DNA of 64,000 bases, from the NCBI RefSeq assembly GCF_000302535.1, contig NC_018708.1, forward strand, positions 4,030,001 to 4,094,000, read 5' to 3'. Below are positions 1-64,000 of this stretch, piece after piece. This DNA comes from Acidovorax sp. KKS102. Lineage in GTDB: Bacteria; Pseudomonadota; Gammaproteobacteria; Burkholderiales; Burkholderiaceae_C. Every line of letters begins with the position of its first letter. Position 1 is the stretch's first letter. The notes below the pieces were generated by a model. It did not search any database and had not been told where the DNA came from. It saw only the letters and a program-made list of their open reading frames with translations. The translations under genes were made by a program, and so were the position numbers.

Positions 1-1587
1 AGCGGCAGGCGCAGCGCCTTGACCACCGCCCGCCCCACCACCGGGTTTGCGGCGACGGCGGCGGCGCTTTTTGGGGGCGCTGCCTTCGGTGGCAAACTCC
101 GTGCCCTCTTCCGACACCTCCGCATCCCCTGCAGGGCTCGCAGCACGCTGGGCCGCCACGGGTGCATTGCGAGGCACGCGCTTGACGACTGGCTGCTGCG
201 CCTTCTGGCGGGCCCGCTGTTCTTCCTTGGCCTGGTCCATCAGGTCGTCGCGGCGCTCGTCGTCGGCCGCCTGGAAATCCTGCCACCACTCGGCCAGCGC
301 TTCCTCTACCTCGCCCACATCGGCACGCAGGCGCATGAAGTCGAACCCGGCCCGGAAACGCGGCTGCATGACCATGCCGAACGGCGTGTTGCCCACGCGC
401 TTTTCAAAGCGCGGCTGCATGACCCAGATCTCGCGCATGTCGGCGGCCAGCTTGCCCCGGCCCGACACGTCGCCGATGCGCTTGTCGAACACTTCGTCGA
501 TGGCCTCTTGCAATGCGGGCAACGGGTGCTGGCGCTGGTTCAGGCGCTCCTGCCAACCGTTGCGCACGTCTTCCCACAGCACGCAGGCCAGCAAGAAGCT
601 GGGGGCCACGGGCTTGCCTTCGTTCACGCGGCGGTCGGTGTCCACCAGGGCGGCTTTCACAAACGGTGTGTCAGCGCGCTCCACGGCCACGTCCAGCAGC
701 GGGTAGATGCCCTTGGCCATGCCCAGCTTCTTGAGCTGCTCGATGGTGGCGATGGCGTGGCCGGTTTGCAGCAGCTTGAGCATTTCGTCAAACATGCGGC
801 TTTGGGGCACCTCGGCCAACAGGGCCTGCGACTGCACCAGGGGGGCGGCCGACTTGGCGTCGATGGTGAAGCCCAGCGGGCTGAGCTTGGCGGCAAAACG
901 CACGGCGCGGATGATGCGCACCGGGTCTTCGCGGTAGCGCGTGGCGGGGTCGCCAATCATGCGCAGCGTCTTCTTCTTCGCGTCCTGGATGCCCTTGTGG
1001 TAGTCCACCACGATCTGGCTCACCGGGTCGTAGTACATGGCGTTGACGGTGAAGTCGCGGCGCGTGGCGTCTTCGTCCTGCGGGCCCCAGACGTTGTCGC
1101 GCAGCACGCGGCCGCTGGCGTCCACGGCGTGCTGCATGCCCGCAAGCTGCGCCTTGGAGGTTTTTTCGTTGCCGCTGACCTGGCCTGCGGCGCTGTTGTC
1201 AAGGTAGGCGCGGAAGGTGGAGACCTCAATCACCTCGTGCTCGCGGCCCCGGCCATGCACCACATGCACGATGCGAAAGCGCTTGCCGATGATGAAGGCG
1301 CGGCGGAACAGGCCCTTGACCTGCTCGGGCGTGGCATTGGTGGCCACGTCAAAGTCCTTGGGGCGCAGGCCCAGCAGCAGGTCGCGCACGGCCCCACCCA
1401 CGATGTAGGCCTCGAAGCCCGCGTCCTTGAGCGTCTGCACGACCTCGGCCGCGCGGCGGTCCACCAGTTCGGGGTTGATGCCATGCACGCTGGCAGGCAC
1501 CTCTTCGCGCTTGCCGAAATGGGGCTTGCCGCCCGAAGTACCGGGCGTCGATTTGCCCAGCAGTTTGTCGATGAACTTCTTGATCAT
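1..1587 (-). CDS. pcnB: Poly(A) polymerase I (partial, C-terminal end outside window)
   Basis: Adds 3' poly(A) tails to RNA, which directs transcripts to degradation. The minus-strand frame is open from an ATG at 1587 to the window edge (529 codons, no stop), so the gene is truncated only by the window. The nucleotidyltransferase signature is clear: GGAVRD at residues 64-69, then the metal-binding DFD at 78-80, then RRDFTVNAMYYDP. These are typical of the PcnB / CCA-adding superfamily. The visible C-terminal end is Lys/Arg-rich (PKKRRRRRKP), as in proteobacterial PcnB and consistent with RNA binding. It lies 36 nt downstream of the HAD phosphatase gene and probably shares its transcript with hda. 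No good Shine-Dalgarno sequence precedes the ATG, so the exact start is less certain than the identity. A CCA transferase is less likely given the length and basic tail. Confidence 0.93.
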   Translation of the reverse strand, partial: MIKKFIDKLLGKSTPGTSGGKPHFGKREEVPASVHGINPELVDRRAAEVVQTLKDAGFEAYIVGGAVRDLLLGLRPKDFDVATNATPEQVKGLFRRAFIIGKRFRIVHVVHGRGREHEVIEVSTFRAYLDNSAAGQVSGNEKTSKAQLAGMQHAVDASGRVLRDNVWGPQDEDATRRDFTVNAMYYDPVSQIVVDYHKGIQDAKKKTLRMIGDPATRYREDPVRIIRAVRFAAKLSPLGFTIDAKSAAPLVQSQALLAEVPQSRMFDEMLKLLQTGHAIATIEQLKKLGMAKGIYPLLDVAVERADTPFVKAALVDTDRRVNEGKPVAPSFLLACVLWEDVRNGWQERLNQRQHPLPALQEAIDEVFDKRIGDVSGRGKLAADMREIWVMQPRFEKRVGNTPFGMVMQPRFRAGFDFMRLRADVGEVEEALAEWWQDFQAADDERRDDLMDQAKEEQRARQKAQQPVVKRVPRNAPVAAQRAASPAGDAEVSEEGTEFATEGSAPKKRRRRRRKPGGGAGGGQGAAPAA

Positions 1588-1623
1588 GGGTAGGGAGATA
1601 TCAGGGGGCTGCGCGCGCAGGGG

Positions 1624-2349
1624 TCAGGAGGCCGTCTGGCTGGCGGGCTCGGCGGAGGGTGCCAAGAACAGGTCCAGTATGCGCCAGCCGCGCTCCTGGG
1701 CCAGGGCGCGCAGGCGCGGGTCGGGGTTGGTGGCGACCGGGTGGTTCACCTTCTCCAGCAGGGGCACGTCGTTCATGGAATCGCTGTAGAACGTGCTCTC
1801 CACGTCGGCCCAGCTGAGCTGCCGCTCGGCCAGCCATTGTTCCATGCGGCGCACCTTGCCTTCGCGCATGGTCGGGATGCCGTCGATCTCGCCGGTGTAC
1901 CAGCCGCTGGCATCACGCACCAGTTGCACGGCCAGGAGCTGCGGCACGCCCAGGGCCTGGGCGATGGGCGTGGTCACGAACTCGTTGGTGGCGGTGACGA
2001 TCAGCACCTCGTCACCCGCCGCCTGGTGCTGGCGTATCAGGTCGAGCGCCTGGGGCTTGATGGCGGGGGTGATGACCTCGCGCATGAACTGCTGGTGCGC
2101 CGCTGCTGCGGCCTCGGGCCCGCGCAGGCGCACGGCCTCGGTGGCAAAGCGCACGTAGTCGTGCACGTCGAGCGTGCCAGCCTGGTAGTGGGCATAGAAC
2201 TCGTCGTTGCGGCGCGCGAACTCCACCGGGTCGTTCCAGCCGATGCGGATGGTGAACTCACCCCACTCGTAGTCAGAATCGAGCGGCAGCAGCGTGTGGT
2301 CCAGGTCGAACAGCGCCAAGCGAAGGCGGCTTCTTTGCATTTCAGTCAT
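1624..2349 (-). CDS. HAD-superfamily phosphatase (SerB-like, subclass IB)
   Basis: A 241-residue HAD hydrolase. Motif I is FDLDHTLLPLDSD with catalytic Asp15 and Asp17; motif II is the Thr in VTATNEF; motif IV is YSDSMNDVPLL. An all-alpha cap of roughly 90 residues lies between motifs I and II. These features fit the IB group that contains phosphoserine phosphatase-like and phosphatidylglycerophosphatase-like enzymes. The physiological substrate cannot be read from sequence, so SerB itself is not claimed. The gene sits between hda and pcnB on the same strand, an arrangement familiar in Comamonadaceae. A second Met at codon 4 (position 2340) is an alternative start. Confidence 0.88.
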   Translation of the reverse strand: MTEMQRSRLRLALFDLDHTLLPLDSDYEWGEFTIRIGWNDPVEFARRNDEFYAHYQAGTLDVHDYVRFATEAVRLRGPEAAAAAHQQFMREVITPAIKPQALDLIRQHQAAGDEVLIVTATNEFVTTPIAQALGVPQLLAVQLVRDASGWYTGEIDGIPTMREGKVRRMEQWLAERQLSWADVESTFYSDSMNDVPLLEKVNHPVATNPDPRLRALAQERGWRILDLFLAPSAEPASQTAS

Positions 2350-2439
2350 TCAATAAGTTGCGCTGCGCGAGCGGTTGCAAAAACTGTCGCTACCCAAAGC
2401 CAGCGGCCGCCGCGCAAGGGCAGCCAAGCCGCGCATGCG

Positions 2440-2525
2440 GCGCTGCGCTGGCGGCGGCCCCCTTCCCGCAGTGCGCAGCACAGCGAGAGAAGGGGGAAGC
2501 GGCGCAGCCGCTCAGGGGGTTGTCC
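2440..2525. repeat. GC-rich structured intergenic element between hda and the HAD gene
   Basis: The 184-bp gap between hda and the HAD gene contains two potential stems. CCCCCTTC at 2458-2465 can pair with GAAGGGGG at 2489-2496. A second hairpin, AGCGGC-GCA-GCCGCT, lies at about 2498-2512. Similar 'GAAGGGGG...AGCGGCGCAGCCGCT...AGGGGG' blocks are, from memory, frequent between Comamonadaceae genes, so this may be a member of a dispersed family. No second copy was seen in this window. No T-tract follows, so it is not a classical intrinsic terminator. Confidence 0.45.
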
Positions 2526-2533
2526 CTCATTTT

Positions 2534-3232
2534 TCATTCCGATTCGAGCATCGTCTTGAGCAGCGGAATCGTGATGGCGCGCTGGGTGCGCAGGGCAAAC
2601 GCGTCGAGCTGGTCCAGCAACTGCATCAGGCTGCCCAGGTCGCGCGAAAAGCGGTTGAGCATGTAGTCCATGACTTCGTCGCCCAGGAACACGCCGCGCG
2701 CGTCGGCCTCCTGGCGCAGCACGGCGCGGCGCTCGGCCTCGCCCAGCAGTTGCAGCTGGAACACATGGCCCCAGCCCAGACGGCTGCGCAGGTCGTCGCG
2801 CAGCGGCAGGTCGGCGGGGGGCAGGTCGCCCGCCGCCAGCACCCAGCGCTGGCTGCCGCTGGCGGGACTGATGGCGTTGACGAACCAGTTGAAGGCCGTG
2901 GCCTGCTGGGCGGTGTCGTACAGATGCACGTCGTCCATGACAACGGCGGCCCAGCGCTCGTCAAAGTCTGGCGGCTCGCCCACCGTGGGGTCCAGCCAGC
3001 CCACGCTGGAGCCCTGCTCTCGCAGGGCCTGGCGCACGGCCTGCAGCAAATGGGTCTTGCCGCTGCCCGGCTCGCCCCACAGGTAGGTGGGCACCGGCGA
3101 CCGCGTGGTTTCGCTGCTGCCCGCCCCGGCGGCCAGGCGCAGGTGCTGCAGCGCGGCCTCGTTGGGCCCGGCAAAAAACCGCTCCAGGGTCGGCCCGGTG
3201 GCCAGGCCGATGTCCAGCGCCAGTTGCTTCAT
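2534..3232 (-). CDS. hda: DnaA regulatory inactivator Hda
   Basis: Hda works with the DNA-loaded sliding clamp to stimulate ATP hydrolysis by DnaA and so prevents over-initiation. The protein is an AAA+ domain resembling DnaA domain III: Walker A GEPGSGKT at residues 53-60, Walker B as VVMDDVHLY, and a sensor region followed by a small lid. The N-terminus MKQLALDIG carries a QL-x-L-type clamp-binding motif. The ATG at 3232 (MKQ) was chosen because this places the clamp motif at the very N-terminus, as in the family; in-frame ATGs also exist at 3238 and 3253. It is about 232 residues, normal for Hda. The upstream genes purM and AI-2E permease, on the other strand, are its usual neighbours, though here an MFS gene separates them. 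Confidence 0.92.
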   Translation of the reverse strand: MKQLALDIGLATGPTLERFFAGPNEAALQHLRLAAGAGSSETTRSPVPTYLWGEPGSGKTHLLQAVRQALREQGSSVGWLDPTVGEPPDFDERWAAVVMDDVHLYDTAQQATAFNWFVNAISPASGSQRWVLAAGDLPPADLPLRDDLRSRLGWGHVFQLQLLGEAERRAVLRQEADARGVFLGDEVMDYMLNRFSRDLGSLMQLLDQLDAFALRTQRAITIPLLKTMLESE

Positions 3233-3500
3233 CGTCATGCGCGGCACCCGCACAGCGCAGGCTGAACCGTGGCAGAAGGTGCGGAAGCGGCGGTCAGGAA
3301 GAGGGTCAGCAGCGGCATCACAAGTGGGTGGGAAGGCACCGGGCCGTCGATGACTCCGGCCAGGCGCGGCGACAAAGTGGCGTACGGCGCGTGGTCACCG
3401 ACCGGCTCCCTGGCAGGGGCTGGGCGACAATGGCCGCGATTTTAGTCTGCTGCCAGCCCCCTGAGCCGCCGCTCGGCCCCACCCTCGCCTGCCTTGCACC

Positions 3501-4718
3501 ATGACACCTCCCGCATCCCCCGCAAAGCGCCTGCCCGCGAGCATCTGGGCACTGGGCTTTGTCAGTCTGCTGATGGACGTGTCTTCCGAGATGATCCACA
3601 GCCTGCTGCCCGTGTTCCTGGTCGCCTCGCTGGGGGTCAGCATGCTGGCTGTGGGCCTCATCGAGGGCGCGGCCGAGGCCACGGCGCTAGTGCTCAAGGT
3701 GTTCTCGGGCGTACTGAGCGACTGGTGGGGGCGGCGCAAGCCGCTGGCGGTGCTGGGCTACGGACTCGGGGCGCTGTCCAAGCCGCTGTTTGCCATCGCG
3801 CCCACCGTGGGCTGGGTGGTCACCGCGCGCCTCATCGACCGCGTGGGCAAGGGCATCCGCGGCGCGCCGCGCGATGCACTGGTGGCCGACCTGGCGCCGC
3901 CCGGCATGCGGGGCGCGGCGTTCGGGCTGCGGCAGTCGCTGGACACCGCGGGCGCCTTTTTGGGCCCGCTGCTGGCCATGGGGCTGATGCTGCTGTGGGC
4001 CAATGACTTCCGCGCCGTGTTCTGGGTGGCGGTGATTCCGGCGGCCCTGTGTGTGGCCCTGCTGCTGGTGGGCGTGCAAGAGCCCGAGCGCGCCGCCAGC
4101 GCCATGCGCACCAACCCCATCCGCCGCGAGAACCTGCGCCGCCTGGGTGGCGCCTACTGGTGGGTGGTGGCGCTGGGCGCCGTGTTCACGCTGGCCCGCT
4201 TCAGCGAGGCGTTTCTGGTGCTGCGCGTACAGCAGGGCGGCCTGCCCCTGGCCTGGACGCCCCTGGTGCTGGTGCTGATGAACGTGGTGTTTGCGCTGGG
4301 CGCCTACCCCCTGGGCAAGCTGGCAGACAGCACCCGCCACACCACGCTGCTGGCCTGGGGGCTGGTGGTGCTGATCGCGGCCGATGCGCTGCTGGCCTTC
4401 AGCGACCGGGGCGCCGCCGCCTGGCTGGGCATTGCGCTGTGGGGCCTGCACATGGCCATGACACAGGGGCTGCTGGCCACCATGGTGGCCGACACCGCAC
4501 CGGCCGACCTGCGGGGCACGGCGTTTGGCATGTTCAACCTGGTCAGCGGCGTGGCGCTGTTGGTGGCCAGCGGCCTGGCGGGCCTGCTGTGGGACCGGCT
4601 GGGCGCCAGCGCCACGTTTGGCGCCGGAATGCTGTTTGCCACGCTGGCGCTGGTCGGTGTGCTGGTGCAATCTGCCCGGCACGGCCGCACGCCAAAGCCC
4701 CCTGCCACACAGGGCTGA
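3501..4718 (+). CDS. MFS transporter, 12-TM
   Basis: A 405-residue major facilitator superfamily protein with about twelve hydrophobic segments. The N-terminal half has [17 protein letters not shown] in TM1 and a loop motif A-like [18 protein letters not shown] basic [15 protein letters not shown] segment follows in the next cytoplasmic loop. The DVSSE...LLP signature marks a subgroup often annotated only as MFS transporter; the substrate is unknown. The gene lies between divergent hda and purM, inside what is otherwise a conserved hda-purM arrangement, so it may be a lineage-specific addition. The stop is 77 bp before purM, so the two could be co-transcribed, although a candidate -10 lies between them. 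Confidence 0.85.
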
Positions 4719-4742
4719 GTGAGAGCGCCGAGGCGTGCCCCT

Positions 4743-4748
4743 TAAAAT
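4743..4748 (+). promoter_or_regulatory. Candidate -10 box upstream of purM
   Basis: TAAAAT at 4743-4748, about 48 nt before the purM ATG. No strong -35 hexamer is visible at 16-18 bp spacing, so this is only a plausible promoter position. It is an inference from motif and location. Confidence 0.3.
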
Positions 4749-4795
4749 CCCTAGATTCCAGCCCGCCCGGCGGGCCTACCAGCACCACACCATCC

Positions 4796-5845
4796 ATGAG
4801 CTCTTCTGCCCCCTCCACCCCCATCTCCTACAAAGACGCCGGCGTTGACATCGACGCGGGCGACGCCCTGGTCGAGCGCATCAGGCCGCTGGCCAAGAAG
4901 ACCATGCGCGAAGGCGTGCTGGCGGGCATCGGCGGCTTTGGCGCACTGTTTGAAGTGCCCAAGCGCTACAAGGAGCCCGTGCTGGTCTCCGGCACCGATG
5001 GCGTGGGCACCAAGCTCAAGCTGGCGTTTGAATGGAACATGCACGACACCGTGGGCATCGACCTGGTGGCCATGAGCGTGAACGATGTGCTGGTGCAGGG
5101 CGCCGAGCCACTGTTCTTCCTGGACTACTTTGCCTGCGGCAAGCTGGACGTGGACACGGCCGCCGCCGTGGTCGGCGGCATTGCCAAGGGCTGCGAACTC
5201 TCCGGTTGCGCGCTGATCGGCGGCGAAACCGCTGAAATGCCCGGCATGTACCCTGCGGGCGAGTACGACCTGGCCGGCTTTGCCGTAGGCGCGGTCGAAA
5301 AGTCCAAGATCCTGACCGGCAAGGACGTGAAGCCCGGCGACGTGGTGCTGGGCTTGGCCTCGGCCGGTGTGCACTCCAATGGTTTTTCGCTGGTGCGCAA
5401 GTGCATTGACCGTGCCGAAGCCGCTGGCACCGTGCCCGCCACGTTGGACGGCAAGCCTTTCAAGCAGGCCATCATGGAGCCCACCCGCCTGTACGTGAAG
5501 AACGTGCTGGCCGCGCTGGCCGCTCACCCCATCAAGGCCCTGGCCCACATCACCGGCGGTGGTTTGCTGGAGAACATCCCCCGCGTGCTGCCCGACGGCA
5601 CTGCCGCGCACCTGAAGAAGGGCAGCTGGCCCCAGACCGAGCTGTTCGCCTGGCTGCAGAAGACGGCGGGCATCGACGACATCGAGATGAACCGCACCTT
5701 CAACAACGGCATCGGCATGGTGGTGGTGGTGGATGCGGCCAACGCCGAAGCCACGGCCGCCACGCTGCGTGCGGCCGGCGAGCAGGTCTACGCGATCGGC
5801 ACGATTGCAGCACGTGGCGAAGGCGCCGCCGTGGTGGTGGCCTGA
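4796..5845 (+). CDS. purM: Phosphoribosylformylglycinamidine cyclo-ligase (AIR synthetase)
   Basis: Catalyses the ATP-dependent ring closure of FGAM to aminoimidazole ribonucleotide in de novo purine synthesis (cytoplasm). The 349-residue protein has the AIRS-family N-terminal sequence [19 protein letters not shown], the Gly-rich [14 protein letters not shown] substrate loop, and [12 protein letters not shown] and HSNGFSLVR, all hallmark PurM segments. The reading frame is open far upstream, but the ATG at 4796 matches the family N-terminus; the upstream part overlaps the MFS gene in another frame and is not coding. Thirty-six bp downstream comes the AI-2E family permease, a conserved neighbour in beta-proteobacteria. 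Confidence 0.97.
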
Positions 5846-5881
5846 CACACACCCAGCCTGGAACACTGCCCCTCACCGCGC

Positions 5882-6988
5882 ATGGCGCAGCGCCCCGCTC
5901 CAGCCCCCGCCCCCTCAGCGCAGACTGAGCCCACGCCCACCACCCTGCCGCCGCGCGCCCTGAACCAGGGCATCGTGGTGGCCAGCTACCTGCTGGTGGC
6001 CGCTGTGCTGCTGCTGGTGATGTGGCGTGGCCTGCTGCCCGGGCTGCTGTGCGTGTGCCTGGGCTTTTTGCTCACCCGTGCGCTCACGGGCTGGTTTGCC
6101 GCAGGGCTGGGCCGCATTCAGCGCCAGACCACACCGTCCGCCACCCACCTGCGCGTGGCGCAGGTCACCGCTGCAGGCCTGGTAATGCTGCTACCGCTGG
6201 CCCTGCTGGCGCTGGGCCTGACCCATTCGCGCGGCTACCTGGTCAGTGCACCGCAGCAGTACCAGGAACTGCTCACCTACATGGCCCGCACGGTGCTGGA
6301 GCTGCGCCTGAAGCTCCCCGCCGACATGGCCGCCCACCTGCCCGAGGGTGTGGCCGACATCCAGCGCATCATTGCCAGCTATCTGGGCGCCAAGGCCGGT
6401 GCGCTGGCCATGGCGGGGCGGGCCTGGCTCGCCGGGGTGCTGTTTGCCTATGTGGGCCTGCTCATCGGCGCGCTCGCCGCCGTGCGCCCGCCGGTGCTGG
6501 CGCGCGGCCCGCTGGCCCAGCAGCTCAAGCTGCGCATCACGCTGTTTGGCGAGGCGTTCCGCCAGATCGTGGCGGCGCAGTTCTGGATCGCGGCGTTCAA
6601 CACCCTGCTCACCGCCCTGTTCCTGCTGTTTGTGCTGCCCATCTGGGGGCTGCAACTGCCCTACACGCCGGTGCTGATCACCTTCACCTTCGTGGCCGGG
6701 CTGGTGCCCATCGTGGGCAATCTGGTGTGCAACGTGGTGATCACCATCGTGGGGCTGTCGGTGTCACCGCTCGCAGCCGCCGCCTGCCTGGGTTTTTTGA
6801 TCCTGATCCACAAGGCCGAATACGTGATCAACGCCAAGGTGGTGGGCCGCCGCACCCAGATGGGCGTGTGGGAGCTTCTGAGTGTGATGTTCGTGGCCGA
6901 GGCCGTGTTTGGCCCTGCGGGGCTGGTGGCGGCGCCGCTGTTCTACGCCTACCTCAAGAAGGAACTGGTGGCCGCACGGCTGGTGTGA
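5882..6988 (+). CDS. AI-2E family transporter / PerM-like permease
   Basis: A 368-residue integral membrane protein of the AI-2E transporter (PerM/TqsA) family. After a Pro/Ala-rich N-terminal tail of about 30 residues there are paired hydrophobic helices (VVASYLLVAAVLLLVMWRG and the following segment), a large soluble loop, and a C-terminal helix cluster with the family-typical PYTPVLITFTFVAGLVPIVGN and the ending EAVFGPAGLVAAPLFYAYLK. The name is historical; substrates are unproven for most members, including this one. It follows purM closely on the same strand. The N-terminal extension before the first helix leaves the start somewhat open. Confidence 0.87.
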   Translation: MAQRPAPAPAPSAQTEPTPTTLPPRALNQGIVVASYLLVAAVLLLVMWRGLLPGLLCVCLGFLLTRALTGWFAAGLGRIQRQTTPSATHLRVAQVTAAGLVMLLPLALLALGLTHSRGYLVSAPQQYQELLTYMARTVLELRLKLPADMAAHLPEGVADIQRIIASYLGAKAGALAMAGRAWLAGVLFAYVGLLIGALAAVRPPVLARGPLAQQLKLRITLFGEAFRQIVAAQFWIAAFNTLLTALFLLFVLPIWGLQLPYTPVLITFTFVAGLVPIVGNLVCNVVITIVGLSVSPLAAAACLGFLILIHKAEYVINAKVVGRRTQMGVWELLSVMFVAEAVFGPAGLVAAPLFYAYLKKELVAARLV

Positions 6989-7037
6989 CCCCGGGGTTGC
7001 TCACCGTGCCCAGGAGGCAGCCCTAGGCTGTATCAGT

Positions 7038-7083
7038 CATTTTTTGATAGCAGCTAGCGCAATACGCACTAGCGCTTGCGGCC
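7038..7083 (+). repeat. Intergenic palindromic repeat, copy A
   Basis: Contains TTTTTTGATAGC, AGCGC and CACTAGCGC then GGCC, matching the consensus seen in six other intergenic places here (T-rich, GATAGCT, GCGC, about 10 nt, TAGCGCT, GGCC). It lies between the convergent AI-2E permease and PHB-depolymerase genes. Forward orientation relative to the consensus. Confidence 0.7.
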
Positions 7084-7093
7084 ATTTTCTTGC

Positions 7094-8203
7094 TTATTTT
7101 CCGAATTGCCGGGCCACAAAGGCCCAGATGAGCGCTGACGCATCCGGCCCGGCCGGGTCGCTGTAGGGCCGCTGGGCAGCGCCGCCACTCCAGGCATGCG
7201 CCAGCCCGACCACCTCGCGCAGCGCCACCACGGTGCGGCCCCGGGCCTTGAACTCGGTCACCCGCATGGGGTAGCGCTGGCCCCGCTGCAAGGTACGCAC
7301 AGCCCCCGCCCGCGCGCCCAATGCACCAGCCCACAGCTGCGCGGTGACTGCCGCGTTGCGCACCGACACCACGCCATCGGCATCGCCGTGCACGATCAGC
7401 AGCGGAGGCAAGACCGCAGGGGCGCCGACGGGTAGCACCGGGGAGGCTGCAGCGGTAGACGCAAGAAGGTCGGGCAAATGGGCTTCGCGGCGGCCATGCA
7501 TGGCCACCAGGGCGGTGGCGGCCGATTCGGCCGTGCCGGGCGCCACGCCCGAATGCATGGCCACGGCGCAGAACCGGTGGGGGAACAGCGCCGCCATCAG
7601 CACCGCCATGCTGGCGCCGGCCGACAGCCCGGCCACCGCCACCCGCGCCAGGTCCACCGGCAGGCGGCGCGCCACCTTGTCCACTGCAGCCAGCAGCGTG
7701 GCGGCTTCGGCCTCGGCACGGCCGTTGCGGCGTTCAAACCAGTTCCAGCAACCCTGGGCGTTGGCCACGCGCTCTTGCTCGGGGTACAGCACCACAAATC
7801 GATGTCGCGCCGCCAGCCGGTTCATGCGAGAGACGGCGGCAATGTCCCGCGCCGTTTGGCCGCAGCCGTGCAGCATGACCAGCAGCGGCAGCTTTTCGTC
7901 CGGGCGCACGGCCAGCCCGGTGGGCACGTAGGCATGGAACCGCCGCGCCCCTGCCGGGCCCGGGGCCACGCCAGAGATCCACTCGCCCCGCAGCGGCACC
8001 GGCTTGGTGGCCGCGCGCGGCGTACGGGCGATAGGCGGCACTGGGGCCACCGTACTTTTGCGCGGTGCAGCGCGCAGCTTTGACACCGCTTTGACCCGCA
8101 CGGGCTTGCTGGCCGCCCCTGCCGCACGTGCAAAGGCCTTGAGATTGCGCTGGTAGGCCCGTGCCAGGGACGACAGGGAAAACAGGCGGGAGCGGCGGGG
8201 CAT
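7094..8203 (-). CDS. PHB depolymerase family esterase
   Basis: A 369-residue alpha/beta hydrolase of the short-chain polyhydroxyalkanoate depolymerase / feruloyl esterase-like family (extracellular catalytic domain type). Visible: oxyanion-hole LHGCGQTARD at 111-120, lipase box GLSAG with nucleophile Ser194, an Asp in HGDADGVV, and the catalytic His in GLAHAWSGG. The first 70 residues are Arg/Ala/Pro-rich with no clear signal peptide, so localisation is uncertain and the protein may act inside the cell on mobilised polymer or other esters. It is monocistronic, convergent with the AI-2E permease. The true polymer substrate is not established by sequence. Confidence 0.87.
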   Translation of the reverse strand: MPRRSRLFSLSSLARAYQRNLKAFARAAGAASKPVRVKAVSKLRAAPRKSTVAPVPPIARTPRAATKPVPLRGEWISGVAPGPAGARRFHAYVPTGLAVRPDEKLPLLVMLHGCGQTARDIAAVSRMNRLAARHRFVVLYPEQERVANAQGCWNWFERRNGRAEAEAATLLAAVDKVARRLPVDLARVAVAGLSAGASMAVLMAALFPHRFCAVAMHSGVAPGTAESAATALVAMHGRREAHLPDLLASTAAASPVLPVGAPAVLPPLLIVHGDADGVVSVRNAAVTAQLWAGALGARAGAVRTLQRGQRYPMRVTEFKARGRTVVALREVVGLAHAWSGGAAQRPYSDPAGPDASALIWAFVARQFGK

Positions 8204-8525
8204 AGGCAGGAGGGCGTGCGGGCGATGTTCAAAACACAGGGAAAACCCTAGGCACCTTAACAGCTTCTTGCCATCCCTGGCGAATTGCTACGTTTTTTAT
8301 AGCTATCAGGGCATGATTCACTAGCGCTTGAGGCTGCTTTTTCTTCAAACCACCCTCCAGCGGCAACCCAGGCCACCCCACCCGGCAAGCGGCGACAGCC
8401 AGGCCACTTCGCCAGCAAAATGCTGATGGCTGAAATTGATCGAATCCTGTCCTCGGCGGTTCGGACGTCGGCTCGCTGCGCACGGAAGATAAGCGCATCC
8501 CAACCACTGCCTCTGCGAGCCTTCC
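8204..8525. other. Intergenic region between divergent esterase and cysteine hydrolase genes
   Basis: About 320 bp without a convincing gene. It holds one copy of the intergenic repeat (8291-8345) and presumably the promoters of both flanking genes. No strong sigma-70 pair or operator palindrome was found. Confidence 0.5.
8291..8345 (+). repeat. Intergenic palindromic repeat, copy B
   Basis: CGTTTTTTATAGCTATC, then GGGCATGATTCACTAGCGCT and GAGGCTG: the same order of elements as copy A, forward orientation. It lies in the upstream region of the esterase gene rather than at a gene 3' end. Confidence 0.75.
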
Positions 8526-9086
8526 ATGAAAACCTGTCTGATAGTGATTGATGTCCAGGAATCCTTCCGCCACCGCCCCTTCTTCACCGAACGCGACCTG
8601 CCCGCCTACCTGCAGGCGCAGAACGCGCTGATCGCCGGTTGCGTCGCCCAGGGCATCCCGGTGCTGCGCGTGTTCCACAGCGACGGCCCCGAAGTGGCCG
8701 AGAACCCGTTCTCGCAGGCCTCCGGCCAGGTGCGTGCGCTCGATGGCCTGGCGCCTTTCGAGGCGGCGGCCACCTTCACCAAGTCGCGCCACAGCGCGCT
8801 GGTGGGTACGGGGCTGGATGTGTGGCTCACGCGCCATGGCATTCAGCGCCTGATCATCAGCGGCATCCGCACCGAACAGTGCTGCGAAACCACCACGCGC
8901 CACGCGTCCGACCTGGGCTGGGACGTGGACTACGTGACCGACGCCACCCTGACCTGGGACATGGTCCAGCCCGACGGCCAGGTGCTGGCAGCCGCCGACA
9001 TCAAGATCCGCACCGCCACCGTGCTGCAGGGCCGCTTTGCCACGCTGTGCACCGTGCAGCAGGCGCTGGACCGGGCGGCCGCATGA
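8526..9086 (+). CDS. Isochorismatase-family cysteine hydrolase
   Basis: A 186-residue alpha/beta/alpha hydrolase of the isochorismatase / nicotinamidase superfamily. The likely catalytic triad is Asp9 (LIVIDVQESF), Lys86 (TFTKSRHSA) and Cys119 (IRTEQCCETT). A catalytic Cys argues for an amidase-type reaction rather than true isochorismatase, which uses Asp at this site. The substrate is unknown. Its stop overlaps the ATG of the next gene (ATGA), so it is translationally coupled to a DJ-1/PfpI protein, and a GlxA-type regulator follows 27 bp later. The three are likely one unit. Confidence 0.88.
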   Translation: MKTCLIVIDVQESFRHRPFFTERDLPAYLQAQNALIAGCVAQGIPVLRVFHSDGPEVAENPFSQASGQVRALDGLAPFEAAATFTKSRHSALVGTGLDVWLTRHGIQRLIISGIRTEQCCETTTRHASDLGWDVDYVTDATLTWDMVQPDGQVLAAADIKIRTATVLQGRFATLCTVQQALDRAAA

Positions 9087-9697
9087 GCGCTCAATCGTTG
9101 CAGGTCGCCATCCTGGTGTTCGATGACGTGGAGGCCCTGGACCTGGGCGGGCCCTATGAGGTCTTCACCACCGCCAGCCGCATGCACCAGCGGCAACACC
9201 CGGAGGCCGTCGCACCGTTCGTGATGCAGTGTGTGGCCCGCAGCATGGCCCCGGTGCGCGCCCGCGCGGGCCTGCGCGTGTTGCCCGATGCGGACTTTGC
9301 CAGCGCCGCCGCACCCGATGTGCTGATCGTGCCCGGCGGCGTGGTCGATGCCGCTGCCGCCTGCCCCGCCACCCGCGCCTGGGTGGCCCAGGCGGCTGGG
9401 GCCGCGCAGATCACGGCCTCGGTGTGCACGGGGGCCTTCATCCTGGCCGCAGCCGGGGTGCTGACCGAAGGCCCGGCGACCACGCACTGGGAGGACATTG
9501 CCGACCTGCGCACGCAGTACCCCGCGCTCGACGTGTTGGAGAATCTGCGCTGGGTGGACCGGGGCGCGCTGGTCACGTCCGCTGGCATCAGCGCGGGCAT
9601 CGACATGAGCCTGCACCTGGTCACCCGACTGCTGGGCGCGGCGCTGGCCGAGCGCACGGCCCGCCAGATGGACACGCCCTGGAACCCTCATCCATGA
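9083..9697 (+). CDS. DJ-1/PfpI family protein
   Basis: A 204-residue single-domain DJ-1/PfpI (class I glutamine amidotransferase-like) protein. The nucleophile elbow is ITASVCTGAFILAAAG with Cys115; the early Glu of the family is in DLGGPYEVF, and LIVPGG is the conserved strand/turn. This subgroup includes isonitrile hydratase-like and chaperone/glyoxalase-like enzymes; nothing in sequence decides which. It starts inside the stop of the cysteine hydrolase gene. It lacks an AraC helix-turn-helix domain, so it is the catalytic or sensory counterpart of the GlxA-like gene downstream. Confidence 0.87.
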   Translation: MSAQSLQVAILVFDDVEALDLGGPYEVFTTASRMHQRQHPEAVAPFVMQCVARSMAPVRARAGLRVLPDADFASAAAPDVLIVPGGVVDAAAACPATRAWVAQAAGAAQITASVCTGAFILAAAGVLTEGPATTHWEDIADLRTQYPALDVLENLRWVDRGALVTSAGISAGIDMSLHLVTRLLGAALAERTARQMDTPWNPHP

Positions 9698-9724
9698 CAC
9701 GCTTTTAGCCACTCAACGCCATCA

Positions 9725-10720
9725 ATGCCGAACCCGGTCCCCTCCCCCATCCACGTCTATTTCGCCCTGCTGCCGGGCAGCCTGGTGCTGGACTGGGCGG
9801 GCCCCGCCGAGGCGCTGCGCATCGCCAACCAGACCCTGGCCAAGCAAGGCCAGCCCGAGCGGTTTGTGCAACACTTTGTGAGCCCCACGCCCGAGTCTGT
9901 CTCGTCGGTCGGCGCCGTGCTCACCCGGCTGGAGCCACTGCCCGCCACCCTGCCCAGCCCCGCCTGGGTGGTGCTGGTGGGCCTGGCAGGGCAGCACATC
10001 GCGGTGGACGGTGACGAGGCCCGCGAACTGCTGCACTGGCTGCGCGGGCTGCGCCCTGTGGCAGGGCAGCTGGAGCTGATCACCGTGTGCGCGGGCTCGG
10101 TGCTGGCCGCCCACGCCGGCCTGCTGACGGGGCGCCGCGCCACCACGCACCACCAGCACCTGGAAGAGCTGGCCGCCGTGGACCCGCGCTGCGACGTGGT
10201 GGCCAACCGCGTGTTTGTGGCCGATGGCGCGGTGTACAGCAGCGCGGGCGTGACCACGGGCATCGACCTGCTGCTGCACCGCATCTCGGACACCTGCGGC
10301 CCCGCGCTGGCAGCCCAGGTGGCACAGGCCATGGTGGTGGCGCTGCGCCGGGGGCCCAACGACCCGGAGTTTTCGCCCTTTCTGCACCACCGCAACCACC
10401 TGCACCCGGCCCTGCACCGCGTGCAGGACGCCGTGGGGCAACAACCCCAGGCCGACTGGAGCGTGCCGCAGATGGCCGAGGTGGCCCACACCTCACCCCG
10501 GCATCTGACGCGGCTGTTTCTGGAACATGCGGGCATCGCACCGCTGCAATACCTGCGCCGCATCCGCCTGGCCACGGCCGAGGCCGCGCTGCGGTCCGGC
10601 CAGAACGTGACGCAGGCGGCGCTGATGGCGGGGTTCAGCTCCGACACGCAGCTGCGCCGGGCCTGGCACCAGTTCGGGCGCGGCGGCACGCCATCACAGG
10701 GCAATGCGCGCAGCCACTGA
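9725..10720 (+). CDS. GlxA-type transcriptional regulator (DJ-1/PfpI domain plus AraC HTH)
   Basis: A 331-residue regulator. Residues 1-200 form a DJ-1/PfpI-like domain with VFVADGAVYSSAGVTTGIDL and a Cys in ITVCAGSVLAA. Residues about 225-325 form an AraC-type double HTH: WSVPQMAEVAHTSPRHLTRL, then RIRLATAEAALRSGQ and QAALMAGFSSDTQLRRAW. Architecture matches the GlxA/FtrA/ArgR-AraC group. It closes the cysteine hydrolase / DJ-1 / regulator cluster and is probably its local regulator. The inducer is unknown; because all three proteins belong to amide- or nitrile-handling superfamilies, a small nitrogenous metabolite is a reasonable guess only. Confidence 0.88.
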   Translation: MPNPVPSPIHVYFALLPGSLVLDWAGPAEALRIANQTLAKQGQPERFVQHFVSPTPESVSSVGAVLTRLEPLPATLPSPAWVVLVGLAGQHIAVDGDEARELLHWLRGLRPVAGQLELITVCAGSVLAAHAGLLTGRRATTHHQHLEELAAVDPRCDVVANRVFVADGAVYSSAGVTTGIDLLLHRISDTCGPALAAQVAQAMVVALRRGPNDPEFSPFLHHRNHLHPALHRVQDAVGQQPQADWSVPQMAEVAHTSPRHLTRLFLEHAGIAPLQYLRRIRLATAEAALRSGQNVTQAALMAGFSSDTQLRRAWHQFGRGGTPSQGNARSH

Positions 10721-10812
10721 GGGGCCCGTCCTGCGTGATGCCGCGCGATGCACGCGACACGGCACCCGCCCATAATCAAGCCCTTTGCCGCACCACCCGC
10801 CGGGTCGCCACC

Positions 10813-11319
10813 ATGCAAGAACCACCCCGCCCCGCCAACGAGCCCGATCGCCTGCAGGCCCTGCGCCAGCTGCTGATTCTGGACACGCCCCCCGAGGAGC
10901 GGTTTGACCGCCTGACAGCCTTCGCCGCGCAGGAGTTCGACGTGCCCACGGCGCTGCTCTCGCTCATCGACGACGACCGCCAGTGGTTCAAGTCCCGCGT
11001 GGGCATGGACCAGTGCGAGACCTCGCGGGGCATCTCGTTCTGCGGCCACGCCATCCTGCAGGACGACATCATGGTGGTGCCCGATGTGAACCAGGACGAG
11101 CGCTTCATCGACAACCCGCTGGTGACGGGCGATCCCCACATCCAGTTCTATGCCGGCGCCCCGCTCAAGCTGCCCGGCGGGCAGAACGTGGGCACGCTGT
11201 GCCTGATCGATAACAAACCACGCACCCTGGACGACATCGATCTGGCCATCCTGGGCTCGCTGCGCGATCTGGCGGTGGAAGAGCTGGTGCGGCGCGAACA
11301 GGGAGCACCCGCCCCATGA
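10813..11319 (+). CDS. GAF-domain protein
   Basis: A 168-residue protein consisting essentially of one GAF domain, preceded by RLQALRQLLILDTPPEERFD, which is common at the start of GAF-containing sensor proteins. The core DDDRQWFKSRVGM, TSRGISFCGHAI and QFYAGAPLKLPGGQNVGTLCLID matches the GAF_2-like class often fused to GGDEF or kinase domains; here no output domain is attached. Its stop overlaps the ATG of a receiver-like protein, suggesting they act together. The ATG at 10813 gives the family N-terminus; an in-frame ATG further upstream (10738) would add about 25 low-complexity residues. Confidence 0.85.
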   Translation: MQEPPRPANEPDRLQALRQLLILDTPPEERFDRLTAFAAQEFDVPTALLSLIDDDRQWFKSRVGMDQCETSRGISFCGHAILQDDIMVVPDVNQDERFIDNPLVTGDPHIQFYAGAPLKLPGGQNVGTLCLIDNKPRTLDDIDLAILGSLRDLAVEELVRREQGAPAP

Positions 11320-11705
11320 GCGACCGCAGCCCCCAGGACATCCTGCTGGTCGAACCCAGTTCGCTGACCGGCAGCATCATCGTGGCCACGGCCCGCCAGC
11401 TGAACCTGCCCGTGGTGCGGCAGGTGAACAGCGTGCGCATGGCCCAGCAGCGGCTGAGCCATCAGAGCTATGCGGGCGTGATCGTCTCGCTGGACGAGCA
11501 GGAGCAAGAGGCTGTCGCCCTGCTGGAGCAGGTGCGCAACGACACCCTGGCTGTCAGCGCCGATGTGCCGGTGGCGGTGACCACCACGCAGGTGGATGCG
11601 TCCACCGCCGTGAAGATGAAGGCCTTGCAGGTGCGGCGGGTGCTGATCAAGCCCTTCAAGGTGCGGGACGTGATCGCCACCATTGGCCTGCTGAAGGACA
11701 GATAG
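11316..11705 (+). CDS. Receiver-like protein lacking the phosphoacceptor Asp
   Basis: A 129-residue stand-alone CheY-like fold. The first strand reads DILLVEPSS, with Glu13-Pro14 where an acidic pair is normal. The third strand YAGVIVSLDE puts Ser58 where the phosphorylated Asp is expected (alignment by eye). The conserved Thr (VAVTTT) and the Lys-Pro (VLIKPF) of the fourth and fifth strands remain. This pattern fits a pseudo-receiver that signals by binding rather than by phosphorylation. If Asp60 instead serves as acceptor, the alignment would be shifted by two. It is ATGA-coupled to the GAF protein. Output partner unknown. Confidence 0.75.
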   Translation: MSDRSPQDILLVEPSSLTGSIIVATARQLNLPVVRQVNSVRMAQQRLSHQSYAGVIVSLDEQEQEAVALLEQVRNDTLAVSADVPVAVTTTQVDASTAVKMKALQVRRVLIKPFKVRDVIATIGLLKDR

Positions 11706-11743
11706 CCGCGCCCCCACCGCGCAGCCCGCCGGGTGCCTCCATC

Positions 11744-12658
11744 TCAATAGATCTCTGGCACGTACATGCTGGCAGGCACGGGCTGGCGCAGGTATTCGGG
11801 GTTGCGCACGCGGTCGGGCAGCACCACGGGCGGGTGTGGCACCTCCTGGTACGGCAGCTGTGACAGCAGGTGCGCAATGCAGTTCAGGCGCGCCTTTTTC
11901 TTGTCCACCGCCTGCACCACCCACCAGGGTGCTTCGGGGATGTGGGTGCGCTCCAGCATGGTCTCCTTGGCCTTGGTGTAGGCCTCCCAGCGCACGCGGC
12001 TTTCCAGGTCCATGGGGCTGAGCTTCCACTGCTTGAGCGGGTCGTGGATGCGGCCGAGGAAACGCAGGTGCTGCTCTTCATCGGTGATGGAGAACCAGTA
12101 TTTGACCAGCGTGATGCCCGAACGCACCAGCATCTTTTCAAACTCGGGCACGGTGCGGAAGAACTCCTCGTATTCGTCGTCGGTGCAAAAGCCCATCACC
12201 CTTTCGACGCCCGCACGGTTGTACCAGCTGCGGTCAAACAGCACCATCTCGCCCGCCGCAGGCAGATGCGCCACATAGCGCTGGAAGTACCACTGCGTGC
12301 GCTCGCGGTCGTTGGGCGCGGGCAGCGCGGCCACGCGGGCCACACGGGGGTTCAGGCGCTGCGTGATGCGCTTGATGACACCGCCCTTGCCTGCGGCATC
12401 GCGCCCCTCGAACAGGATCACCACCTTCTGGCGGCTGTGCTGCACCCAGTCCTGCAGCTTGACCAGCTCGCCCTGCAGGCGAAACAGGTCCTTGAAGTAC
12501 TGCTGGCGCGCCAGTTTGTCGCCGGGGCTGGGGGCGCCGATGTCATCGACCTCGCGGTCTTCGATCTCCAGCTCAATCTCTTCGTCGTAGCTGTCAACGA
12601 GGTCGTTGGCGATGCATTGCATCAGCTCCTGTGTGTCGAGGGCGTTGTTGTGGAACAT
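11744..12658 (-). CDS. ppk2: Polyphosphate kinase 2 family protein
   Basis: A 304-residue PPK2-type P-loop kinase, which transfers phosphate between polyphosphate and nucleotides. Walker A is FEGRDAAGKGG (about 83-93), Walker B LFDRSWYNRAG (about 140-150), and the lid region WKLSPMDLESRVRWEAYT and YVAHLPAAGEM are family-typical. The acidic N-terminus (DSYDEEIELEIEDREVDD) is common in longer class I enzymes. Whether it prefers ADP or GDP cannot be read. The ATG at 12658 begins MFHNNALDTQ; the frame continues upstream without conservation. It is divergent from a CorA-type channel gene, which may be relevant as Mg2+ is the counter-ion of polyphosphate. Confidence 0.92.
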   Translation of the reverse strand: MFHNNALDTQELMQCIANDLVDSYDEEIELEIEDREVDDIGAPSPGDKLARQQYFKDLFRLQGELVKLQDWVQHSRQKVVILFEGRDAAGKGGVIKRITQRLNPRVARVAALPAPNDRERTQWYFQRYVAHLPAAGEMVLFDRSWYNRAGVERVMGFCTDDEYEEFFRTVPEFEKMLVRSGITLVKYWFSITDEEQHLRFLGRIHDPLKQWKLSPMDLESRVRWEAYTKAKETMLERTHIPEAPWWVVQAVDKKKARLNCIAHLLSQLPYQEVPHPPVVLPDRVRNPEYLRQPVPASMYVPEIY

Positions 12659-12780
12659 GGGCAACCATCCGGCAGTAGTGCAAAACAGATGCGCGATGGT
12701 GGACCGCTGCGGTGACAGCGCCGTGACACTGGCGTGATCCGTCACAACGCTGTCACAACCACAGGCCAGCATGCGAGGCC

Positions 12781-13848
12781 GTGCCGCCCGCAGACCACTC
12801 CCTGTCTTTGTCCAACCCTTTCCCCGCCAGTGCCAGCCAGAACTACGGCGCAGACGCCGCCGGGCTGATCTGCGGCTATCTGCTGGGCACCGATACCCCA
12901 CCCCAGGAGGTGGATTCGGCCCAGGCTGCGCTGTGGCTGGCGAGCCTGCAGGCCGGTGCTGCGCCGTCGGACCAGTTTCTGTGGCTGCACTTCAACCTGA
13001 GCCACGCGCAGGCGGTGCGCTGGATGGAGCGGCATGCCCATCTGCCGGAAGCCTTTTTTGATGCGCTCAAGGACCGCTCGGTGTCCACGCGCATCGAACG
13101 CGACGATGACACGCTGATTGCGGTGCTCAACGACGCCCACTTTGATTTTGCGTTCGAGCCCTCGGACATCGCCACGCTGTGGACCAGCGTGGCGCCCCAC
13201 CTGATGGTGACCGGGCGCACACGACCGCTGCGGTCGGTGGATGCGCTGCGCACCACGGTGCGCAGCGGCAATGCTCCGTGCTCCAGCGTGGCGCTGTTGG
13301 CCGAACTGATGCGCACGCAGGCGTCAGGCCTCGTGGACATCGTGCGGGGTGTGACCCAGCGCATCGACGATGTGGAAGACGCGCTGCTGGCTGGCCGCCT
13401 GGACCACAAGCGCGCACGGCTGGGCGTGCTGCGGCGCCTGCTGGTGCGGCTGCAGCGGCTGCTGGCCCCCGAGCCTGCTGCGCTGTTCCGCCTGCTGCAG
13501 CACCCTCCGGCCTGGATGGGCGCCGACGATGCGCAGGAGCTGCGCGATTCGACCGAAGAGTTCTCGGTGGTGCTGCGCGACATGCAGGGCCTGCAGGAAC
13601 GCATCAAGCTGCTGCAGGAGGAAATTGCCGCCAGCGTGCAGGAGGCCAACAGCCGCAGCCTGTTTGTGTTGACGGTGGTGACCGTGCTGGCCTTGCCCAT
13701 CAACATCCTGGCCGGCCTGTTTGGCATGAATGTGGGCGGCGTGCCGCTGGCGGACAACGGCCACGGCTTCTGGATCATCGTGGCCGTGGTGGCGGCCTTC
13801 ACGGCGGTGGCGGGCTGGCTGGCCCTGCGGGGCACGCGCGATCAGTAA
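12781..13848 (+). CDS. CorA-family divalent cation transporter (ZntB-like)
   Basis: A 355-residue protein with a large cytoplasmic alpha/beta N-terminal domain, a long helical stalk (from about 180 to 295) and two C-terminal membrane helices. The signature GMN at 315-317 (LAGLFGMNVGG) ends the first helix; the second helix is HGFWIIVAVVAAFTAVAGWL. The absence of an acidic MPEL-type loop (it has GVPLADNGHGFW) is closer to the ZntB branch than to CorA proper, so Zn2+ or another divalent may be the substrate. The start is GTG at 12781; there is no in-frame ATG upstream near the coding start. It is divergent from ppk2. Confidence 0.87.
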   Translation: MPPADHSLSLSNPFPASASQNYGADAAGLICGYLLGTDTPPQEVDSAQAALWLASLQAGAAPSDQFLWLHFNLSHAQAVRWMERHAHLPEAFFDALKDRSVSTRIERDDDTLIAVLNDAHFDFAFEPSDIATLWTSVAPHLMVTGRTRPLRSVDALRTTVRSGNAPCSSVALLAELMRTQASGLVDIVRGVTQRIDDVEDALLAGRLDHKRARLGVLRRLLVRLQRLLAPEPAALFRLLQHPPAWMGADDAQELRDSTEEFSVVLRDMQGLQERIKLLQEEIAASVQEANSRSLFVLTVVTVLALPINILAGLFGMNVGGVPLADNGHGFWIIVAVVAAFTAVAGWLALRGTRDQ

Positions 13849-13921
13849 GTAGGTGGGACTGTTCGGCAGTCGGCAGGTTTGATCGCCCGACAAGCAAGAC
13901 AGGCCCGGTGGCTAGCCCCAC

Positions 13922-13927
13922 TACAAT
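13922..13927 (+). promoter_or_regulatory. Candidate -10 box for the ParB-like gene
   Basis: TACAAT at 13922-13927, 37 nt before the ATG at 13965. No clear -35 at the right distance. Motif-and-position inference only. Confidence 0.3.
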
Positions 13928-13964
13928 GCCGCCCCTTGCCCAGCTCCCCGGACCGCCTGCCACC

Positions 13965-14813
13965 ATGAACATCGTCGTCAACGAAGAACTCAAAGCCTAC
14001 ATCGAACCCCTGACGCCCGACGAACACGACGCGCTGGAGCGCAGCATCCTCACCGAAGGCTGCCGCGACGCACTGGTGCTGTGGGGCGATGTGCTGGTGG
14101 ACGGGCACAACCGCTACGGCATCTGCCAGAAGCATGGCCTGCCTTTCCAGACCGTGCAGAACCCGCGCTTTCAGTCGATGGAAGACGTGCACCTGTGGAT
14201 GATCGACCAGCACCTGGGCCGCCGCAGCGTGTCCGACTTCCAGCGCGGCGTGCTGGCCCTGCGCAAGCGCGAGATCATGGCCGAGCGCAAGGCGCGCGCA
14301 GCCACTGCCACAGACACTGCAGAGGCCACCCCCACGGCGGATGTGCCCGAGGCCGCAGCCGCCCTGCCCGCCCCCGACCCGCTGAACAGCCGAGAGGCCA
14401 TTGCCAAGGCTGCGCGGCTGAGCAGCAGCCAGGTGGTGATGATCGAAAAAATCCAGAAACAGGCGGCCCCCGAGCTGGTGGCCGCCGTCAAGTCCGGCAC
14501 CATCTCCATCAACGCCGCAGCCGCTGTGGCTACTCTGCCCGCCGAGGAACAGGTGGCAGCCGCAGTGGCCGGTAAGGACGAACTCAAGCAGGCAGCGAAG
14601 CGGGTGCGCGAACTCAACAAGCGCAAGCCACGCGAGGAGGCGCCATCAGACGACAAAGCCCATGCTGAGACAGCCGCCGGTGCCGAAGGGAACACCGACG
14701 AGTTGCACGCCCTTCGCCAGCGTGTGGCAGAGCTGACGGCGGAGAACACCGAGCTGCGCCGCCAGGTAGCGCAACTGCAGGCGGCGCTGCCTGCAGACAG
14801 CACGCCGTTCTAA
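13965..14813 (+). CDS. Orphan ParB/Srx-fold nuclease-like or partition-type protein
   Basis: A 282-residue protein with a ParB N-terminal (Srx-like) domain: LTPDEHDALERSILTEG and the strong LVDGHNRYGIC motif at about 42-52. A middle helical region (REAIAKAARLSSSQVVMIEKI, then SGTISINAAAAVATL) resembles the HTH/KorB-like part of ParB-type proteins. The C-terminal 60 residues are an ideal coiled coil (LHALRQRVAELTAENTELRR...). There is no parA next to it, and the chromosomal parABS would be elsewhere near the origin. Relatives in Comamonadaceae are usually called plasmid replication/partition-related proteins. A likely role is site-specific DNA binding as a dimer. The ATG at 13965 is preferred over an in-frame ATG at 13926 in a Pro-rich leader. 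Confidence 0.75.
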   Translation: MNIVVNEELKAYIEPLTPDEHDALERSILTEGCRDALVLWGDVLVDGHNRYGICQKHGLPFQTVQNPRFQSMEDVHLWMIDQHLGRRSVSDFQRGVLALRKREIMAERKARAATATDTAEATPTADVPEAAAALPAPDPLNSREAIAKAARLSSSQVVMIEKIQKQAAPELVAAVKSGTISINAAAAVATLPAEEQVAAAVAGKDELKQAAKRVRELNKRKPREEAPSDDKAHAETAAGAEGNTDELHALRQRVAELTAENTELRRQVAQLQAALPADSTPF

Positions 14814-14841
14814 AACTGTCTGGGGAGTCGGCCGCCGGGGT

Positions 14842-15693
14842 TCACCCGTTGGCGTTGCGCAGCGCGCTCAGCCGGTCGGCGATAAGGTCCAGGTCAAGCC
14901 CGTCTTCACTGTGGGCCAGATAGGCCTCCAGGTCAGCCACGGCCTCGGCCGTGTTGCCGCGCTCGGCATGCGCGAGGCCCCGGTCGCGCCGCTCGCCCCA
15001 GGCCTCGGGCAACAACACGATCAGCCGGTCCAGCACGGCAATCAGCCGCTGCCAGTCCTGCTGGGTGCGGTGCACTTCCTTGAGGTTGCGCAGCATGCGC
15101 GCAATGATGTCGCGCGGCGTGGCGGCTTGCAGGTACAGGCCCAGCGGCACATCGTAGTCGTCCACCAGGCCGTTGCGGCGCTTGTAGGGCTCCAGCCGCT
15201 CGGCCAGTTCCTCGCGGCTCAGGGACTGACCCGAGATCGGGTCCAGCACCACTTGGCCCTTGGGCAGCAGCACCTTGACCATGAAGTGCCCCGGGAACGC
15301 AATGCCCCGCGCGTGCAGGCCCAGCCCCTGGGCCAGTTCCATCCACAGCACGGCCAGGCTGATGGGAATGCCCCGGCGCGTGCGCAGCACGGCATTCAGG
15401 TAGCTGTTTTCGGGGTCGTAGTAGTTGTTGATGTTGCCGCCAAAACCCAGGTCGGCAAAAAAGAACTGGTTGAGCGTCCGCAGCCGCTGCAGCGCGGGTG
15501 CATCAGCGGGCAGGCGGCGCTTGATGCGGGCCTGCAGCTGGTCCACGTCGCCCAGCAGTTGCTGCACATCGAACTCGGGGTATTCATCCTGCGCAAGGCT
15601 GGCGGCCGCTTCGAGCAAGGGAAAGTGGTCGTCGCTCTGCACCAGCGATGCAAAGTACTCCAGCGAGGTGGGCACAGAAAGGCTCAAGGACAT
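14842..15693 (-). CDS. SirB1-family protein (transglutaminase-like plus TPR)
   Basis: A 283-residue protein with the SirB1/transglutaminase-like N-terminal part: RLRTLNQFFFADLGFGGN, SYLNAVLRTRRGIPISLAVLW and GIAFPGHFMVKVLL (the His in PGHF is invariant in the family). The C-terminal 90 residues are helical repeats with TPR character (LPEAWGERRDRGLAHAERGN). Function is poorly known; the family is linked by conservation to cell-envelope or protein-release-factor neighbourhoods. It follows murJ by 91 bp on the same strand. The ATG at 15693 (MSLSLSVP) fits homologues better than the upstream one at 15741. Confidence 0.85.
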   Translation of the reverse strand: MSLSLSVPTSLEYFASLVQSDDHFPLLEAAASLAQDEYPEFDVQQLLGDVDQLQARIKRRLPADAPALQRLRTLNQFFFADLGFGGNINNYYDPENSYLNAVLRTRRGIPISLAVLWMELAQGLGLHARGIAFPGHFMVKVLLPKGQVVLDPISGQSLSREELAERLEPYKRRNGLVDDYDVPLGLYLQAATPRDIIARMLRNLKEVHRTQQDWQRLIAVLDRLIVLLPEAWGERRDRGLAHAERGNTAEAVADLEAYLAHSEDGLDLDLIADRLSALRNANG

Positions 15694-15784
15694 GGCAGCT
15701 TTGTACGGGGCCGCTGCCATGGCGTCAAGCCACAGAAGCACGGGCTTTGCAGGGTATTTCGGAGGCCAAACGGGCAGCTGCCGG

Positions 15785-17350
15785 TCAGCGGCGCAGCAGC
15801 TGGCGCAGCTTCAGCCCGGCGGCCCACAGGGCGCCAAAGTACAGCACCGCAGCGGCCACCATCATCGCGGCCAGCAGGCCGATGCGCTGAAGGCGCTGCG
15901 CTTTCATTTCCACCCAGTCGAAGTGCTGCGCACCCCAAGCCAGCAGCACGGCCAGCAAGGCGCTGGCAGCCACCACCTGCAGGGCAAACCGCCCCCAGCC
16001 CGGCAGGGGCCGGTAGCTGCCACGCCGCAGCAGTCCCACCAGCAGCCACGTGGCGTTGATGACCGCCCCCACGCCGATGGACAGCGTCAGCGCGGCATGC
16101 TGCAAATAGGGCACCAGCACCAGGTTCATCATCTGCGTGAACACCAGCACCGCCACCGCAATCAGCATGGGGGTACGCATGTCGTGCTTGGCAAAGTAGC
16201 CTGGCGCCAGCACCTTGATGGCCACGATGCCCACAATGCCCACCCCGTAGCCCGCCAGCGCGAGCGTGGTCTGCTGCACATCCCGGTCGGCAAAGGCGCC
16301 GTAGTGGTAGAGCACGGCCACCAGGGGCTTGGCAAACACCAGCAGTGCCACCATGCAGGGCACCGACAGCACCACCACCAGCCGCAGCCCCCAGTCGAGC
16401 ATGCCCGAATAGCGTTCGTCATCCTGCTTGGCGCGGGCACTGGCCAGCTGCGGCATCAGCACCACGCCCAACGCCACGCCCAACAGGGCGGTGGGCAGCT
16501 CCATCAGGCGGTCGGCATAGGTGATCCAGCTCACGCTGCCAGTGGCCAGGTGCGAGGCAATCTGCGTATTGATGAGCAGCGAAACCTGCGCCACGCTCAC
16601 CCCCAGCAAGGCGGGCAGCATCAGGCGCGCCACCTTGCGGGTGGTGGGGTCGGCCCAGGCCGCACGGATGGCCGCCCAGCGCACCCCAATGCGCGGCAGC
16701 AACCCCAGGCGCAGCAGCGCAGGCACCTGAATGCCCAGTTGCAGCAGGCCGCCCAGCATCACGCCCGCTGCCTGGGCATAGATGGGCTCAATGCCGTGGC
16801 GTGCAAACAAGGGCGCGCCCAGCGTGATGGACAGGATAAGGGCGATGTTGAGCAGCACCGGCGAGGCGGCGGGCACCGCAAACTTCTTCCAGGTATTGAG
16901 AATGCCCCCCGCCAGCGCCACCAGCGACATGAAGCCGATGTAGGGGAACATCCAGCGCGTCATCGTGACGGCCGCATCAAAACCCTGGGGGGACTGTTTC
17001 ATGCCACTGGCCATGGCCCACACCATCCAGGGCGCGCCCAGCACACCGGCGATGCACAGCAGCACCAGCGTCCAGGCCAGCAAGGTGCCCACATGGTCGA
17101 TCAGCGCCTTGGCGCCGTCGTCGCCCTCCTCGGCCCGGGTGGCAGCCAGCACCGGCACAAAAGCCTGGCTGAAGGCGCCCTCGCCCAGCACGCGGCGGAA
17201 CAGGTTGGGAATGCGGAACGCCACATTGAAAGCGTCCGTCATGGCACTGACCCCGAAGACGGAGGCCATGAGCAACTCGCGCACCAGCCCCGTGATGCGG
17301 GAGACGAGGGTCAACAGGGAAACGGTGGAGGCGGCTTTGAACAGTGACAC
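15785..17350 (-). CDS. murJ: Lipid II flippase MurJ
   Basis: An about 521-residue MOP-superfamily flippase with 14 predicted membrane segments that moves lipid II across the inner membrane for peptidoglycan synthesis. Family hallmarks are at the N-terminus: SLFKAASTVSLLTLVSRITG, then SVFGVSAMTDAFNVAFRIPN and LFRRVLGEGAFSQAFVPVL, with the essential Arg residues of TM1 (SRITG, VRELL). A GTG at 17350 gives the canonical beginning and a length close to the 511 of E. coli MurJ; the frame stays open to 17575 but that extension is unlike the family. It is divergent from rpsT, the classical arrangement. Confidence 0.95.
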   Translation of the reverse strand: MSLFKAASTVSLLTLVSRITGLVRELLMASVFGVSAMTDAFNVAFRIPNLFRRVLGEGAFSQAFVPVLAATRAEEGDDGAKALIDHVGTLLAWTLVLLCIAGVLGAPWMVWAMASGMKQSPQGFDAAVTMTRWMFPYIGFMSLVALAGGILNTWKKFAVPAASPVLLNIALILSITLGAPLFARHGIEPIYAQAAGVMLGGLLQLGIQVPALLRLGLLPRIGVRWAAIRAAWADPTTRKVARLMLPALLGVSVAQVSLLINTQIASHLATGSVSWITYADRLMELPTALLGVALGVVLMPQLASARAKQDDERYSGMLDWGLRLVVVLSVPCMVALLVFAKPLVAVLYHYGAFADRDVQQTTLALAGYGVGIVGIVAIKVLAPGYFAKHDMRTPMLIAVAVLVFTQMMNLVLVPYLQHAALTLSIGVGAVINATWLLVGLLRRGSYRPLPGWGRFALQVVAASALLAVLLAWGAQHFDWVEMKAQRLQRIGLLAAMMVAAAVLYFGALWAAGLKLRQLLRR

Positions 17351-17544
17351 CGGCGGGAGTGTATGCGCTTGCAGGCGCGCACTGGCAGCGGGCCGAGCGG
17401 CCCCAGAGGGCGACGGTATCTTCAAAGGACGATCCTTCACGAGGGAGTGGATCACCCACTGTGAACGGTGCGTGTGAGGCGAGCAGGAAGTGGGTGAAGT
17501 GGGCGTGAAGTGTTGCCGCAGTGGCGCAACGAAAGGCTCTGGGC

Positions 17545-17550
17545 TATAAT
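17545..17550 (+). promoter_or_regulatory. -10 box of the rpsT promoter
   Basis: A perfect TATAAT at 17545-17550, 44 nt before the rpsT ATG. The best -35-like TTGCCG is at 17513-17518, but its 26-bp spacing is too long, so the true -35 must be weaker and nearer. Confidence 0.6.
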
Positions 17551-17594
17551 CGCGGGCTTTGCTGGCATCATCCACAGACCCAAGGAACTAAACA

Positions 17595-17897
17595 ATGGCA
17601 TCCGCAAAACCCAAGAAGAAGAACCCGCGCCTGGCGTCGGGCCGCAAGCGCGTCCGTCAGGACGTCAAGATCAACGCTGCAAACACCTCGCTGCGTTCCA
17701 AATACCGTACCGCTGTCAAGAACGTCGAAAAGGCTGTTCTGGCTGGCGACAAGACCAAGGCGACCGAACTGTTCGCCAAGATGCAAGCCGTGGTGGACAC
17801 CGTGGCTGACAAGGGCATCTTCCACAAGAACAAGGCTGCTCGCGACAAGAGCCGTCTGTCTGCCAAGGTGAAAGCCCTGGCACCCGCAGCCGCTTAA
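17595..17897 (+). CDS. rpsT: 30S ribosomal protein S20
   Basis: A 100-residue basic, helical primary 16S-binding protein. The sequence [19 protein letters not shown], then [17 protein letters not shown] and [16 protein letters not shown] is typical S20. It is monocistronic, with a consensus -10 upstream and a strong intrinsic terminator 94 bp after the stop. It is divergent from murJ, the familiar rpsT-murJ arrangement. Confidence 0.98.
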
Positions 17898-17990
17898 TCA
17901 ATTCATCGCCTGCCCCGGCAGGCACACAGCCCGAACGGCACCTGCCGTTCGCCGTTTGTAACGGGTGCGCTGCCAGCAAAAAAACGAACA

Positions 17991-18012
17991 AACCGCCTTC
18001 GGGCGGTTTTTT
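17991..18012 (+). terminator. rpsT: Intrinsic terminator of rpsT
   Basis: CCGCC (17993-17997), TTCG tetraloop, GGCGG (18002-18006), with two extra A-T pairs and a T6 run to 18012. An A-rich stretch precedes it. Confidence 0.9.
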
Positions 18013-18078
18013 CGTTGTGGGCGTCCACAGAGCAACCGGCTACATTGCCCGGCAATACCCCCCACTCCACGAGGCCCC

Positions 18079-18615
18079 ATGATCCTGCGTCAGAAATCAG
18101 CGTTGGATGGTTTTGCCTACGAGTTTCTGGATGACACCGAAAGCCTGGTGGTGGGTAAATTCCACTACGCGTGGTTTGCGCAGGCCAAAAATGCCCGGTT
18201 GCGCGTCTTCAGCGCCGAAGATGCCGCCAAGGGCGACATTCAGATGACCTTACATGGCCAGGCCTGGAGGGTGCGGCATTGCTACCTGAGCCGGGGATAC
18301 GTCAGCGACATCCGCTACACGCTCGAAACCGCCGACGAATCCATCCACGCCCAGGCAGAAGTTCTGGGCCAAAGCGCTGGCCAGCGCCTGCCGCGCATCG
18401 TGATGACGCAGCCAGCTGATATGGAGGTAGGGACGTCTTCCGGCTGGCTCACAAAGAACTTCCCGGTCACCCACCTGTCCACAGGACAACCGCTGGGGTG
18501 CATCCGGGAGAGGTCGGCCATCACCTTCAAACGGGAGCTTGTGATCGACTTGCCCGGCATGGAACCGGCGGTGGCTGCGTTCCTCGGCATCGTTGCGCTC
18601 ATCGTGCGCTATTGA
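18079..18615 (+). CDS. Hypothetical protein, possible tubby/LURP-one-like fold
   Basis: A 178-residue protein beginning MILRQKSALDGFAYEF at 18079, preceded by GAGG. It shows alternating strands (ESLVVGKFHYAWFAQAKN, ARLRVFSAED, WRVRHCYLSRGYVSDIRYTL) and ends in a hydrophobic helix (MEPAVAAFLGIVALIVRY). A beta-barrel closed around a central C-terminal hydrophobic helix is characteristic of the tubby C-terminal / LURP-one / phospholipid scramblase fold. This resemblance is by eye and is an inference, not an identified domain. It follows the rpsT terminator, so it has its own promoter, and is convergent with the DUF3579 gene. No function is assigned. Confidence 0.65.
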   Translation: MILRQKSALDGFAYEFLDDTESLVVGKFHYAWFAQAKNARLRVFSAEDAAKGDIQMTLHGQAWRVRHCYLSRGYVSDIRYTLETADESIHAQAEVLGQSAGQRLPRIVMTQPADMEVGTSSGWLTKNFPVTHLSTGQPLGCIRERSAITFKRELVIDLPGMEPAVAAFLGIVALIVRY

Positions 18616-18665
18616 GGGGTGCCAGGAGGGCGCCCACTACCTTCGGCGCTCCGGTACACACGCGC

Positions 18666-18992
18666 TCAGGGCTTTGGAAGCGGTGGAACGTCGGGCAGCA
18701 GGCAGGCCTCGGCCACCTGCAAGTTGTTGTCGCGGGCGAAATTGATCACGAAGTCCCAGGCCATGGGTTCGTGCCCCTGCAGGTCGCGGTGCACCACCAC
18801 ACATTTCACGCCATTGAGCGTGGTGGGAATGCACCAGGGCGAATAGCTCAAGTGGCTGCCCGGCCGGGCTCCACCGGGGCGAAAGCTGCTCATCACCCCG
18901 GCCAGCCGCTCGGCCCAGTCGCTGGGACGAAAGGTTTTCCCGTCGTGGGTGATGCCCTGGATGAAGACTTCTTTGGAGGAGGGGGAAACCAT
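18666..18992 (-). CDS. DUF3579 domain protein
   Basis: A 108-residue protein matching the beta-proteobacterial DUF3579 family: VFIQGITHDGKTFRPSDWAE, RLAGVMSSFRPGG, then VKCVVVHRDLQGHEPMAWDF and a conserved FARDNNLQVAEACLLPD. Function unknown; small, soluble, probably single-domain. It is divergent from argD, which is its normal neighbour in this group, hinting at a connection with arginine metabolism or simply shared control. The ATG at 18992 was chosen because conservation starts with SPSSKEVFIQG; an upstream in-frame start at 19058 would add 22 residues across the promoter area. Confidence 0.87.
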   Translation of the reverse strand: MVSPSSKEVFIQGITHDGKTFRPSDWAERLAGVMSSFRPGGARPGSHLSYSPWCIPTTLNGVKCVVVHRDLQGHEPMAWDFVINFARDNNLQVAEACLLPDVPPLPKP

Positions 18993-19060
18993 CGGGGATT
19001 GGAGTGGTAGTGAGGGTTCAGACGCAGGATCACTGCATGCTGCACCGCAGCGCGACATTC

Positions 19061-19080
19061 TAACTCTTATATAAGAGCTA
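19061..19080. promoter_or_regulatory. AT-rich palindrome between DUF3579 and argD
   Basis: CTCTTATATAAGAG at 19064-19077 is a perfect 14-bp palindrome, extended to 20 bp with one mismatched pair. It is centred about 79 bp upstream of the DUF3579 ATG and 164 bp upstream of argD. Position and symmetry suggest a dimeric repressor or activator site; the protein is not known. Confidence 0.5.
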
Positions 19081-19233
19081 CCCCTCTAATCCCTATGCCA
19101 GGCTCCACCAAGCGGGCCAAAGTCGGCTAGCAAGGTGCATTGCAGTGATGCGCAATCGTCAACAGACCGTCGCCCTGCTCCCCCTAGAATCGTGACTCGT
19201 TTTTTCGCCACTGCACCGTCTGGAGATTTCCGC

Positions 19234-20430
19234 ATGACCGCTTTCATTGAGGCAGCTTCGCCCCACGTGATGAACACCTATGGCCGCGTACCAATCGCGC
19301 TGGCCCGTGGACAAGGCAGCCGCGTGTGGGACGTGAACGGCAAGGAATACCTGGACGGGCTGGGCGGCATTGCCGTGAACACGCTGGGCCACAACCACGC
19401 CAAGCTGGTGCCCGCGCTGCAGGACCAGATCACCAAGCTGATCCACACCTCCAACTACTACCACTCGCCCCTGCAGGAGCAGCTGGCCACCAAGCTGGTG
19501 GAGCTGTCGGGCATGCAGAACGTCTTCTTCTGCAACTCGGGCCTGGAGGCCAATGAGGCGGCCCTGAAGATTGCACGCAAGTTCGGCGTGGACAAGGGCA
19601 TCGCCAAGCCCGAGATCGTGGTGTACGAAAAGGCCTTCCACGGCCGCTCGATTGCCACCATGTCGGCCACCGGCAACCCCAAGATCTACAGCGGCTTCGG
19701 CCCGCTGGTCGAGGGCTTCATCCGCGTGCCGCTCAACGACATCGAAGCCATCAAGAAGGCCACCGAAGGCAACCCCAACGTGGTGGCCGTGTTCTTCGAG
19801 ACCATCCAGGGCGAAGGCGGCATCAACCCCATGCGCGTGGAATACCTGCAGCAGTTGCGCAAACTGTGCGATGAGCGCGGCTGGCTGATGATGATCGACG
19901 AAGTGCAGTGCGGCATGGGCCGCACCGGCAAGTGGTTTGCCCACCAGTGGGCCGGCATCGTGCCCGACGTGATGCCGCTGGCCAAAGGCCTGGGCTCGGG
20001 TGTGCCGATTGGCGCGGTGGTGGCGGGCCCCAAAGCCGCCAACGTGCTGCAGCCCGGCAACCACGGCACCACCTTTGGCGGCAACCCGCTGGCCATGCGC
20101 GCCGGGGTCGAAACCATTCGCATCATGGAAGAAGACGGCCTGCTGCAAAATGCCACCACGGTGGGTGAGCACCTCAAGGCGGCACTGCAGCGCGAGCTGG
20201 GCAGCCTGCCCGGTGTGAAGGAGATCCGGGGACAGGGCCTGATGCTGGGCATTGAGCTGAACAAGCCCTGCGGCGCACTGATTGGCCGCGCGGCCGAGGC
20301 AGGCCTGCTGCTGTCGGTCACGGCCGACAGCGTGATCCGCCTGGTGCCCCCGCTGATCCTCACCACCGCCGAAGCCGACGAAATCGTCGCCAAGCTGACC
20401 CCGCTGGTCAAAGCCATCCTGGCTGAATGA
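19234..20430 (+). CDS. argD: Acetylornithine aminotransferase
   Basis: A 398-residue class III PLP-dependent aminotransferase that converts N-acetylglutamate semialdehyde to N-acetylornithine (and can serve DapC in lysine synthesis). Visible: HTSNYYHSPLQEQLATKLVE, FFCNSGLEANEAALKIARKF (PLP phosphate-binding), FHGRSIATMSATGN, and MMIDEVQCGMGRTGKWFA before the Schiff-base Lys in PLAKGLGSGVP. GGAG lies 8 nt before the ATG at 19234. The stop overlaps the ATG of argF by 4 nt, so the two arginine genes are an operon. A weak TAGAAT (19185-19190) could be its -10. Confidence 0.94.
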   Translation: MTAFIEAASPHVMNTYGRVPIALARGQGSRVWDVNGKEYLDGLGGIAVNTLGHNHAKLVPALQDQITKLIHTSNYYHSPLQEQLATKLVELSGMQNVFFCNSGLEANEAALKIARKFGVDKGIAKPEIVVYEKAFHGRSIATMSATGNPKIYSGFGPLVEGFIRVPLNDIEAIKKATEGNPNVVAVFFETIQGEGGINPMRVEYLQQLRKLCDERGWLMMIDEVQCGMGRTGKWFAHQWAGIVPDVMPLAKGLGSGVPIGAVVAGPKAANVLQPGNHGTTFGGNPLAMRAGVETIRIMEEDGLLQNATTVGEHLKAALQRELGSLPGVKEIRGQGLMLGIELNKPCGALIGRAAEAGLLLSVTADSVIRLVPPLILTTAEADEIVAKLTPLVKAILAE

Positions 20431-21377
20431 AGAATAGTCCCACTGCCATGACGACGCTGAAACATTACCTGCAGTTCACCGACCTCACCGCCGACGAGTA
20501 CGCCTACCTGTTCGAGCGCGCCGCGCTCATCAAGAAGAAGTTCAAGGCCTACGAAAAGCACCACCCGCTGGTGGACCGCACGCTGGCCATGATCTTCGAG
20601 AAGGCCAGCACCCGCACGCGCGTGAGCTTTGAGGCGGGCATGTACCAGCTCGGAGGCAGTGTGGTGCACCTGACCACGGGCGACAGCCAGCTGGGCCGCG
20701 CCGAGCCCATCGAGGACAGCGCCAAGGTCATCAGCCGCATGACCGACCTGGTGATGATCCGCACCTACGAGCAAAGCAAGATCGAGCGTTTTGCCGCCAA
20801 CTCGCGCGTGCCCGTGATCAACGGCCTGACCAACGAATACCACCCCTGCCAGATCCTGGCGGACATCTTCACCTACATCGAGCACCGTGGCTCTATCCAG
20901 GGCAAGACGGTGGCCTGGGTGGGCGATGGCAACAACATGGCCAACACCTGGCTGCAGGCGGCGTCGCTGCTGGGCTTCAAGGTGCATGTGAGCACGCCAC
21001 GCGGCTACGAAGTGGACGAAAAATTGGCCGCTGGCGCCCATGGAATCAGCGCGGGCAGCTATCAATTCTTTAGCAACCCCATGGAAGCCTGCCGGGGCGC
21101 CGATCTGGTCACCACCGATGTGTGGACCAGCATGGGCTACGAAGCCGAGAACGAAGCGCGCAAGAAGGCCTTTGCCGACTGGTGCGTGGACACCGAAATG
21201 ATGGCCGCCGCCCAACCCGACGCCCTCTTCATGCACTGCCTGCCCGCACACCGGGGCGAGGAGGTTGAGGCCGACGTGATCGACGGGCCGCAGTCGGTGG
21301 TGTGGGACGAAGCGGAGAATCGGATGCACGTCCAGAAGGCCCTGATGGAATATCTGCTCTTGGGCAAACTGGCCTGA
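20427..21377 (+). CDS. argF: Ornithine carbamoyltransferase, with a repeat-derived segment
   Basis: Makes citrulline from ornithine and carbamoyl phosphate. The carbamoyl phosphate motif is STRTR (EKASTRTRVSFE), the ornithine-side motifs are HPCQILAD and the Cys motif MHCLPAHRGEEVE. The length of 316 is normal for the family. The start at 20427 overlaps the argD stop (ATGA); an ATG at 20448 (MTTLKHYLQF) is an equally good biological start. Residues about 198-217 (EKLAAGAHGISAGSYQFFSN), a variable surface-loop region between well-conserved blocks, are encoded by DNA that aligns with the intergenic repeat of this genome and uses codons rare in its neighbours (TTG, GGA, CAA, TTT). The catalytic motifs are intact, so the enzyme is expected to work. 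Confidence 0.95.
   Translation: MKNSPTAMTTLKHYLQFTDLTADEYAYLFERAALIKKKFKAYEKHHPLVDRTLAMIFEKASTRTRVSFEAGMYQLGGSVVHLTTGDSQLGRAEPIEDSAKVISRMTDLVMIRTYEQSKIERFAANSRVPVINGLTNEYHPCQILADIFTYIEHRGSIQGKTVAWVGDGNNMANTWLQAASLLGFKVHVSTPRGYEVDEKLAAGAHGISAGSYQFFSNPMEACRGADLVTTDVWTSMGYEAENEARKKAFADWCVDTEMMAAAQPDALFMHCLPAHRGEEVEADVIDGPQSVVWDEAENRMHVQKALMEYLLLGKLA
21018..21077 (-). repeat. Degenerate repeat copy in frame inside argF
   Basis: Read on the minus strand this segment gives TTGCTAAAGAATTGATAGCT, then GCGC, GATTCC, GGCGCC, GGCC and TTTTT: the same ordered elements, at the same spacing without gaps, as copies C and E. It codes for argF residues 198-217 in the opposite direction. Similarity is by eye. 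Confidence 0.6.
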
Positions 21378-21384
21378 CAGCCCC

Positions 21385-22065
21385 ATGCCCTGGCGCCGCC
21401 AGCCCGCCTACAGCGCCGAATTGCTGGCGCACTGGCAGGCCTTGGGCCAAGCGCTGGGGCGCGACACGCCCGCTTGGCGTGCTGAAGGCCGGCGCCTGCT
21501 GCGCAGCTGGGCTCGCTGGCCCCGCGCCTACCACGACACCACCCACCTGCGGGCCTGCCTGCGGCACCTGCAGGCGGTGCAGGACCACCAACCCGGCGCG
21601 ATCCATGACCCCCATGCTGTGGCCCTCGCCCTGTGGTACCACGACGCCATCTATTGGCCGTGGAGTGCACACAACGAAGAGCGCAGCGCCGACCGGGCGC
21701 ACCAGTTTCTGCTGAGCCAAGGGCTGCCCACCACGCTGGCCGAGACCGTGCACCAGCAGGTGATGGACACCCGCCACACCCCGGGCCCACTCACCGGCGA
21801 TGCGTTGTGGGTGGTGGACATCGACTTGGCCATACTGGGCCAGAACGACGCGGTGTACCGACAGTTCGAACGCAACGTGCGGCGTGAATACTTCTTTGTG
21901 CGCTGGCCGCGTTATGTGGCGGGGCGCAGCGCGGTGCTGCAGGGGTTTCTGGATCGCCCGCACATCTACGGCACGGACTACTTTGCGCAGCGCTACGAGG
22001 CCCAGGCGCGCGCCAACCTGCAACAGGCGCTGAGCGCGCTGGGCCAGGGCCAGCTGTGCCAGTAG
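21385..22065 (+). CDS. Metal-dependent HD-superfamily phosphohydrolase-like protein
   Basis: A 226-residue all-helical protein of the COG4339-type predicted HD hydrolases. Metal-ligand candidates: the His residues of RAYHDTTHLRAC, the HD of ALWYHDAIYWP, and the Asp of VVDIDLAILGQ. Also conserved are HNEERSADRA and YFFVRWPRYVAGRSAVLQGF. The natural substrate is unknown. It starts 7 bp after argF and may be co-transcribed; the link to arginine synthesis is positional only. It is convergent with the feo genes across a repeat copy. Confidence 0.8.
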   Translation: MPWRRQPAYSAELLAHWQALGQALGRDTPAWRAEGRRLLRSWARWPRAYHDTTHLRACLRHLQAVQDHQPGAIHDPHAVALALWYHDAIYWPWSAHNEERSADRAHQFLLSQGLPTTLAETVHQQVMDTRHTPGPLTGDALWVVDIDLAILGQNDAVYRQFERNVRREYFFVRWPRYVAGRSAVLQGFLDRPHIYGTDYFAQRYEAQARANLQQALSALGQGQLCQ

Positions 22066-22074
22066 TTAATTGGA

Positions 22075-22131
22075 GCCAAAACGGCCTGCAGCGCTAGTGA
22101 ATCATGCGCCATTAGCTATCTAAAAGATAGC
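22075..22131 (-). repeat. Intergenic palindromic repeat, copy C
   Basis: In the reverse orientation: GGCC, GCAGCGCTAGTGAATCATGC, GCC, then AGCTATC and GATAGCA. This is one of the best-preserved copies and lies between convergent genes. The AGCTATC...GATAGC part can form a small hairpin. Confidence 0.75.
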
Positions 22132-22136
22132 ACTCA

Positions 22137-22376
22137 CTAAGAAGCAGGCCCGCGACGAACGGGCATGGCCACGGGTTTTGAAGCTGCTGCATCGGATGGC
22201 GCCGCACAACTGCCGCAGCTGCTGCACCCACCATCGCTCGCGCCACAGCCCGGCGACTGGACCAACCCCGGGTGGACCTTGCCCAACCCCTGGCGCCAGC
22301 GCCCAGGCAGGTACCGCCAGAGCACATAGAGCGCCGCAGCGAGCACGATCAGACCAACGATGACTTGCTGGGCCAT
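22137..22376 (-). CDS. FeoB-associated Cys-rich membrane protein
   Basis: A 79-residue protein with one N-terminal membrane helix (VIVGLIVLAAALYVLWRYL), a short basic stretch, and a Cys-rich motif with five cysteines (GCGASDGGCSSCGSC). This architecture is that of small proteins encoded directly after feoB in many proteobacteria (DUF6587-like), thought to help the ferrous iron permease; the Cys cluster could bind iron or an Fe-S cluster. The start is 14 bp downstream of the feoB stop. No essential role is proven. Confidence 0.8.
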   Translation of the reverse strand: MAQQVIVGLIVLAAALYVLWRYLPGRWRQGLGKVHPGLVQSPGCGASDGGCSSCGSCAAPSDAAASKPVAMPVRRGPAS

Positions 22377-22390
22377 CACAACGTTTCTCC

Positions 22391-24316
22391 TCAGCCCCCG
22401 CCCAGCGCCAGCGCCACGCGGTAGGTCACAAAGCTGGCGGCATACGCCATGGCAAACAGATACCCCACCATGAGCAGCGGGTAGCGCCAGCCGTTGGTCT
22501 CACGCCGCACGGCGGCGATGGTGGAGATGCACTGGGGCGCAAACACATACCAGGCCATCAGCGACAGCGCGGTAGCCAGCGACCACGAGCCCGCAATCAG
22601 CGACCCCAGCTGGCTGGCCACCTCGTCGCCCGTGGCAGACAGCGCGTACACCGTGCCCAGTGCGCTCACCGCCACCTCGCGCGCCGCCATGCCAGGCACC
22701 AGCGCAATGGCAATCTGCCAGTTGAAGCCAATCGGCGCGACGATGACTTCCAGCAGGCGGCCCAGCTGGCCGGCCAGGCTGTAGGTGATGGCGGGCTGCG
22801 TGGCGCCTTCTGGCGCGCCGGGGTAGGTGGACAGGAACCACAACAACACGGTGACGGCCAGGATGATGCCGCCCACCCGCTTGATGAAAATCACCGCCCG
22901 CTCGTACAGCCCATAAGCCAGGCCCCGCACGCTGGGCCAGCGGTATGCGGGCAGCTCCATCATCAGCGGCGTGGCGCGCGTGTCGCTGCGGGCCAGCTTG
23001 GCCACCGCCGCCACGGCCATGGCGCTGACGATGCCCGCCACATACAGCGCAAACAGCACCACGCCCTGCAGGTTGAACACCCCCGCCACGGTGCGCTCGG
23101 GGATGAAGGCCGCAATCAGCAACGCATACACCGGCAGACGCGCCGAGCAGGTCATGAGCGGGGCGATCATGATGGTCACCAGCCGGTCGCGCCAGTGGGT
23201 GATGGAGCGTGTGGCCATCACGCCTGGCACGGCGCAGGCAAAACTCGACAGCAGCGGGATGAACGAGCGGCCCGACAGACCCACCGTGCCCATCACGCGG
23301 TCCAGCAAGAACGCCGCACGCGGCAGATAGCCCGAATCCTCCAGCGCCAGGATGAACAGGAACAGGAACAGGATTTGCGGCAAAAACACCAGCACCCCGC
23401 CCGCGCCCGCCAGCACCCCGTCGGTCAGCAGGCTGCGCAAGGGGCCGTCGGCCATGTGGGCGTTGACCAGGGCTGCCAGCCAGCCCACGCCATCTTCGAT
23501 CCACGACTTGGGCAGCTCGGCCCAGCTGAACACCGCCTGGAACATCAGGAACAGCGTGGCCGCCAGGATCAACATGCCCCACACCGGGTGCAGTACCACC
23601 GCATCGATGCGGTCGTCCGTTCGCAGGCTGACCACCGGCACGCGCACGGCCTGGTCCAGAATGCGCCGCACCTCTTGGTGGGTGCGGATGACGTCGTTTT
23701 GCGCCTCCAGATCGCTCGCGTCCAGGCGTGCCGCCGCATCGGGCGCCACCACCGGGCGCTGCAGTTGCTGCAGGTTGGCACTGTCCAGCCACCGCACCAG
23801 CTCCTGGGCGCCGTTGCCGCGCACGCCCACGGTGGCCAGCACGGGCATGCCCAGCTCGCGCGACAGCGCCTCGCGGTCGATGGCGATGCCCTGGCGCTCA
23901 GCCACGTCCATCATGTTGAGCACCAGCACCATGGGCAGGCCCAGGGCGCGCGCCTCCAGCACCAGGCGCAGGTTCAGGCGCAGGTGGGTGGCATCCGTCA
24001 CGCACACCAGCACATCAGGCACGGGCTCGCCCGCGCGGCGCCCGCGCACGATGTCGCGGGTGATGGCCTCGTCCACGCTGTGTGCATGCAGGCTGTAGGC
24101 GCCCGGCAGGTCCAGCACGCGCACGCGGCGGCCGGCGGCGGTCTGCAGCAGGCCTTCCTTGCGCTCCACCGTCACGCCCGCGTAGTTGGCCACCTTCTGG
24201 CGCGCGCCGGTGAGCAGGTTGAACAGCGCGGTCTTGCCGCAGTTGGGGTTGCCCAGCAGCGCTATGCGCAGGGGCGCATCGGCGGGGGTGGGCTGCACAG
24301 TGGCCTGGGCGTTCAT
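22391..24316 (-). CDS. feoB: Ferrous iron transport protein B
   Basis: A 641-residue inner-membrane Fe(II) permease with an N-terminal G domain: G1 GNPNCGKT at 22-29, G3 DLPGAYSL, G4 NMMD. A GDI-like helical part follows, then the membrane part with the two Gate motifs including LPRAAFLLDRVMGTVGLSGR, FACAVPGVMATR and LIAGSWSLATALSLMAWYVF. It is shorter than E. coli FeoB (773) but usual for beta-proteobacteria. It overlaps feoA by 4 nt (ATGA) and is followed by the Cys-rich protein, so feoA-feoB-small protein is one operon. A Fur-like box lies upstream of feoA. Confidence 0.95.
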   Translation of the reverse strand: MNAQATVQPTPADAPLRIALLGNPNCGKTALFNLLTGARQKVANYAGVTVERKEGLLQTAAGRRVRVLDLPGAYSLHAHSVDEAITRDIVRGRRAGEPVPDVLVCVTDATHLRLNLRLVLEARALGLPMVLVLNMMDVAERQGIAIDREALSRELGMPVLATVGVRGNGAQELVRWLDSANLQQLQRPVVAPDAAARLDASDLEAQNDVIRTHQEVRRILDQAVRVPVVSLRTDDRIDAVVLHPVWGMLILAATLFLMFQAVFSWAELPKSWIEDGVGWLAALVNAHMADGPLRSLLTDGVLAGAGGVLVFLPQILFLFLFILALEDSGYLPRAAFLLDRVMGTVGLSGRSFIPLLSSFACAVPGVMATRSITHWRDRLVTIMIAPLMTCSARLPVYALLIAAFIPERTVAGVFNLQGVVLFALYVAGIVSAMAVAAVAKLARSDTRATPLMMELPAYRWPSVRGLAYGLYERAVIFIKRVGGIILAVTVLLWFLSTYPGAPEGATQPAITYSLAGQLGRLLEVIVAPIGFNWQIAIALVPGMAAREVAVSALGTVYALSATGDEVASQLGSLIAGSWSLATALSLMAWYVFAPQCISTIAAVRRETNGWRYPLLMVGYLFAMAYAASFVTYRVALALGGG

Positions 24317-24651
24317 ACCAGCTCCTTGGCAGGCAGGGTGGCGTCATCCAGCGGCTGCACCTGCACCATGGAGGCCTCCTGGCGGCGCAGCGCAAACGTG
24401 GCCTGCCCGACGCGCACCGCGATGGGGTCGCCGCCCCAGCCGCCGCGCGCGACCACCTGTACGGTTTCACCGGGCAGAAAGCCGATCTCCAGCAAGCGCA
24501 GCAGCATGCTGTGCTCTTGCGCGTCCTGCGCGGGCAACAAGCCCGTGACCCGGCCCAAGGCACGGCGCGGCAATTGATCCAGCCGCGAGGACAGGTTCTG
24601 CTGCGTAGGAAGATGCAACCGCGCCGCAGCGCCATCGTCCATGGTTTTCAT
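24313..24651 (-). CDS. feoA: Ferrous iron transport protein A
   Basis: A 112-residue SH3-like FeoA domain protein with about 30 extra N-terminal residues. The domain part LSSRLDQLPRRALGRVTGL, SMLLRLLEIGFLPGETVQVV and DPIAVRVGQATFALRRQEA is typical. It acts as a cytosolic partner of FeoB. A second ATG at 24642 would shorten the leader. It is first in the feo operon. Confidence 0.92.
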   Translation of the reverse strand: MKTMDDGAAARLHLPTQQNLSSRLDQLPRRALGRVTGLLPAQDAQEHSMLLRLLEIGFLPGETVQVVARGGWGGDPIAVRVGQATFALRRQEASMVQVQPLDDATLPAKELV

Positions 24652-24673
24652 GGTGACTGGCCTCGATACAAAT

Positions 24674-24692
24674 AATAGTGATTCTCATTCTA
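24674..24692 (-). promoter_or_regulatory. Fur box upstream of feoA
   Basis: AATAGTGATTCTCATTCTA at 24674-24692 resembles the Fur consensus (GATAATGATAATCATTATC), especially the TGATTCTCATT core. It overlaps -10-like sequences on the feoA strand (TAGAAT at 24692-24687 and TATTAT a few bases further). It lies 23 nt upstream of the feoA ATG, so Fe-loaded Fur would block transcription. Inference from motif match. Confidence 0.75.
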
Positions 24693-24775
24693 CCAATATC
24701 TGTATCGCAGTGGTCGCCGTCGCAATCTCTCCTTGATGCAGCGCAAGCTGCAGTGGCCCTTGCCCTGCCGGGCAG

Positions 24776-25195
24776 TCAGTCACATGGCTCCAACCGCTTG
24801 CACTCCGCCGTAACGCGGATGGACGTGAGCGTGTTTTCGCCATCGATGTGCCGGGCAGTGAACTGCACCCAGGCTCCCTGCGAAATGCCGTGCAGCAACG
24901 CGGGGTTGGCCACCCGGAAGGTCTGTGTGGTGAACGGCAGCTTGGCGCGGGGCAGCAGCTTGAGCCGCACAAGCGTGGCGTTGCCGCTCGCATCCAACTC
25001 CACAGACACCAGCCGCGCACGGGTGTAGACCGGAGCCGCAGGGGCGGCACCCTCTACAGCAGCCGAGGCCGCGCCCGCTGGTGCAACGGGCTGGGCGCCT
25101 GCCGCACCACACGCGGCGGCCAAGACCAGTGCGGTGGCAACCCCGCAGCCGCGCTGCTCCCAACGGGCAAGCAACCAAGTGACGGCCTGCCCCAT
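24776..25195 (-). CDS. Exported hypothetical protein, possible CusF-like OB fold
   Basis: A 139-residue protein with a probable signal peptide (MGQAVTWLLARWEQRGCGVA followed by a hydrophobic Ala/Leu-rich core and GAAGAQ cleavage site). The mature part (from about residue 50) has small beta strands: ARLVSVELDASGNATLVRLK, LPFTTQTFRVANPALLHGIS, QGAWVQFTARHIDG and a two-Cys tail (ECKRLEPCD). The order of strands and the run of Thr around the 'TTQTF' resembles periplasmic CusF-type Cu/Ag binding proteins, but the Met/His ligands are not visible, so this is weak. Its ATG overlaps the stop of the S9 peptidase gene (TGATG), so the two form an operon that an IS now interrupts. Confidence 0.65.
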   Translation of the reverse strand: MGQAVTWLLARWEQRGCGVATALVLAAACGAAGAQPVAPAGAASAAVEGAAPAAPVYTRARLVSVELDASGNATLVRLKLLPRAKLPFTTQTFRVANPALLHGISQGAWVQFTARHIDGENTLTSIRVTAECKRLEPCD

Positions 25196-26320
25196 CAGAA
25201 CGCCCACGCGCCCAGCTGGTAGTAGTCAAAACCACTGGTCCGCCCACCCAGGCATTGGGCGAGGAAGTCCTCGGTCTTGCGGTACATGGTGAGGTTGTTG
25301 GGCCAGCGCTGGTTGCCGTGGCCGTCCCCTTTGAAGGTGACGTAGTCCACCTCTTTGCCCGCCTTGCGCAGGGCCGCCACCATCCATTCGGACTGCTCCA
25401 GCTTCACGCGCGGGTCGTTCACGCCGTGCATGATGAGGATGGGCTTTTGCGCATGCTCCGCCCGGTACAGGGGCGACTTCGCGTCCATGCGCGCACGGTC
25501 TTCCGGCACGGCCGGGTTGCCCACATAGCGGTGCCACCAGGGCAGGCCCAGCTCCCAATAGGGCGGAGCAGCTTCCAGCAGGCGTGCGATGTCCGTCACG
25601 CCCACCACATCCACGGCGCAGGCAAAGACTTCGGGCGTGAAGGTGGCGCCCACCAGGGCCGAATAGCCGCCGTAGCTGGCGCCATAGATTGCCACGCGCT
25701 GCGGGTCGGCCACGCCGCGCTCCACCGCCCAGCGCACGCCGTCCACCAGATCGTCGTGCATGCGGCCCGCGAACTCGCCCCGGGCTTTTTCCATGTGGTT
25801 GCGGCCGTAGCCGCTGGAGCCCCGGTAGTTGACCTGCAGCACCGCATAGCCCCGGTTGGCCAGAAATTGCTGCATGGCGCGGTTGGTGAAACCATCACCC
25901 CAGCGGTCGCGCCGCCACGGGCCGCCATGCACCAGCAGCACGGTGGGCAGCCGCTGCGGCGCTGCGCCCACGGGCAGCGTGAGGTAGCCGTGGATGGTGA
26001 GACCATCGCGCGCGGTGTAGGTGATGGGCGCGGTGGGGGCCAGGTCCTTGGCAATCAGGCTCAGGCGGTTCTCGCCCAGGAAGCGGGGCTCGTGCCCATC
26101 GCGCAGCAGGTAGTTGCGCGTGCCCCGGTCGGTGGCCACCGCCACCGTGAGCACCTTGTCGGTCTGGTCCAGGCTGGTCACCAGCACCTCTGCAGGCTTG
26201 TCACCGGCCAGCGCAGACAGCCGGGCATCCAGCGCAGGGTCGAACACCTTGCGCGCCGGGTAGCCGGTGACCCGTCCTGAATAGCGTTGACACCCAGGAC
26301 GGTTAAAAACTCCAGCCGGA

Positions 26321-27196
26321 CTATCCGGCCAATGACGCCCGATGCACTGCATCGGGCGTTTGCATTTTCAGCGACAGATGCGGTCGCTCGCAGTTATAGA
26401 TGTCGACTGACTGCTCGACCATGCGTCTGGCCTGCCCCAGATCGGCGGGGCGCTGCAGCAAGAACTCACTCTTCAAGATGCCATTGACCCGCTCGGCCAG
26501 CGCGTTCTGGTAGCAGTCGTAGCCGTCCGTCATCGAGCAGATCACGCCGTGGCGCTTGTGCAGGGCCTGGTAGTACGTCGCGCAGTACTGGATACCCCTG
26601 TCGGAGTGGTGCACCAACTGTCGGCTGCTCTGTCGCCCCGAGAGCGCCATCTTCATGGCCTGCGCCACCTCTTCGGTCTGCAGGCTCTCATGCACGTGCC
26701 AGCCGACGATCTTCCTGGAATACGCATCCGTGACCAGGCTCAGATAGACGAACTTGCCGTGTGTGGGCAAGTAGGTGATGTCAGCCACCCAGACCTGCTC
26801 GCTGCCGCTGGCGTGGATCTGTTGCGGCCCTACCTTGAGAAGGTTCGGATGGTGCCTGAAGCGGTGGTGACTGTCTGTTGTCTTGTGATACGCCCGCCGG
26901 GGTGCCACCAGCAGCCTGGCATTGCGCAGGACGTCGAACATTGCATCGCGGCCCAAGTCGATGCCTCGGCGCTGTAGCGGCTCCTGCAATAAGTGGTGCA
27001 GCTTGCGCGTGCCTATGCGTGGTTGGCGCATGCGCTGCTCGCGCACCAACTCCACCACCGTCTGCGCATTCGCCAAGCGATCGGCCTCGCGGCGCCTACC
27101 CTGGTAATACGCCTGACGGCTGTGGCCCATATGCTGGCAAGCCCTCTTCACGCTCAACCCTGCGATGAGGTTTTGCGCGAGGACTTGCCCAAAGGC
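26321..27196 (-). CDS. IS3-family transposase OrfB (DDE catalytic part)
   Basis: Integrase-core region of the transposase; the frame is reached from orfA by -1 slippage at 27202-27196, and no independent start is needed. It contains the HTH-like SVKRACQHMGHSRQAYYQGR and GTRKLHHLLQ, then the DDE residues: first Asp in VWVADITYLP, second Asp in HHSDRGIQYC, Glu in NALAERVNGILKSE. The end LSLKMQTPDAVHRASLAG is typical. The catalytic residues are all present, so OrfB itself looks intact. Expression depends on orfA, which has a stop codon. Confidence 0.9.
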   Translation of the reverse strand, partial: AFGQVLAQNLIAGLSVKRACQHMGHSRQAYYQGRRREADRLANAQTVVELVREQRMRQPRIGTRKLHHLLQEPLQRRGIDLGRDAMFDVLRNARLLVAPRRAYHKTTDSHHRFRHHPNLLKVGPQQIHASGSEQVWVADITYLPTHGKFVYLSLVTDAYSRKIVGWHVHESLQTEEVAQAMKMALSGRQSSRQLVHHSDRGIQYCATYYQALHKRHGVICSMTDGYDCYQNALAERVNGILKSEFLLQRPADLGQARRMVEQSVDIYNCERPHLSLKMQTPDAVHRASLAG

Positions 27197-27543
27197 TTTT
27201 TTACGATGCGCACCCCATAGTCCTTGCGCAGCACGTCGATGACGGCTTCGAATAGCCTGGCCTTCTCCTGCGCCTGTGCGAGCTGCACCTGCAGCGCCTT
27301 GATCTGCTGCTCGGGCGTGCGGTCCTTTGGTCTTGTCTAGCGGCATGATGCAGATGATGCCGCAGGACTCCAGCCCAGGCGACCGTGCTTGCGCAGCCAG
27401 ACCAGAACCGTCGAGCGACCCTGGATGCCGTAGTGCTGCTGCGCCTGTTTGTACGTGAGCTCGCCTTTTTCCACCTGCTCCACCACCGCCAACTTAAAGG
27501 CCAGTGTGTAGTCGCGCTGCGTGCGTTTGACACTTGATTCCAT
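27154..27543 (-). pseudogene. IS3 OrfA with internal amber codon
   Basis: OrfA starts MESSVKRTQRDYTLAFKLAV and has the HTH YGIQGRSTVLVWLRKHG of this family. It stops with TAG at 27339-27337 after 68 codons. The same frame continues with TPEQQIKALQVQLAQAQEKA and LRKDYGVRIVKKPLGKSSRK, exactly what a normal OrfA C-terminus looks like, and ends TGA at 27156. A slippery A-AAA-AAG lies at 27202-27196. So the TAG is probably a nonsense mutation (or a tolerated one) and would lower transposase synthesis. Confidence 0.75.
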
Positions 27544-28611
27544 GACACATACCCTTTTTGAAAGGTCCTCGTGTCAACGCCAGGCAGGACGGGTCACGGG
27601 CATGAAATAAGCCAATAAGGGCTCGCGGGTGCGGCGGCTGAGTGTCACGTCGTCCAGGTCCACATCGGGCGAGGCAAACCACTCCTCCTCGCCACCCGTG
27701 GTCAGGTTCAGCCGCACCAGCGCCAGCTTGTCTCGTCCCCGGTTCGACAGGGCCCAGGCCTTGCGCCCCTCGTCGTGCAGGCCAAAGATATTCAGCGTGT
27801 CCCACCGGCTGCGCTCTGCCACCGTCACCCAGGTGCCCTGTGCTGTGCCGGGCCGCTCCAGCAGCACTTGCTCGCCCTGGATCTGTGCCCGGGCGCGCAG
27901 CTGGCCCGTGGTGTCCACGCCCCACCAGTTCACGTTGCCGGGGTTGGTGGCCAGCAGCACCGGCGCGCCACCTGCCGGGTTCACGCGGTACAGGTCAAAC
28001 ACCTTCTTGTCGCGCTGGTTGGAGGTGACGATGAAGTCGGGCGAGGCATCCACCGCCTCCGCAAAATGCGCCACTGAACGCGGTGCAGGCATCAGCTCGC
28101 GCAAGTCGGTACCGGGGCCCTCGACCGCGCCCGCATAGATGCGGGTGTTTTCATCGCCCGTGGGGTCGGCCGTGATGCCGAGCCAGCGGCTGTCGGCACT
28201 GAAGCGAATGGCGCGCGCACGGATGCGAAACGCCTTGGCGTCGCCCCCATCGATGGACTGCACCCAGATCGCAGGCACCACGCCATCGGTGCCAAACCAG
28301 GCAATGCGCTTTCCATCGGGCGACACACGGTAGCCGCCGGTGGACTGGCGGCTGGCGACGAAGTCGCGCACGGGGATCAATTCGGGCAGCTGGGCTCCTG
28401 CCAGTGCGGGATGCGTCGGGCCACTGGCACAGCCCGCCAACAAAACTGCCGACAACACCGCACACCACCCTATCCATCTTGGCGCCATGGAACTCCTCCT
28501 CATCTCGTACAACATGGCGGCATTGTGGAATGCCCAACCTTTGCGCCAGCCAAAGGGCCGGGTCGCCATACCGGCACGCATATCGCTGCGTGCTGCGGGC
28601 GAAGTGCTCCG

Positions 28612-29487
28612 CTACAGCGCCTCGGTACGCGCCTCCAGCGCCCTGACCACCGCCACCATGTCCTCCTGCCCCAGGCCCATGTCAGCGGTCTGCGCGAACA
28701 GTGCGTGGCACGCGTCCAGCAGCGGCGATGCCAGCCGTGCACTGCGAGCCGCCTGGGCCACGAGCTGGTTGTTCTTGAGCACGTCGTGGATGGCGGCCTG
28801 CACCTCGAAGTCGCGCGCAACCAGCTTGGCCAGCTTCATCTGCGACACGCTGCTGGCCATGGGGCCCGCATCGAGCACCGAGCGGAACAGCTCCATGTCC
28901 AGGCCATTGCGGTCGGCAAAGTGCGCGGCTTCGCACAGGCCAGTCACCATGGTGATGAGAAAAAGGTTCACCGACAACTTCATCAGCAAGGCCGACGGCA
29001 CCGCCCCGCACACGAAGGTGGTGCGGCACATGGGCGCCAGCAACGGCTGCACCGCCTGCACGCTGGCCGGGTCGCCCGCCAGCATGCCCACCAGCTGTCC
29101 GGCCTCTGCCGGCTTGCGCGAGCCCGAGACAGGCGCCTCGACATAGCGCCCGCCGGCGGCCAGGATGTCCTGCTCCAGTGCCTTGGAATACTCGGGTGAC
29201 GTAGTGCCCATGTGCACGATGATCCGGTCCCGCACCTGGGTGGCAAAACCCGGCGTGCCGCGCTGCAGTGCCTCATCCATGGCCGGTTCGTTGGCCAGCA
29301 TGAGGATGATGACCTGCGCCTGCGCGCAGATCTCGGCGGGCGTTGCGCCCACTTGCGCGCCAGCGGCGCGCAGAAGCTCACATTTCTCGGGCGACCGGTT
29401 CCACACCCACAACGGGGTGCCGGCGCGCGCCAGGTTCAGTGCCATGGGAAGGCCCATGACGCCCAGTCCGATAAAGCCAATCTGCAT
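28612..29487 (-). CDS. NAD(P)-dependent oxidoreductase, beta-hydroxyacid dehydrogenase family
   Basis: A 291-residue MmsB/GarR-type 3-hydroxyisobutyrate dehydrogenase-like protein. Rossmann motif [19 protein letters not shown] at the N-terminus; the substrate-binding motif [21 protein letters not shown]; the catalytic Lys is in [12 protein letters not shown]; the C-terminal helical domain has [22 protein letters not shown] preference cannot be decided with confidence. GAAAGG precedes the ATG at 29487. The substrate is unknown; glyoxylate/succinic semialdehyde reductases are close relatives. It is monocistronic, between the S9 peptidase and the two-component system. Confidence 0.88.
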
Positions 29488-29675
29488 AGGAATACCTTTC
29501 TTTCTGTCAGCGGAGGGTTGACTGCAGTGCAGCGCCCGTCCATGGCGCCCTGGTGGGGCGGCTGGGGCTTGCGCTGCGCCCACTCTACCCAAAGTGGCGC
29601 CCGCGGTGGCAGGAACTTCTGTGCCTGCCCTCTACGTTTGGCATGGCTTAAGCTGCGGCCCGCCACAATCGCCCC

Positions 29676-30341
29676 ATGCACATCCTGCTCATCGAAGACG
29701 ATCTGGACCTGGGCCGGGCGCTGCAGTCCGCGCTGAAGGTGGAGGGCCTGACCAGCGAGTGGCTGCGCCGCGCGGTGGACGCCCCGGCCACCGTGGATGC
29801 CACCACCATCGACTGCGTGCTGCTGGACCTGACGCTGCCCGACGGCAGTGGCTTCGATCTGCTGGCGCGCTGGCGTGCGCAGATGGGTGACGGCGGACAG
29901 GTACCCATCATCGTGATCACGGCCCGCTCGGCCGTGGAGGACCGACTGGCGGGCCTGGACGGTGGGGCGGACGACTTTGTGATCAAGCCCTTTGCCACAG
30001 CCGAGCTGATGTCCCGCATCCGCGCCGTGCTGCGCCGCAGTGCGCGCCAGGCCAGCGAGCGCTGGGTGCTGGGCGAGCTGGTGATCGAGCCGCGCCGCCA
30101 CGCGGTGCAGCGCAACGGTGCGGTGCTGGACGTGTCGCCCCGCGAGTTCCAGCTGCTGCTGGAGCTGGCGCGCGAGCCCGGCGTGGTGGTGTCCAAAAGC
30201 GTGCTGTCGCAGCGGCTGGACCCGCTGGGCGAGCCGGTGGACTTTGCCGCCATTGAAGTGCATGTGTCCAACCTGCGCCGCAAGATCGGTGCGGAGCTGA
30301 TCCGCACGGTGCGGGGCGTGGGCTATCTGCTGCAGGCATGA
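29676..30341 (+). CDS. OmpR/QseB-type response regulator
   Basis: A 221-residue response regulator. Receiver domain with acidic pair IEDDLDLG and phosphoacceptor Asp51 (CVLLDLTLPD), Lys in DDFVIKPF. A winged-helix DNA-binding domain follows, with VLDVSPREFQLLLELAREPG and EVHVSNLRRKIGAE, VRGVGYLL. The stop overlaps the ATG of the histidine kinase gene (ATGA). The regulon is unknown; the sequence is of the TctD/QseB kind. Confidence 0.92.
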   Translation: MHILLIEDDLDLGRALQSALKVEGLTSEWLRRAVDAPATVDATTIDCVLLDLTLPDGSGFDLLARWRAQMGDGGQVPIIVITARSAVEDRLAGLDGGADDFVIKPFATAELMSRIRAVLRRSARQASERWVLGELVIEPRRHAVQRNGAVLDVSPREFQLLLELAREPGVVVSKSVLSQRLDPLGEPVDFAAIEVHVSNLRRKIGAELIRTVRGVGYLLQA

Positions 30342-31762
30342 CCACGACGATGAAGCACGCATTGGGCAGCGCATGGGCCTGGCTGGCCGAGCCCACGCTG
30401 ATGCGTCGCAGCGTGGCCTCGGTGCTGGTGGCGTTTGTGGTGGTGTGGGCGGTGCTGCTGGGCTACAACTTCGTCAACTACAAGCACACCATCACCCGCG
30501 ACCCGGGCCTGATGAAATACGGCGACGCGGTGCTGGACTCGCTGGCCTCCATCACCGACCCCGCGCACGCCGCCACGGCCGTGGCGGCCACCGACCACTG
30601 GACCAACATCCGCCGCCGCCAGATCGGGCTGCTGCCCGGGGTGCAGATGCACGAGCTGCTGGACGCGGCATCGGGCCAGCGCGTGTTTGCATCGCCGGGG
30701 CTGCAGAACGTGGCCGTGCCGCCCGCCTCACAACGCGCTGAGCCTTTTATTGAAGAAGCCGCCCTGCAAGGCCGGTCATTCCGCATCTACACCGGCCGCA
30801 ATGCGCGCTGGGTGCTGCGGGTGTTCGAGACCAAGCGCACCGACTCCAACTTCCTGCAGTACAACGGCCGCGCGCTGCTGCCCTACCTGCTGCTGGCGTC
30901 GCCCTTTGTGCTGCTGGCAGTGTGGCTGTCGGTACGCCATGGCCTACGGCCGCTGCAGCAACTGGCCAGCCGCATTGCGCAGCGCGGGCAGGACGACCTG
31001 CAATCGGTGGGTTTCAACGCCCGTCATCGCGAACTGAAGCCGCTAGAGCAGTCGCTGGACCACCTCTTCGCCCAGCTGCGGCAAAAGGTGGAACGCGAGC
31101 GCGCCTTTGTGCAGGACGCAGCGCACGAGATCCGCACACCGCTGGCCGTGATCACCGCCCAGGCCCATGTGATGGCCCGCTCGCCCAGCGAAGAGGAACG
31201 CACGCAGGCCCAGGCCCACCTGGAGCAGGCCATCGCCCGCACCTCGCACCTGGCGCAGCAACTGCTGGACCTGGCCGCGCTGGACGACGCGCAGCGCCCC
31301 GCAGCGCGCGACCTGGACATGGCGCAATGGCTGCGTGGCGCGCTGGCACAGGCTGCGCCGCAGGCCATCGCGCGGCAGATCGAGCTGTCGCTGGACGCGC
31401 CCGACACCTTGCCCGCGCGGCTCGACCAGCCTGCGTTCGAGTCCATCGCCCACAACCTCATCGACAACGCGCTGCGCTACACGCCCCACGGCGGCAACGT
31501 GGCGGTGGCGCTGCGACGCGAGGGCGCGGCGCTGCAGCTGGCAGTGCAGGACGACGGGCCGGGCATCCCGGCCAGCGAGCAGCAGCGGGTGTTCGAACGC
31601 TTTTACCGTGGCACGGGCCATGCCGCCAATGGCTCGGGCCTGGGCCTGGCCATCGTGCGGCAGGCGGTGCTGCGCATGGGCGGGCAGGCGCAGATCGGCG
31701 TGGGTTTGAATGGCAAAGGCGTGGGCTTTTTCGTTAGCATTCCCCTCCCCCACAGCGCCTGA
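30338..31762 (+). CDS. Sensor histidine kinase
   Basis: A 474-residue membrane kinase. TM1 at about 24-44 (SVASVLVAFVVVWAVLLGYN), a periplasmic domain of roughly 140 residues, TM2 about 185-205 (LPYLLLASPFVLLAVWLSV), then a HAMP-like stretch, the phospho-His in QDAAHEIRTPLAVI, the N box NLIDNALRYTP, G1 DDGPGIP, F box ERFYRG and G2 GSGLGLAIV. It pairs with the overlapping response regulator. The periplasmic domain is QseC/TctE-like in size, but the ligand is not readable. Confidence 0.92.
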   Translation: MTTTMKHALGSAWAWLAEPTLMRRSVASVLVAFVVVWAVLLGYNFVNYKHTITRDPGLMKYGDAVLDSLASITDPAHAATAVAATDHWTNIRRRQIGLLPGVQMHELLDAASGQRVFASPGLQNVAVPPASQRAEPFIEEAALQGRSFRIYTGRNARWVLRVFETKRTDSNFLQYNGRALLPYLLLASPFVLLAVWLSVRHGLRPLQQLASRIAQRGQDDLQSVGFNARHRELKPLEQSLDHLFAQLRQKVERERAFVQDAAHEIRTPLAVITAQAHVMARSPSEEERTQAQAHLEQAIARTSHLAQQLLDLAALDDAQRPAARDLDMAQWLRGALAQAAPQAIARQIELSLDAPDTLPARLDQPAFESIAHNLIDNALRYTPHGGNVAVALRREGAALQLAVQDDGPGIPASEQQRVFERFYRGTGHAANGSGLGLAIVRQAVLRMGGQAQIGVGLNGKGVGFFVSIPLPHSA

Positions 31763-32154
31763 TGGCCCCGCCGCAGGCCGAACGCACGCACTGCATGTCC
31801 GACGACGCGACCACCATGACCACCGCCGATTCCGCCCACCCGTGCCTCAGCTGCGGCGCCTGCTGCGCCAGCTTTCGCGTGGACTTTGCCGTGTACGAGA
31901 TGCAGGCCATGGGCGGCTCGGTGCCCGACGGTCTGGCACTGGATGTGAACGGCAGCACCTGCCGCATGCGGGGCACGGAGCAGGTGCCCATCCGCTGCGC
32001 CGCGCTGACTGGCCAGGTGGGCCAGCAGGTGGCGTGCAGCATTTACGAACTGCGCCCCGCGCCCTGCCGCGAGTTCTCGGCGGGCGACTACGCCTGCCAC
32101 AAGGCGCGGGCGCGGCACGGACTGGCGCCGCTGGAGGAAGGCCTGATTCTGTGA
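31762..32154 (+). CDS. YkgJ-family Cys-cluster protein
   Basis: A 130-residue protein with the CxxCxxCC-type motif PCLSCGACCASFRVDF, plus downstream Cys in STCRMRG, IRCAALT, QVACSIYELRPAPCREF and YACHKAR. The family (UPF0153/YkgJ) is predicted to coordinate zinc or an Fe-S cluster; its role is unknown. Its ATG at 31762 overlaps the histidine kinase stop (TGATG); other in-frame ATGs at 31795 and 31816 are closer to the conserved part and may be the real start. Confidence 0.85.
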   Translation: MAPPQAERTHCMSDDATTMTTADSAHPCLSCGACCASFRVDFAVYEMQAMGGSVPDGLALDVNGSTCRMRGTEQVPIRCAALTGQVGQQVACSIYELRPAPCREFSAGDYACHKARARHGLAPLEEGLIL

Positions 32155-32222
32155 AGGTGGCACCCTTCCAGCAGCCGGGCTACTGCCGCATCAAAATAGT
32201 TTAGACCTCAACAAAAAATCGA

Positions 32223-32257
32223 CGTGGTGTTGGAAATAACCGACACCACGGTTTTTT
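32223..32257 (+). terminator. Intrinsic terminator or attenuator in front of kynB
   Basis: An 11-bp stem (CGTGGTGTTGG with CCGACACCACG, one G-U pair), loop AAATAA, then T6 at 32252-32257. It ends only 22 nt before the kynB ATG. It could end the two-component/YkgJ transcript, but it leaves almost no room for a kynB promoter, so it may be in the kyn leader and act as an attenuator. Confidence 0.85.
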
Positions 32258-32258
32258 C

Positions 32259-32279
32259 GGGACATGCAAACTTTGTCCC
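32259..32279 (+). promoter_or_regulatory. Inverted repeat abutting the kynB start codon
   Basis: GGGACA at 32259-32264 and TGTCCC at 32274-32279, directly before ATG. No Shine-Dalgarno is visible in the gap. It might be a protein operator or an RNA hairpin that controls access to the start codon. Confidence 0.5.
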
Positions 32280-32936
32280 ATGTCAACGCCTTCCTCCCCC
32301 ACCGCCCGCCGGCTTTGGGATATCTCGCCGCCCGTGCACGCGGGCAGCCCCGTGTTCCCCGGCGACACGGCCTACAGCCAGCAGTGGTGCGCCACCATCG
32401 GCCCCGGCTGCCCGGTCAATGTGAGCGCCATCACGATGTCGCCCCATGTGGGCGCCCACGCTGATGCACCGCTGCACTACGACGCGCAGGGCGCCAGCAT
32501 TGGCGATGTATCGCTCGACGCCTTTCTGGGCCCTTGCCGCGTGATCCACGCCATCGGCTGCGGCCCGCTGATCACCTGGGAGCACATCGCCCACGCGGTG
32601 AACGGCACCCTGCCCACGCGCGTGCTGGTGCGCACCTACGAACACATGCCTGTGGACCGCTGGGACGCCCAGCTGGCCGCTTACGCGCCCGAGACCATCG
32701 AGCGCCTGGCTGACCTGGGCGTGCTGCTGGTGGGCATCGACACCGCCAGCATCGACCCGGCCGACAGCAAGACGCTGGACAGCCACCAGGTCATCCGCCG
32801 CCGGGGCCTGCGGGTGCTAGAAAACCTGGTGCTCGACGCCGTGCCCGAAGGCGACTACGAACTCATCGCCCTGCCGCTGAAGCTGACCACGGCCGATGCA
32901 TCCCCCGTGCGGGCCGTGCTGCGGGCGCTGGACTAG
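32280..32936 (+). CDS. kynB: Kynurenine formamidase (arylformamidase)
   Basis: Hydrolyses N-formylkynurenine to kynurenine and formate, the second step of aerobic tryptophan breakdown. The 218-residue protein is of the metal-dependent cyclase/KynB type: [20 protein letters not shown] and the metal-binding motif [15 protein letters not shown] (His and Asp ligands). [19 protein letters not shown] is also typical. It is the first gene of kynB-kynU-kynA. No RBS is obvious. A repeat copy separates it from kynU. Confidence 0.94.
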
Positions 32937-32948
32937 CGCGATCCACAG

Positions 32949-33014
32949 AATTTCAAGCATTTTTGGCTGGCAGCGCTAATACAACATGCGCCAAAAGCTA
33001 TCAATAACATAGCA
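32949..33014 (-). repeat. Intergenic palindromic repeat, copy D (inside the kyn operon)
   Basis: Reverse orientation: GGCTGGCAGCGCTAATACAA, then ATGCGCC, AGCTATCAATAACATAGCA. It fills most of the 97 bp between kynB and kynU. Confidence 0.75.
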
Positions 33015-33033
33015 ATCACCTCTCCCAACGCCC

Positions 33034-34383
33034 ATGCCCATCACCTTTCAAGACTGCCGCACCCGCGACGCCCAAGACCCGCTGCGCGCTCTGCGCGACC
33101 ACTTTGCCCTGCCACCGGGCGTGATCTACCTCGACGGCAATTCGCTGGGCGTGGCCCCCAAGGCCGCCGCTGCGCGCGTGGCCGATGTGGTCACCCGCGA
33201 ATGGGGCACCGACCTCATCAAATCGTGGAACACCGCCAGCTGGTTTGACCTGCCCCAGCGCCTGGGCAACCAGCTTGCCCCGCTGATCGGCGCAGGCAAG
33301 GATGAAGTGGTGTGCACCGACAGCACCTCCATCAACCTTTACAAGGTGCTGAGCGCGGCGCTCAACATTGCCCGCGAAGACAGCCCCGCCCGCAAGCGCA
33401 TCGTGAGCGAGCGCAGCAACTTCCCCACCGACCTCTACATTGCCGAAGGCCTGTGCAAGGAACGCGGGCTGGAGCTGGTGCTGGTGGAGCCTGAAGAAAT
33501 TGCCGCATCGCTGACCAGCGACGTGGCCGTGCTGATGCTGACGCACGTGAACTACCGCACCGGCGCCATGCACGACATGGCTGCCATCACCGCTGCGGCG
33601 CACGCCCAGGGCATTCTGTGCGTGTGGGACCTGGCGCACAGCGCGGGCGCGGTCCCTGTGGACCTGAACGGCGCGGGCGCCGACTTCTCCATCGGCTGCG
33701 GCTACAAATATTTGAACGGCGGCCCCGGTGCACCGGCCTTTGTGTGGGTGCATCCACGCCATGCCAACCGCCCGGACTTGAAGTTCATGCAGCCGCTGTC
33801 CGGCTGGTGGGGCCACGCTGCACCCTTTGCCTTCACGCCCGACTACCAGCCCGCCCCGGGCATCACACGCTACCTGTGTGGCACGCAGCCGATCATCAGC
33901 CTGTCGGCCCTGCAATGCGGGCTGGATGTATTCACCGCCGCTCAAGGCCTGGGCGGCATGGCCGCGCTGCGCACCAAGTCGCTGGCGCTGACTGACCTGT
34001 TCATCCAGCTGGTGGAAGAGCGCTGCGCGGGCCACGGCCTGGGCCTGGCCACGCCGCGTGACCATGCCCAGCGCGGCTCGCAGGTGTGCCTGACGCGCGA
34101 CGAAGGGGCTGGCGTAGGCGGCCAGGGCAGCGGTGCCTACGCCATCGTGCAGGCGCTGATTGCGCGCGGCGTGATTGGCGACTTCCGCGCCGGGTCCGGC
34201 GCGGCTCCTGATGCAGGCAAGGGAGACGGCGGCACTGGCCACAAGGACATCCTGCGCTTTGGCTTCACGCCGCTGTACCTGGGCTTTGAAGACGTGTGGA
34301 ATGCCGTGGAGCACATGCGCCAAGTGCTGGAGAGCGGCGAGTGGCAGAAGGCCGAGTTCAACCAGACGCACGCCGTCACCTGA
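33034..34383 (+). CDS. kynU: Kynureninase
   Basis: A 449-residue PLP enzyme that cleaves kynurenine to anthranilate and alanine. Family features: [14 protein letters not shown] at the N-terminus, [38 protein letters not shown] (PLP-binding Asp) and [16 protein letters not shown] with the Schiff-base Lys. Slightly longer than the usual 415-420 residues, with a Gly-rich insertion near residues 350-410 ([12 protein letters not shown] and [14 protein letters not shown]). It is the middle gene of the operon. Its product anthranilate can enter the benzoyl or kynurenine-anthranilate catabolic route or tryptophan resynthesis. Confidence 0.95.
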
Positions 34384-34404
34384 TCGGAAAGGCAAACCAA
34401 CATC

Positions 34405-35295
34405 ATGTGCCCTTTCTCGCAAACCCCTGCGGGTGACAACAACAACGCGGCATCTGCCGCCCTGCCCGAATCCATCGTGCACGAGGAGCGCGCCCAGCTC
34501 GACTTCAGCCAAAGCATGAGCTACGGCGACTACCTGCAGCTCGACGCCATCCTCACCGCGCAAAAGCCGCTGTCGCCCGCGCACGACGAGATGCTGTTCA
34601 TCGTGCAGCACCAGACCAGCGAGCTGTGGATGAAGCTCATGCTGCATGAGCTGCGCGCGGCCATCGGCCACATTGCGCGCGACGAGCTGCCGCCTGCTTT
34701 CAAGATGCTGGCGCGCGTGAGCAAGATCATGGAGCAGCTGGTGCACGCGTGGGACGTGCTGGCCACCATGACGCCGCCCGAATACAGCGCCATGCGGCCG
34801 TACCTGGGCCAATCCAGCGGCTTTCAGAGCTACCAGTACCGCTGCATCGAGTTCTCGATGGGCAACAAGAACCGCGCCATGCTCAAGCCCCACGAGCACC
34901 GCGCCGACCTGCTGGCGCTGGTGCAGGCGGCTTACGAAGCCCCGTCGCTGTACGACGAGGCCCTGCGCCTGATGGCGCGGCGTGGCCTGGCCGTGCCCGC
35001 CAGCCACACTGAGCGCGACTGGACGCAGCCCTATGTAGAAAACGATGGGGTGGAGCAGGCCTGGCTCACCGTGTACCGCAACCCCGAAAAACATTGGGAC
35101 CTGTACCAGCTGGGCGAAGAACTGACAGACCTGGAAGACGCCTTCCGCCTATGGCGCTTCCGCCACGTGACTACCGTGGAGCGCGTGATCGGCTTCAAGC
35201 GCGGCACGGGCGGCACGGGCGGGGTGAGCTACCTGCGCAAGATGCTGGATGTAGTGCTCTTCCCCGAGATCTGGAAACTGCGCACGGATCTCTGA
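34405..35295 (+). CDS. kynA: Tryptophan 2,3-dioxygenase
   Basis: A 296-residue heme enzyme that oxidises L-tryptophan to N-formylkynurenine, the first step of the pathway. Recognisable segments: [39 protein letters not shown] (substrate pocket), [19 protein letters not shown], and [20 protein letters not shown] with the proximal heme His. GGAAAGG lies upstream of the ATG at 34405. It closes the kynBUA operon. Confidence 0.97.
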
Positions 35296-35365
35296 GTGCG
35301 AACCACAGCAGCTGCTGGCCGCCACGATGGTCAACCAGCGCTGTCACGGCTTGGTGGAAACGATG

Positions 35366-35397
35366 AATAAAAAACGGGGGCGCTTTGGGCGCCCCCG
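35366..35397 (-). terminator. Intrinsic terminator of the MliC-like gene
   Basis: Stem CGGGGGCGC (35375-35383) with GCGCCCCCG (35389-35397), loop TTTGG on the plus strand, followed on the minus strand by a T6 run (35374-35369). It lies about 41 nt beyond the stop of the minus-strand lipoprotein gene. No T-run on the plus-strand side, so it is not an obvious kyn terminator. Confidence 0.85.
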
Positions 35398-35437
35398 CCG
35401 ACAACCACAAGACCGTCGCTTGCCGAGGGTGTGTCGA

Positions 35438-35800
35438 CTACTGGACGCCCGCCACCATCATGCCGCGGTTGCTGCGGCACCAGATCGGTGCCAGGTGTCC
35501 AATCTGAATCGTCAGTTCGTTGCCCTTGCCCAGCACCGTGGTGGGGCCGTTGCTGTAGGCGTAGCCGCTGTCAGCCGGCTGCTTGGGCAGTTCCACCGTC
35601 CAGCCGCTGCGGCGCATCACGCTGCGGCCTTGCTCGGGGTAGAACTGCATCTCGACCTTTTCGCCATTGCCGCAGGCGTATTGCATGCTGCTGCCGTCGG
35701 CGGGGGCGCTGAACGCCTGCATGGCAGGGGGCTGGCTTGCGCAGCCCGACAACAACAGGGTAGCCAACGCACCCGAACCCAGCAAAACCATCGTCTTCAT
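35438..35800 (-). CDS. MliC-like lysozyme inhibitor lipoprotein
   Basis: A 120-residue lipoprotein: lipobox LLSGC with Cys20. The mature part has the MliC-type pattern YACGNGEKVEMQFYP, SGWTVELPKQPADSGYAYSN and IGHLAPIWCRSN, with the two Cys that usually form a disulfide. MliC/PliC proteins bind c-type lysozymes and protect peptidoglycan. AGGAG lies before the ATG. Homology is moderate, and function is inferred. Confidence 0.8.
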   Translation of the reverse strand: MKTMVLLGSGALATLLLSGCASQPPAMQAFSAPADGSSMQYACGNGEKVEMQFYPEQGRSVMRRSGWTVELPKQPADSGYAYSNGPTTVLGKGNELTIQIGHLAPIWCRSNRGMMVAGVQ

Positions 35801-36423
35801 CGGTCACTCCTGACATCGCGGCGCAGCCTCGCAGCGCGCCCGATAACTTCCATCCAACGGCTTGTGGCCACCGGCCCACAGGGCCTTTTCAGCGCCCCTG
35901 GCTGCCACTAAGCACAAACCTTGCCATTCACCACCACCTGCACCATCCTGATTGCGAGAGACCGAAATCTGCGATTCCAGAACCGTGACCAACACCCGGT
36001 GCAGCGCATGGACACAAGAGTGCCCCACGCCCCCGGCACCGTCATTGGGGTCATCCCCACATCGAGAGCCTCCTCTAAAGTCTGCCAACGCCCTGTGGCG
36101 CCCTCATGACGGCGCCTGCGACCCGCAGACGAGGCCCGATTGGGTGCATTCAAAAGCCCAATCCACCGCGTAAACGTCCGATTGCTGGCACAAGCACCCC
36201 AAAACGGGCAACATCCGATGCGTTTGGTGGGGTATGCAGCGGGCAGACTGGGACATACCCTAAGAGCCTGCGAACCAGCCCACCTGCGGGCGCTGCTCGG
36301 CGGGCGCCGCCCCGTCCGTCGGCGACAGCGGCGGTTCTGCTCTGCAGGTAACCTCACCGGGCCTGATGGCCGAGGGAGAGCCGCTCCCAAACGCCACCGC
36401 CATCTGCCCTGGAGACCGTCCCC
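35801..36423. other. Non-coding stretch of about 620 bp
   Basis: No recognisable gene. Open frames here (for example a minus-strand frame ending at 35908) have no family resemblance and continue as antisense of the next MFS gene. The region should hold the divergent promoters of the lipoprotein and MFS genes. No repeat copy seen. Confidence 0.4.
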
Positions 36424-37656
36424 GTGCCCCCTTCGCCGCCCTCCCCACCGCTTCTTGCCCCCCGCGCCGCATGGGCCATGCTGCTGGCGCTGGTGACAGG
36501 CTTTGCGCTGAGCCAGGCGTTTCGCACCATCACGGCCATCATGGCGACGGGCTTGCGGGCCGAGTTCGGTCTGACGGCACAGGCGCTGGGGGTGTTTGCC
36601 GGGGCGTTTGCGTTTGCCTTTGGCACCATGCAGCTGTTCATGGGCATCGGCATCGACCTGTACGGCGTGCGGCGCACGCTGCTGGTGGCGTTTCCGCTGA
36701 CCATTGCGGGCGCGGTGCTGTCGGCACTGGCACCGGGCTATGGCGCGGTGCTGCTGGGGCAGGTGCTGATCGGTGTGGGCTGCGCACCCGCATTTTTGGT
36801 GTGTACGGTGTTCATCGCACGCTACTTTCCGGCGTCGCGGTTTGCCATGGTGTCCGGAGTGGCCATGGGGGTGGGCGGACTGGGCATGCTGTTCACCGGC
36901 ACGCCACTGGCCTGGCTGGTGCAGCAGTCGTCCTGGCGCATGGGGTTTGGCGTGCTGGCGGGCCTGGCGGCGCTGGCCTGGCTGCTGATCTTCTGGAAGG
37001 TGCACGAACCCGAACAACCCATCGACGAGGCCGCTCCGCGCGAATCGGTGCTGCAGGCGGTGCGCGGCTTTGGCGCGCTGTTCCTGCTGCCGCACACCGC
37101 CGGCATCATGCTGCTGGCGCTGATGACCTATGCCTCGTTCCTCACGCTGCGTGGACTGTGGCTAGGCCCACTGCTGATCGAGCGGCACGGCTATTCGCTG
37201 GTGGCCAGCGGCAATGTGGCCATGCTGTCATCGCTGGTGTCGCTGTTCAGCCCGGCCTTTTTTGGTCGGCTGGACCCCGGCCCCACACGGCGCAGGCGCT
37301 GGCTGTTGGGCTTTACGGCCCTCCTGGCGGCGCTGTTTGCAGCCATGGGCTTTCTGCATGCCGAATGGCTGGACGTGGGCGGCTCCGTGGCCGTGGGCCT
37401 GCTGTCGGGCTACATGGTGCTGCAGTATTCGGACGTGCGCTCGGCCTACGCCCCTGCGGTCACAGGGCGCGCCATGGCGGTGTTCACCATGGCGCTGTTC
37501 CTGGGCGTGGCGCTGATGCAGTGGGTGACGGGCGTGGCGGCCTCCATCGCCGCCGCACAGGGTGCAGACCCGTACGTGGCGGTGATGCTGACCATTGCGG
37601 CCATGCTGGTGGTGGGTGCACTGGCCTTCAGGCTGCTGCCCGCGCCCGCCCATTGA
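36424..37656 (+). CDS. MFS transporter, 12-TM
   Basis: A 410-residue MFS permease starting at GTG 36424 (an ATG at 36478 in the first helix region is an alternative). Twelve hydrophobic segments; the loop-2 motif is IDLYGVRRTLLVAFP (motif A-like D..G.RR), and TM4-5 has GQVLIGVGCAPAFLVCTVFI, ARYFP. The substrate is unknown. Its end overlaps by 29 bp, tail to tail, the stop region of a small membrane protein gene. Confidence 0.83.
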   Translation: MPPSPPSPPLLAPRAAWAMLLALVTGFALSQAFRTITAIMATGLRAEFGLTAQALGVFAGAFAFAFGTMQLFMGIGIDLYGVRRTLLVAFPLTIAGAVLSALAPGYGAVLLGQVLIGVGCAPAFLVCTVFIARYFPASRFAMVSGVAMGVGGLGMLFTGTPLAWLVQQSSWRMGFGVLAGLAALAWLLIFWKVHEPEQPIDEAAPRESVLQAVRGFGALFLLPHTAGIMLLALMTYASFLTLRGLWLGPLLIERHGYSLVASGNVAMLSSLVSLFSPAFFGRLDPGPTRRRRWLLGFTALLAALFAAMGFLHAEWLDVGGSVAVGLLSGYMVLQYSDVRSAYAPAVTGRAMAVFTMALFLGVALMQWVTGVAASIAAAQGADPYVAVMLTIAAMLVVGALAFRLLPAPAH

Positions 37657-38110
37657 CCAGCTCATTCACCCGCGCGGGGTCAGGCGGGCACAGCGCCGCG
37701 CGGGCACCTGCTACACGCCAACATTGCAGCACGCCAAACAACAACTCGAAGGCGGTGAAACCCAGCACGATGGCATTGGCGCCGTGTGCCACCGCGTAGA
37801 TCTGCCAGGCCGCAAACAGAAACCGCGCCACGCCATCCAGCCACCCCAGCAGCACCGTGGGCGCCACGATGCGCGCCACCGACCACACCACCACCACCGA
37901 GCCCAGCAGGTTGGCCAGCAGCATGTGCGTGGTGTCCAAGGGGTGCAAGGTACCGGGCAATGCGAGCGCCTGGGCCAACAGGTTCAGCTGGGCATAGAGC
38001 CAGGTAAAGGTCCAGGGCAAGGCAAAAGGCCAGGTGACGAGCAGGTCGTACCAGCCGCTGGCGCGCACGATGCGCAGATAACGGCCGGAAGCGAAAGCGG
38101 GGATGTGCAT
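37628..38110 (-). CDS. Small integral membrane protein, unknown
   Basis: A 160-residue protein with about four hydrophobic helices: YDLLVTWPFALPWTFTWLYA, MLLANLLGSVVVVWSVARIV, WLDGVARFLFAAWQIYAVAH and IVLGFTAFELLFGVLQCWRV. No family recognised. It is divergent from a MerR regulator, with a MerR-style palindrome in the promoter, so it is probably the regulated target. Confidence 0.65.
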   Translation of the reverse strand: MHIPAFASGRYLRIVRASGWYDLLVTWPFALPWTFTWLYAQLNLLAQALALPGTLHPLDTTHMLLANLLGSVVVVWSVARIVAPTVLLGWLDGVARFLFAAWQIYAVAHGANAIVLGFTAFELLFGVLQCWRVAGARAALCPPDPARVNELVNGRARAAA

Positions 38111-38148
38111 GACAGGAAACCTCTGTGAATGGATCAATGAGGCCCCGA

Positions 38149-38180
38149 GTTTCCACCTTGAAGTACGCTTCAGGGTCAAG
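38149..38180 (-). promoter_or_regulatory. MerR-type promoter of the small membrane protein gene
   Basis: On the minus strand TTGACC (38179-38174) is followed after 19-20 bp by GGAAAC/GAAACT. The spacer holds an inverted repeat CCTGAAG-CGTA-CTTCAAGG (38175-38157). The over-long spacer with a dyad is the hallmark of MerR-family-activated promoters. Inference from layout. Confidence 0.7.
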
Positions 38181-38203
38181 CACTTTGTGAGGGGAGCGGG
38201 ATC

Positions 38204-38590
38204 ATGCTGATCGGTGAACTGGCCACGACCTCGGGCCTGAGCCGCGAGGCGCTGCGCTTTTATGAACAGCAGGGCCTGATTCGCGCGCGGCGCCTGGACA
38301 ACGGCTACCGCGACTACCCGCCCGAGGTGGTGACGCTGGTGCAGTACATCCGCACCGCACAGCAGCTGGGCTTTACCCTGGCGGAGATCGGCGACCGGCT
38401 GCCCGCCATCTGGGACGCCGCCGAGCCCGGCCCCGCATTGGCGCAGGTGCTGGCCGCCAAGCTGCAGGAGATTGACGACCGCATTGCCGCGCTGCAGGCC
38501 CTGCGCCAGACGTTGGCCGAGCGTGTGGCTACCGACTGCCCGCTGCAGGCCCGTGCGCCACGGGCCAAGGCCGCTTCGCCTGATTTTTGA
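38204..38590 (+). CDS. MerR-family transcriptional regulator
   Basis: A 128-residue regulator: MLIGELATTSGLSREALRFY is the winged HTH start (LSREALRFYEQQGLI), then RDYPPEVVTLVQYIRTAQQL and the dimerisation helix. The single Cys near the C-terminus (TDCPLQARAPR) makes metal sensing uncertain. Good SD GGGGAG upstream of ATG. Divergent from the 160-residue membrane protein, whose promoter carries the dyad. Confidence 0.88.
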   Translation: MLIGELATTSGLSREALRFYEQQGLIRARRLDNGYRDYPPEVVTLVQYIRTAQQLGFTLAEIGDRLPAIWDAAEPGPALAQVLAAKLQEIDDRIAALQALRQTLAERVATDCPLQARAPRAKAASPDF

Positions 38591-38596
38591 GTCCAA

Positions 38597-38648
38597 TCTG
38601 GCGGTAGCGCTAGTGCATCATGCGCCAGCAGCTATCAAAAACAGAGCA
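38597..38648 (-). repeat. Intergenic palindromic repeat, copy E
   Basis: Reverse orientation: CTGGCGGTAGCGCTAGTGCA, TCATGCGCCAGCAGCTATC, AAAAACAGAGCAA. Between the convergent merR and spoVR genes. Confidence 0.75.
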
Positions 38649-38688
38649 ACAATCCTTCACCCGCGGCGCAGGTACCAGCGCAGCCCGG

Positions 38689-40320
38689 TCAGGTGGCGGA
38701 GGCGGGCACCTGGTGCAGCAGCACCGGGTGGTTGCCATCGGCGTCCGCACTCTCGATCTGCACCCCAAAGCCCCACAGCCGCGCCACGTGCTTGAGCACC
38801 TCGTGCGTGTCGTCGGCCAGCGGGCGGCCCTGGTACTGGGTGTGGCGCAAGGTCAGGCTGCGGTCGCCGCGCAGGTTTACGTTCCACACCTGGATGTTGG
38901 GCTCACGCGTGCCCAGGTCGTACTGCTGTGACAGCAGCTGGCGCAGGCTGCGGTAGCCGTTCTCGTCATGGATCTCGCTGACCACCAGGTCGCGCTCGGC
39001 GGCGTCGTCATGCAGCGCGAACAGGCGCATCTCGCGCATCAGGTGCGGGCTGAGGTACTGGCCGATAAAGCTCTCGTCCTTGAAGTTGCGCATCGCATGG
39101 TCCAGCGCAGGCAGCCAGGGGGTGCCTGCGATGTCGGGGAACCAGTGCCGGTCTTCCGCTGTGGGGTTCTGGCAGATGCGCTGGATGTCGCGGTACATGG
39201 CAAAGCCCAGCGCATAGGGGTTGATGCCGCTGTAGGCACGGTGCCCCACGGGCGGCTGGTAGACCACGTTGGTGTGCGAGCCCAGCCATTCGATCATCAC
39301 GCCATCACTCAGATACCCCTCGTCGTACAGCGTGTTGAGCAGCGTGTAGTGCCAGAAGGTGGCCCAGCCTTCGTTCATCACCTGGGTCTGGCGCTGCGGA
39401 TAGAAATACTGTGCGATCTTGCGCACGATGCGCACGATCTCGCGCTGCCAGGGCTCCAGCAGGGGAGCGTTCTTTTCGATGAAGTACAGGATGTTCTCCT
39501 GCGGCTCCTGCGGAAAGCGGTTGTGCTCTTGCGCCGCATCCTCCTTGCCGGGGCGGGTGGGCAAGGTGCGCCACAGCTCGTTGACCTGCTGCTGGGCGTA
39601 AGCTTCGCGCTGCTCGCGCTCCAGGCGTTCGCGCGCCAGGTTCTTCTTGGAGGGGCGGCGATAGCGGTCCACGCCAAAGTTGGCCAGGGCATGGCACGAG
39701 TCCAGCAGCCGCTCCACTTCGCCCGTGCCGTAGCGCTCCTCGCACTGGGCCACGTAGTCCTTGGCATACACCAGGTAGTCGATGATGCTGGACGCATCGG
39801 TCCACATGCGGAACAGGTAGTTGCCCTTGAAGAAGCTGTTGTGCCCGTAGGCGGCGTGGGCAATGACCAGCGCCTGCATGGCGGTGGTGTTCTCCTCCAT
39901 CAGGTAGCTGATGCAGGGGTTGGAGTTGATGACGATCTCGTACGCCAGCCCCATGTGCCCGCGCCGGTAGCGCCGCTCGGTGGCCAAAAACTCCTTGCCG
40001 TAGCTCCAGTGCCGGTAATTCACCGGCATGCCCACGCTGGAGTAGGCGTCCATCATCTGTTCGGCGGTGATGATCTCCAGCTGATTGGGGTAGGTGTCCA
40101 GGCCAAAGCGCTCGGCCGTGGCGGCGATGGCCACGTGGTAGCGCTCGATCAGCTCGAACGTCCAGTCGCTCGGGTCGGGCAATGGCTCCGCAGGCCGCGC
40201 ACCCGCAGGCAGAGGCTGGCCGGGCACGGCGCGGTGGCGGCGCTCGCCCACGGCAGCGGCCTTCCAGGGGTTGTCGCTCTGGCGGCGCTCCAGCACGGGG
40301 TACTGCACCACGTTGTTCAT
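38689..40320 (-). CDS. SpoVR-family protein
   Basis: A 543-residue protein of the SpoVR (YcgB) family. Hallmarks: WTFELIERYHVAIAATAERF, DTYPNQLEIITAEQMMDAYS, GLAYEIVINSNPCISYLMEE and HAAYGHNSFFKGNYLFRMW. Name derives from Bacillus sporulation; this organism is not expected to sporulate, and YcgB works with YeaG/YeaH in stress survival of enterobacteria. The ATG (40320) overlaps the stop of the DUF444 gene (ATGA). Confidence 0.93.
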   Translation of the reverse strand: MNNVVQYPVLERRQSDNPWKAAAVGERRHRAVPGQPLPAGARPAEPLPDPSDWTFELIERYHVAIAATAERFGLDTYPNQLEIITAEQMMDAYSSVGMPVNYRHWSYGKEFLATERRYRRGHMGLAYEIVINSNPCISYLMEENTTAMQALVIAHAAYGHNSFFKGNYLFRMWTDASSIIDYLVYAKDYVAQCEERYGTGEVERLLDSCHALANFGVDRYRRPSKKNLARERLEREQREAYAQQQVNELWRTLPTRPGKEDAAQEHNRFPQEPQENILYFIEKNAPLLEPWQREIVRIVRKIAQYFYPQRQTQVMNEGWATFWHYTLLNTLYDEGYLSDGVMIEWLGSHTNVVYQPPVGHRAYSGINPYALGFAMYRDIQRICQNPTAEDRHWFPDIAGTPWLPALDHAMRNFKDESFIGQYLSPHLMREMRLFALHDDAAERDLVVSEIHDENGYRSLRQLLSQQYDLGTREPNIQVWNVNLRGDRSLTLRHTQYQGRPLADDTHEVLKHVARLWGFGVQIESADADGNHPVLLHQVPASAT

Positions 40321-41585
40321 GCGGCCACCCCCTCTTTCTTGAACAGGTCGCGGAACACGGGGTAGATGTCGCCGGGTGCGGAGACCTTGCGCATCGCAAA
40401 GTGCGAGTACAGCGGCGCGAGCTGGCTGTACTCGTCCCACAGGTTCTGTTCTTCCTCGGCCACCTGTACATAGGCAAAGTAGCGCACCAGCGGCAGGATC
40501 TTGTCCACCAACAGGTTGCGGCAGATGCCGCTGTCGTTGGTGAAGTTGTCGCCGTCGCTGGCCTGGGCCACGTAGATGTTCCAGTCGCCCTGCGGGTAGC
40601 GCGCACGGATGATCTGGTCCAGCAGCACCAGCGCGCTGCTCACCACAGTGCCGCCGCTTTCGGTGGAGTGGAAAAACTGCTCCTCGCTCACCTCGGCCGC
40701 CTGGGTGTGGTGGCGGATGAACACGATGTCGATCGTCTCGTAGTGCCGCGTGAGAAACAGGTACAGCAGGATGAAGAACCGCTTGGCCAGGTCCTTGCGC
40801 GTCTCATCCATGGAGCCCGACACATCCATCACGCAGAACATCACCGCCTGGCTGCTGGGCACAGGCACCGGCGTGCGCGCGCGAAAGCGCAGGTCGATGG
40901 GGTCGAGGTATGGAATCTTGCCGATGCGCGCCGTGAGCGCGTCGATGCGGCGCTGCAGCTCGGCCACCGCCTCGCTGGTTCCGTCGTCCTGCGCAAGCAG
41001 CGCGTCCAGTTCGGCCTGCAGCGCCAGCAGCTCGCGATGCGCCGACTTGCCCAGCGCAATGCGCCGGCCCAAGGCGCCGCGCATGGTGCGCAGCACGGCC
41101 AGGTTGTTGGGGATGCCGTCCTGGCTGTAGCCTGCGCGGCGCGACTTCCATTGCGGGTTCTCGCCGATGTGGGTGCGCATCAGGTGCGGCAGCGCCAAGT
41201 CTTCAAAAAAGAGTTGCATGAACTCTTCTTTGGTCAGCGTGAAGGTGAAGTCGTCCTCGCCCTCGCCGCTGTCGCTGGCCTGCGACCCACGCCCGCCCGC
41301 ACCGCCCTGGGGCCGCTCGATGCGGTCGCCGCGCACATGCTCTGCATTGCCAGGGTGCACGGTGTCGCGGATGCCGCCCTGGCCGTGGTGGAACACAGGC
41401 TCGCTGATGTCCTTGCGCGGGATGGTGATGTTCTCGGCCTGCTCCATATCGCGGATGCCACGTTGCGAGACGGCACGGCGCACCGCATCCGCGATCTGCT
41501 CTTTGTAGCGGCGAACAAATCGCTCACGGTTGCCCACCGACTTGTTCTTGCCAGCGAGCCTGCGGTCGATGATTTGCAATGCCAT
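40317..41585 (-). CDS. DUF444 protein (YeaH/YhbH family)
   Basis: A 422-residue protein: MALQIIDRRLAGKNKSVGNR is the family N-terminus, which is why 41585 was chosen (an upstream in-frame start at 41627 adds 14 residues). The C-terminal half has a vWA-like fold with MIDAS-like FCVMDVSGSMDETRKDLAKR, then FFHSTESGGTVVSSAL. Partner of the PrkA/YeaG kinase in stress responses in E. coli. Middle gene of prkA-DUF444-spoVR; 47 bp from prkA and overlapping spoVR. Confidence 0.93.
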   Translation of the reverse strand: MALQIIDRRLAGKNKSVGNRERFVRRYKEQIADAVRRAVSQRGIRDMEQAENITIPRKDISEPVFHHGQGGIRDTVHPGNAEHVRGDRIERPQGGAGGRGSQASDSGEGEDDFTFTLTKEEFMQLFFEDLALPHLMRTHIGENPQWKSRRAGYSQDGIPNNLAVLRTMRGALGRRIALGKSAHRELLALQAELDALLAQDDGTSEAVAELQRRIDALTARIGKIPYLDPIDLRFRARTPVPVPSSQAVMFCVMDVSGSMDETRKDLAKRFFILLYLFLTRHYETIDIVFIRHHTQAAEVSEEQFFHSTESGGTVVSSALVLLDQIIRARYPQGDWNIYVAQASDGDNFTNDSGICRNLLVDKILPLVRYFAYVQVAEEEQNLWDEYSQLAPLYSHFAMRKVSAPGDIYPVFRDLFKKEGVAA

Positions 41586-41632
41586 CCGTTGCTCCCGTTC
41601 CCCATACAGGGCCTGTGGCCCTGGCACCGACC

Positions 41633-43555
41633 CTAGCTACTCTTGCGCACCCGCAAGTACCACTCGCACAGTAGCCGCACCTGCTTGGGCGTGTAGCCCT
41701 TGTTGACCATGCGGGTGACAAAGTCCTCGTGCTTGCGGGCCTCTTCGGCGCTGGCCTTGGCGTTGAAGCTGATCACCGGCAGCAGCTCTTCGGTGTTGGA
41801 GAACATCTTCTTCTCGATCACCAGCCGCAGTTTTTCGTAGCTGGTCCAGCTCGGGTTCTTGCCCTGGTTGTTGGCGCGCGCCCGCAGCACGAAGTTGACG
41901 ATCTCGTTGCGGAAGTCCTTGGGGTTGGCGATGCCTGCGGGCTTCTCGATCTTCTCCAGCTCGGCGTTGAGCGCACTGCGGTCGAACACCTCGCCGGTGT
42001 CGGTGTCGCGGTACTCGTTGTCCTGAATCCAGTAGTCGGCGTAGGTGACGTAGCGGTCGAAGATGTTCTGGCCGTACTCGCTGTAGCTTTCCAGGTACGC
42101 CGTCTGGATCTCCTTGCCGATGAACTCGGCGTAGCGCGGCGACAGGAACTCCTTGATGTAGCCGGTGTACTTGGTCTCCAGATCGGTGGCGAACTGCTCG
42201 CGCTCGATCTGCTGCTCCAGCACATACATCAAATGCACCGGGTTGGCGGCCACCTCGGCGCTGTCGAAGTTGAACACCTTGGACAAAATCTTGAACGCAA
42301 AGCGGGTGGAGATGCCCGTCATGCCCTCGTCCACGCCCGCGTAGTCGCGGTACTCCTGGTAGCTCTTGGCGCGCGGGTCGGTGTCCTTGAGGCTCTCGCC
42401 GTCGTACACCTGCATCTTGCTGAAGATGCTGGAGTTCTCGGGCTCCTTCAACCGCGTGAGGATGGCGAACTGGGCCATCATCTTGAGCGTACCGGGCGCA
42501 CACACGGCGTTGCCCAGCGACGATTCGCGGATGAGCTTTTCGTAGATGCGGATCTCCTCGCTCACGCGCAGGCAGTACGGCACCTTGACGATGTAGATGC
42601 GGTCGAGAAACGCCTCGTTGTTCTTGTTGTTGCGAAACGCCTTCCACTCGCTTTCGTTGCTGTGGGCCAGCACCACGCCGTCAAACGGAATCGCTCCAAA
42701 ACCTTCGGTGCCCTTGTAGTTGCCCTCCTGCGTAGCCGTGAGCAGCGGGTGCAACACCTTGATGGGCGCCTTGAACATTTCCACGAATTCGAGCAGCCCT
42801 TGGTTGGCCAAACACAGGCCGCCGCTGTAGCTGTAGGCGTCGGTATCGTCCTGCGCAAAGGTTTCGAGCTTGCGGATGTCCACCTTGCCCACCAGGCTGG
42901 AGATGTCCTGGTTGTTCTCGTCGCCCGGCTCGGTCTTGGCGATGCCCACCTGCTTGAGCACGCTGGGGTAGCGCTTGACCACCCGGAACTGGCGGATGTC
43001 GCCACCGTACTCTTCCAGCCGCTTCACCGCCCAGGGCGACAGCACGCGCTGCAGGTAGCGGCGCGGAATGCCGAACTGCTCCTCCAGCACGGGGCCATCT
43101 TCTGCGGCATCGAACAGGCCCAGCGGCGATTCATTGACCGGCGATCCCTTGAGGGCATAGAACGGCACCTTCTGCATCAGCGCCTTGAGGCGCTCGGCAA
43201 TGGAGCTTTTGCCGCCACCCACAGGGCCCAGCAGGTAAAGGATCTGCTTGCGCTCTTCCAGCCCCTGCGCGGCATGGCGGAAGAAGCTCACCACCTGTTC
43301 GATGGACTCCTCCATGCCGTAGAACTCGGTGAAGGCCGGATAGCGCTTGATGACCTTGTTGGCAAAGAGCCGCGACAGGCGCGGGTCGTTGCGCGTGTCC
43401 ACCATCTCGGGCTCGCCAATAGCGGCCAGCATGCGCTGGGCCGATGTGGCGTAGGCCATGGGATCACGTTTGCACTCGGCGAGGTACTCGTCGATCGACA
43501 TTTCCTCTTCGCGGCTACGGGCGTAGCGCGCGGCGAAGTTGCTGATGGCATCCAT
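41633..43555 (-). CDS. PrkA/YeaG-type serine protein kinase
   Basis: A 640-residue protein with an AAA-like N-terminal domain: P-loop LGPVGGGKSS at about 109-118, and a C-terminal kinase-like domain. N-terminal MDAISNFAARYARSREEEMS and the stretches IKRYPAFTEFYGMEESIEQV and FRNNKNNEAFLDRIYIV are typical of the family. AGGAGGT stands close before ATG, a strong RBS. First gene of the operon with DUF444 and SpoVR, so this is the complete PrkA/YeaH/SpoVR set. PrkA in other bacteria is induced by starvation and stress; that is known of the family only. Confidence 0.94.
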   Translation of the reverse strand: MDAISNFAARYARSREEEMSIDEYLAECKRDPMAYATSAQRMLAAIGEPEMVDTRNDPRLSRLFANKVIKRYPAFTEFYGMEESIEQVVSFFRHAAQGLEERKQILYLLGPVGGGKSSIAERLKALMQKVPFYALKGSPVNESPLGLFDAAEDGPVLEEQFGIPRRYLQRVLSPWAVKRLEEYGGDIRQFRVVKRYPSVLKQVGIAKTEPGDENNQDISSLVGKVDIRKLETFAQDDTDAYSYSGGLCLANQGLLEFVEMFKAPIKVLHPLLTATQEGNYKGTEGFGAIPFDGVVLAHSNESEWKAFRNNKNNEAFLDRIYIVKVPYCLRVSEEIRIYEKLIRESSLGNAVCAPGTLKMMAQFAILTRLKEPENSSIFSKMQVYDGESLKDTDPRAKSYQEYRDYAGVDEGMTGISTRFAFKILSKVFNFDSAEVAANPVHLMYVLEQQIEREQFATDLETKYTGYIKEFLSPRYAEFIGKEIQTAYLESYSEYGQNIFDRYVTYADYWIQDNEYRDTDTGEVFDRSALNAELEKIEKPAGIANPKDFRNEIVNFVLRARANNQGKNPSWTSYEKLRLVIEKKMFSNTEELLPVISFNAKASAEEARKHEDFVTRMVNKGYTPKQVRLLCEWYLRVRKSS

Positions 43556-43869
43556 ACGACCTCCTGTGGCGGCACCCCTGGCGGGCTCAGGTGGTACCAC
43601 GGTGTTGCATTGGCAATCGCTACCGGCTTGATACTTTGTAGCACCACGAACTGCGCTTGAACAGCCAATTCGCGGGCATGTGACTGGCCTTTTTGTGGCG
43701 TTGCACACACAGGGATAGAGCGTGGCACACTGCGCGAAGTTCACCCTGCAAAACACTGGCAGGGGTTGCCCCGGATAGGGAATGTCCTGACAACCGGGAG
43801 GTTCTTCCAAAGCCCCGTACGCGCCCCCTGCGCCTGAGGCTTATTCGCAGGGCCTGCCCACACTCCCCA
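43556..43869. other. Region upstream of prkA, about 310 bp
   Basis: No gene seen. It must carry the prkA promoter on the minus strand. I looked for sigma-54 signatures (GG-N10-GC) on both strands and found none with correct spacing. No repeat copy, no clear terminator for the FAD monooxygenase gene. Confidence 0.4.
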
Positions 43870-45081
43870 TCACAACGAGCTGGCGCTGGAACCATCGCCC
43901 CGGTAGAGCCACGGCACATCCAGCACGCGTTCACCCAGCAGGCGCAACGACAGGTCGCGCCCCCAGCGCACGGGCCCTGTGGCGTGGAAGATGCGACCAT
44001 TGCGCGTGGACCTGGCCTGCACCCGCGCGTTGCGCTGCCAGCGGTTCAGCGCATAGCGGCGCAGGCGCAGCGGTACATCGAGGTCGTGCATGGCCAACGC
44101 CCGCTGCAGCTCGGCCGCGTCTTCAATGGCCATGCCAGCCCCCTGCGCCAGGTACGGCCGCATGGGGTGCGCGGCATCGCCCAGCAGGGCCACCAGGCCT
44201 TGTGCCATCTCGTCGGCGCTGCGCACCGGCGGGCGGTCGCACAAGGGCCACAGGCGCCAGCCAGCGCCACCCACGGCGCTCACGCTGCGCACCACGTCCT
44301 GCAGCGCGGTGCAGGTGCCTTGCAGCGCATGCTCCAGGCCTGCGGCGTTGGCGGCGTGGTCCCAGCTCTCCAGGTCTTGCGGTGCAGGCCCTTGCACGAT
44401 GACCACCAGGTTCTGCAGCTCGCCCCGGCGCACGGGGTACTGCACCGCATGCAGGCGTGGGCCCAGCCAAGCGGTGACCTGCGCTGTGCGCAAGGCATCG
44501 GGCAGCGCATGCTGTGGCACCAGCGCGCGGTAGGCCAGGTGTCCCGTCACGCGTGGCGGCACGGCGCCCAGGAGCTGGGTGCGCGTGCGGCTCCACAGGC
44601 CATCGGCACCGATCAGGGCATCGCCCTCGACCTGCTTGCCCCGGCTGGTGCGCACGGTCACCACGCCGTCGGCATCGGCAAAGCTTTCGATCGCATGGTC
44701 CAGGTGCAGTTGCGTGTCGGTGTATTGGGTCACGGCAGACAGCAGCAGGCCATGCAGGTCCGCACGATGGATGGTGGCGTAGGCCGCGCCGTAGCGCTCC
44801 ACCGCCGTGGGCCCCAGGGGCAACACGGCCAGTTCTTTGCCGCTGACGGCATTGCGCACCTGCAAGCGGCTGGGGAAGGCCGCTACCGCTTGCAGCGGCT
44901 GCTGCAGGCCCCAGGCCTGCAAGCGGCGCACCACGTTGGGCCCGATCTGCACGCCCGCACCCACTTCGCTGAAGGCAGCAGCACGCTCGTACAGCCGCAC
45001 CTCCCATCCGGCACGCGATGCACCCAACGCAGCGGCCAAGCCGCCAATGCCGCCACCGGCGACCAACACCTGTTTTTTCAT
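43870..45081 (-). CDS. FAD-dependent aromatic-ring monooxygenase
   Basis: A 403-residue group A flavoprotein hydroxylase: VAGGGIGGLAAALG (GxGxxG) at the N-terminus, the DG motif ALIGADGLWSRTR and the FAD-ribityl motif LLGDAAHPMRPYLAQGA. Close to the salicylate / 3-hydroxybenzoate / 6-hydroxynicotinate hydroxylase group. Substrate not decidable. No catabolic genes near it. The start ATG at 45081 lies 49 bp from the GGDEF-EAL gene downstream on the same strand. Confidence 0.88.
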   Translation of the reverse strand: MKKQVLVAGGGIGGLAAALGASRAGWEVRLYERAAAFSEVGAGVQIGPNVVRRLQAWGLQQPLQAVAAFPSRLQVRNAVSGKELAVLPLGPTAVERYGAAYATIHRADLHGLLLSAVTQYTDTQLHLDHAIESFADADGVVTVRTSRGKQVEGDALIGADGLWSRTRTQLLGAVPPRVTGHLAYRALVPQHALPDALRTAQVTAWLGPRLHAVQYPVRRGELQNLVVIVQGPAPQDLESWDHAANAAGLEHALQGTCTALQDVVRSVSAVGGAGWRLWPLCDRPPVRSADEMAQGLVALLGDAAHPMRPYLAQGAGMAIEDAAELQRALAMHDLDVPLRLRRYALNRWQRNARVQARSTRNGRIFHATGPVRWGRDLSLRLLGERVLDVPWLYRGDGSSASSL

Positions 45082-45130
45082 GGCGCGATTGTGAACTGCG
45101 CGCGCTGGCGGGCCTTTGTCTTAACGCAGG

Positions 45131-47644
45131 TCATAGCGCAGGCCGCAGCGCACGCTCCAGCACCTCGGCGGGCATGGGCCGACCAAACAGATAGCCCTGA
45201 AAAGCCTTGCAGCCGTAGCGCTGCAAAAATTCGAGCTGGCCTGTGGTCTCTACGCCCTCGGCCACAACCGCCAGGTCCAGGCTGTCGGCCAAGGCCAGGA
45301 TGGTGCGCACGATGGCGGCGTCGTTGGGGTCGGTCTGCAGGTCGCGCACAAAACCCTGGTCGATCTTGAGCTGGTCAAGCGGCAGCCGCTTGAGGTAACT
45401 CAGGCTGGAATAGCCCGTACCAAAGTCATCCAGCGAGAAGCCCACGCCATAGCGGCGCAGGTGCTCCATGCGCGCAATCACGTCCTCGACATCGGCCATC
45501 AAAAGGCTCTCGGTGAGTTCGAGCTTCAGGCGCTCCGGGTTGGCGCCCGTGGCGTCCAGCACGCCCAGCACCTGCTCCACAAAGTCCGGCTGGCGGAACT
45601 GCCGCACGCTCACGTTCACCGACAGGAAGAACTGCCGGGTGAGTGAGCTGCGCGACCAGGCCACCAGCTGTGCGCACGCCGCTTCCAGCACCCATTGGCC
45701 CAGAGGCAGGATGAGCCCAGTCTGCTCGGCCAGCGGAATGAATTCGGCGGGGGACACCATGCCCCTGCGCGGGTGACGCCAGCGCACCAGGGCCTCGGCA
45801 CCCTGCAAGCGGCCTTTGCCATCCACCACCGGCTGGTAGTACAGCACCAGTTCCTTTTCTTGCAGGCCCCGGCGCAGGTCGGCCTCCAGGGCCGAACGGT
45901 TGCTCACGGCCGCTTGCATGTCGGGGTCGAAGAAGCGCTGGGTGTTGCGTCCCGCCGCCTTGGCCTGGTACATGGCCAGATCCGCATGTTTGAGCAACTC
46001 GTCCACGCTCACGGTCTGCTGGCCGAACAGCGCAATGCCGATGCTGGGTGTGCTGTGGTGACTGGCATCGCCCAGCGCGTAAGGTTTGCCCAGCGTGGTG
46101 GTGATGTGGCTGGCCACCAGCGCGGCCTCGGCGCTGGCATGGGCGGGGTCGGCGCTGAGGCCCTCCACCAGCACCACGAACTCGTCACCCCCAAAGCGGG
46201 CCACGGTGTCGGACTCCCGCACGCAACCCTTGAGCCGCTGCGCCACCTGCAGCAGCAGCTGGTCGCCAGTGTCGTGGCCCAGGGTGTCGTTGAGGTCCTT
46301 GAAATTGTCGAGGTCGATGAACAGCAGGGCACCCTGGGTGCCAGAGCGTGCCACCGCCGCCGTGGCATGTTGCAGCCGGTCCACCAGCAGGCGGCGGTTG
46401 GGCAGGCCCGTCAGCGAGTCATAGAACGCCAGACGTTCGATCTGGCTTTCGACCTGCTTGCGCTCCGTGATGTCGCGGCCCACCCCCCGGTAGCCACGCA
46501 GGGCGCCATTGGCATCGAACACGGGGACCCCGCTGACCGAGATCCAGTGCATGCTGCCATCCGCGCGCCGGCGTTGCAGCTCCAGGTCGCGGAACGGCTG
46601 GTGTGCTGCCAGCACGGCGCGGTGCGCAGCCCAGTCGGCATCGGTCATGTTCAGGGCGCCGATCTCCCAGCGTGTGCGCCCCATCACGTCCGACAGCGGG
46701 ATGCCGTTCACGCTCAGGTCCCCGGCCAGCTGCACAAAGCGCCCCTCGGCGTCGTGCTCCCAATACCAGTCGGACGACAGATCGCTCAGGGACCGGAAGC
46801 GCGCCTCGCTCTCGCGCAGCTCGTTCTCCACACGCACGTAGTCGCTCACGTCGGCAAAGGTGCGCACCAGGCTGCCATCGGCCAGCGAGGTGGTGCGCAC
46901 CTCGAACGTGCGGCCATCGCGCGTGGTGCGCCAGTACAAGGCCGGGGCCGGAGCCACTGCGCCCTGGGCCACGTAGTCGTGCCCTCGCCGGTCCACCAGG
47001 CTGTAGCCCTCGCCAAAGTCGCCGCGCTCGGCCTGCACACGCGTCAGGTCGGCCAGCGTGGGGCGGGTGGCCATCAGTGATTCGGGCAAATTCAGCAGCT
47101 CCAGCACGCGCTCGTTGTAGACGGTGATGCGGCCATCGGGCCCGGTCTTGAAGATGCCCTGGCTCATGCTGGCCAGCGTGGCCTGCAGGGCCGAGCGCTG
47201 TTCCTGCAGCATGGTCAACGCCTCTTGCCAGATGCGGGCGTCCACCATGCGCACGGGCTGGCCCTGCCCCTGCGCGCCCTGCACCAGCGCCACCAGGCGG
47301 TTGAGCAGCTCGCTCAGGTGTGCAGCGCCGTCGGCCTCGCGCAGCACATAGTCGCCCAGCCCGCAGCGGAACGCGCGCGCGGCCAGGGCCTCTTGCGCTG
47401 CATCGATGCACATCAGCACCGGGCGGCCCGCGCACAGCTCCAGCAGGCCGGGCAGTTCCTGGTCGCTGGGTTTGAGGCACAACACCACGGCGTCCCAGGC
47501 CTGGCTGGCGAGGGGGGCCTTGGCGGTTTCGGGCGTAGGGCTGTTGACCACTCGCCAGTCCGGGTAGCGCGCCGCGATCAGTCGCCGCGCAGCCGCTGCG
47601 TGCTGGGTATCGATGTCCACCCACAGGATGCCCACGCCGTTCAT
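45131..47644 (-). CDS. PAS-GGDEF-EAL protein with degenerate receiver-like N-terminus
   Basis: An 837-residue cyclic di-GMP enzyme. Residues 1-125 resemble a receiver domain but the Asp position is hydrophobic/Cys (AVVLCLKPSD), so phosphorylation is unlikely. PAS regions at about 155-270 and 285-395. GGDEF motif RFGGDEF at 485-489, with an I-site RESD at 476-479. The EAL part has EALVRW at 616-621, TESLLM, DDFGTGYSS, IDQGFV and EGVETTG, so all phosphodiesterase residues are present. It overlaps the next upstream gene by 4 nt (ATGA). It may be bifunctional, with the net activity controlled by PAS signals. Confidence 0.92.
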   Translation of the reverse strand: MNGVGILWVDIDTQHAAAARRLIAARYPDWRVVNSPTPETAKAPLASQAWDAVVLCLKPSDQELPGLLELCAGRPVLMCIDAAQEALAARAFRCGLGDYVLREADGAAHLSELLNRLVALVQGAQGQGQPVRMVDARIWQEALTMLQEQRSALQATLASMSQGIFKTGPDGRITVYNERVLELLNLPESLMATRPTLADLTRVQAERGDFGEGYSLVDRRGHDYVAQGAVAPAPALYWRTTRDGRTFEVRTTSLADGSLVRTFADVSDYVRVENELRESEARFRSLSDLSSDWYWEHDAEGRFVQLAGDLSVNGIPLSDVMGRTRWEIGALNMTDADWAAHRAVLAAHQPFRDLELQRRRADGSMHWISVSGVPVFDANGALRGYRGVGRDITERKQVESQIERLAFYDSLTGLPNRRLLVDRLQHATAAVARSGTQGALLFIDLDNFKDLNDTLGHDTGDQLLLQVAQRLKGCVRESDTVARFGGDEFVVLVEGLSADPAHASAEAALVASHITTTLGKPYALGDASHHSTPSIGIALFGQQTVSVDELLKHADLAMYQAKAAGRNTQRFFDPDMQAAVSNRSALEADLRRGLQEKELVLYYQPVVDGKGRLQGAEALVRWRHPRRGMVSPAEFIPLAEQTGLILPLGQWVLEAACAQLVAWSRSSLTRQFFLSVNVSVRQFRQPDFVEQVLGVLDATGANPERLKLELTESLLMADVEDVIARMEHLRRYGVGFSLDDFGTGYSSLSYLKRLPLDQLKIDQGFVRDLQTDPNDAAIVRTILALADSLDLAVVAEGVETTGQLEFLQRYGCKAFQGYLFGRPMPAEVLERALRPAL

Positions 47645-50600
47645 GGCCGTTGCTCCTGCCGTGCGGGCAGCGTGGTGGCCAGCGAGGGTGCCGAGTGGCC
47701 TGGTAAATACTCACGCTCAAACAGCTCGACCGGCCCGGGCCTTCCAAACAGATACCCCTGGAACCCCTCGCACCCATGCAGCCTCAGGAACGACAACTGC
47801 CCCGTCGTCTCCACCCCCTCGGCCACCACCTCCAGGTCCAGGCTCTTGGCCAGCGCCAGGATGGTCCGAACTATCGCCGCGTCGTTCGGGTCCGTCAGCA
47901 CGTCCCGCACGAAGCTCTGGTCGATCTTCACCTGGTCCAGCGGCAGGCGCTTGAGGTAGCTCAGGCTAGAGTAGCCGGTGCCGAAGTCGTCCAGCGCAAA
48001 GCCCACGCCTTCGCTTTTGAGTTGCACCATGCGTGCGATGGTGTCTTCGATGTCTCCCAGCAGCAGGCTTTCGGTGAGTTCGAGTTTGAGCTGCCGGGGG
48101 TCGGCGTTGTGGTTCTTCAAGGTTTGCAGCACTTCGGCCACGAAGCCCGGTTGCCGAAATTGGCGGGCGCTGACGTTCACGGAGATGGACAGGTGGGCGG
48201 TGTCCGGGTGTTGGCTCCAGCGCTGCAGTTGTTCGCAGGCGGTCTGGAGCACGTATTGGCCCAGGGGGAGGATGAGGCCGGTCTGTTCTGCCAGGGGGAT
48301 GAAGTCGGCCGGGCTGATCATGCCGCGCTGGGGGTGGCGCCAGCGCACGAGGGCTTCTGCGCCCAGCAGGCGGGCGTGGTGGTCGACCACAGGCTGGTAG
48401 TGCACGAGCAGCTCGCCCCGGGCCAGGCCCTGGCGCAGGTCGGCTTCGAGGTTGGAGCGGGCGTTCACCGCTGCCTGCATGTCGGGGTCGAAGAATCTCT
48501 GGGTGTTGCGGCCTGCGGCTTTGGCCTGGTACATGGCCAGGTCGGCGCGCTTCAAGAGTTCGTCCACGGTGAGGCGTTCGTCGCCAAAGAGGGTGATGCC
48601 GATGCTGGGGGTGCTGTAGTGCTGGGCGCCGTCCAGGTTGAAGGGCTGGTTCAGGCTGGCCAGGAGTTTTTCTGCGACGGTTTCTGCCTGGGTGGCGGCG
48701 TTTTGCAGGTCGGGGGCCAGGGCTTCGAGCATGACGACGAATTCGTCGCCGCCAAAGCGGGCGACGGTGTCGGCTTCGCGCACGCTGCCCACCAGGCGGG
48801 CGGCGACCTGGGCCAGGAGCTGGTCGCCCATGTCGTGGCCCAGGGTGTCGTTCAAGTCCTTGAAGTTGTCGAGGTCGATGAACAGCAGGGCGCCGAGATT
48901 GCGGGTGCGCTGGCAGGCAGCGATGGAGCGTTGCAGGCGGTCCAGGAGCAGGCGGCGGTTGGGCAGGCCCGTGAGGGCGTCGTAGAAGGCCAGGCGTTCG
49001 ATTTCTTGCTCGGCACGTTTGCGATCGGTGATGTCGCGGCACACGCCCAGGATGCCCGTCACGCGGCCGTGCAAGTCACGGATGGGTGTCTTGATGGTCT
49101 CGAACTGGCCCTGGTAGCCGTCTTCCGCGAAGGTGAGCGTCTCCTCGTACACCAACGGTTGCCAGGCCTGCATGGCGCGCTGGTCGTACTTGCGAAAGCG
49201 CTCGGCGTCGGCGGGCGCCACCAGGTCAAAGTCGCTGCAGCCCACGACCTGGCTCTCCGGCCGGCCGGCAAAACGCTCAAACACCGGGTTGACCGACAGG
49301 TACACCCCGTTGGTGTCCTTCATGAACACCATGTCCGGCATGGCGTTGACCACGCTGGCCAGGTGCGCCTTCTGCTGGGCCAGTTCCTGTTCGATGCGCT
49401 TGAGCGCCGTCAAGTCGTAGGCAAACAGCACCACGGCTGCCACCCCTTGCGCCGTCACGCTCTCGGGGGCGATGGTGGTGTGGCGGAACTGGGTGCCGTC
49501 GGGGCCATCAATGCGGTTCTCAAACACCGCCGTCTCGCCCGCAAAGGCCTTTTCAAGGTGCGGGTGGATGCGCGCGAACACTTCGGGAGGGATCACATCC
49601 CGCAGCAGCTGTCCTTCCAGCGCCTGGGGCGTGGTGTAGAGCCAGCGGGCCTGCTGCTCATTGACGTACAGCACGCGCAAGTCCCGGTCGATCCGAGACA
49701 CACCGCCCGGCACATGGCGCAGCGTGTTGGCCATGAGCGCCTGCTGGGCGTGCGCGGCCTCTTCAGCCTGATGGTGGGCGGTGATGTCGGTCTGCACGCC
49801 ATCCCACAGCACCCGGCCATCCTGCAACCGGCGCGGCGACGAACTCAGGTGCATCCAGCGCACCTGGCCGTCGGTGCGGCGCACCCGAAACACCGCCTCC
49901 AGGCTGGTCATGGACAGGTAGGACTGGCGCTCCGCCTGGCGCAGGCGGTCGATGTCTTCAGGAAGGATCTGCCGGTACAGCACGCGCGGGTCCTGCAGCA
50001 CGTCTTCGACCCGCACACCGTTCAGCCGCTCGATGGCGTCTCCCATGTGCACAAAATGCACCCGGCCATCCAGCTCGCGCACGATCTGGAACAACACGCT
50101 GTGCGGCAGGTTGCGCCCGAGCAGTGACAGACGCCCCTCGCTCTCGCGCAAACGGCTTTCGGCCTCCTGGATGCGTGCAAACGGGCGACGAATGCCTGCG
50201 TCAAACACCGCCTGGTACAACAGCGCATACGCCACCACCCGAAAGCCATGGGACAAGACCCCACCCAGCGTCGAATGCCCGCCCAGCGAGCCCACGGTGA
50301 CCTCACCACACACGAACGCTCCGGCCGCCCAGGCAAACAGGCGCTCGCGCGGCGCCTCTTCGCTGTGGCTGCGGCGGTACAGCAACACCGCACTGGCGGC
50401 CAGTGCCAGGGCCAGCCCCACAGCCACCACCTGGCGCAAGGCCCCGTCTGCAGCATGGGCAAACCAGTGGGGCAGCGGTCCCAGCGCCGCCCCCGCAAGT
50501 ACCAGCGTGACGCCCCCCGCTGCCGCCAGCCACGCACGGGCCGGGCCGGGGGCCGACAGGCGCGTGGCGGTGAGCCCCAGGGTCAGCGCCTCGGCCACAC

Positions 50601-50973
50601 GCGCCCAACTGCTCAGCCACAGCGACATGTCGGCACTGCCCGGGGGCATGTGCACGGGGCCGGAATGCACCAGCACGCCGTGCAGAAAGTTGCATGCCGC
50701 CGCCACGCCAAAGCCCACTACCAGCACATTGGCGCGCGCCTGCTCCTGCGCCTCCAGCGCATGCAGGGACACGGACACCACCAGCAACCCCAGCAGCACC
50801 GCCACCAACTCCAGCAGCGGCTCCAGCCCGTGCTGCGCGCCTGCCCCATCGCCCAGCATCTGCGCCAGTGGCACCACGACCAGCGCCAGCAATGCCACCA
50901 CCAACACCACAGTGATGGCGGGTGCATCCGACCAGGGCATGCGCGCGGTCGGAGAGCTGGTGGGAGGGGGCAT
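47641..50973 (-). CDS. MASE3-like / PAS / GGDEF-EAL membrane protein
   Basis: A 1110-residue inner-membrane protein. About seven hydrophobic helices in the first 260 residues (ITVVLVVALLALVVVPLAQM and more), with FLHGVLVHSGPVHMPPGSAD, which resembles the MASE3 sensor pattern (HxL...G...P). Three or four PAS segments follow, then GGDEF at about residue 725-730 with READ I-site and EAL with EALVRWRHP, TESLLL, DDFGTGYSS, IDQSFV and EGVETTG. All catalytic motifs are present. Starts at ATG 50973 (TTG at 50979 is less likely). It is the upstream partner of the other GGDEF-EAL gene; the two catalytic halves look paralogous. A block at about 48010-49030 uses different codons. Confidence 0.88.
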   Translation of the reverse strand: MPPPTSSPTARMPWSDAPAITVVLVVALLALVVVPLAQMLGDGAGAQHGLEPLLELVAVLLGLLVVSVSLHALEAQEQARANVLVVGFGVAAACNFLHGVLVHSGPVHMPPGSADMSLWLSSWARVAEALTLGLTATRLSAPGPARAWLAAAGGVTLVLAGAALGPLPHWFAHAADGALRQVVAVGLALALAASAVLLYRRSHSEEAPRERLFAWAAGAFVCGEVTVGSLGGHSTLGGVLSHGFRVVAYALLYQAVFDAGIRRPFARIQEAESRLRESEGRLSLLGRNLPHSVLFQIVRELDGRVHFVHMGDAIERLNGVRVEDVLQDPRVLYRQILPEDIDRLRQAERQSYLSMTSLEAVFRVRRTDGQVRWMHLSSSPRRLQDGRVLWDGVQTDITAHHQAEEAAHAQQALMANTLRHVPGGVSRIDRDLRVLYVNEQQARWLYTTPQALEGQLLRDVIPPEVFARIHPHLEKAFAGETAVFENRIDGPDGTQFRHTTIAPESVTAQGVAAVVLFAYDLTALKRIEQELAQQKAHLASVVNAMPDMVFMKDTNGVYLSVNPVFERFAGRPESQVVGCSDFDLVAPADAERFRKYDQRAMQAWQPLVYEETLTFAEDGYQGQFETIKTPIRDLHGRVTGILGVCRDITDRKRAEQEIERLAFYDALTGLPNRRLLLDRLQRSIAACQRTRNLGALLFIDLDNFKDLNDTLGHDMGDQLLAQVAARLVGSVREADTVARFGGDEFVVMLEALAPDLQNAATQAETVAEKLLASLNQPFNLDGAQHYSTPSIGITLFGDERLTVDELLKRADLAMYQAKAAGRNTQRFFDPDMQAAVNARSNLEADLRQGLARGELLVHYQPVVDHHARLLGAEALVRWRHPQRGMISPADFIPLAEQTGLILPLGQYVLQTACEQLQRWSQHPDTAHLSISVNVSARQFRQPGFVAEVLQTLKNHNADPRQLKLELTESLLLGDIEDTIARMVQLKSEGVGFALDDFGTGYSSLSYLKRLPLDQVKIDQSFVRDVLTDPNDAAIVRTILALAKSLDLEVVAEGVETTGQLSFLRLHGCEGFQGYLFGRPGPVELFEREYLPGHSAPSLATTLPARQEQRP

Positions 50974-51067
50974 GGGCAAAGGGGTGAAAGGCAGTGCCGG
51001 CGAAATGGCCGCGCAACGTCACAAGTGTATCTACGCGTAAGGAAATAACCAGAGCGCTCGCCCCATG

Positions 51068-51090
51068 AAAAACGGGGCCGAAGCCCCGTT
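51068..51090 (-). terminator. Intrinsic terminator downstream of acnA
   Basis: AACGGGGC (51071-51078) pairs with GCCCCGTT (51083-51090) around CGAA; on the minus strand T5 follows. It is 73 nt past the acnA stop. Confidence 0.88.
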
Positions 51091-51162
51091 CCAGACAGCG
51101 CAGGACAGCACCCCGCACTGGCGTTGCGCGCACGCATCAGTACGGGGCGCGGCGGCCCCCTT

Positions 51163-54078
51163 TCACCCCTCCAGCAGCTGGCGCAGCACAAAGGGCAGGA
51201 TGCCCCCGGCCTGGTAGTAGTCCACCTCGATGGGGGTGTCGATGCGCAGGGTCACCGTCACCTCCTGCCGCGTGCCATCGGCCCGGTGGATGACCAGGCG
51301 CGCATCGCTTTGCGGCGTGAGTGCAGCGTCGGGCACCACGTCGATCACCTCGTTGCCCGTCAGGCCCAGCGTTTCCCACGAATCGCCCGCCTTGAATTGC
51401 AGCGGCAGCACCCCCATGCCCACCAGATTGGAGCGGTGGATGCGCTCGAAGCTGCGCGCCACCACGGCCTTGATGCCGAGCAGCTGGGTGCCCTTGGCAG
51501 CCCAGTCGCGGCTGGAGCCAGTGCCGTACTCTTCCCCCGCAAAAATCACGGTGGGCGTGCCCTGCGCCATGTACTGCATGGCAGCGTCGAAGATGAACAT
51601 CTTCTCGCCCTGCAGCGCGCCCTCGTTTTGGAACACCGTGACGCCACCCTCCTCGCGCGAGCCATCAGCGGTGGGCGGGATCATCAGGTTCTTGATGCGC
51701 ACATTGGCGAAGGTGCCGCGCACCATCACGTCATGGTTACCACGGCGGGCGCCGTAGCTGTTGAAGTCTGCCTTTTGCACACCGTGCTGCAGCAGCCATT
51801 GGCCGGCGGGCGAACTCTCCTTGATGGAACCAGCGGGCGAGATGTGGTCGGTGGTGATGGAGTCGCCAAACAGCGCCATGATGCGCGCTCCGTGCACCGC
51901 CGACGCGGCCGCCGCGCCCTGGTCGAGCGCAAACTGGGCAAAAAACGGCGGCTCGGCAATGTAGGTGCTGGCGGGCCAGGTGTAGGCCGTGCCGCTCACG
52001 CCCTTGATCTTCTCCCACAGCTTGCCGGGGTCGGAGGCCACCTTGGAATAGTTCTCGCGGAAGGCCTTGCCGTTCATGGCGTACTTGAGCAGTGCATGGA
52101 CCTCGTCGCTGCTGGGCCAGATATCGCCCAGGTAGATGTCCTTGCCCCCTTTGCCTTGGCCCACCGGCTCGGTCATCAGGTCCTTGAGCACGGTCCCGGC
52201 AATGGCGTAGGCCACCACCAGCGGCGGGCTGGCCAGGAAGTTGGCCTTGAGGTTGGGGTGGATGCGCGCCTCGAAGTTGCGGTTGCCCGACAGCACGGCC
52301 GCGCACACCAGGTCGTTGCTGGTGATGACCTCGTTCAGCTCGGGCGTGAGGTCGCCCGCGTTGCCGATGCAGGTGGTGCAGCCATAGCCCGCCAGCGCAA
52401 AGCCCAGCTTTTCCAGGTAGGGCAGCAAGCCGGTCTGCGTGAGGTATTCGGTGACGATGCGCGAGCCGGGGGCCAGCGAGGTCTTGATGTGCGGCTGTAC
52501 CTTGAGCCCCGCCTCCACCGCCTTCTTGGCCAGCAGGCCTGCGGCCAGCAGCACGCTGGGGTTGCTGGTGTTGGTGCAGCTGGTGATAGCGGCAATCAGC
52601 ACATCGCCGTTGCCCACCGTGGGGTCGGCCCCCTTGCTGGGCAGCGTGGTGGCTTGGGCGTGGTCGCGGGCCGTGGCCAGCGCGGGTTTGTTGGCCTCCA
52701 TCTCCACCACCGAACGCGGCGCCCCGGCGGGTGTGGGCTTGCCGTCGGGGGTCACATCAGTCACCACCTCTGCAGCGCGGTGGATGTGGAACCGCGTGTG
52801 CAACAGCTCCGCCGGGCGGTTGAAGCCGTTTTGTGCATTGGGCTTGCTGAACAGGTCGGCAAACTGGCTGCTGACCTTGCCGAGTTCGATACGGTCCTGG
52901 GGGCGCTTGGGGCCCGCCAAACTGGGCGTCACGCTGCCCAGGTCCAGCGTCACGACCTGCGAGTAGTCCACCTCGCCGGCCAGGGGCACGCCAAACAGGC
53001 CCTGGGCCTTGAAGTAGGCCTCGAAAGCCTCGATCTCGCCCTTGGTGCGGCCCGTGCCCTTGAAGTAGTCGATGGTCTTTTCATCGACCGGGAAGAAGCC
53101 CATGGTGGCGCCGTATTCGGGCGCCATGTTGCCGATGGTGGCGCGGTCGGGCAACGCCAGGGTGCGCGTGCCTTCACCGAAAAATTCGACGAACTTGCCC
53201 ACCACCTTGTGCTGGCGCAGCAGCTCGGTCACCGTGAGCACCAGGTCGGTGGCGGTCACGCCCTCGCGCAGCTGGCCCGTCATCTCAAAGCCCACCACAT
53301 CGGGGGTGAGGAAGTACACGGGCTGGCCCAGCATGGCGGCCTCGGCCTCGATACCGCCCACGCCCCAGCCCACCACGCCAATGCCGTTGATCATGGTGGT
53401 GTGGCTGTCGGTGCCCACCAGGGTGTCGGGGTAGTAAACATGGTCCTTGCGCTTGTGCACGCCACGCGCCAGGTATTCGAGGTTGACTTGGTGCACGATA
53501 CCGAAGCCCGGAGGCACCACACCAAAGGTGTCAAAGGCCTGCATGCCCCATTTCATGAACTCGTAGCGCTCGCGGTTGCGCTGGAATTCGAGCTTCATGT
53601 TCAGGTCGAGCGAATTCTTCTTGCCGTAGTGGTCCACCATGATGGAGTGGTCCACCACCAGGTCCACGGGCACCAGGGGTTCGATCTTCTTGGGGTTCTT
53701 GCCCAGCTTGGCGGCCACGCTGCGCATGGCGGCCAGGTCGGCCAGCAGCGGCACGCCGGTGAAGTCCTGCAGTACGACGCGCGAGACGACGAAGGGGATC
53801 TCGTCCTTGCGCTCGGCATTGGGCGCCCAGCGGGCCAGTTGCTCCACATGCTCCGGCGTCACCTTGCGGCCATCGCAATTGCGCAGCACCGATTCGAGCA
53901 CGATGCGGATGGACACCGGCAAGCGCTGGATCTGCGGGAACTGCTTGGCCAGCGCGGGCAGGGAGTAGAACTTGCCCTCCTTGCCCGATGCGGTCTTGAA
54001 GCCCTTGAGCGTGTTGGCAAAGGCGTGGCGGGCGGGCCGGGACGATGGGGTGGCTGGCGGCTTGGGCGATGAGGCCAT
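51163..54078 (-). CDS. acnA: Aconitate hydratase A
   Basis: A 971-residue TCA-cycle enzyme that interconverts citrate and isocitrate. Fe-S ligands are in [10 protein letters not shown] and [11 protein letters not shown]. Other signatures: [20 protein letters not shown] and [15 protein letters not shown]. It is longer than E. coli AcnA (891) mainly because of an Ala/Pro/Thr-rich segment around the domain junction (about 480-530: [15 protein letters not shown] and onwards). AAGGAG precedes the ATG at 54078. It ends in a clear terminator. It is single, with no prpC or other TCA genes near. Confidence 0.96.
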
Positions 54079-54228
54079 GGCGAACTCCTTGATGAAAAGG
54101 CGACAGCGCCTATTCTGGCAGTCCCCCATGACGGTGCAATCGCTGGGGGTATGTGCCCCCGTGCCCACAGACCCATCGTAAGGGCTCAGGCGACGCGTTA
54201 CCCACCTTTTCAAGGAAAAAGTCGCCCA

Positions 54229-54272
54229 ATGCTACATGAACATGCCCTGATAGCTATTAAATTCATAGCAAT
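54229..54272 (-). repeat. Intergenic palindromic repeat, copy F (degenerate)
   Basis: Reverse orientation: GCTACATGAACATGCCCTGATAGCTATTAAATTCATAGCAATT in three parts; the TAGCGC half has decayed. It lies between acnA and a small membrane protein gene. Confidence 0.55.
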
Positions 54273-54278
54273 TGCCCA

Positions 54279-54686
54279 CTAGGCTACCGCCCATGCAGGC
54301 AGGCGGCGCACCCCCATCCACTGCAGCTCGGCAATGACTGCCACCGAAACCACATGCACCACCAGATAGGCCTGGCCCAAGAATGTGGGTGCGACGGCAT
54401 TGTCCAGCAGCAGCGCCAGGCTGGCCAGCGCCCACCCGAAATTGGCAACGATCAGCACCCACAGGCTGCCACGCGGCATGGTTTGCGCACGGGCAATGCG
54501 GGTGGCCAGCGCGGCGTAGCCCAGCAGCAAGACGCCCGACACCACCAGCAGGCCGGACGGCAGCCCCAGCCATTCGGCCAATGACGCCGTCAGCAGCAGA
54601 TGCAAAGCGCCCAGCAGCAGCCCGGTGGACGCATCGAACCAGACCAGGGCACGCAAGAAGGCGGGGGAAGACAGCAGGTTGAACAT
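54279..54686 (-). CDS. Small integral membrane protein, unknown
   Basis: A 135-residue protein with four hydrophobic segments, e.g. LVWFDASTGLLLGALHLLLT, LLVVSGVLLLGYAALATRI, LWVLIVANFGWALASLALLL and AYLVVHVVSVAVIAEL. No family recognised. AAGGAG is before the ATG. It is divergent from an XRE regulator, so it is a likely target of that regulator. Confidence 0.65.
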   Translation of the reverse strand: MFNLLSSPAFLRALVWFDASTGLLLGALHLLLTASLAEWLGLPSGLLVVSGVLLLGYAALATRIARAQTMPRGSLWVLIVANFGWALASLALLLDNAVAPTFLGQAYLVVHVVSVAVIAELQWMGVRRLPAWAVA

Positions 54687-54797
54687 GACAAGCTCCTTGG
54701 AGGGTTGAAGAAGCCTGCATGGTTGCCGCCGAGGCGCATGGCGTCGATAACGTGCCAGGTAATGGCCGCTGCGCAGCTTGGGCCTAGGATGCTGGGC

Positions 54798-55673
54798 ATG
54801 ACGTCCACACCTTCCCCGCCCTCCCGTCGCACTCCGCGCCACCCGCTGCCGCACCGCGCGGCAACACCTGGGCCCGCCAGTTTTGGGGACCACCTGCGCA
54901 CCTGGCGCCAGCAGCGGCACCTGAGCCAGCTGGAGCTGGCCGACGAGGCGGACATCTCCACGCGGCACGTGAGCTTCATGGAGACCGGCCGCACCAACCC
55001 CAGTCGCGACATGGTGCTGCGCCTGTGCGAGCGCCTGGCCATCCCGCTGCGAGAGCGCAACACACTGCTGGTGGCAGCTGGCTACGCGCCCATGTACCGC
55101 GAGCGCGCGCTGGACGACCCGGCACTGGCCGCCGCGCGCCAGGCGGTGGAATTGGTCCTCAAGGGCCACGAACCCTGCCCCGCCATCGCACTGGACCGCT
55201 GCTGGAACGTGGTGGCCGCCAACCGCGCTGCACAAGCCCTGCTGGCTGCACATGTCAGCCCCGAACTGCTCGCGCCCCCAGTCAACGTATTTCGCCTGAG
55301 CCTGCACCCGGACGGACTGGCCTCACGCATCGCCAATCTGGCCCAATGGCGCCACCACCTCTTCGAGCGCCTGCGCCAGCAGATTTATGCCACGGCCGAC
55401 CCCGCCTTGTTGGCCCTGCAGGCAGAGCTGCTCGAATATCCCGCACCCGAGGAATCGCCCCCGCTCGTCATGGCCGGAGAAATGTTGGGAGTCGTGATGC
55501 CGTTTTGTTTTGAAAGCGTGCAGGGCATGTTGTCCCTCATCAGCACCACGACCATATTCGGCACCCCGGTGGATGTGACCCTGCAGGAACTGGCCGTGGA
55601 ATCGTTTTTCCCGGCCGATGCATTTACCGCGCAGGTACTGCGGGAGATGGCGCAGCAATATGCTGCGGATTGA
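54798..55673 (+). CDS. XRE-family regulator with MmyB-like ligand domain
   Basis: A 291-residue regulator. HTH_XRE: FGDHLRTWRQQRHLSQLELA, DEADISTRHVSFMETGRTNP. The C-terminal 170 residues match the MmyB-like domain: CWNVVAANRAAQALL, NVFRLSLHPDGLASRIANLA and GTPVDVTLQELAVESFFPAD. Such proteins often bind fatty acids and regulate the neighbouring gene. The ATG at 54798 was chosen over 54789. Divergent from the small membrane protein. A bidirectional terminator follows. Confidence 0.87.
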   Translation: MTSTPSPPSRRTPRHPLPHRAATPGPASFGDHLRTWRQQRHLSQLELADEADISTRHVSFMETGRTNPSRDMVLRLCERLAIPLRERNTLLVAAGYAPMYRERALDDPALAAARQAVELVLKGHEPCPAIALDRCWNVVAANRAAQALLAAHVSPELLAPPVNVFRLSLHPDGLASRIANLAQWRHHLFERLRQQIYATADPALLALQAELLEYPAPEESPPLVMAGEMLGVVMPFCFESVQGMLSLISTTTIFGTPVDVTLQELAVESFFPADAFTAQVLREMAQQYAAD

Positions 55674-55873
55674 CCACCGAGCGCCCGAGTGCCGACAACA
55701 CGCCGACACTTGTTTGGCGCGATGGTCGGCTTGAGGCCTGCGCGGTCTGCATCGCGATAACCCCCCAATAGGAGCAGCATGCGGATTTTTAGCGGCTATG
55801 GGATGTACCGGTACTCCAGATGCCGGAAGGGACGCGATAGCCATGCCCCAAAACCTCCAACCATGCCACGCCC

Positions 55874-55905
55874 AAAAAAATAGCCCGCAGTAGCGGGCTA
55901 TTTTT
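55874..55905. terminator. Bidirectional intrinsic terminator
   Basis: TAGCCCGC (55881-55888), loop AGTA, GCGGGCTA (55893-55900), flanked by A7 and T5, so it works on both strands. It ends both the XRE regulator and the convergent H-NS-like gene. Confidence 0.93.
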
Positions 55906-55926
55906 GGGCACAGGGGGTGCAGATTC

Positions 55927-56229
55927 TCAGATGGCGAACTTTTCGCGGTTTTCGTTCTGAATCCACTTGGGCGCTTTACCACGGCCCGTCCATGTCTGGC
56001 CGGTGGCTGGGTCGCGGTACTTGGGAGCCACCTTGGTGCCCGCCGTGGAGCTGCGGCCGGTCTTGCCAGCGGCCTTGCCGGCTGGAAACACGTCCTGGGC
56101 GGTCAAACCATATTCGGCCACCAGAGAGCGAACTTGGGACACAGCATCCGCCAATTCCCGGCGACGGGCTTCGCTGATTTGCTGCTCAAGGGCTTCACGC
56201 TGCTTCAAAAGTTCTTTGTAGCTGGTCAT
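55927..56229 (-). CDS. H-NS-family nucleoid protein
   Basis: A 100-residue protein. N-terminal coiled-coil LLKQREALEQQISEARRREL for oligomerisation; the C-terminal AT-hook-like H-NS DNA-binding motif YRDPATGQTWTGRGKAPKWI. Beta-proteobacterial type (Bv3F-like, R. solanacearum/B. pertussis-type short H-NS). Silences AT-rich DNA in relatives. The ATG at 56229 (MTSYKELL) is family-like; the longer in-frame start is not. TATAAT lies 38 nt upstream. Confidence 0.9.
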   Translation of the reverse strand: MTSYKELLKQREALEQQISEARRRELADAVSQVRSLVAEYGLTAQDVFPAGKAAGKTGRSSTAGTKVAPKYRDPATGQTWTGRGKAPKWIQNENREKFAI

Positions 56230-56266
56230 GGTGTCTGAATAAGGAATTAGGGTTGGAGACTTGACG

Positions 56267-56272
56267 ATTATA
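56267..56272 (-). promoter_or_regulatory. -10 box of the H-NS-like gene
   Basis: TATAAT on the minus strand (56272-56267), 38 nt upstream of the ATG. No consensus -35; a 5-bp inverted repeat GGCAT...ATGCC (56285-56299) sits where the -35 would be. Confidence 0.55.
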
Positions 56273-56289
56273 TGAATAACAGAAGGCAT

Positions 56290-56750
56290 GCCAGATGCCG
56301 AGGTAAAAATTTTGCATTAAGAAACCACAGAAATGGGCCTTGCATATTCGTCAGCAGGCTATCTCCTGGCGCAAAGCCCCATAAAACTTTCAAAAAGCAC
56401 TTCCGATGTGCAGCAATACAGCTCAATGCGTTGGCCTGCCCTCCCAGGGTTTGAAATATGCGGCCCATACACATCCTCTTTTCGTCTACGGCAGATAAAC
56501 GCACAGCTTCCGCCATCAAAATGCGGCTGCGATGTAATGGCGTGCACTATCTCCCTCGGGCAAGGGTCTGAATATGCTGGCACACCCTGGGTTAGCAGAC
56601 ACGCATGCGCCCATCCAGGCAACCCACGCTCCCCGACACCCTCTGCGCAGTGAGGGACGGTGCTCCACGTGAAAAGCCTCGCGCGAAGCCCGTTGCGCCT
56701 CAGCAGAAAATCAAGGCTTCACTCCACACCTTTTACGACCCCAGACCATC
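56290..56750. other. Non-coding stretch upstream of apaH, about 460 bp
   Basis: Noticeably more AT-rich than its surroundings at its left part. No gene recognised in any frame and no repeat copy. It must contain the apaH promoter. Confidence 0.4.
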
Positions 56751-57593
56751 ATGGCTATTTACTGTATCGGCGACATCCAGGGCTGCGACGGCGCTCTGGG
56801 GCGCCTGCTGGACACCATCGGCTTTTCTGCCAGCCGGGACACGGTGTACCTGCTCGGGGACCTCGTCAACCGCGGCCCCGACTCCGCCGCAGTGTTGCGC
56901 CGCTGCATGCAGCAGGGGGATGCCATCCGCTGCCTGCTGGGCAACCACGACCTGCACTTGCTCGCTGCCGCACATGGCGCACGCAAGCCGTCGCGCCGCG
57001 ATACCTTGGCCTCGGTGTTCGACGCCCCGGACCGCAGCGCTTTGCTCGAATGGCTGCGTCATCAACCCTTGGCGCGGGCCCACGAGCATTCCGGTCAGAC
57101 CCTGCTGATGGTGCATGCAGGCGTGCTCCCTGCCTGGAGCACCGCAGACACGCTGGCACGCGCGCAGGAGGTGCAGGATGTGCTGCGCAGCCCAGATTTG
57201 CCCGCCTTTCTGCACGCCATGTACGGCAACACGCCCGATCACTGGGATGACGCACTCACCGGCACGGACCGGCTGCGCGTGATCGTCAACGCATTGACGC
57301 GCATGCGCTTTTGCTCATCGGACGGTGTGATGGATTTTGAGAGCACCGAGAGCGCCAGCGCCGCCCCGGAGGGCCTGATGCCCTGGTTTGACGTGCCGGG
57401 TCGGCGCACCGCTGGCACCTTGATGGCCTTTGGCCACTGGTCCACGCTGGGGTGGCTCAACCGCAGCGACCTGCTGGGCCTGGACACCGGCTGTGTGTGG
57501 GGAGGCTGCCTGAGCGCCGTGCGTTTTGGCAAGACGCTGGCTGACCGCGAGCTGCTGCAGGTGCACTGCGAACAGGCGCAGCAGCCGGACTAG
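56751..57593 (+). CDS. apaH: Symmetrical bis(5'-nucleosyl)-tetraphosphatase
   Basis: Cleaves Ap4A to two ADP and removes Np4 caps from RNA. The 280-residue protein has the PPP-phosphatase motifs: GDIQGC (7-12), GDLVNRGPDS, GNHDLHLLA, HAGVLPAWS. C-terminal FGHWSTLGWL and LDTGCVWGGCLSAVRF are ApaH-specific. Metal-dependent, cytoplasmic. In enterobacteria the gene is in the surA-pdxA-rsmA operon; here it stands alone. Confidence 0.96.
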   Translation: MAIYCIGDIQGCDGALGRLLDTIGFSASRDTVYLLGDLVNRGPDSAAVLRRCMQQGDAIRCLLGNHDLHLLAAAHGARKPSRRDTLASVFDAPDRSALLEWLRHQPLARAHEHSGQTLLMVHAGVLPAWSTADTLARAQEVQDVLRSPDLPAFLHAMYGNTPDHWDDALTGTDRLRVIVNALTRMRFCSSDGVMDFESTESASAAPEGLMPWFDVPGRRTAGTLMAFGHWSTLGWLNRSDLLGLDTGCVWGGCLSAVRFGKTLADRELLQVHCEQAQQPD

Positions 57594-57684
57594 AGAGAGC
57601 AGGCGCTAGGGAGATGAGAGGCCCGGGCGGAAAACAAACCCGGGACAGTCAACACGGCAGTCAGCGCAAAGAGAGCGCTTGCGC

Positions 57685-59157
57685 TTATTGCGTGGAGGTT
57701 TCCGGCTGCACAGCCTTGAACAAGGCGGCCACTTTGCGCTTGGGTTTGATGTTGGCCGAAATGCTGCTGCGCGCGGGCGACTTGGCTGCGGCCTCCCAGG
57801 CGGGGGCGGTATCCTCATTGCTGGGTTCGTAAGGCTTTTCAAAGAAGGGGTCACGCGATGCCACCGCTGGGCGGAAGCCTCGGTGGTGTTCACGCGGCTC
57901 GCGGCGCTCGTTGCGTTCGCGCACGGCGGCGGGAATCACGTCGCGCGGGTCTCCGGCCTCGCCAGATTCGCGCCATGCGCGGCGGCCGTCATTGATGCGG
58001 CCGCGGGGGCGGTCTTCTTCGTACTCGATGGCTTCGAGATCGATCTTTTTCTTGATCAGCTTCTCGATGTCGGCCACCAGGCGGGCATCGCTGCCCGACA
58101 CCAGCGTGACGGCCAAACCCGACGCGCCCGCACGGCCCGTGCGGCCGATGCGGTGCACATAGTCTTCGGCGTTGAACGGCACGTCGAAGTTGAACACCGC
58201 AGGCACGTCCTTGATGTCGAGGCCGCGCGCGGCCACATCGGTACACACCAGCAGATCGACTTCGCCCTTCTTGAAGGCTTCCAGCGCCTTCAGACGCTCG
58301 TCCTGGCTCTTGTCACCGTGCAGCGCGGCGGTCTTGAGGCCCTCGCGCTCCAGACTGCGCGCCAAACGGGCGCAGCCGAGCTTGCTGTTCACGAAGATGA
58401 ACGCCTGCTTGATGCCACGGGTCTTGAGCACATGGTGGATGGCGCGGCGCTTGTCATCGTCGTTAGCGCTGTAGAAGCGCTGTTCCACGGTAGAGGCCGT
58501 TTCGTTCGGCCGGGCCACCTCGATGGTGATGGGGTTTTGCAGGTAGCTGCCGGCCAGACGCTTGATCTCGGGTGAGAAGGTGGCGCTGAACAGCAGCGTG
58601 GTGCGCTGCTTGGGCAGGTAGCTCAGGATACGCTGCAGATCGGGCAGGAAGCCGATGTCCAGCATGCGGTCGGCCTCGTCGAGCACCACGTACTCGACCT
58701 GGTTGAGCACCGCGTTCTTGGCTTCAATATGGTCCAGCAGGCGGCCGGGGGTGGCCACCAGCACTTCGACGCCCTTTTTCAGTTCGATGGTCTGGGGCTT
58801 CATGTCCATGCCGCCAAACACCACGGTGCTGCGCAGCTTGGTGTGCTTGGCGTACAGGGCGATCTGCTGGGCCACCTGGTCCGCCAGCTCGCGGGTGGGC
58901 AGCAGCACCAGGGCGCGCACGGGATGGCGCGCAGGGGATGTAGAGCTGTTCTCGTGCTTGAGCAGACGCTGCAGCAGGGGCAGCGAGAAGGCAGCCGTTT
59001 TGCCGGTGCCGGTCTGGGCGGCGCCCATCACGTCTTGGCCGGTGAGCACCACCGGGATGGCCTGCGCCTGGATGGGCGTCATGGACTCGTAGCCCATTTC
59101 GGCTACGGCGCGCGCCAGCGGCTCAGCCAGCGATAGATTGGAAAAGGAACTTGTCAT
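57685..59157 (-). CDS. rhlE: DEAD-box RNA helicase, RhlE-like
   Basis: A 490-residue ATP-dependent RNA helicase: Q motif SLAEPLARAVAEMGYESMTP, motif I AQTGTGKT (47-54), motif II VLDEADRMLD, motif III SATFS, motif VI HRIGRTGRAG. The C-terminal extension of about 110 residues is charged and includes KPKRKVAALFK. RhlE rather than DbpA or CsdA because of the core signatures and the tail. The start is 59157. Upstream lies a 350-bp gap with a repeat copy, which may be a long leader. Confidence 0.9.
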   Translation of the reverse strand: MTSSFSNLSLAEPLARAVAEMGYESMTPIQAQAIPVVLTGQDVMGAAQTGTGKTAAFSLPLLQRLLKHENSSTSPARHPVRALVLLPTRELADQVAQQIALYAKHTKLRSTVVFGGMDMKPQTIELKKGVEVLVATPGRLLDHIEAKNAVLNQVEYVVLDEADRMLDIGFLPDLQRILSYLPKQRTTLLFSATFSPEIKRLAGSYLQNPITIEVARPNETASTVEQRFYSANDDDKRRAIHHVLKTRGIKQAFIFVNSKLGCARLARSLEREGLKTAALHGDKSQDERLKALEAFKKGEVDLLVCTDVAARGLDIKDVPAVFNFDVPFNAEDYVHRIGRTGRAGASGLAVTLVSGSDARLVADIEKLIKKKIDLEAIEYEEDRPRGRINDGRRAWRESGEAGDPRDVIPAAVRERNERREPREHHRGFRPAVASRDPFFEKPYEPSNEDTAPAWEAAAKSPARSSISANIKPKRKVAALFKAVQPETSTQ

Positions 59158-59508
59158 TTAGCCCTCTATTGTCGCACCGGTGGCCCAAAAAGCGATTTTT
59201 TAGGCCCGGAGCGGCAAAAATGCGGTAAACGCAGTCAGCGCATTGGCACGCGTTCGCTATTTATTTGATAGCTAACAGCGTATATTCAACCGGCGCTATT
59301 GCCCGTTTTGCGCAAATATCAGCCCTAGGGGGCAACGTTCCGCAACCCCTTGCTTCGCGTGCGGGCGTTGTGTGGTCGGCCAGGCATTGTCTGGACGGCG
59401 GGCCGGCTAAACATCCAAAGAACGTGCTCTGCCACCGAGGGCGGCAAAAGCCGCCCCATGAGACCCACCGCCTGTCCAGGTAGTGCACTGGACCTGTGTG
59501 CCAGCGCG
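59158..59508. other. Intergenic region between rhlE and the FtsX-like permease, about 350 bp
   Basis: Upstream of rhlE and downstream of the permease gene. It contains repeat copy G (59255-59310) and a GGGCGGC-AAAA-GCCGCCC hairpin at 59439-59456 without a T-run. No gene recognised. Confidence 0.5.
59255..59310 (+). repeat. Intergenic palindromic repeat, copy G (degenerate)
   Basis: CGCTATTTATTTGATAGCTA, ACAGCGTATATTCAACCGGC, GCTATTGCCCGTTTT: the ordered elements of the forward consensus. About 100 bp upstream of the rhlE start. Confidence 0.6.
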
Positions 59509-62028
59509 TTATTCAGCGGCGCGCCTCAGCGTATCCACCACGGGGCGCAGCAGCACCTCACGCAGGCCCCACCAGCCCGCAGCCAGCGCCAGCACTGCGC
59601 CTGCCAGTGCCCCCGCCAGCGGCACCCAGGGAGCAGCCGTCCAGGTGAAGTCAAAAACGTAGCGGGCCAGTGCCCAGCCCACGCCCACGGCCACAGCACT
59701 GGCCAGAAAGCCCGCCAGCAGACCCACGCCCACCAGTTCGGCCCGCTGCACCTGGCGCAGCAGGCTGGCCCGGGCACCCACGGCCCGCATGATGGCGTAC
59801 TCCCGTGCGCGCTCCTCGCGGGTGGCGGTGACGGCAGCAAACAGCACCACCAGCCCGGCCGCGAGCGTGAAGGCAAACAGAAACTCCACCGCCCGGATCA
59901 CCTGCTCCAGCACCCGCTGTACCTGGGCAATGGTGGCGCCCATGTCCACATTGGTGATGTTGGGAAACTGGCGCACCAGCGCATTGTCAAAACCGTGGGT
60001 TTCGGGGGCGCGGTAGGCGGCCAGGTAGGTGACCGGAACGTTCTTGACCTCTGCCACCGGGTACATCACAAAGAAATTGGCGCGCATGGAGCCCCAGTCC
60101 ACCTTGCGCAGGCTGGTGATGCGGGCCTCGTCCTGTACGCCGCCCATATCGAACTGCAAACGATCGCCCAGCTGCAGGCCCAGCGTCTGGGCGATACCTT
60201 CTTCCACGCTGATGGCGCCCTCCTCGCCGGGCGTCCAGCGCCCGGCCACCACCTGGTTGTGGGGGGGCGCCTCCACGGCGTTGGAGAGATTGAATTCGCG
60301 GTCCACCAGGCGCTTTGCGCGGTCGTCGGTGTAGTTGTCGGGGCCGACCGGCTTGCCGTTCACGGCCACCAGGCGGCCCCGGATCATGGGGTACCAGTCA
60401 TAGCGCGCCACGCCGCTGTCCTTGAGCGTCTGCTGAAACGCATCGGACTGGTCTGGCATCACGTTGATGACAAAACGGTTGGGCGCGTCGGGCGGCGTCG
60501 CCTTGCGCCAGCTGCTGATGAGGTCGGTGCGCAGCAGCACCAGCAGCACCAGGGCCAGCAAGCCCACCGCCAGGCTGCTGACCTGCACCACGGCATAGGC
60601 CGGGCGTGCAGAGATCTGCCGCGTGGCCAGCACCAGCCAGCGCGGGGCCGTGGCCTCATTCACACTCTTGCGCAGCAGCTTGACTGCCACCCACGACAAC
60701 CCCGCAAACAGCGCCACCGCGCCCGCGAAGCCCCCCACGGCAATCAGCCCCAGCTTGATGTCGCTGCTGACTGCGAGCAACAGCGCCGCAAAGCCTGCAA
60801 TGCCGACACCCAGCACGGCCAGCGAGGCGGGTTTGAGCCCGCCCACATCGCGCCGGATCACCCTCAGCGGCGGCACCTGAGCCAGTTGCAGTACCGGAGG
60901 CAAGCCAAACGCCAACAACAGCGTGAGCCCCATGCCCAGGCCAAACACCACCGGCCACAGGCTGGGCGGCGGCAGGGCCGACTCCACCAGGCCCGCCAGC
61001 AGCAGCACAAAGGCGTAGTGCACCACGTAGCCCAGCGCCACACCCAACGAGCTGGCAAACAATCCGATCAGCGCAAATTCGGTGGTGTAGGCGCCCGCAA
61101 TGGTGCGCTGGCTCTGCCCCAGCACGCGCAACATGGCCGAGGCATCAAGGTGCTCCGCCGCAAACCCGCGCGCGGCCAGCGCCACGGCAACCGCAGACAG
61201 CAATGCTGCCAGCAGCGCCACCAGACTCAGGAATTTCTGGGCACGGTCCAGCGTCTGGCGCATCTCGGGCCGGCCGCTTTCCAGCGACTCCACGCGCACG
61301 CCGTGCACTTCGGGCTTCTTGGCCTCGGCCACTGCCCACTCATTGAACGCCTGGATGGCAGGTGCCGGGCCGATGACGGCAAAGCGATACGTCAGGCGGC
61401 TGGCGGGCTGCACCAGGCCCGTGGCGGGCAGGTCACGTTCGTTGACCATCACCCGCGGCGCAAAGCTCATGAAGCCCGCACCCCGGTCCGGCTCGATGAC
61501 GATGATGCGCGCAATGCGCAATTGCGCATCGCCCAGCAACAGCCTGTCGCCCATGGCAAGGTTGAGCGATTCCAGCAGCGGCGCATCCACCCACACTTCG
61601 CCAGGCGCCGGGATGTCGCGCGTCGGCTGCTCCAGCGCGCCAGGAGCATCGGCCACCGTGAGGCTGCCGCGCAGCGGGTAGCCCGGCTGCACACTCTTGA
61701 GAGCCACCAGCTTGCTGGCACCACCCTGCGCATCGCTGGCACGACCCATGGTCGGAAAGCCCAGCGTGGTCACCGACTGAAGCCCGAGCGCCTTGGCGCG
61801 CTCCACAAAAGCCGCTGGCGTCGGGTTGTCGCTGGCCACCACCGCGTCGCCCCCCAGTAGCTGCAGGGCATCGCGCTGCAGACCCCCTTGAAGGCGATCC
61901 GCAAAAAACCCCACCGAGGTGAGCGCGGCTACGGCCAGGGTGACGGCCACGATCAGCAGGCGCAACTCGCCCGCACGCAGGTCCCGGGCCAGGGTGCGCC
62001 AGCCAAGGCGCAAAAAAGACAGGTTCAT
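59509..62028 (-). CDS. FtsX-like ABC transporter permease (YbbP type)
   Basis: An 839-residue permease with ten or so helices: an N-terminal helix (LLIVAVTLAVAALTSVGFFA), large periplasmic parts, and two clusters of FtsX helices (FLSLVALLAALLSAVAVALA and AVEFLFAFTLAAGLVVLFAA, then GVGLLAGFLASAVAVGVGWA). It resembles the YbbP component of the YbbAP lipoprotein/lipid ABC exporter. Its ATPase (YbbA-like) is not in this window on the same strand. It lies 70 bp after the C13 peptidase gene and may be co-transcribed. Confidence 0.87.
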   Translation of the reverse strand: MNLSFLRLGWRTLARDLRAGELRLLIVAVTLAVAALTSVGFFADRLQGGLQRDALQLLGGDAVVASDNPTPAAFVERAKALGLQSVTTLGFPTMGRASDAQGGASKLVALKSVQPGYPLRGSLTVADAPGALEQPTRDIPAPGEVWVDAPLLESLNLAMGDRLLLGDAQLRIARIIVIEPDRGAGFMSFAPRVMVNERDLPATGLVQPASRLTYRFAVIGPAPAIQAFNEWAVAEAKKPEVHGVRVESLESGRPEMRQTLDRAQKFLSLVALLAALLSAVAVALAARGFAAEHLDASAMLRVLGQSQRTIAGAYTTEFALIGLFASSLGVALGYVVHYAFVLLLAGLVESALPPPSLWPVVFGLGMGLTLLLAFGLPPVLQLAQVPPLRVIRRDVGGLKPASLAVLGVGIAGFAALLLAVSSDIKLGLIAVGGFAGAVALFAGLSWVAVKLLRKSVNEATAPRWLVLATRQISARPAYAVVQVSSLAVGLLALVLLVLLRTDLISSWRKATPPDAPNRFVINVMPDQSDAFQQTLKDSGVARYDWYPMIRGRLVAVNGKPVGPDNYTDDRAKRLVDREFNLSNAVEAPPHNQVVAGRWTPGEEGAISVEEGIAQTLGLQLGDRLQFDMGGVQDEARITSLRKVDWGSMRANFFVMYPVAEVKNVPVTYLAAYRAPETHGFDNALVRQFPNITNVDMGATIAQVQRVLEQVIRAVEFLFAFTLAAGLVVLFAAVTATREERAREYAIMRAVGARASLLRQVQRAELVGVGLLAGFLASAVAVGVGWALARYVFDFTWTAAPWVPLAGALAGAVLALAAGWWGLREVLLRPVVDTLRRAAE

Positions 62029-62098
62029 GGGCGGACCTTAGCGCAAAGCCAACGGGCTGGCGGTCTGTGGGGTGTTAGCACCGGCTCAAGGCCAACCG

Positions 62099-63799
62099 TC
62101 AGGGCCGCGCGGTGGGGCCGGCAGCGGACGGGGTCGCCGCAGCCGTGGCCAGCGCCGGTTCTGCCGTGTCCGCTGCCACGGCGGGGATTTCGTTGGTGGC
62201 GTTGGTCGCCAGCGCCTGCAGCCGTTGCTCCAGGGCCTGCAACACCGGGGTGATCTGGGGGCCCACGCGGATCTGCGGGTTCGAGAAGCCATCGGCCTTT
62301 CCGGCCTCGACCTCGCGCTGCTGGATCAGCGGGACCGCTTTGGCAAATGCCTCGGTAAAGGAATGGGTCTGGCGCAGTTGCTCATGGAACACCGCGCGGC
62401 CAAAAAAGGTAAGCTCCGACAACCTGCCGCAGCCATACGAGGTGTGGGTGGCATCGGCCGCCGTCATGATCAGGGTGCTGTCCGTGGCCAGCGGTTCGAT
62501 CCAGCCTCCGGAGAAGCATGCGGACACCGCGATCACCCGGTTGCGGATGCCCGCCTCATCGAGCGCTGCACGCAGCATCTCGGGTGTCACCGGCGGCACC
62601 TCCAGCGGCCAATGCGACGCCGCCAGCTCATGGTTGCGCGCGCCGTGCGAGGTCATGTAGATCACCAGCACATCGTGCTCACGGTCCATGCGTGCGGCCA
62701 GGGCCGCAATGGCGCGCTGCAGGTTCTCGGGCGTTGCCCACGGGTGGGTCTGCGCAGTGTCCGCATGGTTGAGCAGGTGCAGCACCCGCCCCTGGGCGTC
62801 AAACCGCTCCTGCAGCAGCGCGCTGACCATGCTGCTTTCGCGGCGGAACACGTTTTCATCTGCATAGGGGGCAAACAGCAGCCCGTACACATCCGTCACC
62901 CCAGGGCGCTCTGGCGCCAAGGCCTCCACCTGCTGTTGCCACAGCAGCTGCTGGTCTTCAAACAGGCCCTGTGACAGCGTCAGGTGTGCAGGTTCCGGAG
63001 GCGGAGCACCGTCGGCAGACTGCGCAGAGGCATCCGCCAGCGCCTGGGCGTCCTCCTCCCAGGGCTGGTCCTGAAACTGCCACATGCCCACGCCCACCAC
63101 TGCGGCCATCGCCAGCCCAAACACCGCGGTTCGCACACGGGAGCGGATGAAGCGTGCGCTCACAACCACCAGGGCGGCCAGCACCCACACAGTGAGCACA
63201 CCATAGGCGACCCAGAAAACGATGCTGGCCACCGCGCCGCTCCACCACTCCGGCTGGTGAACCGCCATCCCCATCAACACATACAGCACCAGCAAGGGGC
63301 CCAGAGGGGCCCATGCCGAGAGCACATACCAGGCCGCCAATCCGCCGGAAAGGCCAAGGGATCCAGGCTCGCCCGCCAGGGCCGGCGCTCGCTGTGCGGG
63401 CGCCATGGCCCACCATGCCAGCCACAGCAGCACCAGGCCGCTCCACATGGGTGCAAGCCAACCCCGCAGGCTGAACTGCGCAGGGCCCACCACCTGCCAC
63501 CGTGCGGCCCCCACCAGCAGCGCCGCGCTGATCAGCGACAGCACCAGCAATTGCCAGGGCGTAGGCGCTGCGGCCCCCGTGCGCGGCGCAAGGAACAAGG
63601 CCGCGCGCAATCCCTCGCGCATCCAGCCCCACAGCGAAAGGCGTTCCGGCGCAAGAGCCGCCCTGCCTACCAGCGATGGCGGCGGGTCTTGCGGCGATCG
63701 GCCCAAAGGAACTTCAATTTCCGTGTGGGCCAACTCGGGGCCCCATTGGCTGGGTAACGTGTCGGCCCAGGTGCTGCTGCTGGCGTTCAGGTCTTTCAT
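62099..63799 (-). CDS. Membrane-anchored C13-family (legumain-like) peptidase
   Basis: A 566-residue protein: about five or six helices between residues 80 and 245 (LLVLSLISAALLVGAARWQV and others), then a C-terminal peptidase domain of the C13 clan CD. Catalytic dyad His385 (IYMTSHGARN) and Cys428 (VSACFSGGWIE). The tail is Ala/Thr-rich. C13 enzymes include legumain and GPI transamidase subunit GPI8. Bacterial members like this are poorly known. The ATG at 63799 (MKDLNASSS) is preferred to the frame extension from 63922. Orientation of the peptidase domain is not determined from sequence. Confidence 0.85.
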   Translation of the reverse strand: MKDLNASSSTWADTLPSQWGPELAHTEIEVPLGRSPQDPPPSLVGRAALAPERLSLWGWMREGLRAALFLAPRTGAAAPTPWQLLVLSLISAALLVGAARWQVVGPAQFSLRGWLAPMWSGLVLLWLAWWAMAPAQRAPALAGEPGSLGLSGGLAAWYVLSAWAPLGPLLVLYVLMGMAVHQPEWWSGAVASIVFWVAYGVLTVWVLAALVVVSARFIRSRVRTAVFGLAMAAVVGVGMWQFQDQPWEEDAQALADASAQSADGAPPPEPAHLTLSQGLFEDQQLLWQQQVEALAPERPGVTDVYGLLFAPYADENVFRRESSMVSALLQERFDAQGRVLHLLNHADTAQTHPWATPENLQRAIAALAARMDREHDVLVIYMTSHGARNHELAASHWPLEVPPVTPEMLRAALDEAGIRNRVIAVSACFSGGWIEPLATDSTLIMTAADATHTSYGCGRLSELTFFGRAVFHEQLRQTHSFTEAFAKAVPLIQQREVEAGKADGFSNPQIRVGPQITPVLQALEQRLQALATNATNEIPAVAADTAEPALATAAATPSAAGPTARP

Positions 63800-64000
63800 G
63801 CGCGCATCATGCCATCGCAGGTTGACGTCTCGATGCGCATGATCGCAGCCGAAACTCGGAGGCTGCGCGCCACTCCGCGAGCCCCTGAGCTGAGCAATCC
63901 ATAGCCTGCTCCATGGCGCCATTGCCCCGGCGCTCGTACCGCTGGCAAGGGCCTTCCCAGCGGCAAAATAAAACTAAAAATAATATTGATTTGATATTAA
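63800..64000. other. Right window edge
   Basis: Upstream region of the C13 gene. The last about 34 bases (63967-64000) are almost pure A/T. No gene is seen; one may start beyond the window. Confidence 0.4.

Follow-up and report, generated by a model that had tools for sequence, protein, structure and literature searches.

Protein-coding palindromic repeats are reportedly present in Wolbachia. In-frame repeats in conserved genes are best known from Rickettsia, where Rickettsia palindromic elements (RPEs) occur in frame within conserved, unrelated protein genes and also between genes (PMC10969869, PMC2229807). RPEs are inserts by the description in PMC2229807, with a length of 105-146 bp and terminal inverted repeats. 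BRE, the Beta-proteobacterial repeat element, is dispersed in Bordetella and Comamonadaceae, and some of its copies lie entirely within coding sequences; it has about 90 bp, a GC content of 69% in Bordetella and no more than 29 copies per genome at that paper's cut-off (Hot et al. 2011, PMC3110155). Intragenic copies of ERIC are mentioned in PMC10969869. Five genera of the Acidovorax group were looked for in passages of a paper about REP families (PMC3733652), and none is named there. BRE and RPEs were found in the open-access literature searched, the accessible text of which gave no account of the repeat or of the argF case described below. The outcome here is the same as in Rickettsia, in the Acidovorax group, with genomes of 5 Mb, and in central enzymes. 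We consider it highly probable that a dispersed repeat, by now old, came to occupy tolerant loops of enzymes; in argF it is a later gain, and one that mostly replaced residues.

The window, i.e. the whole stretch of 64,000 nucleotides that was analysed, comes from a genome of 5.2 Mb (positions 4030001-4094000) and includes argF (Table 1). This gene was matched in 145 of 150 genomes of the family, its product contains both OTC Pfam domains (PF00185 and PF02729), and its conserved start is probably at position 20448. Among the loci returned, the nearest argF is that of Acidovorax delafieldii DSM 64, with 98% identity. The nearest solved relative is 4f2g_A (E 1.7e-152), presumably a Burkholderia thailandensis protein, in which the loop considered here is 3 residues shorter.

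Table 1. Position of argF, its repeat-like segment and copies of the repeat in the window.
Feature	Coordinates	Strand	Evidence and remarks
argF, ornithine carbamoyltransferase	20427..21377	+	ORF; 316 aa counted from first ATG; Pfam OTCace, OTCace_N
20-codon segment of argF, residues 198-217, EKLAAGAHGISAGSYQFFSN	21018..21077	+	protein alignment, 110 rows and 29 order-wide rows
Repeat core inside argF	21023..21074	-	nhmmer, model positions 1-52, gapless; 29.6 bits, E 3.2e-8 in window
Repeat copy outside argF	7041..7087	+	nhmmer, 42.4 bits
Repeat copy outside argF	8287..8337	+	nhmmer, 43.8 bits
Repeat copy just past the frame following argF (frame end 22065)	22079..22131	-	nhmmer, 44.1 bits; ORF
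Repeat copy outside argF	32964..33013	-	nhmmer, 38.4 bits
Repeat copy outside argF	38595..38647	-	nhmmer, 48.4 bits
Partial repeat copy, model positions 1-39	54231..54269	-	nhmmer, 26.3 bits, E 3.4e-7

Two other features of the window were observed. At 26263-27601, a transposase-like frame (26321-27346, minus strand), which we take to be of IS3 type, is flanked by 31-nt inverted ends that are 87% complementary. It sits between two minus-strand frames, 27574-28581 and 25195-26352, that are seemingly parts of one gene, presumably S9 peptidase-like. The stretches 45151-46495 and 47712-49056, at a distance of 2,561 bp, match each other in four pieces with 74-78% identity and are probably tandem paralogues.

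A preliminary description of this DNA had aligned the codons of argF residues 198-217, on the minus strand and without gaps, with an intergenic repeat, and had named a series of blocks (TGCTA, GCGC, GATTC, GCGC, GGCC and a T-run). The blocks are present in that order: read on the minus strand, the segment contains TTGCTA, AATTGATAGCTGC, GCGC, GATTCC, GCGC, GCGGCC and ATTTTT. When positions 20800-21300 were compared by BLAST with the own genome, 7 places besides argF were matched, all within query positions 214-277, with 76-85% identity and E values from 1e-4 to 6e-4. An nhmmer profile was then seeded with four copies from the window and extended over 864 kb of the own genome with argF masked; after four rounds, 117 matches gave a model of 52 positions. 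This model, the check that had been proposed beforehand, scores the segment strongly (E 3.2e-8), and the alignment stood, covering 52 of 52 positions at 29.6 bits and passing its controls. The top score in the reversed 864 kb was 10.6 bits. The argF copy has the consensus base at 38 of 52 positions, and that of one orthologue (L014) at 43 of 52. At the level of sequence comparison, the DNA of residues 198-217 proved homologous to a short dispersed repeat.

The codons and residues of a loose loop might also come to resemble a repeat by chance or convergence, an explanation to which we give next to no credence. The argF loop is variable and AT-rich, and a few recodings fall short of the real matrix score by no more than 5 units; in the window argF the real score is 43.9 with an ungapped matrix, and synonymous recoding gave a mean of -7.1 (sd 12.5) and a best value of 39.4, i.e. 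near the real one. However, with genome codon usage and the same kind of matrix, not one among 20,000 recodings equalled the real score in any of the 6 orthologues so treated, and both the reversed control (best 10.6 bits) and the end-to-end gapless match speak against chance. Because recodings never reach the real score, the peptide alone is insufficient for repeat likeness; it permits the likeness, yet the choice of codons is needed for it. The codons of the segment had also been described as unlike those of the flanks. Among 290 windows of 20 codons examined, the lowest codon adaptation in argF is that of the repeat-like segment, and its GC3 is 0.60 vs 0.90 in the rest of the gene. A comparison of pN/pS (0.26 in the segment, over 12 rows, vs 0.25 in the rest) is not relied on, as the rest was read at fixed offsets and rows are possibly misaligned.

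For comparison among orthologues, 110 rows of argF were aligned, comprising 30 loci (L009-L038) from the 145 genomes with argF among the 150 drawn, together with the top 80 of 594 or more loci in the genome collection; four pairs among the 110 are identical in sequence. The aligned stretch falls into two length classes, with 32 residues in 40 rows (long) and 28-30, nearly always 29, in the other 70 (short). The segment has 20 codons in place of the 17 of most short-form orthologues. The alignment suggests that the loop is variable, and this part of the earlier reading appears sound. The repeat signal follows length: among the 40 long rows, 21 reach 12 bits or more (12-42), 10 score 0.6-9.3 and 9 have no match, vs 1.0-1.5 bits in 3 short rows on the minus strand and no match in the remaining 67 (maximum 1.5). 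All of these scores come from a single profile built from the own genome, and low ones in other lineages may be underestimates. Five orthologue rows outscore the window argF, the top one (L014) at 42.0 bits. Under the ungapped matrix, none of the 70 short rows scores above -17, vs 36-58 in six long rows that were tested. Composition behaves similarly. GC3 is lower in the segment than in the rest of the gene in all 21 high-scoring long rows (mean 0.49 vs 0.84), in 13 of the 19 low-scoring long rows (0.74 vs 0.87) and in 37 of the 70 short rows (0.85 and 0.85).

In an order-wide sample, argF was found in 57 of 60 genomes. Besides the own row, 29 rows (28 from other families and one from the same family) were compared; all 29 are short and none has a minus-strand match. 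Because the order-wide rows are all short and unmatched, the short form of the loop is most likely ancestral and the repeat-derived loop is a later gain. The preliminary description had proposed as tests that orthologues without repeat similarity should not have the same peptide and that a copy-specific gain relative to outgroups would support its reading. Rows without similarity do have another, shorter peptide, mostly within the family and always among the outgroups, but 19 of the 40 long rows score below 12 bits and 9 give no match. There is a gain relative to the outgroups; it is not confined to the window, since 21 of the 110 rows score at least 12 bits. A common origin of such long rows with the others would rest on their equal length and on residues such as EKLA. 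One genome (G018) has a long loop with no repeat signal, and the genome itself is without a repeat match at the strict setting; this loop fits a scar that has outlived the repeat.

The number of gains was considered on a tree of 106 argF rows from which the variable stretch had been left out; its bootstrap had not settled and it is poorly resolved, so that the following counts are to be read with this in mind. The short label takes 6 changes, 1 of them forced by well supported branches, and the high-scoring long label takes 10, with 4 forced. The AU test does not reject a tree that unites the 38 distinct long rows in a single clade (p-AU 0.331). These results allow one old gain followed by fading and a few losses or exchanges, or alternatively several gains. 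In one genome (G003, locus L019), argF is of the short form and groups among long rows, which might reflect a loss, an exchange or a separate history. The repeat is matched at 34 of the 42 places scored in that genome, despite its short argF.

The repeat has a core of 52 nt, with conserved signal over about 65-70 nt, and a core GC content of 48% vs 66% in the flanks. At E values up to 0.01, 157 separate copies were found in 1.264 Mb (24%) of the own genome. Across the family, 35 of 120 genomes have a match to model R1 at the strict setting, in which no more than 42 places were scored in any one genome. One copy is near-palindromic, matching the model on both strands with 31.8 and 25.1 bits (L333:10143-10190; genome positions 4000143-4000190). 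The copies look old: of the 25 own ones whose flanks could be placed in A. delafieldii DSM 64 (91% identical over 189 kb), 23 occur there too. In full, the 166 own matches divide into 23 shared, 1 absent, 1 far and 141 without a flank in the compared part; in the reverse direction, 52 matches divide into 24 shared, 1 absent and 27 without a flank. A second genome (G085), with 84% identity, gave 17 shared, 4 absent and 34 unplaced for 55 own matches, and 17 shared, 3 absent and 30 unplaced for 50 matches in the reverse direction. The 7 absences between these two genomes were seen as gap sizes only, one of them being 37 nt shorter without the repeat. Recent insertion was considered for the 2 aligned absences relative to A. 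delafieldii and rejected, as they are neither clean excisions nor pure additions with target duplication. Neither pairwise comparison revealed a clean empty site or a recent insertion.

Alternatively, selection might have placed the repeat inside genes as well as between them because it functions as a site at the DNA or RNA level, be it regulatory, terminator-like or chromosome-organising. This seems improbable to us. Among 9 stretches that were folded, 3 have z values from -3.75 to -4.66, as might be expected of such a site, and that of the argF stretch is -1.79. An imperfect hairpin of 11 pairs, which replaced an earlier, hand-drawn model of two hairpins, has 74.4% of its cells paired vs 21.5-44.0% in slid controls, but its covariation score is reached by 29 of 500 shuffles and is thus weak at most; RNAalifold returned 2 pairs only. 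The 21 shared non-coding copies are 86% identical vs 81% in the adjoining 30 nt, which would favour a site under selection, but identity further out, coding DNA included, is 89%. Given these three values, there seems to be little sign of selection on the repeat DNA itself. In several lineages, moreover, the length of the argF loop has been kept without repeat signal, and this too argues against a functional site. Rfam at the gathering score found no family in the window, and in eight loci it gave one sub-threshold match, outside the repeat.

The repeat occurs in genes other than argF as well. Of the 157 copies in the 1.26 Mb, 16, argF included, lie in coding-like frames whose codon use is normal to either side of the copy. 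The repeat consensus is stop-free in three frames. Copies in these frames, that of argF among them, account for 13 of the 16, and the other three lie in frames in which the consensus has stops that must have been lost. For xdhA, aceE, dadA and aacS, relatives were sought in 40 genomes of the family each and matched in 31, 39, 35 and 23, respectively; the remaining coding cases were judged by codon scores, a few of them also by a Pfam name for the protein, and some may be wrong. The repeat peptide of xdhA (residues 193-211) lies between two Pfam matches, Fer2_2 (109-178) and FAD_binding_5 (212-377). That of aceE (731-747) lies between PDH_E1_M, which extends to 717, and a C-terminal match from 747, with an overlap of one residue. 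In a FAD-linked oxidase (L130), the peptide starts at about residue 774, after FAD-oxidase_C (to 774) and before an iron-sulphur match from 832. Weaker repeat signal is present in aceE of four other genomes (G003, G010, G004 and G035; 12.2-22.2 bits) and in xdhA of three (G010, G023 and G039; 21.1-23.2 bits). Repeat matches at L158:16000-16050, L142:5855-5903, L147:2030-2080, L147:19655-19701 and L138:3686-3735 lie within frames resembling phosphoethanolamine transferase, hydantoinase B, prmB, ligA and, presumably, a membrane urate oxidase-like protein. The hydantoinase B gene and argF read the repeat in the same frame.

Loop lengths were measured between fixed anchors, which were present in 28 of 30 aceE loci, 15 of 30 dadA loci and 21 of 27 aacS loci (four aacS genes being counted twice). 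At 34 residues, the own dadA loop is 4 longer than the median (30, range 30-36) of 11 rows without signal, and the own aacS loop, also of 34, is 3 shorter than the median (37) of 11 such rows. For aceE the difference is 8 (22 vs 14 in 23 rows without signal), a soft value, as 17 of the 23 rows, with no more than 52-54% identity, are probably paralogues; the loops of the six closer rows without signal have 17, 22, 22, 14, 13 and 13 residues. Two close aceE rows (L224 and L226) have no signal, yet their loops are as long as those of repeat-bearing rows, and aacS rows without signal, e.g. that of G020, have residues like ATARNDAE in common with the own peptide. Both observations may reflect decay of the repeat or a prior likeness.

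The change in argF is not a clean insertion, judging by the alignment, as a net 3 residues were gained for 20 repeat-like codons. Under the preferred reading, a repeat copy would have entered a tolerant argF loop in an ancestor within the family, in the antisense direction, and would have displaced, directly or after trimming, about 17 native codons. Having no stop in this frame, the repeat would have left it open. Thereafter the loop would have held its length as the codon use of its DNA gradually became normal, leaving some lineages with the longer loop and no repeat signal. Other enzyme genes would have been entered by the same repeat at linkers and variable loops. The argF peptide itself is most likely a spacer kept for its length, and no new catalytic part.

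How the native codons were lost can be envisaged in two ways. A mobile copy might have been inserted plainly, adding about 20 codons to argF, with adjoining native codons being deleted later to leave the net gain of 3. PMC2229807 treats known in-frame repeats within genes as insertions, and a filter acting on insertions would be expected to yield the 13 of 16 coding copies found in open frames. The aligned stretch, however, has 28-32 residues in all 110 argF rows, with no much longer intermediate, and the net change is small in dadA and aacS too, less clearly in aceE. We give insertion and trimming a chance approaching even. Gene conversion or template switching from a donor copy elsewhere, guided by microhomology (GCCGG on one side and AGCTA on the other), would replace the loop in one step and account directly for a net change of 3 codons; GCC GGC and AGC TAC are present near the ends of the segment in many short-form orthologues. 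Against this, no donor can be named for argF, and the microhomology is short, was noticed post hoc and may be due to chance. We give one-step replacement a slightly lower chance than insertion and trimming. A still wider reading, which we offer tentatively and with more doubt than belief, is that tolerant loops and linkers of housekeeping enzymes have been overwritten, rather than interrupted, throughout the genome, so that unrelated proteins share repeat-coded peptides; extrapolated from 16 cases in 24% of the genome, this would concern some 60 genes per genome. Under the preferred reading, the steps in argF can be placed in order, from a short ancestor through a repeat-like loop to a loop whose repeat signal has faded, and they offer a tractable series for how non-coding DNA turns into protein.

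The REP/RAYT system has a dedicated Y1 transposase adjoining its repeats. As to this feature, one Y1_Tnp gene is present in the own genome, at 960310. It lies in L188 (960310-960597) and is the sole Y1 transposase-like gene that was found. Like ERIC and REP, the argF repeat is short and has many copies, many of them intergenic; it may differ from them in that no Rfam family reaches the gathering score in the window. Like BRE, it is dispersed and has copies inside coding sequences, but its shorter length, its core of 48% GC and its 157 copies in 1.26 Mb set it apart from the description of BRE. The likeness to RPEs lies in its position, in frame in conserved genes (argF, xdhA, aceE, dadA and aacS, with 16 of 157 copies in coding-like frames). 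RPEs, however, belong to Rickettsia and this repeat to Burkholderiales; they are 105-146 bp long, vs a core of 52 nt with conserved signal over about 65-70 nt; and they are inserts that add a block of peptide, whereas the argF repeat mostly replaces native residues, with a net gain of 3. Their terminal inverted repeats and long stem-loop may or may not have a counterpart in the imperfect hairpin of 11 pairs, in which covariation is weak at most. The observation made in the preliminary description is confirmed and its interpretation, a non-coding repeat exapted into a protein in the manner of RPEs, is supported as regards a repeat-derived loop with the same outcome, but not as regards family or net addition. 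As the length and the net addition of RPEs are not found here, the argF repeat is not filed among them, and the likeness is one of outcome and not of family.
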